A model generated the notes under the pieces. That model did not search any database and had not been told where the DNA came from. It worked only from the letters and a program-made list of their open reading frames with translations. DNA of 64,000 nt, taken from the NCBI RefSeq assembly GCF_040147005.1, contig NZ_JAMSHO010000001.1:434001-498000 (forward strand), given 5' to 3'. Positions within the stretch are counted from its first letter, which is position 1; each line of letters begins with the position of its first letter. This DNA is from Halomonas sp. H10-9-1 (GTDB lineage: Bacteria > Pseudomonadota > Gammaproteobacteria > Pseudomonadales > Halomonadaceae). Made by a program: the position numbers and the translations under genes. Positions 1 through 64,000 of the stretch are shown here, in pieces.

Positions 1-371
1 GCGCCGCCAAGAACCTCTCGAGCTTCGCCGAGGATGGCGCCGAGATGCAGGTGCTCGATGAGCTCAAGGAGGCGCTGGAGGGCTTTCACGAGGCGCGCAA
101 GCCCATCGGCATGATGTGCATCAGCCCGGTGATGGTGCCGCGCCTGCTGGGCGAGGGCATTGCCGTCACCATCGGCCAGGATCCCGGTGTTTCCGGGGCC
201 ATCAGCGCCATGGGGGGGCTGCACCGCAGCTGCGGGGTGGAGGAGATCGTGGTCGACTTCGAGCATCGCGTGGTGACCACGCCTGCCTATATGCTCGCCA
301 CCCGCATCAGCGAAGCCGCCACCGGCATCTTCAAGCTGGTCGATCGGGTCGATGAGCTGATGGATCTCTGA
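1..371 (+). CDS. elbB: ElbB-type glyoxalase/DJ-1 family protein, 3' part
   Basis: The 5' end lies outside the window. The frame is open from base 3 and ends at TGA 369-371. The visible ~122 residues match the C-terminal half of ElbB (SCRP-27A, isoprenoid biosynthesis glyoxalase): an AAKNLS stretch at the left edge, then IGMMCISP where family members carry the nucleophile-elbow cysteine, then TTPAYMLA and the terminal helix. ElbB belongs to the DJ-1/PfpI superfamily; its cellular role is not settled, though E. coli ElbB shows glyoxalase activity. It is convergent with tatC and shares a bidirectional terminator with it. Family assignment is by remembered similarity to E. coli ElbB. Confidence 0.85.
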   Translation, partial: AAKNLSSFAEDGAEMQVLDELKEALEGFHEARKPIGMMCISPVMVPRLLGEGIAVTIGQDPGVSGAISAMGGLHRSCGVEEIVVDFEHRVVTTPAYMLATRISEAATGIFKLVDRVDELMDL

Positions 372-386
372 CCCGGCTTCGCCGGG

Positions 387-471
387 AGCTGTAAGCCGTA
401 AGCTTTAAGTAAAACCCCCAGAGCATTGAGTTGAGGCCTGGGGGTTTTCTTATGGCTTACAGCTTACAGCT
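387..471. terminator. Bidirectional terminator nested in a larger inverted repeat
   Basis: A perfect 10-bp stem, AAAACCCCCA (411-420) with TGGGGGTTTT (439-448), gives an A-run on one side and a T-run on the other, so it works in both directions between convergent elbB and tatC. It is enclosed by a 23-bp imperfect inverted repeat, 387-409 and 449-471 (20 of 23 positions complementary), whose right arm ends inside the tatC stop codon. Confidence 0.85.
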
Positions 472-1238
472 TAGGAGTCGTCTTCCGCCTCGTGCCGCTC
501 CTTCTTGCGGCGGGCGAAGCGGCCGAACAGCAGGCCAACCTCGTAGAGCAGGTACATGGGGATCGCCAGCAGGCTCTGGGAGATCACGTCCGGCGGGGTG
601 AGCAGCATGCCCACCACGAAGCAGCCGAGCACCACGTAGGGACGCTTCTTCGACAGGCTCTCCACCGTGGTGGCGCCCGAGGCGATCAGCAGGAAGGTGG
701 CGATGGGAATCTCGAAGGCCACACCGAAGGCGAAGAACAGCTTCAGCACGAAGTTGAGGTAGGCGTTGATGTCGGTCATCACCGTCACGTTCTCCGGCCC
801 GGTCTGGGTGAAGAACTCGAACAGCAGCGGGAAGACCACATAGTAGGCAAAGGCCGCACCGGCGTAGAACAGCATCACGCTGGAGGCCAGGATGGGGATG
901 GCCAGCGCCTTCTCGTTGTCGTACAGGCCCGGGGCCACGAAGGCCCATGCCTGGTGCAGCACGTAGGGCACGGCGATGAACACCGCCGTGACCAGGGTCA
1001 GCTTGAAGGGCGCCAGGAAGGGCGATGCCACCTCGGTGGCGATCATCTGCGAGCCTTCGGGCAGCAGCGCCATCAGCGGCTGGGCCACGAAGGTATAGAT
1101 GTCGTTGGCGAAGGCGTAGAGGCCGAGGAAGATCACCAGCACCGCCACGACGGCGTGCAGTAGACGCGAGCGCAGCTCTATCAGGTGCTCGATCAGCGGG
1201 GCCTGGTGCTGTTCCGGGCCGTCACCGGGGTTGCTCAT
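471..1238 (-). CDS. tatC: Sec-independent protein translocase subunit TatC
   Basis: TatC is the six-helix inner-membrane receptor that binds the twin-arginine signal peptide and, with TatB, recruits TatA to export folded proteins. The 255-residue product has the usual length and the hallmark N-terminal LIEHLIELR segment, FANDIY, a periplasmic ATEVASPF loop, and the conserved KKRPY and MLLTPPDV blocks near helix five. The C-terminus is a charged cytoplasmic tail ([12 protein letters not shown]). Its ATG overlaps the tatB stop by 4 bp, so translation is probably coupled in the tatABC operon. Close match to E. coli TatC throughout. Confidence 0.97.
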
Positions 1239-1660
1239 CGTTCGGGGGCGTCCTTGTCGACGGGGGAGGGCTCGGGTGCGGCGCCAGGCGGCGTGTCAGC
1301 CCCCTCTCGGGCGCGTGACAGGGCCTCATCCAGGCGCTGCTCCGGCGTTGCCACGGGCACATCCTGGCCGCGCTTGTCGGCCTCGTGGGAGCCGCGCTCG
1401 GGCTCGGCGATGCCTTCGACGCCACGCTTCACCTGGTTGATGCTGTCGTCCAGCTTCTTCTGCTGCTCGTCGAGCTTCTGGCGCAGCTCTTCGGCCTCCA
1501 GTTGCGCGCTGATCTCGCGCTGCATGCCAGAGACGGTTCGCTTGATCTTGCCGATCCACAGGCCCAGGGTGCGCGCCGCCTTGGGCAGCCGCTCCGGGCC
1601 GAGCACCAGCAGGCCTACCACGCCGAACAGCAGGAGTTCGAGAAAGCCGATATCGAACAT
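1235..1660 (-). CDS. tatB: Sec-independent translocase subunit TatB
   Basis: TatB forms the substrate receptor complex with TatC. The 141-residue protein starts [26 protein letters not shown], written here as the TatB-type N-terminal helix with its conserved Glu, followed by the GPERLP hinge that separates TatB/TatA-type transmembrane and amphipathic helices. A long charged helix follows (about residues 40-95), then an acidic, proline-rich tail typical of TatB and longer than in TatA. It lies 6 bp downstream of tatA and overlaps tatC by 4 bp. Confidence 0.95.
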
Positions 1661-1666
1661 GGCGGG

Positions 1667-1939
1667 TTACTTGCGCTCTTCTTGTTCCTCGGGCTTTCGC
1701 TCGGCCTGTACGTCGTAGGTGTTGGTCTCATCCTTGTGGTCGACGCGGGCCTGGGCTTGCGCTTCGGTTTCCTCTTCCGCGGCCTTGTCGCCCTTCTCGT
1801 CCTCGTTCATCGCCTTCTTGAAGCCCTTCACGGCGCCACCCAGGTCGGTGCCGACGTTGCGCAGCTTCTTGGTGCCGAAGATCAGGATGATGATGCCGAG
1901 TACGATCAGCAGTTGCCAGATACTGATACCACCTAACAT
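1667..1939 (-). CDS. tatA: Sec-independent translocase pore subunit TatA
   Basis: TatA polymerises to let folded Tat substrates cross the membrane. I start it at ATG 1939 (MLGGISIWQ), preceded by an AGAGGA ribosome site; an upstream in-frame ATG would add 47 residues that are not TatA-like. The 90-residue product has the N-terminal helix [18 protein letters not shown], the FGTKKLRN hinge, the amphipathic [11 protein letters not shown] helix and a strongly acidic tail. The acidic tail fits a halophile but is not diagnostic. First gene of tatABC, about 65 bp after hisE. Confidence 0.95.
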
Positions 1940-2003
1940 GAGTGCTTCCTCTGATTGGAGTTCCCGGTCACCCGGAACGGCCAGTGCTGTTGTGTCCAGC
2001 GGA

Positions 2004-2339
2004 CTAGGATTGGCGTGCAGCCTTCTCGTCATGGCCAGAGATGCCGAAGCGGCGCCCCAGCTCGTCGAGCACCGCTCCATGCTCGAGCCCGAGATGCGAC
2101 AGCATCACCAGGCTATGAAACCACAGGTCGGCCGTTTCGGCGATCAACGCTTGGCGCTCGGAGTCGCCACCGGCCTCGGCGTCCTTCGCCGCGAGCAGGG
2201 TCTCGGTCGCTTCCTCGCCGACCTTCTCGAGTATCTTGTTCAAGCCCTTGTGATGCAAGGCAGCAACGTAGGAGTCGGCCGGATCGGCCGCGCGGCGTTG
2301 ATCCAGGACAACCTGCAGTCGCTCGAGAATATCGCTCAT
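2004..2339 (-). CDS. hisE: Phosphoribosyl-ATP pyrophosphatase
   Basis: HisE hydrolyses phosphoribosyl-ATP to phosphoribosyl-AMP and pyrophosphate, the second step of histidine synthesis. The 111-residue product is the stand-alone MazG-like form with the conserved blocks [12 protein letters not shown] and ETADLWFH, which carry the acidic metal-binding residues, after an [10 protein letters not shown] motif. ATG 2339 is preceded by a GGAG site. In pseudomonads hisI-hisE sits between ubiB and tatA; here only hisE is present, so the cyclohydrolase HisI must be encoded elsewhere. It is 39 bp downstream of ubiB. Confidence 0.95.
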
Positions 2340-2378
2340 CGTTGACGTCTCCGTGAAAGGGGCGAGCGTGAAACGTGG

Positions 2379-4004
2379 TCAGTGCCAGGCCAGCAGCGCC
2401 AGGCCGAGGACCGCGGCGGCCAGCGCCGGCCAGGGCTGCCCGCCGGCCCACTCGGCCAGCGGCTGCCAGGCCACGGCCAGTGCTACCAGCAGCAGCCCCA
2501 GGCGTAGCCGGCGGTGGCGGCGGCCCTGGTGCGCCAGTTGGCGCTGGATGCCGCCGAGTGCATCGCCCTGGTGGCGGCGCTGGCGCTTCTCCCGCTCGGC
2601 CTGGGACAGCACCTGGTGGACCAGGGATGGCAGTTCGGGTAGCTGGTGGCTGAGCTCCGGGGCCTGACGCTTGAGCGAGGCCCAAAAACCCTTCACGCCG
2701 GCGCGCTCTTCCATCCAGCGCTCCAGGTAAGGCTTGGCGGTCTTCCACAGGTCGAGCTCCGGATAGAGCTGGCGCCCCAGGCCCTCGATGTTGAGCAGGG
2801 TCTTCTGCAGCAGCACCAGTTGCGGCTGCACCTTCATGTCGAAGCGTCGAGCCGTCTGGAACAGGCCCAGCAGCACCTGGCCGAAGGAGATGTCCTTGAG
2901 CGGCTTCTCGAGGATTGGCTCGCACACGGTGCGGACCGCGGCGGCGAACTCGTTGGCCCGGGTATGCTCGCCGACCCAGCCCGACTCGATATGCAGCGCC
3001 GCCACCTCGTAGTAGTCCTGGTGGAAGAAGGCCAGCAGGTTGCGGGCCAGGTAGTCCTGGTCCTCGCGGGTCAGGCTGCCGACGATGCCGCAGTCGATGG
3101 CGATGTACTGGGGGTCGTGGGGGTGCTTGCGGGAGACGAAGATGTTGCCCGGGTGCATGTCGGCATGGAAGAAGTTGTCACGGAACACCTGGGTGAAGAA
3201 GATCTCCACGCCACGTTCGGCGAGCTTCTTGAGGTCGGTGTCTTGGGCCTTGAGGGCGGCAAGATCGGCCACCGGCACGCCGTAGATGCGCTCCTGGACC
3301 ATCACCCGGTGACGGGTCAGCTCCCAGTGGATGGCCGGCACATAGAGGTGGGTGGAGTCCCTGAAGTTGCGCTTGAGCTGGGAGGTGTTGGCCGCCTCCT
3401 TGTGCAGGTCGAGCTCGTCGAACAGGGTCGTCTCGTAGTCGCGCACCACCTCCACCGGGCGCAGCCGGCGTGCCTCGGGCACGATGGTCAGCAGGCGGGC
3501 GAAGCGGTAGAGCAGGGCCATGTCCTGGCGCATCACCCGGTCGATGCCCGGCCGGATGATCTTGACCACGACCTCCTCGCCGCCGTGCAGCCTGGCGGCG
3601 TGAACCTGGGCGATGGAGGCCGAGGCCAGGGGTTCGGCGTCGAAGGAAGCGAAGGCCTCGGCCACCGGCAGGCCCAGCTCCGCCTCGACCACGTCGCGCG
3701 CCTCGCTGCCGGGAAAGGGGGGGACCTGGTCCTGTAGGCGCTTGAGCTCGTCGGCCACATCCTCGGGCAGCAGGTCGCGGCGGGTGGAGAGCACCTGGCC
3801 GAACTTGACGAAGATGGGGCCCAGCGACTCCAGCGCCAGGCGCAGGCGCTCGCCCCGGGAGCGCTCGCCGATGGGCACCAGGCGCAGCGGCGAGAGCCTG
3901 AACAGGACGCGCAGCGGCCAGGGCAGGCGCTCGAGGGGCAGCAGGGTGTCGAGGCGGTAGCGGGTGATCACCCAGAGGATGCGCAGCAGACGCAGCAGGA
4001 TCAT
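2379..4004 (-). CDS. ubiB: UbiB, ABC1/ADCK-family atypical kinase for ubiquinone synthesis
   Basis: UbiB is a membrane-anchored kinase-like ATPase needed for ubiquinone biosynthesis. The 541-residue protein has the family features in order: a basic N-terminal helix, the KFGQ motif (residues 67-70), the Ala-rich nucleotide loop ASASIAQVH, the catalytic ADMHPGN and the metal-binding IDCG segment. Two hydrophobic helices at the C-terminus ([10 protein letters not shown] and [14 protein letters not shown]) form the membrane anchor. Its ATG overlaps the ubiJ stop by 4 bp. Length and gene order ubiE-ubiJ-ubiB match the family norm. Confidence 0.96.
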
Positions 4005-4645
4005 GGCGTCACCCTGTCCGCCAGGCGCCGGTGCAGGCGGGCGAGGCGCGCCTCGAGGCGGTCGGAGGCCACTTCCAGCTCGGTCAGGTGGTCACGCAGC
4101 ACCTCGAGCTGGGGGCGGCCCGGCAGCAAACGGGCCTCCTCGACCAGGTATTCGGAGAGGTCGGCACAGAACTCCTCGCGGGTGCGCAGACCGAAGCGGC
4201 CCAGGCGACGCAGTCCCTCGGCCAGGCTGTGGGCGGGGATATCGCCGAGCCAGCGGGCCAGCTCGCCCTCCCAGTCCAGGTCGAGGTCGAGCAGCAGGTC
4301 GCGGGTCGCCTCCAGCAGCGGGATGCGGCCGCGAACCGCCAGCCGCCCCTGGAACATCAGCCGCTCCATCGAGGCGCCGCCGAGCAGGGCGCCGAGGGTC
4401 TCGGCGTCCAGCTCGACCACGGCATCGTAGGCCGCCTCGTCGGTATCATCGGGGCGCAGCAGGTCGAGGCCGCCGCCATGGAAGTGGATGGCCAGTGCCA
4501 GCTCGGGCTGCTCGAGGCGCAGCAACAGCTGCTGGCCGGCCAGCCGGGCCAGGCGCGAGGGGGCAGCCGGGTCGCGGGCCAGCAGGCCGTTCAGGGTCCT
4601 CTCGGCAGCGGCGAGCAGCAGGGTCGGTGTCAACGCCATGCCCAC
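4001..4645 (-). CDS. ubiJ: UbiJ, SCP2-domain accessory factor of ubiquinone synthesis
   Basis: UbiJ is a lipid-binding accessory protein of the Ubi complex that handles the hydrophobic ubiquinone intermediates in the cytosol. This 214-residue protein has an N-terminal SCP2-like domain (about residues 10-120), recognisable by the strand pattern around [10 protein letters not shown] and [15 protein letters not shown], and a C-terminal helical region with a coiled coil ([20 protein letters not shown]). ATG 4645 or the in-frame ATG 4639 are both possible. It sits 1 bp from the ubiE stop and overlaps ubiB by 4 bp. Confidence 0.9.
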
Positions 4646-4646
4646 C

Positions 4647-5414
4647 TCAGAGTTTGATACCGCGGTGCAGGGCGACGATGCCCCCGGTCATGTTGGTGTA
4701 CTCGACCCGCTCCAGGCCGGCCGCCTCCATCATCCCCTTGAGCGTCTCCTGGTCGGGGTGCATACGAATCGACTCGGCCAGGTAGCGGTAGCTGTCGGCA
4801 TCGCTGGCCACCACCTGGCCGATGCGCGGCAGCAGGCGGAAGGAGTACTCATCGTAGGCCTTGGTCAGCAGGGGGTTGCCCGGCTTGGAGAACTCCAGCA
4901 CCAGCAGGCGGCCACCCGGCTTGAGCACCCGGGCCATGGAGCGCAGCGCGGCATCCTTGTCGGTGACATTGCGCAGGCCGAAGGCGATGGTGATGCAGTC
5001 GAAGGTGTTATCCGGGAAGGGCAGGCACTCGGCATTGGCCTGGACATACTCGACATTGCCGCCCACTCCGTGGTCGAGCAGCTTGTCACGACCGACGCGC
5101 AGCATCGACTCGTTGATATCGGCCAATACCACACGGCCGCGGGGGCCCACCAGGCGCGAGAACTTCAGCGTCAGGTCGCCGGTGCCGCCGGCGATATCGA
5201 GCACACTGTGGCCGGGGCGAACCCCGGCGCGCTCGATGGTCAGCCGCTTCCACAGGCGGTGGATGCCGAACGACATCAGGTCGTTCATGACGTCGTAGCG
5301 GGCCGCCACGGAGTGGAATACATCGGCTACCCGGGAGGCCTTCTCCTCGAGGGGCACTTCCTGATAGCCGAAATCGGTGGTCTGCTTGTCCCTGGAGCTG
5401 GGGTTGGCGCTCAT
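4647..5414 (-). CDS. ubiE: Demethylmenaquinone/ubiquinone C-methyltransferase UbiE
   Basis: UbiE uses S-adenosylmethionine to C-methylate ubiquinone (and menaquinone) precursors. I use ATG 5414, giving 255 residues, close to the 251 of E. coli; the 19 extra residues of the longer frame lack family similarity. The conserved [10 protein letters not shown] start, FHSVAARYD, the SAM-binding motif [10 protein letters not shown] (71-80), an acidic loop after strand two (VLADIN) and FGLRNV are all present. First gene of the ubiE-ubiJ-ubiB-hisE-tatABC run. Confidence 0.96.
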
Positions 5415-5507
5415 GCGATGGGGCTCCCGAATCGCTGCATGGGAGAGGTCAAGGCCTCGGATGGGCGCCATTGTAGCCTCCCGCGGCGGCGATTGTCTTG
5501 ACGCGGG

Positions 5508-5891
5508 TTACAGCTGCTTGATTTCTATGCCCAGCGGCTCGCGGCTGGCGCCGGCCGCCGCCAGGCGCTCCAGGTACGTGGCCCAGTTGGCTTCGCGATT
5601 GTCGATCAGCCACTTGAAGTAGTCCCAGCTGAACAGGCCGCTGTCGTGGCCGTCATCGAAGTGCAGCTTGAGGGCGTAGCGACCGGTGGGGGTGATGTCC
5701 TTGAGGCCGACGAACTTCTTGCCTACCTGCAGGGTCTCCTGGCCGCGGCCGTGGCCGCGCACCTCGGCTGAGGGGGAGAAGACTCGCAGGTATTCGATGG
5801 CGAGGCGGTAGCTCTGGCCATCGGCATAGCCGAGCTCCAGCTCGCGGGCCTGCTTGTGGTAGTGCACCTTGGTAGGAATTGGGGCTGGCAT
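5508..5891 (-). CDS. DUF971 (GBBH-like N-terminal domain) protein
   Basis: A 127-residue protein made almost entirely of one DUF971 domain, the fold found at the N-terminus of gamma-butyrobetaine hydroxylase and in some Fe-S related proteins. Visible family features are the LELGYADGQ.YRL strand pair, EYLRVFSPSAEVRGHG and the HDSGLFSWDYF block. The start is set at ATG 5891; the longer open frame runs back through an intergenic repeat. The same gene lies beside hslU in pseudomonads. Molecular function is unknown to me. Confidence 0.85.
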   Translation of the reverse strand: MPAPIPTKVHYHKQARELELGYADGQSYRLAIEYLRVFSPSAEVRGHGRGQETLQVGKKFVGLKDITPTGRYALKLHFDDGHDSGLFSWDYFKWLIDNREANWATYLERLAAAGASREPLGIEIKQL

Positions 5892-5929
5892 GGTTGGCGT
5901 CCGGATCTGGGCATTAGGGGACGCGGCTG

Positions 5930-6111
5930 ACCCGGTGACAGGCCTTCGCGGAGGCGCTGTGAACCCCTCCCTGGGTGCTACCGATGCCCTGCTTCGCTCT
6001 CGCGTCCTGCTTCGCTTGCAGGACCGGTGCTGGCCATCCATGGCCAGCCCGTTCGAAGCAGGGCTTCTCACCCCAGGCAAGGACCTCCGCTACGGCCTGT
6101 CCCCGGCGCCG
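5930..6111 (-). repeat. Palindromic intergenic repeat, copy A (reverse orientation, enlarged)
   Basis: The ends are inverted: 5931-5944 (..GGTGACAGGCC) against 6094-6107 (GGCCTGTCCCCGG..). Read on the minus strand it has the same blocks as copies B and C: GACAGGCCG-AG-GGAGG near one end and CGGTAGC-CCAGGGAGG-TTCACAGCGCCTCC near the other. The centre is ~80 bp longer than in the other copies and holds its own perfect 11-bp inverted repeat, 5986-5996 with 6054-6064. It fills the gap between hslU and the DUF971 gene. Confidence 0.8.
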
Positions 6112-6157
6112 CGGGCAGCCGCTGGTGGCATACTGTGCCCCGCGGCGTGCCGCTTGG

Positions 6158-7480
6158 TTACAGGATATACCGCGACAGGTCCTCATCCATCGCCAGCTCG
6201 CCGAGCTGCGAGTCGACGTAGGCGGCATCGATGGTCAGCGGTGTGCCGATGTCGCTGCCCCGGAACGAGGCCTCCTCCAGCAGGCGCTCCATCACGGTGT
6301 GCAGGCGGCGCGCGCCGATGTTCTCGGTGCCCTCGTTGACCCGCCAGGCGATCTCGGCGATGCGCTCGATGCCGTCGTCGGTGAACGCCACCTCCAGGCC
6401 CTCGGTGGCCAGCAGCGCCTGGTACTGCTTGGTCAGCGCGGCGGAAGGCTCGGTGAGGATGCGCTTGAAGTCGTCCGGGGTCAGGGCGTTGAGCTCGACG
6501 CGGATCGGCAGGCGACCCTGCAGCTCGGGAATCAGGTCCGAGGGGCGCGACAGGTGGAAGGCACCGGAGGCGATGAACAGCACATGGTCGGTCTTCACCA
6601 TGCCGTACTTGGTGGAGACCGTGGAGCCCTCGATCAGCGGCAGCAGGTCGCGCTGCACGCCCTCGCGGGAGACCTCGCCACCGCTGGACTGGCCACCGCC
6701 CTTGCAGACCTTGTCGATCTCGTCGAGGAAGACGATGCCGTTCTGTTCCACCGACTCGATGGCGCGGGCCTTGATCTCCTCCTCGTTGACCAGCTTGCTG
6801 GCCTCCTCGTCACGCAGCAGGGCGAAGGCGTCCTTGACCGCCACCCGGCGGCTCTCGGTCTTCTGCTTGCCCAGGCCGGAGAACAGGCTCTGCAGCTGGC
6901 TGGTCATCTCTTCCATGCCCGGCGGGGTCATGATGTCGACGTTGGGCCCCTGCTGGGAGACCTCGATATCGATCTCCTTGTCGTCGAGCTGTCCTTCGCG
7001 CAGCTTCTTGCGGAAGATCTGGCGCGTGGAGCTATCCTGGCGTGGCTCGTCCTCCTGGCCGCGGGGCGGTGGCAGCAAGGCATCGAGGATACGCTCCTCG
7101 GCGGCATCCTCGGCGCGATGGCCGACCTCCTCCTTGGCCTGCTCGCGAACCAGCTTGATGGCGGCCTCGGTAAGGTCGCGCACGATCGACTCGACGTCGC
7201 GGCCGACATAGCCCACCTCGGTGAACTTGGTGGCCTCGACCTTGATGAAGGGCGCGCGGGCCAGCTTGGCCAGGCGGCGAGCGATCTCGGTCTTGCCGAC
7301 GCCGGTGGGGCCGATCATCAGGATGTTCTTGGGCGTCACTTCCTGGCGCATGTCACCCTCGAGCTGCATGCGCCGCCAGCGGTTGCGCAGGGCGATGGCG
7401 ACGGCGCGCTTGGCGTCCTGTTGACCGATGATGTACTGGTCCAGGGCGTGGACGATCTCGCGGGGGGTCATCTGGGTCAT
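6158..7480 (-). CDS. hslU: HslU, ATPase subunit of the HslVU protease
   Basis: HslU is the AAA+ unfoldase that feeds substrates to the HslV peptidase in the cytoplasm. Starting at ATG 7480 ([10 protein letters not shown]) the protein has 440 residues, like E. coli (443). It shows the N-terminal ALDQYIIGQ segment, Walker A GPTGVGKT (57-64), the GYVGRD pore motif, the charged I-domain, Walker B FLDEIDK, and ends in SRYIL, the C-terminal tail that docks into HslV. It follows hslV by 10 bp. Confidence 0.98.
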
Positions 7481-7490
7481 GGTATCGGCC

Positions 7491-8024
7491 TTAGCTCGCC
7501 TTGGCAGGCAGCTCCTCGAGGGTGACATTGTGGTTGGTGAACACGCAGATATCGCCGGCGATCGCCAGCGATTTCTCGGTGATCTCCCGGGCCGAGAGGT
7601 CGCTGTTCTGGAGCAGGGCGCGGGCCGCTGCCAGGGCATAGTTGCCGCCTGAGCCGATGGCGATGATGCCGCCCTCGGGCTCCAGCACATCGCCGTTGCC
7701 GGTGATGATCAGCGAGGCGTCCTTGTTGGCGACGGCGAGCAGCGCCTCCAGGCGGCGCAGGGCACGGTCGGTGCGCCACTCCTTGGCCAGCTCCACGGCG
7801 GCCTTGACCAGGTTGCCCTGATACTTCTCCAGCTGTGCCTCGAAGCGCTCGAAGAGGGTGAAGGCGTCGGCGGTACCGCCGGCGAAACCGGCCAGCACCT
7901 CGCCGCGATAGAGGCGGCGCACCTTGCTGGCGTTGCCCTTCATCACGGTGTTGCCCAGCGATACCTGGCCGTCGCCGGCCAGTGCGACATGGTCACCGCG
8001 GCGCACGGATACGATCGTGGTCAT
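7491..8024 (-). CDS. hslV: HslV, proteasome-like peptidase
   Basis: HslV is the N-terminal nucleophile threonine protease of the HslVU complex, related to proteasome beta subunits. The 177-residue sequence begins MTTIVSVRR, so removal of Met exposes the catalytic Thr. Family blocks [32 protein letters not shown] and [14 protein letters not shown] are intact. ATG 8024 is preceded by AAGGAGTCCCCTCC, a good ribosome site. A weak sigma-32-like promoter lies upstream. Confidence 0.98.
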
Positions 8025-8121
8025 GGAGGGGACTCCTTGGGGGAGCGGATGAACGGCTCCCGATGACTTTCGGCGCCGCGGGATGGCCGGGGCGCCGTGA
8101 CGAATCTGTCTGGAAGGAGTA

Positions 8122-8150
8122 GGTGCGGGCAGGCGATCCGGAATTCAACC
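8122..8150 (-). promoter_or_regulatory. Possible sigma-32-type promoter of hslVU
   Basis: On the minus strand, TTGAA (8148-8144) is followed after about 14 bases by CCCGCA (8129-8124), which resembles the heat-shock CTTGAA/CCCCAT-T pattern. hslVU is a classic heat-shock operon in E. coli. The -10 match is partial, so this is tentative. Confidence 0.3.
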
Positions 8151-8179
8151 GGTAATGTGCAGCGCGGCGAGGCGCGGGC

Positions 8180-8902
8180 TCAATTGTTGAGCTGGATCAG
8201 CAGCGGCTCGATGCCCTGGGTGACCATCAGGTCCTGGGCCCGGGACAGCTCGCGGCGGTCCTCGTAGGGACCCACCTGGACGCGGTGCCAGGTCTCGCCA
8301 CCCCCGGCCTTCACCTCGCTGACCTGGGCCAGCAGGCCGAAGTCGCGCAGCCGGCTGCGCAACTGCTGGGCATCGCCGGGGGCGCGGAAGGAGGCGGCCT
8401 GCAGCATGTAGCGTTGCCCCGAGGCGCTGGTGGCCGCCGCGGCCTGTTGCCGGACGGGCTCGCGGGCCTGGCGGTCGTTGGATAAGTTGGCCGCGATCAC
8501 CTCGGCGATGGGGTCGTCGCTCGCCGCCGCCTCCTCCGGCGGGGGCGGGGGCGGCGGTGTCGCCGTGGAGGCGGGCATCTTCCCGCCCGGGGCGATCACC
8601 TCGGACTCCGGCAGCAGGGTGTAGAACTCGAAGGTCGGCATCGGCGGTTCACTGGGCTCCGCCGCTGGCGCCGGCTCGTTCTCCGGCGGAGCGCTGCGCG
8701 GCAACACCATCGCCAGCGGCGAGTCCTCGACCTGCCAGGGCGCCACTCCGTGCTGGTGCTGGGAGAGCAGGAAGCCGGACACCAGGCCGGCCAGGCCCCA
8801 CACCCAGCCGGGCAGGCGCCATTCGCGGCGCGTCTTGCTGCTGGGTTGGCGCCGGCTATTGGTGGCGCCGCGCTTCCTGGGGGGCTGCTTGCGAGTCGCC
8901 AT
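8180..8902 (-). CDS. SPOR-domain membrane protein (FtsN-like)
   Basis: A 240-residue bitopic protein: a very basic cytoplasmic N-terminus, one transmembrane helix (about residues 30-46, VWGLAGLVSGFLLSQ), a proline-rich periplasmic linker with a PPPPPPP run, and a C-terminal SPOR domain (about 160-238; YMLQAASFR..AQQLRSRL..G...V and WHRVQVGPY). SPOR domains bind denuded peptidoglycan at the septum. Position between hslV and argS, with this domain order, matches the FtsN-like protein of pseudomonads. It may be true FtsN; I leave the symbol blank. Confidence 0.85.
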   Translation of the reverse strand: MATRKQPPRKRGATNSRRQPSSKTRREWRLPGWVWGLAGLVSGFLLSQHQHGVAPWQVEDSPLAMVLPRSAPPENEPAPAAEPSEPPMPTFEFYTLLPESEVIAPGGKMPASTATPPPPPPPEEAAASDDPIAEVIAANLSNDRQAREPVRQQAAAATSASGQRYMLQAASFRAPGDAQQLRSRLRDFGLLAQVSEVKAGGGETWHRVQVGPYEDRRELSRAQDLMVTQGIEPLLIQLNN

Positions 8903-8905
8903 GGC

Positions 8906-10591
8906 TTACATCTCCTCCGGGGCGCCGACTCCCATCAGCTCCAGGCCGTTGCGCAGCACCTGGCGTGTGGCCAGGCCCAGTGCCAGGCGGGCGTTGCGCA
9001 GGTCGTCGTCCTCGACCATCACCTTCACCGCGTTGTAGCAGGTGTGGAAGTCGGCGGACAGGTCGAGCAGGTACTGGGCGATCTGCTGGGGCTCCCGGGC
9101 GGCGGCGGCATGCGCCACCGTCTCGGGGAAGCGGGCCAGGCGGTTCATCAACGCCTTCTCCTGGTCCTCTTCGAGGCGTCCCAGGCTGGCCATGGCCAGG
9201 GCATGGTCGAAGGGCCGGCCATCGTTGTGGGCCCGGCGCGCGACGCTGCATACCCTGGCGTGGGCATACTGCACGTAGTAGACCGGGTTGTCGTTGGACT
9301 GCGAACGCGCCAGGTCGATATCGAAGGTGAGCTGGGAGTCCGCCCGGCGCGCGGCCAGGAAGAAGCGCGTGGCGTCGCGACCCACCTCGTCGATCAGGTC
9401 GCGCACGGTGACGTAGCTGCCGGCGCGCTTGGAGAGCTTCACCTCCACGCCGGAGCGGGTGACCATCACCATCTGGTGCAGCACGTAATCGGGCCAGCCC
9501 TGGGGAATATCCGCCTCCAGGGCCTGCAGGCCGGCGCGCACCCGGGTCACGGTGGAGTGGTGGTCGGCGCCCTGCTCGTTGACCACGGTAGTGAAGCCGC
9601 GCTGCCACTTGTCGAGGTGGTAGGCCACGTCGGGCAAGAAGTAGGTGTACTGCCCGTCGGACTTGCGCATCACACGATCCTTGTCGTCGCCAAAGTCGGT
9701 GGTGCGCAGCCACAGGGCGCCGTCCTGCTCGTAGGTGTGGCCCTTCTCGATCAGCCGCTCGACGGTCGCCTCCACCTTGCCATCGCGGTAGAGCGAGGAC
9801 TCCAGGAAATAGACGTCGAAGTGCACCCCGAAGGCCTTGAGGTCGAGGTCCTGCTCGCGGCGCAGGTAGGCCACGGCGAACTCCTGGATCGCCGCCAGGT
9901 CGTCCGGGTCGCCGCTGGCGGTGACATGGCGGTCGTCGGCGTGGACGGTCTCGCCATCGAGGTAGGCATTAGCCACATCGATGATATAGCCGCCGCGATA
10001 GCCGTCCGCCGGCCAGCCCGCGTCATCGGGTCCGAACCCCTTGGCCCGGGCCTGCACCGAGAGCGCCAGGTTGCTGATCTGCGCACCGGCATCGTTGTAG
10101 TAGAACTCGCGGGTCACGTCGAAGCCGGTCGCTTCCAGCAGGCGACAGATGCAGTCGCCGATGGCCGCTCCGCGGCCGTGGCCGACGTGCAAGGGGCCGG
10201 TGGGGTTGGCGGAGACGAACTCCACCTGCACCTTGTGGCCCTGGCCGATGAGGCTGCGGCCAAAGGTGTCGCCGGCGTCGAGCACCTGACGGACCACCTG
10301 GGCGGCGGCGTCGGTGGCGGCGAAGAAGTTGACGAAGCCGGGGCCGGCGATCTCCACCTTCTGTACCGCCTCGCTCTCGGGCAGCGCGCCGATCAGCGCC
10401 TCGGCCAGCTCGCGGGGCTTGCGGCCGGCGGGCTTGGCCAGCATCAGGGCCAGGTTGGTGGCGTAGTCGCCATGGGCCTTGTCCCTGGTGGGATCGACCT
10501 TGATGGTCGGAGCGAGGTCGGCGGGCAGCACGCCCTGCTGCCGTAGGGCGTCGAGTGCGTCCTCGAGCAGCGCAACGATGGTCTCTTTCAT
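8906..10591 (-). CDS. argS: Arginyl-tRNA synthetase
   Basis: Class I synthetase that charges tRNA-Arg in the cytoplasm. From ATG 10591 (MKETIVALL) the product has 561 residues. Visible features are the N-terminal Add-1 domain with KAHGDYATN, the ATP-binding HVGHG variant of HIGH (135-139) within [13 protein letters not shown], a KLSKR signature in place of KMSKS, and the C-terminal DALR anticodon-binding domain. It is 3 bp upstream of the SPOR gene, so the two are probably co-transcribed. The two tRNA-Arg(ACG) genes at 45.9-46.1 kb are among its substrates. Confidence 0.98.
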
Positions 10592-10741
10592 GGGGCGTCG
10601 GATGTCCTGTGGCGTCGGGCCGAGCGGCCGATGAACCGGCGGTGAAAAGGCGCTCGGCCCGGCGTGGGCATGGAAACGGAGCCCTGAACGGGCATGGCCG
10701 GCCATTATCGGCAATTGTGGGGCGGCTTTAAAGGGCGGGGG

Positions 10742-12976
10742 TCAGCTTAGCGTCTGCGGGTCGATATCCAGCGACCAGCGCACCCGGCGCGCCTCGGGGG
10801 TGGCTTCCAGCCAGGCGGTGAGCCAGGCGCTCGCCTCATGCAGGGCGCTGCGCCTATCGGCGCTCAGCATCAGCTGCAGATGATAGCGTCCCTGGCGCCG
10901 CTCCATGGGCGCCGGCACCGGGCCCAGGCAGTCCACTGCAAGCTCACGCTCGGCCAGCCAGCCGCGCAGGCCGGCGGCGGCTCGGCTGGCCAGTGTGCCA
11001 GCGGCTTCCTCCTTGGCGCTCTCCAGGCGCAGCAGGGCCAGGAAGCGGAAGGGCGGCAGGGCGGCGGCGCGGCGCTCCTCCAGCAGGCGGTCGGCCAGCG
11101 CCGCGTAGCCGCGCTCAGCGAGCAGGCGCAGGTGGGGGTCGTCGGGGTGCAGCGTCTGTACCAGCACCCGGCCGGGGTGGGCGGCGCGCCCGGCCCGGCC
11201 GGCCACCTGTACCAGCAGCTGGGCGCCCTGCTCCAGGGCGCGGAAGTCGCTGGCGTAGAGGCCGGCGTCGGCATTGACCACCACCACCAGGGTGACGTGG
11301 GGCAGGTGGTGCCCCTTGGCCAGCATCTGGGTGCCCACCAGCAGGCAGGGCTCGCCCCGGCGCACCTCGGCGAGGACCGCCTCGAAGGCGTCGCGACGAC
11401 GGGTGCTGTCGCGGTCGATGCGGTGCACCGGCACCTTGGGGAAGCGCTCGGCGAGGGTTTCCTCGGTGCGTTCGGTGCCGCTGCCCAGGGGGCGCAGGTC
11501 GATGCTGCCGCACTCGGGGCAGCTCTCCGGCAGGGCGCGCCGGCGGTCGCAGTGGTGGCAGGCCAGCAGCGGCGGCTGGCGGTGCAGGGTCATGCGGGCG
11601 TCGCACGCGTCGCACTCGGCCAGCCAGCCACAGGCATGGCAGGCCAGCGTCGGGGCGAAACCACGGCGATTGATGAACACCAGCACCTGGTGGCCGGCCT
11701 CGAGGGTCTCCGCGATCGCTTCCAGCGCTGGCGGCGCCAGGCCGCCCAGGCGCGGGCGTCCGCGCAGGTCGAGCAGCTCCAGGCCGGCGGGGGCATGGCG
11801 GGTGGCGCGGCGGGTCAGCGGCAGGTGGCGCCATTCGCCGCGGCGCGCCCGGGCCAGGCTCTCCAGCGAGGGCGTGGCGCTGCCCAGCAGCAGCGGGATG
11901 TGGTGGTGGTGGGCCCGGGCCACGGCGAGGTCCCGGGCGTGGTAGCGCAACCCGTCCTGCTGCTTGTAGGAGCCGTCATGCTCCTCATCGACGATGATCG
12001 CTCCGGGCTGGGCGAGGGGGGTGAAGATCGCCGAGCGCGTGCCGATCACGATGGGGGCCCGGCCGCTGGCGGCGGCCTCCCAGGCATCCAGGCGCTCGTG
12101 GTCGGTGAGCCCCGAATGCAGCGCCACCACCGGCACCCGGAAGCGCTTGCGGAAGCGTGCCAGGGTCTGCGGGGTGAGGCCGATCTCCGGCACCAGCACC
12201 AGCGCCTGGCGGCCGCGTCCCACCACCGCCTCGATCAGTTGCAGGTAGACCTCGGTCTTGCCGCTGCCGGTGACCCCCTCCAGCAGGCAGGGGTGGTAGG
12301 CATCGAGCCGTTCATGCAGGGCCGAGAGGGCGTGGGCCTGCTCGCGGTTGAGCGGTAGTGCGGGGTCGGCCAGCAGCTGGTCGGCGGCGGGCTGGGGCGC
12401 GGCGGTGAGGGGCTCTGCGTGGCGCTCGACGAGCCCCTTGGCGGCCAGCGCCTTGAGCTGGTCGCGGCTGAAGGCCTGGGCGAGGATCGCCTGGCTGGCC
12501 AGGCCGTGGGGGTGCTGGCGCAGCATCTCCAGCAGCGCCGCCTGGCGCGGCGCGCGGGGCAGGGCATCACGGCCGGTGGCATGCCCCGCGGGGGTGAGGG
12601 CCCAGCGTTCCCGGGTACGGGCGGCCAGTGCGCGCCCCTGGCGCAGCAGTACGGGCAGCGCCTGGTGCAGGGTGTCGCCCAGCGGGTGCTGGTAGTAACG
12701 GGCGGTGAACCGGCATAGCCACAGCCAGTCTTCCGGCAGCGGGGCGTCGTCCAGGCAGGCCAGCACCGGCTTGAGGTCGGCCAGCGGCAGCTCGCCCTGG
12801 TCGCGGCACTCCACCACGATGCCGACCACCTCGCGGCGTCCGAAGGGCGCTCGGACACGCAGGCCCGGCCGCCAGCCGCAGGCGGGTGTCTCGCGGGTGG
12901 GACGATAGTCGAAGAGGCGGTGCAGCGGCGAGGGGATGGCGACGCGCAGCACGCGCGGGACGGGCGATTCGGGCAA
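10742..12976 (-). CDS. priA: Primosomal protein N' (replication restart helicase PriA)
   Basis: PriA recognises stalled replication forks and reloads the replisome. The open frame extends upstream, but the only start with a ribosome site is TTG 12976, behind GGAGG with a short 4-base gap; this gives 744 residues against 732 in E. coli. Present in order: the N-terminal 3'-DNA-binding region (RVAIPSPLHRLFDYRP), Walker A GVTGSGKT (234-241), DEEHD (330-334), the helicase motif NRRGF, and eight zinc-binding cysteines (446, 449, 455, 458, 473, 476, 486, 489). Divergent from rpmE. Confidence 0.95.
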   Translation of the reverse strand: MPESPVPRVLRVAIPSPLHRLFDYRPTRETPACGWRPGLRVRAPFGRREVVGIVVECRDQGELPLADLKPVLACLDDAPLPEDWLWLCRFTARYYQHPLGDTLHQALPVLLRQGRALAARTRERWALTPAGHATGRDALPRAPRQAALLEMLRQHPHGLASQAILAQAFSRDQLKALAAKGLVERHAEPLTAAPQPAADQLLADPALPLNREQAHALSALHERLDAYHPCLLEGVTGSGKTEVYLQLIEAVVGRGRQALVLVPEIGLTPQTLARFRKRFRVPVVALHSGLTDHERLDAWEAAASGRAPIVIGTRSAIFTPLAQPGAIIVDEEHDGSYKQQDGLRYHARDLAVARAHHHHIPLLLGSATPSLESLARARRGEWRHLPLTRRATRHAPAGLELLDLRGRPRLGGLAPPALEAIAETLEAGHQVLVFINRRGFAPTLACHACGWLAECDACDARMTLHRQPPLLACHHCDRRRALPESCPECGSIDLRPLGSGTERTEETLAERFPKVPVHRIDRDSTRRRDAFEAVLAEVRRGEPCLLVGTQMLAKGHHLPHVTLVVVVNADAGLYASDFRALEQGAQLLVQVAGRAGRAAHPGRVLVQTLHPDDPHLRLLAERGYAALADRLLEERRAAALPPFRFLALLRLESAKEEAAGTLASRAAAGLRGWLAERELAVDCLGPVPAPMERRQGRYHLQLMLSADRRSALHEASAWLTAWLEATPEARRVRWSLDIDPQTLS

Positions 12977-13005
12977 TTGGCCTCCGGCGGCGGCTCTGGT
13001 AGAAT
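12977..13005 (+). promoter_or_regulatory. Sigma-70 type promoter of rpmE
   Basis: TTGGCC (12977-12982) and TAGAAT (13000-13005) are separated by 17 bp. The -35 box begins at the base next to the divergent priA TTG start. The predicted transcript would carry a leader of about 150 nt before rpmE. Confidence 0.6.
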
Positions 13006-13161
13006 ACGGCGCTCCCCAATGCCTGGTCGGCGTTTCGGGGGTTCCGGTGAATTTCCACGATGGCTCGGCAACCGACAGCGCGTTGCGAGCCGGTGATAGA
13101 CAACCGTATGCGGTGCCTGGCAACGGATCAGGTGGCGGCATACAGCGTAACGAGGCTCAAG

Positions 13162-13374
13162 ATGAAACAAGGTATCCACCCCGAATACAAGGCGATCAAG
13201 GCGACCTGCTCCTGCGGTGCCACTTTCGAGGTCGGCTCCACTGCCGGTCACGACCTGGATCTGGACGTCTGTTCCCAGTGTCACCCCTTCTATACCGGCA
13301 AGCAGAAGCAGGCGACCACCGGTGGCCGTGTCGAGCGCTTCAACAAGCGCTTCGGCGCCGCGCTCAAGCGCTGA
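13162..13374 (+). CDS. rpmE: 50S ribosomal protein L31 (zinc type)
   Basis: L31 bridges the large and small ribosomal subunits. The 70-residue protein starts at ATG 13162 behind CGAGG ([10 protein letters not shown]) and carries the four zinc-ligand cysteines of the C+ form (C16, C18, C37, C40), so it is the zinc-replete paralogue rather than the zinc-independent YkgM type. The basic C-terminus ([14 protein letters not shown]) is standard. An upstream in-frame ATG at 13060 would add 34 residues without L31 similarity. Followed by its own terminator. Confidence 0.97.
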
Positions 13375-13403
13375 TCGCGGTTGCGGCACTACGCCGTGCG
13401 TGA

Positions 13404-13437
13404 CAAGAACCCGCCCCTTGGGCGGGTTCTTGCGTAT
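13404..13437 (+). terminator. rpmE terminator
   Basis: Perfect 12-bp stem CAAGAACCCGCC (13404-13415) with GGCGGGTTCTTG (13421-13432), 30 bp after the rpmE stop. The T content lies in the stem end rather than in a long T-run. Confidence 0.75.
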
Positions 13438-13498
13438 CTGGCCGGAATAATGTCGACAATGGCGCCCATGAGCGCCAATCGGCCACCATGCATGGTGC

Positions 13499-13527
13499 TG
13501 TAAAGATATGGAAACTTTTTCTATACT
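13499..13527 (+). promoter_or_regulatory. Promoter of the malic enzyme gene
   Basis: TGTAAA (13499-13504), 17 bp, TATACT (13522-13527), ending 33 bp before the malic enzyme ATG. The local sequence is clearly more AT-rich than the surrounding genes. Confidence 0.6.
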
Positions 13528-13560
13528 CTGGATTACGACTTTACCCAAGCGGACACAAGC

Positions 13561-14829
<1,269 letters not shown>

Positions 14830-14855
14830 CGCCGAGCGCCAAGCACGCCGGATAG

Positions 14856-14891
14856 AACGAGATCGGGGCCCAACTGGGCCCCGATCTCGTT
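14856..14891. terminator. Bidirectional terminator between malic enzyme gene and mrcA
   Basis: A 16-bp perfect stem (14856-14871 with 14876-14891, AACGAGATCGGGGCCC and complement) with a 4-nt loop, in the gap between the convergent genes; A/T pairs flank both sides. Confidence 0.85.
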
Positions 14892-14919
14892 ATGGTGCTG
14901 CCTCCTGGCGGATCGCCGC

Positions 14920-17436
14920 CTAGAAGATCGCCTCATAGGCCCCCGTTCCCTGGGACCCGCTGCGCTGTTCCACTTCGTGCTCCACGCGGCGCGGCTGGGT
15001 GCCGGGCAGGTGGTCAGGGTGGAAGATCTCGCTGATGCCCCCGCTCGACAGGCGCCTGCCGGTGTCGGGGTCGACCCGGGCGGTGACGAGGCCGGTGGGC
15101 GGTTCGGGCATCGCCGGGGGCTGTCCCTCCAGGGCCTCGCCCATGAAGGCCATCCAGATCGGCAGCGCGGCGCTGGCGCCGTACTCGGCGGTGGTGGTGT
15201 TGTCGTCCTTGCCCAGCCAGACCGTGGCCACCAGGTTGCTGTTGAAGCCGGCGAACCAGGTGTCGCGCTGGCCGTTGGTGGTGCCGGTCTTGCCGACGAT
15301 ATCCGCGCGGCCCAGCTCCAGGGCGCGGCGCCCGGTGCCGTTCTCGATCACGTCGCGCAGCATGTCACGCAGGATGTAGAGGTTGATGGGGTCCACCACC
15401 CGGGCGGCGACCGGGTAGCGTTTGCCATCGAGCGTGACCTGCTCCTGCCCCGGGGCACAGTCGCGACAGGCGACGGCGGGCATGGCCTCTTCCACCACCG
15501 TCTCGCCCTTGGCGACGCGCTCGACGAACCATGGGGAGACCTTGAAGCCGCCGTTGGCCAGCACCGCATAGGCGCCGGTCATCTCCAGTGGCGTCAGGCT
15601 GGCGCTGCCCAGTGCCAGGGAGAGGCCGTGGGGCAGGCGCGCCTCCTCGAAGCCGAAGCCTTCGAGGAACTGGATGGTCTCGTTCAGGCCCACCTCGCGC
15701 AGCACGCGGATGGTGACCAGGTTGCGCGAGCGGGCCAGGGCGTTGCGCAGGCGCATGGGGCCCAGGAAGTCGCCGCTGGAGTTGACCGGGCGCCACAGCT
15801 CGTTGCTGCCGTCGTTGATCACCACCGGGGCATCATTGACCACGCTGGCGGCGTTCATCGTGCCGCTCTCGAGCGCCGCCAGGTAGATGAAGGGCTTGAA
15901 GATCGAGCCCGACTGGCGCTGGGCCTGCACGGCGCGGTTGAACTTGCTGGCGTTGAAGTCGAAGCCGCCCTGCAGGGCGAGGATGGCCCCGGTCTCGGGG
16001 TCCATCACCACCAGCGAGCCCTCGGCGTCGGGACGCTGGGCCAGGCGCAGGTTGCCGTCCTCACGCGCCATGACGCGCACCAGGTCGCCGCGGCCGGCGA
16101 TCTCGGCCGCCGAACCGGGCTCCGGGCCGCGGTACCGGGCGTTGCGGTACTCGCGAGCCCAGGAGAGGCCATCCCACTCGATGGTGTGCACCTCGCCGTC
16201 GCGCATCAGTACGCGCATCTGGCGACCTTCGCTCGCCACCACAATGGCCGGATGGAGTAGGCCGTAGCGCGGGGTGCGCTCGAGTACCTGAACCCAGTTG
16301 CTGACGTCGCCGTCGATGCCATCGACCCTAGTCTCGCTGCGCTCGGCAGCGCGCCGGGCGGTCTCCAGCACCTCGGGGGATTCGTCGAGCTCCTCCTCGA
16401 GGCCGCTGCGCTCGGTGCGATCCTGCGCCTCGGCGAGGCTCTGGGGCACCTCCTCCTCCTCTGGGCCACGCCAGCCGTGGCGGGTGTCGTAGTCGATCAG
16501 GCCGCGGGCCAGGGCACGACGCGCCATGGGCTGGAGCTCGCTGTCCAGGGTGGTGGTGATGTTGTAGCCGCCGGTATAGGCCTCGCTCTCGCCGAAACGG
16601 TCCACGGCATACTGGCGGGCCATCTCGGCGACATAGTCGGCATCCACCTCGGCCTGGGCCACGTGGCGCTCGGCGGTGATCGGCGCCTGCACGGCCTCGT
16701 CATAGGTGGCCTGGTCGATATGCCCTAGCTCGCGCATGCGGAACAGGATCCAGTTGCGGCGGATCAGTGCGCGCTCCGGGTTGGTCAGCGGGTTGAAGTT
16801 GGAGGGCGCCTTGGGCAGGCCGGCGATCATCGCCTTTTCGGCCAGGGTCAGCTCGGAGAGGGGGCGGTCGTAGTAGATCTCGGCGGCAGCGGCGATGCCG
16901 TAGGCGCGGTGGCCGAGGAAGATCTTGTTGACATAGAGCTCGAGGATCTCCTCCTTGCTCAGCACCTGCTCCATCTGCAGGGCCAGCAGGATCTCGCGGA
17001 TCTTGCGGGTAAAGGTGCGGTCCAGGGTCAGCAGGTAGTTGCGCGCCACCTGCATGGTGATGGTGGAGCCGCCGGACTGGATCTCGCCGCCGCTGGCGAC
17101 CAGCTCCCCCGCCGCCCGCATCAGGCCCAGGGGGTCGACGCCGCGATGCTCGTAGAAGCGGTCATCCTCGGCGGCCAGCAGCGCCTGGATGAACTCCTCG
17201 GGGATCTCGGCATGATCGATCGGCAGGCGGCGCTCCTCGCCGTATTCTCCGATCAGCTTGCCATCCCGGGTATAGATGCGCAGCGGTGAGTGCAGCTCGA
17301 AGTCCTGGAGCTGGCGCACGTCAGGCAGCCCGGGAGCGAAATAGAGGGCGGCGCCCACCACGCCGAGCCCGGCCGCGGCGATCAGCGAGACGGTGAGCCA
17401 GGCCAGGGAGAAGAGCAGGGTTCTGATAAACGTCAT
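14920..17436 (-). CDS. mrcA: Penicillin-binding protein 1A, bifunctional murein polymerase
   Basis: PBP1a polymerises glycan strands and cross-links peptides at the inner membrane. From ATG 17436 (MTFIRTLLFS) the protein has 838 residues; earlier in-frame starts add low-similarity sequence. A signal-anchor helix spans about residues 8-30. The glycosyltransferase domain has the catalytic Glu90 in AAEDDRFYEHRG and the GGSTITMQVARN block. An OB-like insert follows, then the transpeptidase with the SIFK motif (Ser511) and KTGTTNG. In pseudomonads the homologue (ponA) is likewise divergent from pilM. Confidence 0.96.
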   Translation of the reverse strand: MTFIRTLLFSLAWLTVSLIAAAGLGVVGAALYFAPGLPDVRQLQDFELHSPLRIYTRDGKLIGEYGEERRLPIDHAEIPEEFIQALLAAEDDRFYEHRGVDPLGLMRAAGELVASGGEIQSGGSTITMQVARNYLLTLDRTFTRKIREILLALQMEQVLSKEEILELYVNKIFLGHRAYGIAAAAEIYYDRPLSELTLAEKAMIAGLPKAPSNFNPLTNPERALIRRNWILFRMRELGHIDQATYDEAVQAPITAERHVAQAEVDADYVAEMARQYAVDRFGESEAYTGGYNITTTLDSELQPMARRALARGLIDYDTRHGWRGPEEEEVPQSLAEAQDRTERSGLEEELDESPEVLETARRAAERSETRVDGIDGDVSNWVQVLERTPRYGLLHPAIVVASEGRQMRVLMRDGEVHTIEWDGLSWAREYRNARYRGPEPGSAAEIAGRGDLVRVMAREDGNLRLAQRPDAEGSLVVMDPETGAILALQGGFDFNASKFNRAVQAQRQSGSIFKPFIYLAALESGTMNAASVVNDAPVVINDGSNELWRPVNSSGDFLGPMRLRNALARSRNLVTIRVLREVGLNETIQFLEGFGFEEARLPHGLSLALGSASLTPLEMTGAYAVLANGGFKVSPWFVERVAKGETVVEEAMPAVACRDCAPGQEQVTLDGKRYPVAARVVDPINLYILRDMLRDVIENGTGRRALELGRADIVGKTGTTNGQRDTWFAGFNSNLVATVWLGKDDNTTTAEYGASAALPIWMAFMGEALEGQPPAMPEPPTGLVTARVDPDTGRRLSSGGISEIFHPDHLPGTQPRRVEHEVEQRSGSQGTGAYEAIF

Positions 17437-17696
17437 GAAGTGGCGGTGTCCATGTAGGGAACTGGAGCGGTTGTGAAGCGATGACGAGAGCGCCGGTTGC
17501 GAGGCCATTATAGGAACCCGGGGCGGTGGCCACCAGCGGTTAGGGTACCAGCCCAAGGTTTACCGTGTGGCCAATGGCTAGATCATGTAACCTCAAGCTG
17601 CAGGATGGGAACAACAATTGAGACCTGTCACCATGTTCAAGGTGGGCACTATGCCAAAACGGGCAAGCCGCGAGACTTAGCAGGGGCAGGACAGAG

Positions 17697-18758
17697 ATGC
17701 GATTGATGGCATCCAGCAAGGGGTTGATCGGCGTCGACATTACCTCGGCTACGGTCAAGCTTATGGAACTCAGGCGAGCTGGCGCCACTTATCAGGTGGA
17801 GAGCTATGCCGTCAGGCCGCTGCGCGAAGGTGCGGTCGTCGAGCGACGTATCCATGATATGGGGGAGGTGGTAGATGCCCTTTCCCGCGCCGTCCAGCAG
17901 GCCAAGCCTCATACACGCAAGGCAGTGGTGGCGGTGCCTACAAGTGCGGCGATCACCAAGACCCTCACTTTGCCGGCGTCGCTCAGCGACGAAGAGATTG
18001 AATACCGGATTCAGGTCGATTCAGACAAGCACATTCCCTTTCCGTTCAGCGAGGTCGCCTTCGACTTCCAACGCCTGGGGCTCAACGCCCGCTACGCCGA
18101 CCAGCAGGACGTGCTTCTGGTGGCCTGCCGGCAGCAGGATGTTAACCAGCGTACAGAAGCTCTTTTCAAAGCTGGTCTTAGTCCAGCGGCCGTTGACGTT
18201 GAAACTTTCGCTTTAGAACGCTCTTTTTCTGTTATTCAAAAACAGTTGCCTACTGACCTTCAGGACAATGAAACCATTGCGCTAGTGGATGTGGGTGCAA
18301 CAATGAATACATTCCATGTTTTCCGATCAGGTCGAATTGTATATAGCAGAGATACACTTTTCGGGGGGAAGCAGCTAACTGAAGAAATTAAGAGCAGGTA
18401 TGGTTTGAGTGTTGAGGAGGCTGGGCTTGCCAAAAAAAGAGGTGGGTTGCCAGACGATTATAAAAAAATGTTGCTGGACCCATTTGTAGATACCATTGCT
18501 CAGCAAGTAGGTCGATCTTTGCAGTTGTTTTACACAGCGGCAAGGAAGAGTGATATTCGCTATGTCTTTCTTGCCGGTGGTTCAAGTCTTGTTCCAGGGC
18601 TGGCTAATAGAATTTCTGAAGAGTGTAGTGCCAAGGTTTTGATGGCAAATCCTATGCTTAATATGGAAGTTGTTGGAAGAATAGATCTCGAAACTCTCTC
18701 GGCAGATGCCCCTGCTATGCTGACATCATGTGGCTTGGCAATGAGGTCAGTCTCTTGA
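17697..18758 (+). CDS. pilM: Type IV pilus assembly protein PilM
   Basis: PilM is the cytoplasmic actin-like ATPase that binds the PilN N-terminus and links the alignment complex to pilus motors. The 353-residue product has the nucleotide-fold segments LIGVDITSATVKLMEL, IALVDVGATMNTF and VFLAGGSSLVPGLANRI. ATG 17697 is preceded by CAGGACAGAG; ATG 17706 is a possible alternative. Base composition changes inside the gene near 18150: before this it is GC-rich like its neighbours, after it AT-rich, so the C-terminal ~200 residues look exchanged. First gene of pilMNOPQ. Confidence 0.95.
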   Translation: MRLMASSKGLIGVDITSATVKLMELRRAGATYQVESYAVRPLREGAVVERRIHDMGEVVDALSRAVQQAKPHTRKAVVAVPTSAAITKTLTLPASLSDEEIEYRIQVDSDKHIPFPFSEVAFDFQRLGLNARYADQQDVLLVACRQQDVNQRTEALFKAGLSPAAVDVETFALERSFSVIQKQLPTDLQDNETIALVDVGATMNTFHVFRSGRIVYSRDTLFGGKQLTEEIKSRYGLSVEEAGLAKKRGGLPDDYKKMLLDPFVDTIAQQVGRSLQLFYTAARKSDIRYVFLAGGSSLVPGLANRISEECSAKVLMANPMLNMEVVGRIDLETLSADAPAMLTSCGLAMRSVS

Positions 18759-19330
18759 TTATCGAGATTAACTTACTTCCTTGGCGCGAGGAAAAGCGTG
18801 AAAAGAGAAGAAAGCTGTTTTATTTCTCTTTGGCGATTTCTCTTCTGGTTGGTGCTGGGTGTTCATATTGTTTATCTCTTTTTTATGAGCATGAGAGTGA
18901 AGTTCAGGCTAATCGAAATGAGTATGTTGGCAAAATGAGTAGTCAGCTTGACTCGGCTATTCGTGAAGTTGGTGAGATTGAGGGAGTTAGAGACGAGATA
19001 TTGTCGCAGCTGGAGGTTTTTAGCTCGCTTCAAGAAGGTCGTTTTCAGACTGTTTCTGTTATGAGTGAGTTGACATCAACTCTTGTTGATGGTGTTTATT
19101 ATACATCTATGTCGCGCCGAGGAGATAATGTTGAGCTGATGGGTAGGGCTGAAAATAATCGCCAAGTTTCGGACCAGCTTAGAAGTCTATCTTCTTCTGA
19201 GTATTTTGGTGAGCCATTGCTATCAGAAGTCGAGGGCGCTGAAAATGGGGATGAGAGGCTTTTTAATCTCGAGGTTTCTCAGCGTTATCCTAATGGTTTT
19301 GCTAAAAAAGAAAACATTGATACGTTCTGA
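18755..19330 (+). CDS. pilN: Type IV pilus inner-membrane protein PilN
   Basis: PilN pairs with PilO in the periplasm and docks PilM through its conserved N-terminal INLLPWR motif. I start at TTG 18755, which overlaps the pilM stop and sits behind GAGG at normal spacing, giving MIIEINLLPWREEKREKR as the first 18 residues; the upstream ATG 18728 lacks a ribosome site. One transmembrane helix spans about residues 21-42, then a coiled-coil and ferredoxin-like periplasmic domain. The gene is AT-rich: two 60-base lines counted by hand gave 42% and 40% GC. 191 residues. Confidence 0.9.
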   Translation: MIIEINLLPWREEKREKRRKLFYFSLAISLLVGAGCSYCLSLFYEHESEVQANRNEYVGKMSSQLDSAIREVGEIEGVRDEILSQLEVFSSLQEGRFQTVSVMSELTSTLVDGVYYTSMSRRGDNVELMGRAENNRQVSDQLRSLSSSEYFGEPLLSEVEGAENGDERLFNLEVSQRYPNGFAKKENIDTF

Positions 19331-19342
19331 CTACGTTCTGAC
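19321..19342. repeat. 11-bp tandem duplication over the pilN stop
   Basis: TACGTTCTGAC occurs twice head to tail (19321-19331, 19332-19342). The pilN TGA (19328-19330) lies in the first copy; the second falls in the short pilN-pilO gap. Confidence 0.9.
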
Positions 19343-19371
19343 TAGTAGTGCAAGCGAATAGGGGTGGGTCG

Positions 19372-19989
19372 GTGAGTCTCAAAACAGAATTCATTCGCCT
19401 TCGTGAAGTTGATTGGCGTGAGTTGGATATAAAAGAAGCTGGCTCCTGGCCTTTGGTTCTCCAGCTGTTTTGCTGTTTCCTTGCCTTCGTTCTACCCTTC
19501 TCGGCTGTGTATTTTTATTATGTTAGTCCTGAAAAGGAAAGCTTGATTGTTGCGAGAAATTTAGAGGAAAAGTTGATAACCGAGTACCGTGTTAAAGCTG
19601 CCAAGGTGGCGAATTTAGAAATCATGAATGAGCAAATGGGGGTCTTGGAAGTACGCATTGAAGAGTTACGTGAAATGCTTCCAACTGGTGCTGAGGTGCC
19701 TTCTTTACTCGATAGTATTAGTGAGGCTGCTATTGATAATAAGCTTGAAATCGATTATTTGAGGTTGCGCTCTTCTCAAGCTCTCGAGCATTATATAGAG
19801 CGTCCCTTCGATATTCAAGTTAGAGGCGGATATCATCAGATTGCAAATTTTCTATCTGATGTTGCAAGTATGCCACGGATAGTGACCATGCATGAGCTTG
19901 TGATGGCGCCTGATGACGAAGGTTTTCTGGTCCTGAGTCTCTTAGCAAAAACTTACAGTTACCGAGAGCAGCAGGGAAGCGAGGATTAG
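19372..19989 (+). CDS. pilO: Type IV pilus inner-membrane protein PilO
   Basis: PilO heterodimerises with PilN and contacts the lipoprotein PilP. I choose GTG 19372 (SLKTEFIRLREVDWREL follows) because AGGGGTGGG lies at the right distance; GTG 19348 is an upstream alternative adding 8 residues. The 205-residue product has a cytoplasmic N-terminus with the typical DWREL segment, one transmembrane helix (about residues 29-52), a long coiled coil, and a periplasmic ferredoxin-like domain with GGYHQIANFLSDVA. AT-rich throughout (35% GC in one counted 60-base line). Confidence 0.92.
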   Translation: MSLKTEFIRLREVDWRELDIKEAGSWPLVLQLFCCFLAFVLPFSAVYFYYVSPEKESLIVARNLEEKLITEYRVKAAKVANLEIMNEQMGVLEVRIEELREMLPTGAEVPSLLDSISEAAIDNKLEIDYLRLRSSQALEHYIERPFDIQVRGGYHQIANFLSDVASMPRIVTMHELVMAPDDEGFLVLSLLAKTYSYREQQGSED

Positions 19990-19991
19990 TG

Positions 19992-20516
19992 ATGGTTTTT
20001 ATTCTTTTTTTTAGATCTCTGCTTGCTCTTTTATTTATTTTTTTAGTGGGGTGTTCTGACCCAGATATCGCTGAGCTTGATAGACGTCTTTCTGAAATTC
20101 GCAATGATCCCGGCCCGGCACCTGAATTAGAAATCCCGGATTTTTCTGAAGAAACTGGTATCGTTTATGAGCTTAGCGAGCTGCGCAGTCCATTTCAATC
20201 TGAAAAGTCAGAGCCTGATCAAAATCTTCCAGGACCGGGTGCGGAACTTCCGGACGATGAAAGGCCTAAAGGGGTTTTGGAAAAATTTGACCTAAGTGAG
20301 CTTGAGTTGGTGGGTACTCTCAATCTTGCTGGTAAGCCTTTCGCTTTAATCAAGGAGCCTGGAGGGGAAGTCCATCGAGTTGAGGTGGGTGACTACTTAG
20401 GTCAGGATAATGGGCGTATTACGGCAATCGAGACATCTTCGGTATTGCTTGTTGAGCGCATCTTAGAGCAAGGTATCTGGGTCGAGCGTCAACGAGACCT
20501 AACTCTGGGTTCATGA
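19992..20516 (+). CDS. pilP: Type IV pilus lipoprotein PilP
   Basis: PilP is an inner-membrane lipoprotein joining PilN-PilO to the secretin PilQ. The start overlaps the pilO stop region (GTG 19989 or ATG 19992; GAGG at proper spacing favours ATG). The signal peptide ends in a lipobox, FLVGC, with the modified Cys about residue 21. A proline- and glutamate-rich linker follows, then the small beta domain that binds PilQ (LVGTLNLAGKPFALIKEPGGEVHRVEVGDYLG, shown here only in part as family blocks LVGTL and VGDYLG). AT-rich; 174 residues. Confidence 0.92.
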   Translation: MVFILFFRSLLALLFIFLVGCSDPDIAELDRRLSEIRNDPGPAPELEIPDFSEETGIVYELSELRSPFQSEKSEPDQNLPGPGAELPDDERPKGVLEKFDLSELELVGTLNLAGKPFALIKEPGGEVHRVEVGDYLGQDNGRITAIETSSVLLVERILEQGIWVERQRDLTLGS

Positions 20517-20566
20517 TCATCACAGGCTTGGTTGTTTTCAAGGCTGCGTCAGGAGAGAGAGTAACC

Positions 20567-22735
20567 ATGCGATCACTCATCATCAAGCGTGCAGCCGCGG
20601 TGCTCGTTTTGCTGGCGGTCTCTGGGGTGGCCCTGGCGGCCTCCACGCTTCAGGGTCTCGACTTCCGTCAGGGCCCCAGTGGCGAGCTCGAGGTGGACCT
20701 CGACTTCGCCGGGGCGGTGCCCGAGGTGCGCGGCTACCGCATCGACGACCCGGCGCGGCTCACCATCGACCTGATGGAGGCCGACAATGGCCTGCCCGAG
20801 CGTCGCTACTCCCTGGGCATCGGTGGCGTGCAGCAGGTCACCGCCCTGGAGGCCGGCTCCCGCACCCGGCTGGTGTTCGACCTCGAGGGTCCGCTGCCCT
20901 ACAACACCCGCCAGCAGGGCGATCGCCTGCGCCTGGCCATCGGCGGCGGTGCCGCCGACACCGGGGTGGCCACCACCGCCACCCCCTCGACCGTGGCCAC
21001 CGGCGCGTCCACGACTGAGCCGGCCCCGCGCCAACCCGCGAGCACCGGCCCTAGCGTCGAGGACATCGACTTCCGCCGTGGCAGCGACGGTGCCGGGCGG
21101 CTGATCGTCACCTTCGACCGCGCCGGCGTCGACGCCCGGGTGCGCGAGAGCGGCCGTAACCGCATCACCGCCGAACTGATGGACGTCGATCTGCCGCGCT
21201 CCCTGGATCAGGTCTACGACGTCAGCGACTTCGGCACCCCCCTGCAGCGCATCACCCCGCGGGTGGGGCGCAACGGCGTGACCCTCGATATCCAGGGCAG
21301 CGGCGACTACGCCATGGTCTCCACCCAGAGCGGCCGCCAGCTGACTATCGAGGCCCAGCCGGTGACGCGCCAGGAACAGGAGCGGCGGGTGCGCGAGCAG
21401 TTCCCCTATACCGGCGAGCGCATCACCCTCAACTTCCAGGACATCGAGGTGCGCTCGGTGCTGGCGATCATCGCCGACTTCACCGGGCTCAACCTGGTGG
21501 CTAGCGACAGCGTGCAGGGCCGCGTGACCCTGAACCTCCAGGACGTGCCCTGGGACCAGGCGCTGGATCTGGTGCTCAAGAGCCACGGCCTGGCCAGTCG
21601 CCAGGAGGGCAACGTGATCGTGGTGGCGCCCGCCGCCGAGCTCGCCCAACGTGAGCAGCTCGAGCTGCAGACCCGCGAGCAGCTGGAGACTCTGGCGCCG
21701 CTGGAGTCAGAATACATCCAGCTCAACTATGCCAAGGCAGAAAACATCGCCTCGCTTATCCGTGGTGGAGAAGGAGGGTTTGGCCTGCTGACAGAACGGG
21801 GGAGGGTCGCAGTCGATCCAAGAACCAACACGTTGTTGCTCCAGGATACGGCGGAGCAGATCGCAACGATCATAGATACACTTGAGCGTCTCGATATTGC
21901 CGTACGTCAGGTACAGATAGAAGCACGAATCGTCATCGCAAGTGATAGTGCAACACGTGAACTTGGAGTTAACTGGGGTCTTTCCAGTAATCGATCTGGT
22001 GATGGATTCCGTGCAGATGGAGCATCAACAGGGCGCTTTTTTTCGCAAGAAGGCGTGCAGGGTGGGCGTAGATATTCGAGTGGCGTGCCACTTCCAGATG
22101 AAGACGGTGTTATCGAATACGAGGACAATGTTTTTCAGCGTGGTGGATTGACAGTAGACTTGGGGAATCCGGCAAGAGCTCTTTCAAGTTTTTCATTTGG
22201 ATATTTGTCAGGTGATATTCTCTTAGATTTGGAGCTCAGGGCTCTCGAGAGTGAGGGTAAGAGCTACACTATTTCGCAGCCTCGAGTTATTACTGCTAAT
22301 CAACAGTCTGCTGTTATCAAGCAAGGTCAAGAGCGAGCTTACCGTGAGACGGCTGCCAGCGGTGCTTCAGCATTGGAGTTTAAGGAGGCTGTTTTGTCAC
22401 TAGAAGTCACGCCACAGATTACCCCGGATAACAGGATAATGATGGATTTATTGATCACCAATGATTCGTTTGGTGAGTCTGATATCCCGGGGGGTGAGCC
22501 GCCCATTAATAAGAGCGAAATACAGACTCAGGTGCTGGTCGACAATGGAGAGACTGTAGTTTTGGGTGGCATCCTGCAGACCGAAGAGCTCAATAGCCTA
22601 GCCAAGACCCCATTCCTCGGTGACCTGCCGGTGCTGGGGCGTCTATTCCGCTATACCGAACAGAGCAACGAGAAGGTAGAATTGCTTGTATTCATTACCC
22701 CTAGAATCCTGGATGAAGGCGTGGCACTTCGCTGA
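20567..22735 (+). CDS. pilQ: Type IV pilus secretin PilQ
   Basis: PilQ forms the outer-membrane secretin pore for the pilus. ATG 20567 follows AGGAGAGAG and gives a signal peptide (cleavage after VALA, about residue 24); 722 residues. Two AMIN peptidoglycan-binding domains (about 27-120 and 155-265) are followed by the STN/N0 domain ([17 protein letters not shown]), N1 repeats and the secretin module with VPLLGDLP-type block ([14 protein letters not shown]) near the end. Composition is mosaic: GC-rich to about 21710, AT-rich to about 22580 (residues ~381-671, most of the pore module), then GC-rich again. Overlaps aroK by 1 bp. Confidence 0.95.
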
Positions 22736-23277
22736 TGCTGGAACTACCCAACCTGATACTGATCGGCCCCATGGGGGCCGGTAAGAGTACCATCGGCCGC
22801 CTCCTGGCGGCCGAGCTTGCTCGTGACTTCCTCGACACCGACCACGAGATACAGACGCGCTGCGGCGCCGATATCCCCTGGATCTTCGATGTGGAGGGGG
22901 AGGCGGGCTTCCGCGACCGCGAGACCCAGATGATCGACGAACTGACCCGCCGCGAGGGCGTGGTGATCGCCACCGGCGGCGGCGCGGTGCTGCGCGAGGA
23001 GAACCGCCGCCTGCTGCGCGAACGGGGCACCGTCATCTACCTCTTCACCACCGTGGAGCAGCAGCTCAAGCGCACCGCCAAGGACCGCAACCGGCCGCTG
23101 CTGCAGCGCCCCGACAAGGAGGCGGTGCTGCGCGAGATGTTCGGCGTGCGCGACCCGCTCTACCGCGCCACCGCCGATCTCACCGTGCGCACCGATCGCC
23201 GCGGCCCGCGCTCGGTGGTCAACGATGTCGTCCGCCGCGTGACGCGGCTGGTCGACCCCCTGCAAGCCAAGGCCTGA
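22735..23277 (+). CDS. aroK: Shikimate kinase
   Basis: Phosphorylates shikimate with ATP in aromatic amino acid synthesis. The 180-residue protein has Walker [10 protein letters not shown] (11-19), a conserved FLDTDHEI segment contacting shikimate, FRDRETQ, the TGGGAVLR substrate loop and an RPLLQRPD lid. Its ATG overlaps the pilQ TGA by 1 bp (TGATG), so translation is coupled to the pilus operon, as in many gammaproteobacteria. Confidence 0.97.
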
Positions 23278-23280
23278 ACC

Positions 23281-24387
23281 ATGACCCAGACCCCATCCGT
23301 CCCGCACACCCTCGAGGTGGCGCTGGGCAGCCGCAGCTACCCCATCCATATCGGTCCCGGCCTGCTCGGCGAGCCTGGTGTCCTGGCGCCCTGGCTGGCC
23401 GGTCGCCAGGTGATGATCGTCACCAACGAGGCGGTGGCACCGCTCTACCTCGAACGCTGTCGCAAGGCCCTGCCGGACGACGTGGAGCTGCGCGAGCTGG
23501 TGCTGCCCGACGGCGAGGCCACCAAGAACCTCGCGCATGTCTCACGCATCTGGGATGCCCTGCTCGAGGCCGGCTTCAACCGCCGCTGCACCCTGGTGGC
23601 CCTGGGCGGCGGGGTGATCGGCGACATGGTGGGCTTTGCTGCGGCCTGCTACCAGCGCGGCGTGGCCTTCATCCAGGTGCCCACCACCCTGCTGGCCCAG
23701 GTGGACTCCTCGGTGGGCGGCAAGACCGGGGTCAACCACCCGCTGGGCAAGAACATGATCGGCGCCTTCTGGCAGCCCCGGGCGGTGCTGATCGATACCG
23801 ATACCCTGGCCACACTGCCGCCCCGCGAGCTCTCGGCGGGTCTGGCCGAGGTGATCAAGTATGGCCTGATTCGCGATGCGGAATTCCTCGCCTGGCTGGA
23901 GCAGGCACTGCCGGCGCTGCGCGACCTGGCACCCGAGGCCCTGGCGCGTGCCATCCAGCGCAGCTGTGCGCTCAAGGCAGAGATCGTCGCCGAGGACGAG
24001 ACCGAGCAGGGCGTGCGTGCGCTGCTCAACCTGGGCCACACCTTCGGCCACGCCATCGAGGCGCATCAGGGCTATGGCAACTGGCTGCATGGCGAGGCGG
24101 TGGGCACCGGCATGCTGATGGCCGCCGAGCTCTCGGCGCGCCTGGGCTGGCTCACCACGGATGACGTCGAGCGGGTACGGGCCATCCTGCGGGCCGCGGG
24201 CCTGCCGCTGGAGGCCCCGGCCGAGATGGGTGTCGACGATTTCCTGTCGCGCATGCGCCTCGACAAGAAGAACGTCGACAGCCGCCTGCGCCTGGTGCTG
24301 CTGCACGCCCTGGGCGATGCCTGCGTGGATGACGCCACGCCCCCGAAGACCCTCCAGGCCCTGCTCGAGCAGTTCCCCCGCGGCTGA
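23281..24387 (+). CDS. aroB: 3-Dehydroquinate synthase
   Basis: AroB converts DAHP to 3-dehydroquinate using NAD+ and a divalent metal. The 368-residue product has the NAD-binding [20 protein letters not shown] and [20 protein letters not shown] segments, the metal-binding LAEVIKYG glutamate and histidines in [11 protein letters not shown] and WLHGEAV. It starts 3 bp after aroK. In E. coli and pseudomonads a SPOR-domain gene follows; here the next 638 bp lack it. Confidence 0.97.
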
Positions 24388-24442
24388 GTCCAGGGGCATC
24401 GCTTTCCATTAGCTGTCCCCGTTGGATCTTGCACATAGCAAG

Positions 24443-24545
24443 AGGCGCCGGGGATAGGCCGAAGAGGGGGTCCGAGGACCAGGGACGGCTGAGGTAGCGC
24501 CCAGGGAGGGGTTCACAGCGCCCCCTCGCAGGCCTGTCCCCGGAA
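24443..24545 (+). repeat. Palindromic intergenic repeat, copy B
   Basis: Inverted ends CCGGGGATAGGCC (24448-24460) and GGCCTGTCCCCGG (24531-24543), differing at one base. Inside are the family blocks GAAGAGGGGGTCC and GGTAGCGCCCAGGGAGG then TTCACAGCGCCCCCTCGCAGG (given in two parts). The blocks next to the ends are also mutually complementary, so the transcript folds as a long hairpin. Confidence 0.85.
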
Positions 24546-24608
24546 AAGCCTCGAGCGGTGCGGCGACCTGTGTCGCTCCACTCTCTCCATTGCTTCATTC
24601 GATCTTCA

Positions 24609-24637
24609 CGCCCGCGCCATCTCGGCGCGGGCGTTCG
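24609..24637 (+). terminator. Possible terminator downstream of aroB
   Basis: 10-bp perfect stem CGCCCGCGCC (24609-24618) with GGCGCGGGCG (24624-24633), 5-nt loop. It is followed by TTCGTCG, not a T-run, so intrinsic termination is uncertain. Confidence 0.4.
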
Positions 24638-25025
24638 TCGTCTATGCTCCTGATAACAGTGCCGGCAGCGACCATGAATCGCTCGATTGGCATGCCTCAT
24701 GCGCTATCAGCATGGGGTCTTTGGTAAAAATGCGACTAAAGTCTAGGGCGCTTCCTCAATCGTTTGTTTTGCGTTTATGTGTGATGCAAGTCATTGAGCG
24801 GCGGAGTTTTTTGTTTGATGGGTCGTTGGCAACTGTCGGATTTATCGATGATTTCTGCATTCCGGTGGGTGCCATCCCATTGCGCTGCAGCGCAGGCGCT
24901 GGCTATGCTGGAAGGCCTTTTGCCAAGCAGGTGGGCGCGGAATTTGCGCCGGCTACGTGAAATAAAAAACCTAAAAATATATCACGAAGTTCCTGTCAAG
25001 AAAACCACTTTTCCGAGGCGCGCCA

Positions 25026-28000
25026 ATGAACAGAGGTCTACACCAGCCCGGCGAGTTCCGCGACAACTGCGGGTTCGGCCTGATCGCTCACATGGAGGGC
25101 CGCGCCAGCCACGAGCTGCTGCGCACCGCCATCGAATCCCTGACCTGCATGACCCATCGCGGCGGCATCGCCGCCGACGGCAAGACCGGTGACGGCTGCG
25201 GCCTGCTGCTGCAGCTGCCGGATGCCTTTATGCGCCAGGTTGCACAGGAAGCCCTCAAGGTCGAACTGGGCGAGCGCTACGCGGTGGGGGCGGTGTTCCT
25301 GCCCGACGACGATGCTCGAGCCGCCCACGCCGCGGAGGTGCTCGAGGGCGAGCTGCGCGCCCGGGGCCTGGTGATCCGTGGCTGGCGCGAGGTGCCGGTG
25401 GATGCCTCGGTGTGCGGCCCCATGGCCCTCGAGTGCCTGCCGCGCATCCGCCACCTCTTCGTGGAGCCGGGCAAGAACGGCAGTGCCGAGACCTTCGAGG
25501 TCGACCTCTTCATGGCCCGCCGCCACGCCGAGCAGGCGCTGCGCGACGAGCAGGAGTTCTACGTCTGCTCGCTCTCCGAGAAGGTGCTCTCCTACAAGGG
25601 CCTGGTGATGCCGGTAGACCTGCCGGCCTTCTACCACGACCTCGGCGACGCGCGCCTGGAGACCGCCATCTGCGTCTTCCACCAGCGCTTCTCCACCAAC
25701 ACCGCGCCGCGCTGGCCGCTGGCCCAGCCGTTCCGCCTGCTGGCCCATAACGGCGAGATCAACACCATCGAGGCCAACCGCGGCTGGGCCAACTCGCGCA
25801 AGGAGAACTTCGTCTGTGAGCGGCTGCCCGACATCGCCGAGCTCGACGACATCGTCAACACCACCGGTTCCGACTCCTCCAGCATGGACAACATGCTCGA
25901 GGTGCTGCTGATGGGCGGCATGGAGCTGCATCGCGCGGTGCGCATGATGGTGCCGCCGGCGTGGCAGAACGTCGAGCTGATGGACGCCGAGCTGCGTGCC
26001 TTCTACGAGTACAACTCCATGCATGTGGAGCCCTGGGACGGCCCCGCCGGGGTGGTGATGACCGACGGCCGCCAGGCGCTGTGCATGCTCGACCGCAACG
26101 GCCTGCGCCCGGCGCGCTGGGTGATCACCAAGAACGGCTTCATCACCCTGGCCTCCGAGATCGGCACCTACGCCTACCGGCCCGAGGACGTGGTGGCCAA
26201 GGGCCGCGTGGGGCCGGGTCAGGTGCTCGCCGTGGACACCGAGACCGGCGAGGTGCTGCACACCGACGATATCGATGCCCGCCTCAAGGCCGCCTATCCC
26301 TACAAGCGCTGGCTGAAGCAGGAGGCGCAGTACCTGGAGTCGGCGCTCACCGAGCTTGCCAGCTTCCACAACATGGACGCCGATGCCCTGGCGGTGGCCC
26401 AGAAGATGTTCCAGGTCAGCTTCGAGGAGCGCGACCTGCTGCTGCGTCCGCTGGGCGAGAGCGGTCAGGAGGCGGTGGGCTCCATGGGCGACGACACCCC
26501 CATGGCGGTGCTCTCCGCCAAGCCTCGGCTGCTCAGCGACTACTTCCGCCAGAAGTTCGCCCAGGTCACCAACCCGGCGATCGATCCGCTGCGCGAGGCG
26601 ATCGTGATGTCGCTGGAGACCTGCATCGGCGCCGAGCGCAACGTCTTCAAGGCGACCCCGGAGCATGCCCACCGCATCATCCTGACCACGCCGATCCTCT
26701 CGCCGCGCAAGTTCACCGCCCTGGTGGAGCAGGAGGACCCGGCCTACGCCAGCCAGCGGCTGCGCATGGCCTACGACCCCGAACGCCACGGCCTGCAGGC
26801 GGCCCTGCGCGAGCTCTGCCGCGAGGCCGAGCAGGCGGTGCAGGATGGCAAGGTGATCCTGGTGCTCTCCGACGCCGACCTCGAGAAGGGCGAGCTGCCG
26901 ATCCATGCCGCCCTGGCGGTGGGCGCCGTGCACCACCACCTGGGCCGGCTGGCGCTGCGCCCGCGCTGCAACATCGTGGTGGAGACCGGCTACGCCCGCG
27001 ATGCCCACCAGATGGCGGTGCTGTTCGGCGTCGGCGCCACCGCGGTCTTCCCGTGGCTCGCCTACCAGGTGATGGCCGACATGCACCGCACCGGCGAGCT
27101 GGTCGGCAACCCCGCCGACGCCCGCGAGAACTACCGCAAGGGGCTGCAGAAGGGGCTGTTCAAGATCCTCTCCAAGATGGGCATCTCGACGCTGGCCTCC
27201 TACCGCGGCTCCATGCTCTTCGAGGCGGTGGGCCTCGACGACGAGGTGATGGCGCTGTGCTTCCCGGGCATGGCCTCGCGCATCCAGGGCAGCGGCTTCG
27301 CCGAGCTGCAGCTGCAGCAGGAGCTGCTCGCCCGCGACGCCTGGATCCCGCGCAAGGGCATCAGCCAGGGTGGCCTGTTCAAGTACGTGCATGGCCACGA
27401 GTACCACGCCTTCAACCCCGACGTGGTCAAGTCGCTGCAGGAGGCGGTGCAGGAGGGCAGCTACGCCAAGTGGAAGCGCTTCGCGGCGCTGGTCAACGAG
27501 CGCGCTCCCGCCACCCTGCGCGATCTGCTGCGCCTGAGGCCGGCCGCAGAGTCCTTGCCCCTCGAGGAGGTGGAGTCGGTCGCAGACCTGCTGCCGCGCT
27601 TCGACAGTGCCGGCATGTCGCTGGGGGCGCTGTCGCCGGAGGCCCACGAGGCACTGGCCCAGGCCATGAACGAATCGGGGGGGCGCTCCAATTCCGGCGA
27701 GGGCGGCGAGGATGCCGCGCGCTACGGCACCATCCGTTCCTCCAGGATCAAGCAGATCGCCTCGGGGCGCTTCGGCGTCACCCCGGCCTATCTGGTCAAT
27801 GCCGAGGTGCTGCAGATCAAGGTGGCCCAGGGGGCCAAGCCCGGCGAGGGCGGCCAGCTGCCCGGCGGCAAGGTCAACGCACTGATCGCCCGACTGCGCT
27901 ACGCAGTGCCAGGCGTGACCCTGATCTCGCCGCCGCCGCATCATGATATCTACTCCATCGAGGACCTGGCGCAGCTGATCTTCGACCTCAAGCAGGTCAA

Positions 28001-29477
28001 CCCCGACGCCCAGGTCTCGGTGAAGCTGGTCTCCGAGCCCGGCATCGGCACCATCGCCACCGGCGTGGCCAAGGCCTACGCCGACCTGATCACCGTCTCC
28101 GGCTACGACGGCGGCACCGCGGCGAGCCCCATCACCTCCATCAAGCATGCCGGCTCCCCCTGGGAGCTGGGCCTGCCCGAGGTGCACCAGGCGCTGCGCA
28201 TCAACGGCCTGCGCGACAAGATTCGCCTGCAGACCGACGGCGGCCTGAAGACCGGCCTCGACGTGGTCAAGGCGGCGATCCTCGGCGCCGAGAGCTTCGG
28301 CTTCGGTACCGCGCCGATGGTGGCGCTGGGCTGCAAGTACCTGCGCATCTGCCACCTCAACAACTGCGCCACCGGCGTGGCCACCCAGCACGACTACCTG
28401 CGTGGCGAGCACTTCCGCGGCACCGTGGACATGGTCAAGCACTACTTCCGCTTTATCGCCGAGGAGGTGCGCGAGCTGATGGCGATGCTCGGCGTGCGCC
28501 AGCTCACCGACCTGATCGGCCGCACCGACCTGCTCGAGGCGATCGAGGGGGTGACCGCCTCCCAGCGCAAGCTCGACCTCACCCCGCTGCTCGGCAACGA
28601 CCACGTGCCGGCGGACGCCCCGCAGTTCTGCCGGGTGAGCCGCAACGTGCCCCACGATCCGGGCGCCAAGAATCAGGAGGTGCTGGAGGCGCTCAAGGAC
28701 GCCATCGAGCAGAGGAGCGGCGGCGAGTTCGCCTTTACCATCACCAACTGCGACCGCTCCGTGGGCGCGCTGACCTCCGGCGCCATCGCCAAGCGCTATG
28801 GGGAGGCGGGCCTCGAGGACGCCCCGGTCACCGCCCGCTTCACCGGCGTGGCCGGCCAGAGCTTCGGGGTGTGGAATGCCCGCGGCCTGCACCTCTACCT
28901 GGAGGGCGATGCCAACGACTACGTCGGCAAGGGCATGAACGGCGGCAAGGTGGTGATCACCCCGCCCAAGGGCAGCCGTTTCGAGAGCCATCGCACGGCC
29001 ATCGTCGGCAATACCTGCCTCTATGGCGCCACCGGCGGCAGGCTGTTCGCCGCGGGCACCGCCGGAGAGCGCTTCGGGGTGCGCAACTCCGGCGCCCACG
29101 CGGTGATCGAGGGCGCCGGCGACCACTGCTGCGAGTATATGACCGGCGGCCTGGTGGCCGTGCTCGGCGAGACCGGGGTCAACTTCGGCGCGGGCATGAC
29201 CGGCGGCTTCGCCTATGTGCTCGACGAGGACCGCACCTTCGTCGACAAGTACAACCACGAGCTGGTGGAGATCCACCGGGTCAATACCGAGGCCATGGAA
29301 GCCTATCGTCGCCACCTGCGCGAGGTGATCGAGGAGTTCGTCGCCGAGACCGGCTCGGCCCGCGGCCGCGCCATCCTCGAGGACTTCAGCGACTTCACCC
29401 GCCACTTCTGGCTGGTGAAGCCCAAGGCGGCGAGCCTGAACAGCCTGTTGGCCCAATCCCGGCGTCAGCCGGAATAA
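25026..29477 (+). CDS. gltB: Glutamate synthase (NADPH) large subunit
   Basis: GltB moves the amide nitrogen of glutamine to 2-oxoglutarate, with GltD supplying electrons. The 1483-residue protein starts with a short propeptide ending before Cys15 (NCGFG), the N-terminal glutaminase nucleophile. Class II amidotransferase domain about 15-430 ([24 protein letters not shown]), central domain, FMN/synthase domain ([19 protein letters not shown]), 3Fe-4S cysteines C1103, C1109, C1114 in [12 protein letters not shown], and the C-terminal GXXGXXXG beta-helix. Length is normal. Upstream spacing is AT-rich with a good ribosome site. Confidence 0.98.
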
Positions 29478-29518
29478 GCGGCGGCGACAGCCGAAACCGC
29501 GCCACTGACAACAGGTGA

Positions 29519-30991
<1,473 letters not shown>

Positions 30992-31028
30992 GGCTGGCTT
31001 TAAGCCGGTGTGAAGTGGCAAGGAGCGA

Positions 31029-33788
<2,760 letters not shown>

Positions 33789-33858
33789 CCCGGCTACCCA
33801 GGCAGCACCGGCAAGCCGAGAGAGCACGGCGGTTTCCCATCGACGCCATCAACGCTGA

Positions 33859-35172
<1,314 letters not shown>

Positions 35173-35177
35173 CCTCA

Positions 35178-35195
35178 TGTAGGAAATCGCTGACA
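35178..35195 (+). promoter_or_regulatory. GacA/UvrY-like upstream activating box
   Basis: TGTAGGAAATCGCTGACA matches the GacA consensus TGTAAG-N6-CTTACA at 10 of 12 defined positions. It begins 5 bp after the eno stop and lies about 175-190 bp before the predicted sRNA start, the kind of distance known for Gac-controlled rsm/csr RNA genes. Confidence 0.5.
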
Positions 35196-35227
35196 AAAAA
35201 GCGGCGATTTTGTCGTCACTTCCGCGC

Positions 35228-35262
35228 AGAGGCCGGCATCATGGGTGCCGGCCTCTTTTTTA
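35228..35262 (+). terminator. eno terminator
   Basis: 11-bp stem AGAGGCCGGCA (35228-35238) with TGCCGGCCTCT (35246-35256), followed by a T-run (TTTTTTA). Strong intrinsic terminator for the pyrG-kdsA-eno operon. Confidence 0.92.
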
Positions 35263-35333
35263 TCCTGTTGAAATGTAATGGTTATTAGCTTGTTTTCATG
35301 GCGAGGGCGAGAGGAGGTGCCGTGCGGGACCGC

Positions 35334-35362
35334 TTGTGCGGGGGCCCGGCTCTGTCAGAATA
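35334..35362 (+). promoter_or_regulatory. Predicted promoter of the CsrB/RsmZ-like RNA
   Basis: TTGTGC (35334-35339), 17 bp, AGAATA (35357-35362; CAGAAT with 16 bp is the alternative). This would start the RNA near 35368, just before its first GGA motif. The hexamers are moderate matches. Confidence 0.45.
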
Positions 35363-35367
35363 TGAAA

Positions 35368-35540
35368 CAGGACAAGGGGGCATGGCACGGCGCCTCCGGC
35401 AGGATGCAACGGGATGCCGAGTGATGCGCCAGGTGCGGCAGGAAGCTGCTTCCGGGCAGGGAGGTCATCACGGGAGTACGGGTGGAAGGAGCCGCCCATG
35501 GAATCGCACGGAGCGGGCGGCCCTTGGGCCGCCTGTTTTC
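35368..35540 (+). ncRNA. rsmZ: CsrB/RsmZ-type CsrA-sequestering small RNA
   Basis: About 173 nt with no good reading frame, ten GGA motifs and a terminator. The GGAs start at 35370, 35402, 35412, 35441, 35460, 35473, 35484, 35488, 35500 and 35510. Several sit in predicted loops: CGGCA (35397-35401) pairs with TGCCG (35415-35419) around a loop holding two, and AC-GGGA-GT exposes another. An intrinsic terminator (35516-35539) ends it. In Pseudomonas aeruginosa rsmZ is next to fdxA, exactly as here, and csrA is at 45479. Such RNAs bind several CsrA dimers and relieve translational repression. The family name is inference; no covariance search was run. Confidence 0.78.
35516..35539 (+). terminator. 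Terminator of the CsrB/RsmZ-like RNA
   Basis: 8-bp stem GGCGGCCC (35516-35523) with GGGCCGCC (35526-35533) followed by TGTTTT. Confidence 0.85.
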
Positions 35541-35583
35541 CTGCAGGTGTTCTCCTTCCTTCTGCCCGGTGGTAGGGCAGAAG

Positions 35584-35621
35584 CGACAGCGCCGACCGTC
35601 GAGAGACGGTCGGCGCTGTCG
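35584..35621. terminator. Perfect 17-bp hairpin between the sRNA and fdxA
   Basis: CGACAGCGCCGACCGTC (35584-35600) pairs fully with 35605-35621 around a GAGA loop. It is placed as the fdxA terminator on the minus strand and as a barrier to sRNA read-through on the plus strand, but neither side has a T-run. Confidence 0.6.
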
Positions 35622-35644
35622 TTGGTGAGCGCGGTGAAGTAGGC

Positions 35645-35968
35645 TCAGCGCTCCAGTTGCTCGAGCTTGCCGGGCTTGCCGTCCCACTCCTCGGCGTCGG
35701 GCAGCGGATCCTTCTTCTCGCTGATATTGGGCCACACCTCGGCCAGCTCGGCGTTGATCTCGATGAACGGCTCCTGGCCATCGGGCAGCTCATCCTCCGA
35801 GAAGATCGCTTCGGCGGGGCACTCCGGCTCGCACAGGGCGCAGTCGATGCACTCGTCGGGGTGGATCACCAGGAAGTTGGGTCCCTCGTAGAAGCAGTCC
35901 ACCGGACACACCTCGACACAGTCGGTGTACTTGCACTTGATGCAGTTTTCAGTGACGACGAATGTCAT
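35645..35968 (-). CDS. fdxA: 7Fe ferredoxin FdxA ([3Fe-4S][4Fe-4S])
   Basis: Small soluble electron carrier of the Azotobacter FdI type, 107 residues. Cys9, Cys17 and Cys50 are placed to bind the 3Fe-4S cluster and Cys21, Cys40, Cys43 and Cys46 the 4Fe-4S cluster, one position offset from Azotobacter FdI. The acidic tail ([19 protein letters not shown]) is family-typical. ATG 35968 has GAGGGAGGAAAGAGC upstream. Its 3' end faces the CsrB/RsmZ-like RNA. Electron partner is not evident from context. Confidence 0.96.
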
Positions 35969-36058
35969 GCCGCTCTTTCCTCCCTCATGGCCCGGTTCGC
36001 TGCCGTGGCGGCTCCCGACCGATATGAATGGTAAAAGGTAATAAAAACCAGCTTTCTT

Positions 36059-36090
36059 ATTCTAAGGAGCCAGGATATTTGTCCATTCTA
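36059..36090 (-). promoter_or_regulatory. Candidate fdxA promoter region
   Basis: Two TAGAAT hexamers on the minus strand, at 36064-36059 and 36090-36085. The first has TGGACA upstream at a short 15-bp spacing; the second has TTGCGG at 18 bp. Either could start the fdxA transcript. Confidence 0.35.
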
Positions 36091-36130
36091 GTCGCCGCCG
36101 CCAGGCCGCCGCAAGCGAGGGAGCTGCCTC

Positions 36131-38710
36131 TTACAGTGTCTCCTGCCAGCGGTAGAGCAGCGCCAGCGCCTGGCGAGGGGTGAGGTCGTCGAGGCCGAGG
36201 CCGGAGAGCTCTTCCACCAGCGGATGCGGCGTGCTGGCGAAGAGGTCGTTCTGCAGCGGCGTCGTTGCGGCGCCGCCAGCGGCGCTGGTCGAGCGGCTGC
36301 CCTGGTCGACCTCCTGCTGCTCGAGCTGGGCGAGCTTCTCCCGGGCCCGGGCGATCACGCCCTGGGGCACGCCGGCCAACTGGGCCACCTGCAGGCCGTA
36401 GCTCTGGCTGGCCGGCCCTTCCTCTACCCGGTGCATGAAGACGATGCCATCCCGGTGTTCCGCCGCGGTGAGGTGGACGTTGGCGACGCCACCCGCCTGC
36501 TCGGCCAGGGCCGTCATCTCGAAGTAGTGGGTGGCGAACAGGGTGAAGGCGCGGGTGCGGGTCAGGTGCTCGGCGCTGGCCCAGGCCAGCGACAGGCCAT
36601 CGAAGGTGCTGGTGCCGCGGCCGATCTCGTCCATCAGCACCAGGCTTTCGTCGGTGGCGTTGTGCAGGATGCTGGCGGTCTCGGTCATCTCCACCATGAA
36701 GGTGGAGCGCCCGCCGGCCAGGTCATCCGAAGAGCCGATACGGGTGAAGATGCGGTCCACGGGGCCGATCTCCGCCGCGTCCGCGGGCACGAAGCTGCCG
36801 GTGTGGGCGAGCAGCACGATCAGCGCGGCCTGGCGCATGTAGGTGGACTTGCCGCCCATGTTGGGGCCGGTGATCACCAGCATGCGGCGGTCGTCGCCCA
36901 TCATCAGGTCGTTGGGCACGAAGGGGGTGTCGGAGACCCGCTCCACCACCGGGTGGCGGCCGCCCTGGATGGCGATGCCCGGGGTCTCGGCCAGGTGCGG
37001 GCGCACGAGCTCCAGGCCCCGGGCGCGCTCGGCGAAGGCGCACAGCACGTCCAGTGCCGCCAGGGCCCGGGCGCTGGCCTGGAGGGCGTCGAGCTCGGCG
37101 TTGAGGGTGTCGAGCAGCCCCTCGTAGAGCAGCTTCTCCCGGGCCAGGGCGCGCGACTTCGCCGACAGTGCCTTATCCTCGAATTCCTTGAGCTCGGGAA
37201 TGATGAAGCGTTCGGCGTTCTTCAGGGTCTGGCGGCGAATATAGTCCGCCGGGACCTCCTTGGCCTGGGCGCGGGGGATCTCGATGTAGTAGCCATGGAC
37301 ACGGTTGTAGCCCACCTTGAGGCCGGGCAGGCCGGTACGCTCGCGCTCGCGGGTCTCCAGCTTCACCAGGTAGCCACCGGCGTGCTCGGCCAGGCCACGG
37401 TGCTCGTCGAGCTCGGCATCGAAGCCCTCGGCGAGCACCCCGCCGTCGCGGATCACCACCGGCGGGTTCTCCACCAGGGCGCGATTCAGGGTGGTGGCGA
37501 GCTCGGGGTAGGGGTGGATATGTCGTTTCAGCTCGTCCAGGGCGGAACCATTGGGGTAGTCGGCGAGCCGGGCCTCGAGGTCGGGCAGGGCGTTGAAGGC
37601 GTCGCGCAGGCGGGCGAGGTCTCGGGGCCTGGCGCTGTAGAGGGCCACCCGGGCCAGGATGCGTTCCACGTCGCCGATCGCCTTGAGCGACTCGCGCAGC
37701 ACCTCGAAGCCGTCCGTCTCCAGCAGCAGTGTCACGGCGGCCTGGCGGGCCTGGACACGCTCGCGGTCACGCAGCGGGCGGTTGAGCCAGCGCTTGAGCA
37801 GCCGTGAGCCCATGGCGGTGGCGGTGGTGTCGAGCACGCTGGCCAGGGTGTTGTCGCCGCTGCCGCCCAGGTTCACGTCGATCTCCAGGTTGCGACGGCT
37901 GGCGGCATCGATGACCACGGCGTCGTCGCGGCTCTCCACGCCGATGGCGGTGACATGGGGCAGGCGCGAGCGCTGGGTGTCCCGGGCGTACTCCACCAGC
38001 ACGCCGGCGGCGGTGATGGCGGCCTCGAGATGGGCACAGCCGAAGCCGCGCAGGTCCTGGACGCCGAACTGGTCGCACAGCAGGCGGGCCGCGCTCTCCG
38101 GGTCGAACAGCCAGTCGCCCTGGCGGCGCAGCCCGCGGCGCCCCTCCAGGGCCGGCGGCAGGTCGAGGCTCTCCGCCACCAGCAGCTCGGCCGGGTCGAG
38201 GCGCTGGAGCTCGGCGAGCATCTCGCCCTCGCCCTCCACCTCCAGCACGCTGAAGCGCCCGCTGGAGAGCTCCAGCCAGGCCAGGCCGATGCGCTCGCCG
38301 GCGGCATGCACGGCCACCAGCAGGTTGTCGCGGCGGGCGTCGAGCAGCGCCTCGTCGTAGAGGGTGCCGGGTGTGACGATGCGCACCACGCGGCGCTCCA
38401 CCGGCCCCTTGCTGGCGGCGGGGTCGCCGACCTGCTCGCAGATCGCCACCGATTCGCCGGCGGCCACCAGGCGGGCCAGATAGCCTTCGGCGCTGTGGTA
38501 GGGCACGCCGGCCATGGGGATCGGCTTGCCGGCAGACTGGCCGCGCTGGGTCAGGGTGATGTCGAGCAGGGCGGCGGCACGCCTGGCGTCGTCGAAGAAC
38601 AGCTCGTAGAAGTCGCCCATGCGGTAGAAGAGCAGCACGTCGGGATGCTCGCGCTTGATCTTCAGGTACTGGGCCATCATCGGCGTATGCTGGGTGCTGG
38701 CCTGGGACAT
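36131..38710 (-). CDS. mutS: DNA mismatch repair protein MutS
   Basis: MutS recognises mismatches and starts repair with MutL. The 859-residue protein has the mismatch-wedging Phe34 and Glu36 in GDFYELF, connector, lever and clamp domains, the Walker A loop [15 protein letters not shown], the signature STFMVEM and Walker [17 protein letters not shown], and a C-terminal helix-turn-helix region with a tetramerisation tail. Transcribed away from pncC; a 12-bp tandem repeat lies just upstream of its start. Confidence 0.98.
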
Positions 38711-38732
38711 GGCGATTGCTGGGCTCCTGGTT

Positions 38733-38768
38733 TTGTAGATGGCTTTGTAGATGATCTTGTAGATGGTC
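38733..38768. repeat. 12-bp tandem repeat, three copies, upstream of mutS
   Basis: TTGTAGATG occurs at 38733-38741, 38745-38753 and 38757-38765 with 12-bp period (unit TTGTAGATGGCT with small variation). It lies in the mutS-pncC divergent gap, 22 bp from the mutS start codon. Confidence 0.9.
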
Positions 38769-38900
38769 TCGTTGAGCGGTCGTCAGATGCGCACGCGAAG
38801 AAACAGCTGCGCCTGCATCCCCTCGGCAAAGGCAGTATTCTACGCAGATGCCCTTGCCTCGTCAGGCACGCCTTCGATCCACCGTGCAGGAGCCTTCGCC

Positions 38901-39413
38901 ATGTCCCACTCTGCCGCTAGCCTCGCCAACCTCGACCTGGCCACCCTGGCCGAGCGCCTGGGTCGGCTGTGCCGAGACAAGGGAGTGACCATCACCTGCG
39001 CCGAGTCCTGCACCGGCGGTGGGGTGGCCAGCGCCATCACGTCGGTGGCCGGCAGCTCCGACTACTTCGAGACCGGCTACGTCACCTACTCCAACGCGGC
39101 CAAGACACGCCTGCTGGGCGTAGGGGAGGCGCTGCTCGGCGAGCATGGCGCGGTAAGCCGCGAGGTGGTGGAGGCGATGGTCACCGGCGCCTGCCGCGAC
39201 AGCGGTGCCGACCTCGGCGTGGCGATCAGCGGCGTGGCCGGCCCCGGTGGTGGCAGTGCCGACAAGCCGGTGGGTAGCGTGTGGCTGGCCTGGGGGGATG
39301 CCGAGCGCGCCGAGGGCGAGTGCCATCGCTACCCTGGCGATCGCCGGGCGGTGCGCGAGCAGGCGGTCCGCACGGCGCTGGTCGGCATGGTGCGCCGTCT
39401 CGAGGCGCGCTGA
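38901..39413 (+). CDS. pncC: Nicotinamide-nucleotide amidohydrolase (CinA C-terminal family)
   Basis: PncC deamidates nicotinamide mononucleotide to nicotinic acid mononucleotide in NAD recycling. ATG 38901 follows GTGCAGGAG; 170 residues, the size of the stand-alone enzyme without the N-terminal COG1058 domain. Blocks: TCAESCTGGGVASAIT (catalytic Ser), SDYFETGYVTYSN, GAVSREVVEAM and ISGVAGPGGGSADKPVG. It sits just before recA, the common arrangement in proteobacteria. Confidence 0.93.
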   Translation: MSHSAASLANLDLATLAERLGRLCRDKGVTITCAESCTGGGVASAITSVAGSSDYFETGYVTYSNAAKTRLLGVGEALLGEHGAVSREVVEAMVTGACRDSGADLGVAISGVAGPGGGSADKPVGSVWLAWGDAERAEGECHRYPGDRRAVREQAVRTALVGMVRRLEAR

Positions 39414-39471
39414 GAACGCCGCACGCGAGGGGACAATTTCTGCTGGCCGAGCGCGCTATTTTTCCCCATAC

Positions 39472-39491
39472 TACTGGTCAGTCATACAGTA
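39472..39491 (+). promoter_or_regulatory. LexA (SOS) box of recA
   Basis: TACTGGTCAGTCATACAGTA resembles the consensus TACTGT-N8-ACAGTA with a single change in the conserved arms (CTGG for CTGT). It lies 30 bp before the recA ATG. Confidence 0.85.
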
Positions 39492-39520
39492 TATAGAGAC
39501 TCAGATTGAGGAGGCCCGTG

Positions 39521-40588
39521 ATGGCTCAGGTAGACAACCGTTCCAAGGCGCTGGAAGCCGCCCTTTCCCAGATCGACCGCCAGTTCGGCAAGGGCACCGT
39601 GATGCGCCTGGGCGACGCTCCGCGCGTGGTGATGCCCTCGGTCTCAACCGGCTCGCTGGGCCTGGATATCGCGCTGGGCATCGGTGGCCTGCCGCTGGGC
39701 CGGGTGGTCGAGATCTTCGGCCCCGAGTCCTCGGGCAAGACCACCCTGACCCTGTCGGTGATCGCCCAGGCCCAGAAGCAGGGCAAGACCTGTGCCTTCA
39801 TCGACGCCGAGCACGCCCTGGACCCGAGCTATGCCGAGAAGCTCGGCGTCAACCTGGACGACCTGCTGGTCTCCCAGCCCGACACCGGCGAGCAGGCCCT
39901 GGAGATCTGCGACATGCTGGTGCGTTCTGGCGGCGTCGACGTGATCATCATCGACTCGGTGGCGGCGTTGACCCCGCGTGCCGAGATCGAGGGCGAGATG
40001 GGCGACTCCCACGTCGGCCTGCAGGCGCGCCTGATGTCCCAGGCCCTGCGCAAGATCACCGGCAACATCAAGAACGCCAACTGCATGGTGGTCTTCATCA
40101 ACCAGATCCGCATGAAGATCGGTGTGATGTTCGGCAGCCCCGAGACCACCACCGGTGGCAACGCCCTGAAGTTCTACTCCAGCGTGCGCCTGGATATCCG
40201 CCGCACCGGCTCGGTGAAGCAGGGCGACGAGGTGACCGGCAACGAGACCCGCGTCAAGGTGGTCAAGAACAAGGTCGCACCGCCGTTCCGCCAGGCCGAA
40301 TTCCAGATCCTCTACGGCAAGGGGATCTACCATGCGGGCGAGGTGGTCGACCTGGGTGTGCAGTGCAAGCTGATCGACAAGGCCGGTGCCTGGTACAGCT
40401 ACCAGGGCAACAAGATCGGCCAGGGCAAGGCCAACGCCGCGCAGTTCCTCGAGGACAACCCGGCGGTGATGGAGGAGATCGAGAGCCAGATTCGCGCGCA
40501 GCTGCTCGCGCCGGTGGAGCCCAAGAAGGAGGAGGTCGAGGAGGCCGTGCTGCCGGCCGGTGGCGAGCAGGGCGACGACCTGCTGTAG
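39521..40588 (+). CDS. recA: Recombinase RecA
   Basis: RecA polymerises on single-stranded DNA, drives strand exchange and triggers LexA self-cleavage. ATG 39521 is preceded by GAGGAGG. The 355-residue protein has Walker A GPESSGKT (67-74), Walker [11 protein letters not shown], loop L1/L2 region with [12 protein letters not shown] and [25 protein letters not shown], and an acidic C-terminal tail ([18 protein letters not shown]). An SOS box lies upstream and recX follows 3 bp after the stop. Confidence 0.99.
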
Positions 40589-40591
40589 GCC

Positions 40592-41080
40592 ATGCTCGAG
40601 CGGACTCCGAGTGATTCCACGCCCCGCGATGATGCCGTCCGGTTGCTGGCCCGGCGCGAGTACTCGCGCGCCGAACTGGTCGAGCGCCTGGCGGCGAAGG
40701 GGCATGCGGCCGACAGCATCGCCGGGTGTCTCGACGACCTCGCCGAGCGGGGGCTGCAATCCGACGCCCGCTTCGCCGAAAGCTTCCTGCGTTCGCGAAT
40801 CTTCCGCGGCCAGGGGCCCGTGAGAATTCGCCTGGAGATGGAGCGGCGCGGCCTCGGCCGTGAGACGGTCCATGAGGCCTTCGTCGCGAGTGAGCAGGCC
40901 GGCGAGGCCGACTGGTACGCTCTGGCCTGTGCAGCGCTCGTGCGTCGCTTCACGGCTCCCGGCGACACTCCCCGCGAGCGCGCCCGCCGCGAGCGCTTTC
41001 TGGCCGGGCGCGGCTTCGACTTCGACCAGGTGCGCCACGCCCTGGCTCACGCCTGGGATGATCTCTCCGCCGCGCCCTAG
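40592..41080 (+). CDS. recX: Regulatory protein RecX
   Basis: RecX binds RecA filaments and limits their activity. The 162-residue protein has the three-helix tandem repeats of the family: AVRLLARREYSRAEL, LDDLAERGLQSDARFAESFLRSRI, and a C-terminal FLAGRGFDFDQVRHAL repeat, with the typical RIRLEMERRGL. It starts 3 bp after recA and is probably co-transcribed from the SOS promoter. Confidence 0.94.
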   Translation: MLERTPSDSTPRDDAVRLLARREYSRAELVERLAAKGHAADSIAGCLDDLAERGLQSDARFAESFLRSRIFRGQGPVRIRLEMERRGLGRETVHEAFVASEQAGEADWYALACAALVRRFTAPGDTPRERARRERFLAGRGFDFDQVRHALAHAWDDLSAAP

Positions 41081-41120
41081 TCCGGGCCCGTCCCCAGGGC
41101 CATCGTAGTTCCAGAAACCA

Positions 41121-41140
41121 AGGGGCGCTGGGGGCAAGCC
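41121..41140 (+). repeat. Fragment of the palindromic intergenic repeat (copy D)
   Basis: AGGGGCGCTGGGGGCAAGCC matches the left end of copy C base for base over its length (31028-31047), but the rest of the element is absent. It lies between recX and alaS. Confidence 0.7.
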
Positions 41141-41168
41141 CCCCCCTTCAGTCCCTTGACAACTGCGC

Positions 41169-41174
41169 TATAAT
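41169..41174 (+). promoter_or_regulatory. Consensus -10 element upstream of alaS
   Basis: TATAAT at 41169-41174. A perfect TTGACA occurs at 41156-41161 but only 7 bp away, too close to act as its -35 box; the 17-bp position (41146-41151) is a poor match. A leader of about 125 nt, GC-rich and able to fold, would precede alaS. Confidence 0.5.
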
Positions 41175-41303
41175 ATCTCCCTTTGCGAACGCCCCGGGTG
41201 GCCCCCCGCGGCGCCGCGATGCGCCATGTTCACGCGCCTCGTGGCGCCCGTATCGAGCCAGCGTCGCCCGCCGGGTCACCCCGTTCATCGCCACGGATAC
41301 CCC

Positions 41304-43913
<2,610 letters not shown>

Positions 43914-44018
43914 CAGGATTCGAGGGGGCCGGTAGCCGCGAGGCGCCGGCCCTGCTTGTAGAGACACCTTTCACTCACCCGGGCCTAGCTGCCCGACATA
44001 CGAGGGGAAATTTCACCG

Positions 44019-45272
44019 ATGGCACTATACGTACAGAAGTTCGGCGGCACTTCGGTGGGCTCCGTGGAGCGCATCAAGGCCGTGGCCGAGAAGGTCAAGG
44101 GCTTCCGCGACAATGGCCACCAGGTCGTCGTGGTAGTCTCCGCCATGAGCGGCGAGACCAACCGACTGATCGGCATGGCCAACGAGATCAACGATGAGCC
44201 GACCCCGCGCGAGATGGACATGCTGGTCTCCACCGGCGAGCAGGTGACGATCTCGCTGCTGGCCATGGCGCTGCACAAGCTGGGCGTGCCGGCGACCTCC
44301 TATACCGGCTCCCAGGTGGGCATCCAGACCGACAGTGCCCACACCAAGGCGCGCATCCAGCGTATCGAGACCGATGAGCTGCAGTCCGACCTGGACGACG
44401 GCCAGGTGGTGGTGGTCGCTGGTTTCCAGGGGGTCGACGAGGAGGGAAATATCACTACCCTCGGTCGCGGCGGCTCCGATACCACTGGCGTGGCCCTGGC
44501 TGCGGCGCTGAAGGCCGACGAGTGCCAGATCTATACCGACGTCGATGGCGTCTACACCACCGATCCCCGGGTGTGCAGCAAGGCCCAGCGCCTCGAGAGC
44601 ATCACCGTCGAGGAGATGCTGGAGCTGGCCAGCCTGGGCTCCAAGGTGCTGCAGATTCGCGCCGTCGAATTCGCCGGCAAGTACAATGTGCCGCTGCGCG
44701 TGCTGTCCAGCTTCGAGGACGGCCCCGGCACCCTGATCGTTGCAGACTCTGACCAAGACGAGGACACCATGGAAGAACCGCTGATCTCCGGTATCGCCTT
44801 CACCGCCAACGAGGCCAAGCTGACCCTGCTCAATACCCCCGACGTGCCGGGCGTGGCCTCGCGCATCCTCGGCCCCATCGCCGACGCCAACATCGAAGTC
44901 GACATGATCGTGCAGAACGTGGCGCCGGCCGGCGACTACACCGACTTCACCTTCACCGTGGCCAAGGGTGACTACAAGCAGACCCTCAAGATCCTCAACG
45001 AGCAGGTGCTGCCGGACCTGGGCGAGGGTGAGGTCAAGGGTGATGACAACATCGCCAAGGTCTCGCTGGTGGGCGTCGGCATGCGCTCCCACGCTGGGGT
45101 GGCCTCGAAGATGTTCCGCGTGCTCTCCGAGGAGAACATCAACATCCGCATGGTCTCCACCTCCGAAATCAAGATCTCGGTGGTGATCGATGAGAAGCAG
45201 ATGGAGCTGGCCGTGCGCGCCCTGCACAAGGCCTTCGGCCTCGACAAGGCCGATATCGAGAGCGAGGAATAA
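44019..45272 (+). CDS. lysC: Aspartate kinase
   Basis: LysC phosphorylates aspartate, the first step to lysine, threonine, methionine and diaminopimelate. The 417-residue protein has the kinase signature KFGGTSVGS (7-15), [26 protein letters not shown] and [13 protein letters not shown], and two C-terminal ACT domains (about 265-400) for feedback control. It is the single-function, ~410-residue type of pseudomonads. An internal ATG at 44769 behind GAGGA could give a separate 167-residue ACT (beta) subunit, as known in some bacteria. Confidence 0.97.
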
Positions 45273-45313
45273 GCCGACCCGTGGCGGCAGATTACCTTCT
45301 ACGCTGGTAGAAA

Positions 45314-45345
45314 GGCCCGCCGCGTCCTGCGGCGGGGCTTCCCTT
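45314..45345 (+). terminator. Probable lysC terminator
   Basis: GC-rich hairpin, CCCGCCGC-type arm (45316-45323) with GCGGCGGG (45329-45336), followed by a pyrimidine run CTTCCCTT rather than pure T. Confidence 0.5.
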
Positions 45346-45478
45346 CAACGGGCGGCCCGTGTTTGATGGGCCGCCGTGTTGGTCACGGAGGACGTTCTGC
45401 CACATACTGAGGCGGCGTGGTACTGCCGGCCAACATCCCGTTGCCAGCCAGAGAACAAGTCTGAGAAGGAGATCAGCC

Positions 45479-45676
45479 ATGCTCATCCTGACCCGCCGTG
45501 TCGGCGAGACCCTGATGATAGGTGACGACATCACCGTGACGGTGCTGGGCGTAAAAGGCAACCAGGTCCGTATCGGGGTGAATGCGCCGAAGGATGTGGC
45601 AGTTCATCGCGAGGAGATCTATCAGCGCATTCAGCGCGAGAAGAGTGACGAGGAAGGTTCTGGTCACGAAGAGTAG
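45479..45676 (+). CDS. csrA: Carbon storage regulator CsrA/RsmA
   Basis: CsrA is a dimeric RNA-binding protein that blocks ribosome access at GGA-containing leaders. The 65-residue product, from ATG 45479 behind AAGGAG, has [12 protein letters not shown], the core strands [20 protein letters not shown] (shown at 20 residues) and [13 protein letters not shown] with the RNA-contacting Leu4 and Arg44-type residues. Order alaS-lysC-csrA-tRNA-Ser-tRNA-Arg is conserved in gammaproteobacteria. Its likely antagonist RNA is encoded at 35368-35540. Confidence 0.98.
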
Positions 45677-45712
45677 CGGTCAGGACTGCAGACAAAAAAG
45701 CCGTGGGGGCGC

Positions 45713-45741
45713 TGGACAAACCCCTTCGGAAACGGTAAGAT
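45713..45741 (+). promoter_or_regulatory. Promoter of the tRNA cluster
   Basis: TGGACA (45713-45718), 17 bp, TAAGAT (45736-45741), ending 17 bp before the mature 5' end of tRNA-Ser. Confidence 0.65.
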
Positions 45742-45758
45742 ATGCGCCGTGTCGTTAG

Positions 45759-45851
45759 GGAGAGGTGGCCGAGTGGCTGAAGGCGCTCCCCTGCTAAGGG
45801 AGTAAGGGGTTTATAGCCTCTTCGAGGGTTCGAATCCCTCCCTCTCCGCCA
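45759..45851 (+). tRNA. tRNA-Ser (GCU)
   Basis: 93 nt. Acceptor GGAGAGG pairs with CCTCTCC; long variable arm as expected for class II tRNA-Ser; anticodon GCT within CTCCC-CTGCTAA-GGGAG; GTTCGAATC T-loop; CCA is encoded. Reads AGC and AGU codons. Confidence 0.96.
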
Positions 45852-45872
45852 CGGCGACATCGTGAAGCATCA

Positions 45873-45949
45873 GCGCCCGTAGCTCAGCTGGATAGAGTAC
45901 CTGACTACGAATCAGGGGGTCGGAGGTTCGAATCCTCCCGGGCGCGCCA
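45873..45949 (+). tRNA. tRNA-Arg (ACG), copy 1
   Basis: 77 nt. Acceptor GCGCCCG with CGGGCGC; anticodon ACG in CTGAC-TACGAAT-type loop (CTGACTACGAATCAG); GGTTCGAATCC T arm; CCA encoded. A34 is expected to become inosine and read CGU, CGC and CGA. Confidence 0.96.
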
Positions 45950-46017
45950 GCGTTACACGCGCGGTAGCTGATCAAGCGCAGCAGGTGATGGCGGTCACCA
46001 TGACAACACCGCACATT

Positions 46018-46094
46018 GCGCCCGTAGCTCAGCTGGATAGAGTACCTGACTACGAATCAGGGGGTCGGAGGTTCGAATCCTCCCGGGCGCGCCA
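46018..46094 (+). tRNA. tRNA-Arg (ACG), copy 2
   Basis: Identical over its 77 nt to copy 1, 68 bp downstream. The spacer between the copies is not duplicated. CCA encoded. Followed directly by an intrinsic terminator. Confidence 0.96.
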
Positions 46095-46100
46095 GATCTT

Positions 46101-46140
46101 GACCCGTCCTCACCCGAGGGCGGGTCTTCTGTTTTATTTT
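46101..46140 (+). terminator. Terminator of the tRNA cluster
   Basis: 11-bp stem GACCCGTCCTC (46101-46111) with GAGGGCGGGTC (46116-46126; one G-U pair) followed by TTCTGTTTTATTTT. Confidence 0.85.
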
Positions 46141-46235
46141 GATGTTTTCTCGCTAGCCGGACCGGTCGCGCCCAGGATGGGCCCCGGATCCGCGATCGTT
46201 TGGGGCGCCGTTGCATTGCGACGTGCGCCTCTTTT

Positions 46236-47276
46236 TTATATGGCTGCCGCGCTGACCGGCGCCTGAAGGGGCTCGGTCGCCGGGGTGTCGGCTCGGAGGC
46301 CTGCCAGCAGCTCATCCAGCGCGGTGATGCGCTTGAGGCGCTGGAAGCGCCGGGCCGCCTCGGCGTCTGCCTGGCGCATATGGTTGAGCCACTGCTTGAC
46401 CAGGGAGGTGACGACGCGTTCGGGCAGCGCTCGGCGCTGCAGGCTGGCGAATTCGGCAAGGATCGCCGCCCGTGCCGCCCAGGGCGTGGGCGGCAGTCGC
46501 TCGCCGCTGTGCTGCCAGTGGCGGATGCGCGCCGCCAGCCAGGGGTCGGCCAGCGCCCCGCGGCCGAGCATGACATCGCGGCAGCCGGAGAGGGTGCGGG
46601 CCTTCCAGTAGTCCTCGAGGGTCCAGATGTCGCCGTTGGCGATCACCGGGATGGTCAGGTCGCGTCGAATGCGGCCGATCCACTCCCAGTGGGCCGGTGG
46701 GCGGTAGCCCTCTTCCCGGGTGCGGCCATGCACCACCAGGTGGCGGGCACCCCCTGCCTGGGCAGCGCGCCCACAGGCCAGTGCCAGGCGTCGATCGGCG
46801 AAGCCCAGGCGGATCTTGGCGGTCACTGGAATGTGTTGCCCCACCGTCTCATGCACGGCAGCGACCACGGCATGCACGCGCCGCGGGTCGCGCAGCAGCG
46901 AGGCGCCGCCATCGTGGCGGTTGACCAGCTTGGCCGGGCAGCCGAAGTTGAGATCGACACCGGTGGCGCCTAGGCGCAGTGCCTGGGCGGCGTTGGCCGC
47001 CAGGGCCTCGGGATCGGAGCCGAGAAGCTGTAGCTGAACCGGTACGCCGGCCGGAGTCGTCATGCGAGCGCCCTGGAGCTCGGGGCAGTGCTTGTGGAAG
47101 ACGCGCGGTGGCAGTCGGGCATCTACCACGCGGACGAACTCGGTGACCGCCCAGTCGAAGCCCGGCTGCCGGGTCAGCAGGTCCCGGGTGTGGGCGTCGA
47201 TAACGCCCTCCATGGGGGCCAGGCCGACCCTGCCCGGTACATCTTGTAGTAAATTAACAACGCCGACTTCCACCAC
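46236..47276 (-). CDS. dusC: tRNA-dihydrouridine synthase, DusC type
   Basis: Flavin enzyme reducing uridine to dihydrouridine in tRNA (position 16 for DusC). The 346-residue protein has the TIM-barrel opening LAPMEGVIDAHTRDL, TEFVRV, the catalytic cysteine Cys113 in NFGCPAKLVNRHDGGA, the FMN-contacting VHGRTREEGY and IANGDIW, and GRGAL. DusC-like features are the EFVRVVD and KxVN segments. No ATG is available near the conserved start; GTG 47276 or GTG 47273 begin the frame, so the exact N-terminus is uncertain. Divergent from oadG. Confidence 0.92.
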   Translation of the reverse strand: MVEVGVVNLLQDVPGRVGLAPMEGVIDAHTRDLLTRQPGFDWAVTEFVRVVDARLPPRVFHKHCPELQGARMTTPAGVPVQLQLLGSDPEALAANAAQALRLGATGVDLNFGCPAKLVNRHDGGASLLRDPRRVHAVVAAVHETVGQHIPVTAKIRLGFADRRLALACGRAAQAGGARHLVVHGRTREEGYRPPAHWEWIGRIRRDLTIPVIANGDIWTLEDYWKARTLSGCRDVMLGRGALADPWLAARIRHWQHSGERLPPTPWAARAAILAEFASLQRRALPERVVTSLVKQWLNHMRQADAEAARRFQRLKRITALDELLAGLRADTPATEPLQAPVSAAAI

Positions 47277-47395
47277 AGCACCATTGCAATCTGATCAGAG
47301 TGTGGCAGGTTATAGCATCGAAAATTTTGCGCAAGCCGCCATGTCTCGCACCGTTGAGGCGCATGGAGGTACATGTTCAACAGGAGAGGCGCGCG

Positions 47396-47644
47396 ATGCA
47401 GGACATGCAGCTGCTGGAAGAGGGGATCTCCCTGATGGCCCTTGGCATGGGCTTTGTTTTTGTTTTTCTTACCTTGCTAGTCATCGTCACCACCCTGATG
47501 TCCAAGATCATCGGTCGCTTCTTCCCGGAGCCCGTGGCGCCTCCGGTGCCGGCACGCGGTCGTGGTGCCGCTCCCCAGGACGATGACGTCATGGTGGCCA
47601 TCAGTGCCGCGGTGCATCACTATCGCCGCCGACACCGCCGCTGA
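47396..47644 (+). CDS. oadG: Oxaloacetate decarboxylase gamma subunit
   Basis: Small membrane subunit that assembles the sodium-pumping oxaloacetate decarboxylase. The 82-residue product starts at ATG 47396 behind AGGAGAGG, with one transmembrane helix (about residues 10-32, [20 protein letters not shown]), a proline-rich linker, and a C-terminus with histidines ([10 protein letters not shown]) as in gamma subunits that bind zinc. It is the first gene of oadGAB. Confidence 0.92.
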
Positions 47645-47694
47645 ACCCCGCCTGCCTCCCTTCTCCCTACATCCACTACCTCAAGGTCAAACCC

Positions 47695-49503
47695 ATGACT
47701 GACAACGCTCGCCCGCTGGGCATCACCGATGTGGTCCTGCGTGACGCCCACCAGTCGCTGTTCGCCACCCGCATGCGCCTCGACGACATGCTGCCCATCG
47801 CCGAGAAGCTCGACCGCGTCGGCTTCTGGTCGCTGGAGTCCTGGGGCGGGGCCACCTTCGACGCCTGTATCCGCTACCTCGGCGAGGATCCGTGGGAGCG
47901 GATACGGGCGTTGAAGGCCGCCATGCCCAACACCCCCCAGCAGATGCTGCTGCGCGGCCAGAACCTGCTCGGCTACCGTCACTACGCCGACGATGTGGTG
48001 GACCGCTTCGTGGAGCGGGCGAAGACCAACGGTGTCGATGTCTTCCGCGTCTTCGATGCCATGAACGACCCGCGTAACCTGGAGCGCGCCATCCAGGCGG
48101 TGCGCAAGGTCGAGGGGCATGCCCAGGGCACGCTCTCCTATACCGTGAGCCCGGTGCATACCCTGGATGGCTGGGTCGAGCTCGGCAAGACCATCGCTGC
48201 CATGGGTGCCGACTCGCTCTGCATCAAGGATATGGCCGGCCTGCTCAAGCCCTACGACGCCTATGAACTGGTCTCCAGGCTCAAGAAGGCCGTGGATATC
48301 CCCATCCACATGCAGTGCCACGCCACTACCGGCCTGTCCACCGCCACCGCCCTCAAGGCCGCCGAGGCGGGCATCGACAACGTCGACACCGCCATCTCCT
48401 CGATGTCCATGACCTATGGCCACAGCCCCACCGAGTCGGTGGTGGCCATCCTCCAGGGCACCGAGCGCGATACCGGCCTCGACCTCGAGCTGCTCGAGGA
48501 GATCGCCGCCTACTTCCGCGAGGTGCGCAAGAAGTATGCCGCCTTCGAGGGCTCGCTGAAGGGCATCGACTCGCGCATCCTGATTGCCCAGGTGCCGGGC
48601 GGCATGCTCACCAACATGGAGGGCCAGCTCAAGGAGCAGGGCGCCGGCGACAAGCTCGACGACGTGCTTAAAGAAATTCCCAATGTACGGGAAGATCTGG
48701 GCTTTATCCCGCTGGTCACCCCGACCTCGCAGATCGTCGGCACCCAGGCGGTGATGAACGTGATGATGGGTAGCCGCTACACGTCGATCTCCAAGGAGGT
48801 CCAGGCGCTGCTCAAGGGCGAGTACGGTGCCGCCCCGGCACCGTTCAACAAGGAGTTGCAGGCGCGCGTGCTGGAGGGGGGCGAGCCGATCACCTGCCGT
48901 CCGGCCGACAACCTCAGCCCCGAGATGGAGCGGCTGACCGCCGAGCTCAAGAAGAAGGCCAAGGCCGACGGCATCCGCCTGGCCGAGGGGGAGCGCGAGA
49001 TCGACGACGTGCTCACCTATGCGCTCTTCCCGCAGATCGGCCTGAAGTTCCTCAACAACCGCGACAACCCCGACGCCTTCGAGCCGGCGCCCCAGGCGCC
49101 CGAGGCCGGCGCCAGCCTGCCCGCGAAAGCAGAGGCCAGGGCACCGGCGACTCAGGGCACGGCGCCGGCTGGCCCCGAGACCTATACCGTCAAGGTCAAC
49201 GGCAAGGCCTACGTGGTGGAGGTCGCCGAGGGCGGTGAAATCGGCCAGGTTGCCGAGAGCGGTGAGGCCGACAGCGCCCCCGCCGCCCCCAGCGGCGAGG
49301 CGATCAGCGCACCGCTGGCCGGCAACATCTTCAAGGTCAACGTGCGCGAGGGGGACCGCGTCGCCGAGGGGGACGTGGTGATCATCCTCGAGGCGATGAA
49401 GATGGAGACCGAGGTGCGTGCCGCAAGCGCCGGTACCGTCACTTCTGTCAACGTCAGCGAGGGCGACAGCGTCGCCGTCGGTGACGTGCTGATCGAGCTC
49501 TAA
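47695..49503 (+). CDS. oadA: Oxaloacetate decarboxylase alpha subunit (biotin carboxyltransferase)
   Basis: The alpha subunit moves CO2 from oxaloacetate to its biotin; OadB then decarboxylates it and pumps Na+. The 602-residue protein has the carboxyltransferase TIM barrel ([48 protein letters not shown]-type segment QCHATTGLS), a PYC/OADA conserved domain, an Ala/Pro linker, and a C-terminal biotinyl domain with the biotinylated Lys569 in EAMKMET. It lies 50 bp after oadG and 10 bp before oadB. Confidence 0.97.
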
Positions 49504-49513
49504 GGGCCCCGTC

Positions 49514-50836
49514 ATGGAGAAACTACTGACACTCTGGTACGGCTCGGGGATCTATAACCTGACGCCGGGCCAGGCCGTGATGATCCTGGTCGGCATGTTG
49601 CTGCTCTATCTGGCCATCGCCAAGAAGTTCGAGCCGCTGCTGCTGGTGCCCATCGGCTTCGGCGGTATCCTGGCCAATATCCCCGAGGCGGGCCTGGCGC
49701 TGTCGGCGCTGGACCAGGCCATCGAGGTGGCCAAGCCGGCGGTGCTGCAGCAACTCGGCGCGGCCCTGGGCGTGACCCTCGACCCCCTGATGAATGCCGA
49801 GGCGTGGCGCGAGGCGCTCAAGGGCGTGGCCCACGACGGAGCCGCGCCGGATGAGCTGCGCGCCGCGCGCGATATCGCGGTGGGCGTCGGCTATGGCGAC
49901 GGCATGCTCTACAGTTTCTACAGGGTCGCTATCGCCTCCGGTATCGCCCCGCTGATCATCTTCATGGGGGTGGGGGCGATGACCGACTTCGGGCCGCTGC
50001 TGGCCAATCCGCGCACGCTGTTCCTGGGGGCGGCCGCGCAGTTCGGCATCTTCGCGACGCTGTTCGGTGCGGTGGGTCTCTCCGCGCTGGGGGTGATGGA
50101 CTTCTCGCTCAACCAGGCCGCCGCCATCGGCATCATCGGCGGTGCCGACGGTCCCACTTCGATCTACGTGTCGAGCGTGCTGGCACCCGAGCTGCTGGGG
50201 GCGATCGCCGTGGCCGCCTACGCCTACATGGCGTTGGTGCCGCTGATCCAGCCGCCGATCATGAGGCTCCTGACCAGCCAGAAGGAGCGCGAGATCACCA
50301 TGACCCAGCTGCGGCCGGTGTCGAAGCGCGAGAAGATCGTCTTCCCCATCGCCATCCTGCTGCTGGTGGCCTTCTTCCTGCCAGATGCCGCGCCGCTGCT
50401 GGGGATGTTCTGCTTCGGCAACCTGATGCGCGAGTGCGGGGTGGTCGAGCGGCTGAGCGATACGGCACAGAATGCGCTGATCAATATCGTCACCATCATC
50501 CTGGGGCTCTCGGTGGGATCCAAGCTGATGGCCGATAGCTTCCTGGCCGTGGAGACCCTGGGGATCCTGGCGCTGGGCATCGTGGCCTTCGGCATCGGCA
50601 CCGCGGCCGGGGTGCTGATGGCCAAGTTGATCAACGTGGTGAGCCAGATTCCGATCAATCCGCTGATCGGCTCGGCGGGGGTCTCGGCGGTGCCGATGGC
50701 GGCCAGGGTCTCCAACAAGGTGGGGCTGGAGGCCAATCCGCACAACTTCCTGCTGATGCACGCCATGGGCCCCAACGTGGCCGGGGTGATCGGCTCGGCG
50801 GTGGCCGCCGGGGTGATGATCAAGTACCTCGGCTGA
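49514..50836 (+). CDS. oadB: Oxaloacetate decarboxylase beta subunit (Na+ pump)
   Basis: OadB is the polytopic inner-membrane subunit that decarboxylates carboxybiotin and exports sodium ions. The 440-residue protein has about nine hydrophobic segments; conserved blocks include [26 protein letters not shown], the ion-site [11 protein letters not shown] (acidic residue in the membrane), [10 protein letters not shown] and [14 protein letters not shown] hydrophilic insert at about residues 80-130 ([15 protein letters not shown] region) is moderately variable. A Na+ pump fits a salt-adapted organism. Confidence 0.96.
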
Positions 50837-50867
50837 ACCGTGGCGAGCCTGCCGCCCGCCATCCACA

Positions 50868-50893
50868 CAAGAGGCGCCCATGGGCGCCTCTTG
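50868..50893. terminator. Bidirectional terminator between oadB and the yigZ gene
   Basis: A perfect 26-bp palindrome, CAAGAGGCGCCCA then its complement, in the gap between convergent genes; TTGCGTTTCC follows on the plus strand. Confidence 0.75.
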
Positions 50894-50909
50894 CGTTTCC
50901 GGGGGCTCG

Positions 50910-51530
50910 CTACTCTTCCTCGATGACCTCGAGGTTGCCGCGCAGCCGCGATGCCAGGGCGGTCAGGTCGACCTCGGTGTCGCTTGGCCAGCCGACGGTG
51001 AGCCTGACGCCGTCGGCGTCGTAGTTGGCCGCGTCCACCGGGACATGGCGCTCGGTGAGCCAGGCGCGCGCCTCCGCCTCGCCGGCGAAGTCGAGGCGCA
51101 GGTGCAGCATGATGCGCTCGATGACCTCGCGCCGCGGAAGGCCCTCCAGCGCCCGGGAGACCGCCTGGGCGTAGGCGCGGGCGAGGCCGCCGGTGCCGAG
51201 CTTGGTGCCGCCGAAGTAGCGGGTCACCACGCAGCCCACCTGGCCGAGCCCGGAGCCTTCCAGCACCTGGAACATGGGGCGACCGGCAGTGCCGCCGGGC
51301 TCGCCGTCGTCGGAGAAGCCAATGGCCGCCTGCTCGCCGGGCGGCCCGGCGATGAAGGCGCTGCAGTGGTGGCTGGCGCCGGGGTGGCGCTCGCGGGCGG
51401 CCGACAGCAGTGCCTCGAAGGCGGCCACGTCGGGGGCATGGCAGAGCCAGGCAATGAAGCGGCTGCGTTCGACGTCGGTCTCGGTTTCTCGCCACTCTCC
51501 CGGCGGCAGGTCGGGTACCGGGTAGCGCAT
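50910..51530 (-). CDS. yigZ: YigZ/IMPACT family protein
   Basis: A 206-residue member of the YigZ/IMPACT (UPF0029) family. Family blocks seen: ERSRFIAWL, HHCSAFI, DDGEPGGTAGRPM (the signature) and VVTRYFGGTKLGTGGLARAYAQA. The C-terminal ferredoxin-like domain is present. The eukaryotic relative IMPACT inhibits Gcn2; the bacterial function is not established. ATG 51530 overlaps the stop of the upstream S24-peptidase gene by 1 bp, so it is likely co-transcribed from an SOS-controlled promoter here. Confidence 0.9.
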   Translation of the reverse strand: MRYPVPDLPPGEWRETETDVERSRFIAWLCHAPDVAAFEALLSAARERHPGASHHCSAFIAGPPGEQAAIGFSDDGEPGGTAGRPMFQVLEGSGLGQVGCVVTRYFGGTKLGTGGLARAYAQAVSRALEGLPRREVIERIMLHLRLDFAGEAEARAWLTERHVPVDAANYDADGVRLTVGWPSDTEVDLTALASRLRGNLEVIEEE

Positions 51531-52012
51531 CAGGCGGCCAGCTCGCCCTGGCGCACCACGCCCATCACCATGCCCAATACCTGGATGTCGCTGTTCTTGA
51601 GGAAGATGGGCGCCATCTGCTGGTTGGCGGGTTGCAGGCGTACGCCGGACTTCTCGATGTAGAGCTTCTTCAGGGTGACCTCCCGGTTGTTGATCATCAC
51701 CACTGCGGTCTCGCCGTTCTCGGCGCTCTCGCACTGTTCGATGATGATCACATCTCCATCGAAGATGTTGCAATCGATCATGGAGTCGCCCCGCACGCGC
51801 AAGGCATAGGTGTTGCGACGCACCATGCGCCGGGGGACGCGGATATGGCTGACGCTGGGGCAGGCTTCGATGGGCATCCCTGCCGAGACGCTGCCCAGCA
51901 GCGGAACCCCGACCATGTCCTGCGCATCGCCGGGCATGGGGCAGGGCGCCCAGGCCTCGGCGAGACGCAGGTTGGGGCGACGGATCAGAAACCGCGTGGT
52001 GGCCTCAAGCAT
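51530..52012 (-). CDS. Stand-alone LexA/UmuD-like S24 peptidase, no DNA-binding domain
   Basis: A 160-residue protein aligned to the C-terminal half of LexA and to UmuD. It has the self-cleavage dipeptide Ala44-Gly45 in GSVSAGMP, nucleophile Ser77 in RGDSMID and the general-base Lys115 in EVTLKKL, with LexA-like spacing (Ser to Lys 38 against 37). The first 43 residues hold no helix-turn-helix, so it is not a classic LexA repressor; no umuC neighbour is seen. ATG 52012 follows AGGAAA. A LexA box and a good promoter lie directly upstream. It could be a UmuD-like accessory or an anti-LexA-type partner; function unknown. Confidence 0.88.
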   Translation of the reverse strand: MLEATTRFLIRRPNLRLAEAWAPCPMPGDAQDMVGVPLLGSVSAGMPIEACPSVSHIRVPRRMVRRNTYALRVRGDSMIDCNIFDGDVIIIEQCESAENGETAVVMINNREVTLKKLYIEKSGVRLQPANQQMAPIFLKNSDIQVLGMVMGVVRQGELAA

Positions 52013-52022
52013 GAGATATTTC

Positions 52023-52038
52023 CTGTTGAAACATACAG
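52023..52038 (-). promoter_or_regulatory. LexA (SOS) box of the S24 peptidase gene
   Basis: Minus-strand CTGTATGTTTCAACAG fits CTGT-N8-ACAG perfectly. It overlaps the predicted transcription start and ends 11 bp before the ATG, so bound LexA would block initiation. Confidence 0.9.
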
Positions 52039-52047
52039 TGCCATGGA

Positions 52048-52075
52048 AGCATAGCAGGGGCGCCGGATCTGGCAA
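52048..52075 (-). promoter_or_regulatory. Promoter of the S24 peptidase-yigZ pair
   Basis: Minus strand TTGCCA (52075-52070), 16 bp, TATGCT (52053-52048). The LexA box lies just downstream of the -10 hexamer. Confidence 0.7.
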
Positions 52076-52186
52076 GGCGACCAATCGACGGTGTGCTTGA
52101 TACACGTCAACCGCGACCCTCTGACGCGCTGCGCTTCTCTGGCGGGAGAAGGCCTTTCCGTGTAGAGTCTCGAGCCAAATTACCCC

Positions 52187-52846
52187 ATGTCGGAGTGTGT
52201 CTTGACCCTGCGCCTGCAAGCCCGAAAGCTGGCCTGTGAACGGGATGATCGGTGGCTATTCGAGGAACTCGACCTGGATATCCGCGGCGGTGAGATCGTG
52301 CGCGTCGAAGGCCCCAATGGCAGCGGCAAGACCACCCTGCTCAAGATCCTCTCCGGACAGCTCGCCGACTACCACGGCGAGCTGTTCTGGAACGAGCAGC
52401 CGATGCGCCGGGCGCGCCAGGCCTTCCTCGAGAACCTGCTCTATCTGGGCCACTCACCCGGGGTCAAGGCGGCGCTGACGCCATTGGAGAACCTGGCCTG
52501 GTATCAGGCGCTGGCCGGCGAGCCACCCGCGGAGTCCGCGCGCCTGGCGGCACTCGCATCGGTAGGGCTGGCGGGCTTCGAGGACGTGCCGGCCGGGCAG
52601 CTTTCGGCCGGGCAGCAGCGCCGGGTGGCGCTGGCTCGCCTGGAGTTGACGCCGCGGCCGCTGTGGGTGCTCGATGAACCCTTTACCGCCATCGACCGTG
52701 ACGGGGTCGCCGCGCTGGAGGATCGTCTGGTGGCCCACGCCCGTGCGGGGGGCTGTGTGCTGGTGACGACTCACCACGAACTCAAGGCGTCGGATGAGCT
52801 GCGGCATATCCGTCTCGGCCGGGGAGGGCAAGATGCCGAGCGTTGA
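52187..52846 (+). CDS. ccmA: Cytochrome c biogenesis ATP-binding protein CcmA
   Basis: CcmA is the ATPase of the CcmABCD release system that frees haem-loaded CcmE. The 219-residue ABC protein has Walker A GPNGSGKT (42-49), a Q-loop region, signature LSAGQQRR, Walker B LWVLDEPF and the H-loop TTHHE. ATG 52187 is used; TTG 52202 is an alternative. It begins ccmABCDEFGHI and overlaps ccmB by 14 bp. Confidence 0.96.
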   Translation: MSECVLTLRLQARKLACERDDRWLFEELDLDIRGGEIVRVEGPNGSGKTTLLKILSGQLADYHGELFWNEQPMRRARQAFLENLLYLGHSPGVKAALTPLENLAWYQALAGEPPAESARLAALASVGLAGFEDVPAGQLSAGQQRRVALARLELTPRPLWVLDEPFTAIDRDGVAALEDRLVAHARAGGCVLVTTHHELKASDELRHIRLGRGGQDAER

Positions 52847-53582
52847 CACGCGCATGGGCGGTAGTGATGGCGAAGGCCGGCAGGCCGCTGCCGGGGAACC
52901 TCGCGGCGGGCTGGCGGTCGCAATCTGGGCGACGCTGAAGCGCGACCTGACGCTGCTGATGCGTCGGCGTAGCGAGGTGCTCAATCCCCTGGTGTTCTTT
53001 GCCCTGGTGATCACCCTGTTCCCGATTGGCATCTCGCCGGACCCGGAATTGCTGGCCACCATCGCCCCCGGGCTGCTGTGGGTGGCGGCGCTGCTGGCGG
53101 CGCTGCTCTCCCTGGACAGCCTGTTTCGGGGTGACTACGAGGATGGCTCCCTGGAGCAGCTGTTGCTGACCCCCCAGCCCCTGCCGATGCTGGGGCTGGC
53201 CAAGGTGGCGGTGCACTGGCTGCTGACCGGCCTGCCGCTGGCGCTGATGGCCCCGGTGCTGGGCATCATGCTGGCGCTGCCGGCGGGCAGCTACCTGATC
53301 CTGGCATTCTCCCTGGCGCTGGGTACCGCCAGCCTCAGCCTGATCGGTGCCATCGGTGCGGCGCTCACCGTGGGGCTGTCACGCGGCGGGGTCCTGCTGT
53401 CGCTGCTGGTACTGCCGCTTTATATCCCGGTGCTGATCTTCGGTGCCGGCGCGGTGCAGGCCGCGATCATGGGCGATGGCGCCACGGCGCACCTGGCGAT
53501 CCTGGGGGCGCTGCTGGCCGTGTCACTGATGCTGGCCCCCTGGGCGATCGCGGCAGCGTTGCGCATCAGCATCAACGGTTGA
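52833..53582 (+). CDS. ccmB: Haem exporter permease-type protein CcmB
   Basis: CcmB is the six-helix membrane partner of CcmA. ATG 52833 lies behind GGGAGGGC and gives 249 residues with a hydrophilic N-terminus (~30 residues) longer than in E. coli (220 total). Family blocks: LKRDLTLLMRRRSEVLNPLVFF, PDPELLATIAPGLLWVAALL, DYEDGSLEQLLLTP and LSRGGVLLSLLVLPLYIPVLIFG (split across helix five). Overlaps ccmA and nearly abuts ccmC. Confidence 0.95.
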   Translation: MPSVDTRMGGSDGEGRQAAAGEPRGGLAVAIWATLKRDLTLLMRRRSEVLNPLVFFALVITLFPIGISPDPELLATIAPGLLWVAALLAALLSLDSLFRGDYEDGSLEQLLLTPQPLPMLGLAKVAVHWLLTGLPLALMAPVLGIMLALPAGSYLILAFSLALGTASLSLIGAIGAALTVGLSRGGVLLSLLVLPLYIPVLIFGAGAVQAAIMGDGATAHLAILGALLAVSLMLAPWAIAAALRISING

Positions 53583-53602
53583 ACGTTCAAGCGAGAGATC
53601 CA

Positions 53603-54352
53603 ATGGGCAAGATCTGGTCCTTCATTCACAAGCTTGGCTCGCCCAAGTGGTTCTACGATATCAGCGCACGCTTGATGCCATGGTTCTGGGGCGCGGCGGC
53701 GGTCCTGATCCTGGTGGGCAGTGTCTGGGGACTGGCCTTCGCCCCGGCGGACTATCAGCAGGGCAACAGCTTTCGCATTATCTACGTGCACGTGCCGGCG
53801 GCCTTCCTGGCCCAGTCGATCTTCGTCAGCATGGCGGTGGCGGGCCTGATCTTCATGGTCTGGAAGATCAAGATCGCCGATATGGCCGCGGCGATGATGG
53901 CGCCACTGGGGGCCACCATGACCTTCATTTCACTGTTCTCGGGGGCGGTGTGGGGCGTACCCACCTGGGGGACCTGGTGGATGTGGGATGCGCGCCTGAC
54001 CTCGATGCTGATCCTGTTGTTCCTCTATCTGGGCGTGATCGCGCTGCGCGGCGCCTTTTCCAGCCGCGACAGCGGCTCGCGGGCCGCCTCGGTGCTGGCG
54101 ATGGTTGGGGTGATCAACATCCCCATCATCAAGTACTCGGTGGACTGGTGGTACACCCTGCACCAGCCGGCCACCTTCAGCGTCACCTCGCGACCGGCCA
54201 TGCCCATGGAGATGTGGGCGCCGCTGCTGATCATGGTGCTGGGCTTCTACTGTTTCTTCATCGCCGTCACCCTGCTGCGCACGCGGAGCGAGATCCTGCG
54301 CCGCGAGTCGAACAAGCGCTGGGTGCGCGAACTTGCCGGGGAGCTGAACTGA
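53603..54352 (+). CDS. ccmC: Haem handling protein CcmC
   Basis: CcmC loads haem onto CcmE through its periplasmic tryptophan-rich WWD domain. From ATG 53603 (MGKIWSFIHK) it has 249 residues and six transmembrane helices; His63 in YVHVPAAF and the WGTWWMWD motif (122-129) match the known haem-binding site, with a second His after the WWD region (TLHQPATFS). TTG 53579 is an upstream alternative start. Overlaps ccmD by 1 bp (TGATG). Confidence 0.97.
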   Translation: MGKIWSFIHKLGSPKWFYDISARLMPWFWGAAAVLILVGSVWGLAFAPADYQQGNSFRIIYVHVPAAFLAQSIFVSMAVAGLIFMVWKIKIADMAAAMMAPLGATMTFISLFSGAVWGVPTWGTWWMWDARLTSMLILLFLYLGVIALRGAFSSRDSGSRAASVLAMVGVINIPIIKYSVDWWYTLHQPATFSVTSRPAMPMEMWAPLLIMVLGFYCFFIAVTLLRTRSEILRRESNKRWVRELAGELN

Positions 54353-54570
54353 TGGCCTTCGACTCCTTCCAGGACTTCCTCGCCATGGGGGGGCATGCCC
54401 CCTATGTATGGGCCTGCTGGGGCGTGACCGGTGCGCTGCTGATAAGCATCGTGGTGCACGCCCGGGCGGAACGCCGCCAGCTGCTGCGCCAGCTTCGGCG
54501 CCGCCAACGCCGCCAGCCCACGACGCACCAGACTTCTCATCACACGGGTGGACAACGCCATGAGGCCTAA
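54352..54570 (+). CDS. ccmD: Haem exporter accessory protein CcmD
   Basis: CcmD is a small single-helix protein needed to release holo-CcmE from CcmABC. The 72-residue product has the family opening FLAMGGHAPYVWACWG, one transmembrane helix (about 18-37) and a basic cytoplasmic tail (RRQLLRQLRRRQRRQ). Its ATG overlaps the ccmC stop and its end overlaps ccmE by 11 bp. Confidence 0.93.
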   Translation: MAFDSFQDFLAMGGHAPYVWACWGVTGALLISIVVHARAERRQLLRQLRRRQRRQPTTHQTSHHTGGQRHEA

Positions 54571-55063
54571 ACGCAAGCAGAAGCTCTATCTGTCCCTGGG
54601 GCTGATCGCGCTGGCGGCAATCGCCGTGGGGCTGACCCTCTACGCCCTGCGCAGCAACATCAACCTGTTCTTCAGCCCGGTGCAGATCGCCGCCGGCGAT
54701 GCTCCCTTCGAACGCCAGATCCGTGCCGGGGGCATGGTCAAGGAGGGCACCGTGGCCCGCGATCCGGAGAGCCTCGATGTGGCATTCGTGGTCACCGACT
54801 ATGTCGATGATCTCGAGGTGCGCTACAGCGGCATTCTCCCCGACCTGTTCCGCGAGGGGCAGGGCGTGGTGGTGGTCGGCGAGCTGCAGTCCGAAGGCTG
54901 GCTGCGTGCCGACCAGGTGCTGGCTCGCCACGACGAGAACTACATGCCTCCCGAGGTGGCCCAGGCCCTGGAGGATGCCGGCTACTCGCCGGAGGACTAC
55001 CAGGCCAAGGCCGCCGAAGTGGCTGAGCGGATGGAAGCCCAGCAGCAAGGCGCCAGCCAGTAA
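54560..55063 (+). CDS. ccmE: Cytochrome c-type biogenesis haem chaperone CcmE
   Basis: CcmE is a membrane-anchored periplasmic haem chaperone. ATG 54560 gives 167 residues; GTG 54548 is an alternative. It has an N-terminal anchor helix (about 9-30), an OB-fold domain with FFSPVQI and RAGGMVKEGT, and the covalent haem-binding His124 with Tyr128 in RHDENYMPPE. The flexible C-terminal tail is acidic and glutamine-rich. Confidence 0.97.
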   Translation: MRPKRKQKLYLSLGLIALAAIAVGLTLYALRSNINLFFSPVQIAAGDAPFERQIRAGGMVKEGTVARDPESLDVAFVVTDYVDDLEVRYSGILPDLFREGQGVVVVGELQSEGWLRADQVLARHDENYMPPEVAQALEDAGYSPEDYQAKAAEVAERMEAQQQGASQ

Positions 55064-55077
55064 CGAGCGGAGAACCC

Positions 55078-57084
55078 ATGCAGATCCTGATGATTCCCGA
55101 GATCGGCCACTACGCCCTGGTGATCGCCATGCTGATGGCCGCCGTGCAGGGTGTGCTGCCACTGGCCGGTGCGGTCACCCGCCGCCCGCTGTGGATGGCC
55201 TACGCCCGGCCCATGGCGGCCGGGCAGTTGCTGTTCGTGGGCATCGCCTACGCCTGCCTGACGACCAGCTACATGCTGGACGACTTCAGCGTTGCCAACG
55301 TGGCCAACAACTCCAACTCCATGCTGCCCTGGTACTACAAGGTCAGTGCCGTGTGGGGCAACCATGAGGGCTCGGTGCTGCTCTGGAGCCTGCTGCTGGC
55401 CGGCTGGGGCTACTTCGCCTCGCGCTTCTCCGGTGAGCTGCCCCGCGACATGGTGGCCCGTGTGCTGGGCGTGCTGGGGCTGGTGGGCACGGGCTTCCTG
55501 GCCTTCGTGCTGGTCACCTCCAACCCCTTCGAGCGCCTGCTGCCCAACGTGCCGGGCGACGGTGCCGACCTCAACCCGCTGCTCCAGGACATCGGCCTGA
55601 TCATGCATCCGCCGATGCTCTACATGGGCTATGTGGGCTTCTCGGTCGTCTTCGCCTTCGCCATCGCCGCCCTGCTGGGCGGTCGTCTGGATGCGGCCTG
55701 GGCCCGCTGGGCGCGCCCCTGGACCAACCTGGCCTGGGCCTTCCTCACCGTGGGTATCGCCCTGGGCAGCTGGTGGGCCTACTACGAGTTGGGCTGGGGC
55801 GGCTGGTGGTTCTGGGACCCCGTCGAGAACGCCTCGCTGCTGCCCTGGCTGACCGGCACGGCGCTGATGCACTCCCTGGCGGTGACCGAGAAGCGCGGTG
55901 CCTTCAAGAGCTGGACCCTGCTGCTGGCGATCTTTACCTTCTCGCTGTCGCTGCTGGGCACCTTCCTGGTGCGCTCCGGGGTGCTCACCTCGGTGCATGC
56001 CTTCGCCAACGACCCCTCACGCGGCCAGTTCATCCTGATGCTGCTGGGCATCACTGTGGGCCTGTCGCTGCTGGTGTTCGCGTTGCGGGCGCCGCGGGTC
56101 GGCCACAAGGTCGGCTTCACCTGGCTCTCTCGCGATGCCCTGCTGCTGATCAACAACATCCTGCTGGTGATCATGACGATCACCGTGCTGATGGGCACCG
56201 TCTACCCGCTGCTGCTCGATGCCCTGGATCTGGGCAAGATCAGCGTTGGCCCTCCCTACTTCAATGCGTTGTTCGTGCCACTCACCCTGCTCCTCGCCCT
56301 GTTCATGGGGCTCGGCCAGGTGGCGCGCTGGAAGCAGACGCCAGTGAGCCTGCTGGTCAGCCGGCTGTGGCTGGCCGCCGTGGGTGCCGTGGTGCTGGGG
56401 GCAGCGCTGCCGCTGCTGTTCGCCGAGCGCTGGAGCCCGGCGGTGGCGCTGGGCCTGGTCGCGGCGCTGTGGATCGTGCTGCCGATGGTGCGCGACCTGT
56501 TCGAGAAGGCCCGCAACGCCAGCTCCGTGGGTGCCGGGCTCAAGAAGTTGTCGCTGGCCTACTGGGGCATGCAGCTCGGCCACCTGGGCGTGGCGGTGAC
56601 CATCGTCGGCGTGGCGGTGGTCTCCAATTACAGCATCGAGCAGAACGTGCGCATGGCACCGGGCGACAGCGTCGAGGTGGCGGGCTACACCTTCACCATG
56701 AACGAGCTATCCCGCCGCCAGGGGGCCAACTTCCTGGCCGATCGGGCGAACATCTCGGTTCGGCAGGGTGACAGCGGCCGCAGCTTCACCATGAACCCCG
56801 AGAAGCGTCTCTACCTGGCGACGCGCATGCCGATGTCCCAGGTGGCGCTGCGCCCCGGCTTCCTGCGAGACCTCTACGTGGCCATGGGCGAAGACCTGGG
56901 GGACGGCAGCTGGGCGCTGCGGGTGCAGTACAAGCCCTTCGTGCGCTGGCTGTGGCTGGGTGGCCTGTTGATGGCCTTCGGCGGGGTGCTGGCGGTGGTC
57001 GACAAGCGCTACCGGCGCCTGGCCACTGCGCCTGACCCCGAGAGTCGGACAGCCTCCGCGGCGGGCCGGGAGGTCAGCGCATGA
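55078..57084 (+). CDS. ccmF: Haem lyase subunit CcmF
   Basis: CcmF is the large polytopic subunit of the CcmFGH haem ligation complex. The 668-residue protein has about fifteen transmembrane segments, the conserved YYKVSAVWGNHEGSVLLW block, the periplasmic WWD domain (WGGWWFWDPVENASLLPWL), LSLLGTFLVRSGVLTSVHAFA with haem-ligand His, and a C-terminal soluble loop. It starts 14 bp after ccmE and overlaps ccmG by 4 bp. Confidence 0.97.
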   Translation: MQILMIPEIGHYALVIAMLMAAVQGVLPLAGAVTRRPLWMAYARPMAAGQLLFVGIAYACLTTSYMLDDFSVANVANNSNSMLPWYYKVSAVWGNHEGSVLLWSLLLAGWGYFASRFSGELPRDMVARVLGVLGLVGTGFLAFVLVTSNPFERLLPNVPGDGADLNPLLQDIGLIMHPPMLYMGYVGFSVVFAFAIAALLGGRLDAAWARWARPWTNLAWAFLTVGIALGSWWAYYELGWGGWWFWDPVENASLLPWLTGTALMHSLAVTEKRGAFKSWTLLLAIFTFSLSLLGTFLVRSGVLTSVHAFANDPSRGQFILMLLGITVGLSLLVFALRAPRVGHKVGFTWLSRDALLLINNILLVIMTITVLMGTVYPLLLDALDLGKISVGPPYFNALFVPLTLLLALFMGLGQVARWKQTPVSLLVSRLWLAAVGAVVLGAALPLLFAERWSPAVALGLVAALWIVLPMVRDLFEKARNASSVGAGLKKLSLAYWGMQLGHLGVAVTIVGVAVVSNYSIEQNVRMAPGDSVEVAGYTFTMNELSRRQGANFLADRANISVRQGDSGRSFTMNPEKRLYLATRMPMSQVALRPGFLRDLYVAMGEDLGDGSWALRVQYKPFVRWLWLGGLLMAFGGVLAVVDKRYRRLATAPDPESRTASAAGREVSA

Positions 57085-57614
57085 ACCGTCGGTTGATCCT
57101 GCTGCTGCCGCTTGCCGGTTTCCTGGCGCTGGCGGTATTCCTCTATCAGGGCCTGTCGCTGAACCCCTTCCATCGCGAGTCGGCCCTGATGGCGCGCGAG
57201 TTCCCCGAGTTCGACCTGGCGACCCTCAAGGAGCCCGAGCGGCGGGTCGGCCGTGACCTGCTGACCACCGGCGAGCTGACCCTGGTCAACGTCTGGGGCG
57301 AGTGGTGTCCCGAGTGCAAGCGCGAGATGCCGCAGCTGCTCGATCTCGCCGAGCGACACGGCATCCGCCTGGTCGGTATCAGCTGGAAGGATACCCGGGA
57401 GAAGGCGCTGGGCTTCCTGGAGGAGTTCGGCGACCCCTTCGAGGTCAATCTCTTCGACCCCGACAACGAGCTGGCCTTCGAGCTCGGCGTGTATGGCGCG
57501 CCGGAGACCTTCCTGGTGGATGGTGACGGAGTGATTCGCTACCACCACACCGGCTACATCGCGCCCAACGATGTCAGCGAGACGATTCTTCCGGAGGTGG
57601 AACAATGGCGCTGA
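57081..57614 (+). CDS. ccmG: Thiol:disulfide interchange protein CcmG/DsbE
   Basis: CcmG keeps apocytochrome c and CcmH cysteines reduced. The 177-residue protein has a signal-anchor helix (about 5-22) and a periplasmic thioredoxin fold with Cys76 and Cys79 in WCPEC, preceded by the CcmG-type LVNVWGEW, plus the acidic groove segment and YGAPETFLVDGDG with cis-Pro. Overlaps ccmF by 4 bp and ccmH by 10 bp. Confidence 0.96.
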   Translation: MNRRLILLLPLAGFLALAVFLYQGLSLNPFHRESALMAREFPEFDLATLKEPERRVGRDLLTTGELTLVNVWGEWCPECKREMPQLLDLAERHGIRLVGISWKDTREKALGFLEEFGDPFEVNLFDPDNELAFELGVYGAPETFLVDGDGVIRYHHTGYIAPNDVSETILPEVEQWR

Positions 57615-58087
57615 TGCGACGTCCGCGAGGCCTGGTCATGGCTCTCGCCCTGCTGTTGATCGCCGGCCTGGTCCAGGCCGCCGCCATCGAGGTGCGCGAG
57701 TTCGATGACCCGGTACTCGAGAAGCGCTACCACGACATCACCGCCTCCCTGCGTTGCCCGACCTGCCAGAACCAGGCGATCAACGACTCCGACGCGCCGG
57801 TCTCCGGTGACATGCGCGACCGCGTCTACCAGCTGTTGCTGGACGGGCGTGCGGATATCGAGATCCGCAACCATATGGTGGAGCGCTTCGGCGACTACGT
57901 GCTCTATAACCCGCGCCTCGAGGGGCGCACCTACCTGCTGTGGGGGCTGCCCGCGGTGCTGGGCCTGCTGGGCCTGGTGCTGGTTGGCCTGCTGGTGCGC
58001 GCCCGTCGCAATGCCTCCAACAGGGAGCTCTCCGCCGAGGAGCGTGCTCGCCTGGATGCCCTGATCAAACGCGAGAGAACCGAATGA
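57605..58087 (+). CDS. ccmH: Cytochrome c biogenesis protein CcmH
   Basis: CcmH presents reduced apocytochrome for haem attachment. The 160-residue protein has a signal peptide (cleavage near residue 26), the three-helix domain with LRCPTCQNQ (Cys51, Cys54), and a C-terminal transmembrane helix (about 110-130). It corresponds to the N-terminal half of E. coli CcmH; the TPR half is the separate downstream ccmI, as in pseudomonads. Confidence 0.96.
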   Translation: MALMRRPRGLVMALALLLIAGLVQAAAIEVREFDDPVLEKRYHDITASLRCPTCQNQAINDSDAPVSGDMRDRVYQLLLDGRADIEIRNHMVERFGDYVLYNPRLEGRTYLLWGLPAVLGLLGLVLVGLLVRARRNASNRELSAEERARLDALIKRERTE

Positions 58088-59325
58088 CCCTGCTGTGGAT
58101 CGCCTTCGCCCTACTGCTGCTGCCGGCCCTGTGGCTGCTGGTGGCACCGCTCAAGCGAGCCCGCGCGGTGCACGACGCCCAGCGTGACCATGAGATCAAC
58201 GACCGCTCCGCGGACCAGAACGTGGCCATCTACCAGCGCCGCCTGGCCTCCCTGGAGGCCGCCTTCGAGCGGGGTGATATCGATCGGGCCAGTTTCGAAG
58301 AGGACCGCCTGACGCTCGAGCGCGGCCTGCTCGAGGATACCGAGCGTCTCAAGCGTGCCCCGCTCAAGGCCTTCACCTCCGGGCGCCTGGCGGTGCCGCT
58401 GGTGATGCTGGCGCTGGTGGCGGCCAGCGTGCTCTGGTATCAGCGCGAGGGCGCCGAGGACGACCTGGCCCTGCTCGCCGTGCAGGAGGACGTGATGGCC
58501 CACCCGGAGGGATCGGCGCAGATGCTGTTGGAGCGCCTCGAGGAGCAGGCCGCCCGCCAGCCGGACAACCCCAACGTGTGGGGCATGCTGTTTCCCCTCT
58601 ATCGTGACGGCGGCCAAGGGGACAAGGCCATCGATGCCCTGGAGCGACTGATCGAACTCGAGGGCCGCGAACCCGCGCTGCTGGCGCAACTGGCACAGAT
58701 CGAATTCTTCGTCGCCGGCCGTCGACTGACCGAGCGCGTGCAGTCGCTGGTCGACGAGACCCTGGAGATGAACTCCAGCGAACCCACGGTGCTGGGCCTG
58801 TTGGGCATCGAGGCCTTCGACCGCGGCGCCTACCAGGAGGCCATCGACAACTGGCGGCGGGCCATCGCCGGCATGAACGACCCCGCTTCCGGCGAGGTCC
58901 TGCGCGAGGGTATTCGTATCGCCCAGCAGCGCCTGGGGCAGCCACCCGAAGGCGACATGGCGGCGCCCCAGGGGCCCGGCATCCGCGCCCGGGTCAGCCT
59001 GGCCGAGGCGCTCGCCGGACGTCTCGACGACGGGACACCGGTGTTCGTGGTCGCCCGGGACATGAATGGCGAATTGCCACCGCTGGCGGTGGCGCGCCTG
59101 ACGGTAGGCGACCTGCCTGCCGATCTGGTGCTCGATGGCCGCCACGCCATGTCGCCCCAGGCCAGCCTCGCCCAGGTGGAGCAGGCGCGCCTGGTGGTGC
59201 GGGTCTCGTCCAGCGGGCAGGCCCAGCCCCAGCCTGGCGACATGTACGGCCAGCGCGGCAGCGTGGTCGTGGGCGATACCACGGGCGAGCCGGTCGAGGT
59301 GGTGATCGATAGCGTGGTCGAGTGA
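58084..59325 (+). CDS. ccmI: Cytochrome c biogenesis TPR protein CcmI
   Basis: CcmI is an apocytochrome c chaperone. From ATG 58084, overlapping the ccmH stop by 4 bp (ATGA), it has 413 residues: two transmembrane helices (about 2-20 and 100-118) around a cytoplasmic loop with NVAIYQRRLASLEAA, then tetratricopeptide repeats (about 130-275) and a C-terminal periplasmic domain (about 300-413) with RVSLAEALA and VFVVARDMNG. Last gene of the ccm operon. Confidence 0.93.
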   Translation: MTLLWIAFALLLLPALWLLVAPLKRARAVHDAQRDHEINDRSADQNVAIYQRRLASLEAAFERGDIDRASFEEDRLTLERGLLEDTERLKRAPLKAFTSGRLAVPLVMLALVAASVLWYQREGAEDDLALLAVQEDVMAHPEGSAQMLLERLEEQAARQPDNPNVWGMLFPLYRDGGQGDKAIDALERLIELEGREPALLAQLAQIEFFVAGRRLTERVQSLVDETLEMNSSEPTVLGLLGIEAFDRGAYQEAIDNWRRAIAGMNDPASGEVLREGIRIAQQRLGQPPEGDMAAPQGPGIRARVSLAEALAGRLDDGTPVFVVARDMNGELPPLAVARLTVGDLPADLVLDGRHAMSPQASLAQVEQARLVVRVSSSGQAQPQPGDMYGQRGSVVVGDTTGEPVEVVIDSVVE

Positions 59326-59341
59326 ACGCTGTGGACGCCCG

Positions 59342-62833
<3,492 letters not shown>

Positions 62834-63058
62834 ACGCTTGAATGAAAGCCCGAAAAGGGGTAACAAGGAAGCATCACATGTTGCAATGCATGGAAGCAGG
62901 GGGATCATCGAAGGGCGATTGCGAAGGGCAGGTTCGGCTTGGCGTGGAAAATCGCCGATGCTTGACAAATAAAAACAGTGGCCCTTTTTTCGGCAATCGC
63001 GCTATGCTGGTGACGGACAACCATCTGGCATGGCGCCCTAGCGAAAGGCTGACGACCC

Positions 63059-64000
63059 ATGGAACTTAGAGAGTGGCTGATCATCCTGGGGTTGGCGCTG
63101 GTGACCCTCATCGTGGTGGATGGAGTGCGTCGCCTGCAGCGTCAACGACGTATTCCCCGCCTCGATGAGGTGGCGGAAGACGCCCACGGCACCGACCCCG
63201 ACGAAGAGGCCCGCAAGGCCGAAATCAACTGGGAACTGCCCAACGGAGGGGCGCGAGTCGTCAGGCCCGCCGATTACAGCCGTGTGCAACCCAAACCCAA
63301 GCTCGAGCGCCAGGAGCATCCTGGTCCATCGCGTGTGCTTTCCAGCTGGAAGTCTTCCGCCCCCCGGCAGGAGGTGCATGAGGCGGTAGCCGCCGAGCCG
63401 CTGGCGGCTCGGGTTGCCGCCGATACCGATGCAGCCCCCATGCCGTCGGCCGACAGGTCGGAAGTGGCGGCGTCACATGACGCTGTGCGCGGCGCGGCCA
63501 AGAGCGAGCCCGTGGCGGACGTACGGCAGCATGATGACAGCGAGACGGAAGCGCGTCGCGAGCCGACCCTGGCCGGCCTCGACGAGAGCGTGCCGCCCGT
63601 CGCCGCATCCGCGGAGCCGGCGGTCGATAACGGCGCCGAGCCACTGGCCGCCGATCCCCGGGATCACGAGGATGTCGACGACGACGAGCGCTACCGCCTG
63701 GTCGACTTCGATGGTGTCGGTGACTCCCTGAAGAGCGGCTCGAAGCGCATGGGCGCCTCGGTCCAGCGCTTCGGGGCTTCGCTGCAGAAGAGCCTGGCCG
63801 AGCGGCGTGAACATAAGCGCCTGGAGAAGGCGCGTCGCGAGGAAGAGAAGGCGCGCCGGGCGGCCGAGGAGGCAGAGCGTCGGCGGCAGGCCGACGTCGC
63901 CATCAACGAGCACGACGGCGATCCGCTCTTCGCGCCCTCTCGCCCGGCGTCCGCCGAGGCCAACGCGACGCAGGCCCCCGAGGAGGCCGTCCTGGAGGCG
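63059..64000 (+). CDS. zipA: Cell division protein ZipA, 5' part
   Basis: ZipA tethers FtsZ to the inner membrane at the division site. The frame opens at ATG 63059 (MELREWLIILGLALVTLIVVDG in two helical halves) and is still open at the window end, 314 codons. It has the typical N-terminal transmembrane helix with a very short periplasmic end (about residues 5-21), a basic segment RRLQRQRRIPR, and a long acidic Pro/Ala/Glu-rich linker. A second charged stretch at about residues 225-285 (RREHKRLEKARREEEKARR) is probably helical. The FtsZ-binding C-terminal domain lies beyond the window. smc-zipA(-ligA) order supports the call. Confidence 0.9.
   Translation, partial: MELREWLIILGLALVTLIVVDGVRRLQRQRRIPRLDEVAEDAHGTDPDEEARKAEINWELPNGGARVVRPADYSRVQPKPKLERQEHPGPSRVLSSWKSSAPRQEVHEAVAAEPLAARVAADTDAAPMPSADRSEVAASHDAVRGAAKSEPVADVRQHDDSETEARREPTLAGLDESVPPVAASAEPAVDNGAEPLAADPRDHEDVDDDERYRLVDFDGVGDSLKSGSKRMGASVQRFGASLQKSLAERREHKRLEKARREEEKARRAAEEAERRRQADVAINEHDGDPLFAPSRPASAEANATQAPEEAVLEA

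Follow-up and report, generated by a model that had tools for sequence, protein, structure and literature searches.

A probable RsmZ-orthologous small RNA gene between eno and fdxA in Halomonas and its family

The eno-fdxA intergenic region

The window, by which we mean the whole 64-kb stretch of Halomonas DNA that was analysed, contains an unannotated interval between the enolase gene eno and the convergent ferredoxin gene fdxA. A sequence-only reading of the window had proposed that this interval encodes a GGA-rich small RNA (sRNA) of the RsmZ type, which would act by titrating CsrA. We find that there is very probably a real gene at 35370-35541. The features of the locus, in window coordinates, are as follows.

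33880..35172, plus strand: eno, enolase (TIGR01060, 669 bits against a cut-off of 300), upstream of the sRNA and co-directional with it
35178..35195, no strand assigned: upstream activating sequence (UAS) of the GacA/UvrY type, TGTAGGAAATCGCTGACA, with one mismatch to TGTARG-N6-CYTACA
35228..35256, plus strand: probable eno transcription terminator (13 stem pairs and then a T run), lying downstream of the UAS and ahead of the sRNA promoter
35334..35339, plus strand: putative -35 element TTGTGC, of which the TTG is mostly kept in the alignment of relatives (by eye)
35356..35361, plus strand: putative -10 element CAGAAT, 16 nt from TTGTGC; CANA(A/C)T recurs in relatives
35370..35541, plus strand: predicted RsmZ-type CsrA-sponge sRNA, its 5' end placed by inference at about 35368-35370
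35435..35449, plus strand: hairpin with AGGAA in its loop (GGA 35441), part of helix 4
35480..35497, plus strand: hairpin with AAGGAG in its loop (GGA 35488), helix 5
35515..35538, plus strand: intrinsic terminator of the sRNA, helix 6, with its hairpin at 35515-35534
35645..35968, minus strand: fdxA, ferredoxin (NF045490 FdxA, 178.7 bits against a cut-off of 135), convergent with the sRNA
45479..45676, plus strand: csrA, encoding the presumed target protein of the sRNA (NF002469 CsrA, 122.8 bits against a cut-off of 73)

Curated models bear out what the sequence-only reading had said about the neighbours: fdxA is convergent with the GGA-rich stretch, and csrA lies in the same window, about 10 kb beyond the sRNA locus. 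The same models identify mutS as the next gene after fdxA. The eno terminator is also visible in relatives, in the part of the alignment that was inspected. Between the sRNA and fdxA there is a long hairpin at 35592-35619, seen by eye in many relatives, which is probably the terminator of fdxA.

Conserved GGA motifs and secondary structure

Ten GGA motifs had been reported at 35370-35512, and our count reproduced that number exactly, with starts at 35370, 35402, 35412, 35441, 35460, 35473, 35484, 35488, 35500 and 35510. For an RNA of 172 nt, shuffling of letters gave a mean of 5.1 GGAs and shuffling of dinucleotides a mean of 5.4; ten GGAs occurred in 26 of 2,000 and 9 of 2,000 such shuffles, respectively. 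No 140-nt stretch on either strand of the 64 kb holds more than nine GGAs, and nine are reached at only two places, the sRNA locus and near position 8003. The GGA count by itself is thus moderately unusual, and most of the weight lies on conservation.

We measured conservation on an alignment of 35 sequences, leaving out one of 36 (L026), which ends in Ns. The sequence-only reading had named a lack of GGA conservation at the fdxA locus of related genomes as evidence that would speak against it. Conservation is clearly present: each GGA is kept at its exact column in 29 to 35 of the 35 sequences, and the one at 35488 is kept in all of them. The consensus structure leaves eight GGAs entirely unpaired; those at 35484 and 35510 are partly paired. 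It had also been claimed that several of the motifs sit in the loops of short stems. That part holds for the GGAs at 35441 and 35488, which occupy hairpin loops of well-supported helices, and to a lesser degree for the one at 35412, whose loop is closed by a helix of just two pairs that shows no compensatory changes.

The RNAalifold consensus has 37 pairs, 15 of them with changes on both sides. Scored on the same alignment from which it was derived, and so favoured by the scoring, the structure has 97.1% of its cells paired against 91.1% in shuffles, 15 double-changed pairs against a shuffled mean of 9.7, and 97 double-changed cells against a shuffled mean of 27.6. One of the five covariation measures, the number of further pair types, was weakly above the shuffles (40 against 37.3, with 41 of 500 shuffles as high). 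When the structures were slid by one to three columns, just 35.9-47.3% of cells paired. Compensatory changes occur in four of the six helices, helices 1 and 2 having none, and 14 of the 15 double-changed pairs fall in helices 3, 4 and 5 (35422-35470, 35428-35457 and 35480-35497). Five of the 11 pairs of helix 4 are changed on both sides, with 97.1% of cells paired, as are four of the six pairs of helix 5, with 99.5% paired. Folded as a single sequence, the RNA is moderately better than its 200 shuffles (z -2.15), of which 4 did as well.

Distribution in the family

DNA comparison recovers the sRNA from 35 of 36 genomes of the same genus, and from none of 21 others of the order. We built a covariance model, R1, from the sRNA, and found matches in 164 of 201 genomes of the family, representing 18 of 24 genera. 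In the genome under study R1 has one match, G000:C1:469368-469541, which corresponds to window positions 35368-35541; under strict filters no second match, and hence no paralogue, was found there. The remaining 37 family genomes have no R1 match, and 16 of the 20 listed among them carry gacA, so that either R1 is too narrow or another RNA is used in those genomes.

In named genomes, which overlap the set of 201, an exact search with 20 bases of the RNA finds 52 loci. By title all of them belong to genera of the Halomonadaceae (Halomonas, Billgrantia, Litchfieldella, Vreelandella, Modicisalibacter, Franzmannia or Bisbaumannia). R1 matches 50 of the 52 loci; in the two exceptions (L227 and L246) the 20-base piece stands at the end of the locus. 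Upstream of the RNA is eno in 50 of the 52 and convergent with it is fdxA in 48; where either gene is missing, the locus is cut on that side. The UAS is found with at most one mismatch in 49 and with two mismatches in one, while two loci are cut there.

The upstream activating sequence and the Gac/Csr partners

The UAS is an addition to the sequence-only reading, which reported none. It lies 5 nt past the stop codon of eno, in the eno 3' UTR, its first base being 190 nt before 35368, where the model places the start of the RNA. Pseudomonas examples of the element, as given in an excerpt of PMC4353343, are TGTAAGCATTCTCTTACA (rsmY) and TGTAAGCATTCGCTTACT (rsmZ). When two mismatches are allowed, the pattern shows no excess in the genome over its reversed control (165 occurrences, against 179 for the control); the box is therefore meaningful only in its conserved place.

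To follow the element in relatives we used 77 loci matched by R1, one per genome, picked partly by genus and gacA state, with the gacA state looked up for each; loci within one clade are not independent in the resulting counts. Where the genome bears gacA, every one of the 64 loci has a UAS within two mismatches of the pattern (39 perfect, 22 with one and 3 with two), against two to five mismatches for the reversed pattern at the same loci. Letter-shuffled upstream regions reached this level in 45 of 1,540 cases. The position is also consistent, with 57 of the 64 at -178 to -211, two at -163 and -164, and five at -312 to -341. At 12 of the 13 loci from genomes without detectable gacA the best site has three to five mismatches, like the reversed pattern (three to five).

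Nine other UAS-like sites listed with at most one mismatch have at most 5-7 GGAs per 140 nt within 3 kb, against nine at the sRNA locus, and direct reading of three of these regions revealed no RsmX/Y-like gene. Two UAS-like palindromes without a GGA-rich RNA nearby, one between the main ORFs of its region (G000:C1:1485455-1485472) and one which by eye is upstream of an ORF start (G000:C1:1668422-1668439), are possible other targets of GacA.

The genome encodes GacA, a GacS-like kinase and CsrA. The GacA candidate, which is the best homologue of UvrY at 50% identity, narrowly missed the curated cut-off of the GacA family model (273.4 against 280). Its gene stands in the order gacA-uvrC-pgsA, with the neighbours confirmed by model, the same order as uvrY-uvrC-pgsA in Escherichia coli. 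The GacS/BarA-like kinase has HisKA, HATPase, receiver and Hpt domains, and its aligned 747 residues score 644.8, clearly below the BarA cut-off of 890. For csrA there is one match.

Among same-genus genomes gacA is present in 36 of 37, being absent from G001, and at E 1e-50 it is found in 181 of the 201 family genomes; the other 20 and G001 have matches to GacA of 27-33% identity or none. CsrA was found in all 22 genomes tested, namely the genome under study and 21 without a strong gacA match. A near full-length GacS-like match is present in G000, G067 and G191. No full-length match to GacS was obtained in G001, G087 or G066, and G145 gave a kinase-domain match only.

Comparison with RsmZ and other CsrA sponges

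At Rfam gathering thresholds the whole window yields three tRNAs and no Csr/Rsm family, and a lax scan of 35173-35644 brought up no Csr/Rsm family as far as E = 10. CsrB, CsrC, RsmX and RsmY were without a match in the window scan, which covered all 4,227 Rfam families, and the RsmZ model RF00166 (cut-off 44 bits) has none in the whole genome at E <= 0.001. The sequence-only reading had counted the absence of a model hit among the results that would tell against it, and on this point it failed: no family matched at the locus. This leaves two possibilities, Rfam models that are too narrow or an RNA of some other kind. With no membership in any model, orthology to RsmZ rests on position and promoter architecture.

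In both respects the locus resembles that of RsmZ. Among 293 genomes of the order, RF00166 scores above its cut-off in 12, at 13 places in total; every one is in a single family, f21, presumably the pseudomonads. Each of the 13 has, at -178 to -190, a UAS with no more than one mismatch (the UAS of the Halomonas sRNA is at -190), and in 9 of the 13 fdxA is convergent, at 65-193 nt, as it is with the sRNA. The legend of a figure of the rsmZ region names fdxA, mutS and rpoS (PMC4353343), and mutS comes after fdxA in the Halomonas window too. The two loci differ upstream, where Halomonas has eno, whereas an excerpt of PMC3510223 describes the rsmZ promoter region of Pseudomonas as containing the rpoS terminator. 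They differ also in the RNA itself, which has ten GGAs in about 172 nt, against six to nine GGAs per RF00166 match and a model of 133 positions.

The resemblance could instead have arisen by convergent evolution, with the Halomonas RNA an independent CsrA sponge, although we think this improbable. Convergence would fit the failure of the Rfam RsmZ model to match the sRNA, as well as the weakness of the matches in the opposite direction, where R1 hits 8 of the 13 certified RsmZ places with E values of 5.6e-4 to 0.26. It would also fit the fdxA loci of other families, 18 of 19 of which have no comparable GGA-rich convergent stretch (2-7 GGAs per 140 nt, against 11 in the remaining one, L048). 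Such sponges can arise anew, RsmV and RsmW being probably of independent origin according to an excerpt of PMC7366521. What argues against convergence is that the fdxA-convergent position and the UAS distance are both as in RsmZ. Further evidence on this side comes from 17 examined loci that RF00166 matches below its cut-off, all but one of which lie outside families f1 and f21: nine are fdxA-convergent, and of these seven have at least five GGAs (the other two have 0 and 2) and six have a UAS with at most two mismatches, at varied distance. Two of 14 unrelated genomes used as controls also gave sub-threshold matches in this search, so that such matches alone prove little. Judged by its position, promoter and design rather than by Rfam membership, the sRNA is most likely a diverged orthologue of RsmZ. 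Our results indicate that likely RsmZ orthologues escape the Rfam model throughout an entire family.

Other known sponges share the design to varying degrees. Excerpts of PMC9788540 describe CsrR2 of Alcanivorax, a GGA-rich sRNA that likewise adjoins a ferredoxin gene and is predicted to sequester CsrA, and which its authors compared with fdxA-rsmZ. Unlike the Halomonas sRNA, CsrR2 is antisense to fdx and stands beside an Hpt-domain gene, and we liken the two by description; its expression was constant with and without alkane (PMC9788540, in the same excerpts). CsrB and CsrC of E. coli have the same sponge design, with BarA, UvrY and CsrA as partners (PMC7366521, excerpt). The E. coli csrB gene, at 369 nt, lies between syd and yqcC, in contrast to about 172 nt between eno and fdxA. 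The GGA-rich exception among the fdxA loci of other families (L048:1950-2420, minus strand, in genome G052) is a long stretch convergent with and downstream of fdxA, followed by a terminator-like hairpin, and resembles a CsrB-sized sponge.

Promoter, terminator and transcription unit

The promoter-like pair that had been noticed upstream of the RNA is present as TTGTGC/CAGAAT, though a simple sigma-70 scan flagged no promoter there. Directly before the RNA, CANA(A/C)T is found at 48 of the 64 loci from gacA-bearing genomes; at the five of these loci with the UAS at -312 to -341 no -10 element was recognised. The proposed intrinsic terminator also stands up in relatives, where 97.9% of the cells of helix 6 are paired and one of its eight pairs is changed on both sides, though a simple terminator scan passed over 35515-35534 and flagged 35530-35549 instead. 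By eye, the U run after the terminator is longer in most relatives.

An RNA processed from eno read-through, derived from the 3' UTR and without a gene of its own, would agree with the placement of the UAS inside the eno 3' UTR and with the finding of the -10 element at just 1 of the 13 loci from relatives without detectable gacA. We consider it very improbable, in view of the strong probable eno terminator that precedes the RNA and the promoter-like element kept before it in three-quarters of the gacA-bearing loci. A short protein-coding gene, such as the ORF at 35298-35642 on the plus strand (114 aa), can be set aside almost entirely: long open frames occur in this G+C-rich stretch and 29 of 35 sequences can be read right through the RNA in some plus-strand frame, but none of the frames stays open in more than 20 of the 35, the RNA lengths modulo 3 split 16, 13 and 6, and the variation tracks base pairing.

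Proposed function

We hold it highly probable that the locus is an RsmZ-orthologous sRNA gene of about 172 nt, independently transcribed and serving as a Gac-controlled CsrA sponge. The RsmZ-type reading is supported by the conservation of GGAs and structure, the distribution in the family, the UAS distance, the fdxA-convergent position, and the presence of genes for GacA, a GacS-like kinase and CsrA. In the mechanism that we predict from the DNA, phosphorylated GacA would bind the palindrome at 35178-35195 and switch on transcription from the promoter at 35334-35361. The RNA would fold into short helices that leave about eight GGAs single-stranded, with two in well-supported hairpin loops. 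These exposed motifs would bind CsrA dimers and titrate CsrA off mRNA leaders, so that Gac signalling would become derepression of CsrA targets.

Our searches of the open-access PMC literature turned up no described Rsm/Csr sRNA of Halomonas; in an excerpt of PMC13414033, Halomonas is mentioned solely for an engineered PrrF1. According to excerpts of a 2020 review, GacS-GacA of H. anticariensis controls quorum sensing, exopolysaccharide and biofilm, and the sRNA that antagonises CsrA is listed as 'Unknown' (PMC7366521). Litchfieldella anticariensis FP35, which represents that species, carries the sRNA locus with an exact UAS (L212). The locus is a strong candidate for the missing CsrA-antagonising sRNA of H. 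anticariensis, and its presence in FP35 makes the missing link directly testable.

Relatives that lack gacA

The UAS is missing in most relatives that lack gacA. In G001, g29, g31 and g37, none of which has a detectable gacA, the RNA is retained between eno and fdxA and the UAS is absent; single RNA units in gacA-less relatives have 6-11 GGAs. The exception among the 13 gacA-less loci is G191 (L167, L133), a 99% complete genome with no gacA match above 30% identity, yet with a perfect UAS and the GacS-like kinase; its lack of gacA may reflect an assembly gap or a recent loss. On a quick tree of enolase, built for 73 of the 77 loci, three changes of gacA state are needed, and two of them are forced by starred branches.

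There is in our view an even chance that the sponge outlives its switch, the fdxA-linked RNA being kept in gacA-less relatives (four of which, when tested, also gave no full-length GacS match) after loss of the UAS and having become four tandem units in two genomes of one genus, with titration that would be Gac-independent, rewired to another input or constitutive. These relatives offer a natural experiment on the fate of a Csr sponge after the loss of its two-component switch.

Between eno and fdxA, two g29 genomes without detectable gacA have four R1 units in a row, a putative multi-unit CsrA-sponge array, on the minus strand of L115 (L115:2041-2762, 26 GGAs) and of L128 (L128:1550-2243, 25 GGAs). 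A scan for sigma-70-like promoters flagged none in L115, and R1 finds nothing in a third g29 genome, G064. For G001 we had supposed that the RNA was lost along with gacA. This was rejected when R1 found a diverged copy without a UAS, and the claim was accordingly narrowed to loss of the UAS. The gap between eno and the RNA is 87 nt in G001, a shorter search space for the UAS than elsewhere, and G001 retains a stretch, CAACAATG, that by eye is similar to the -10 region.
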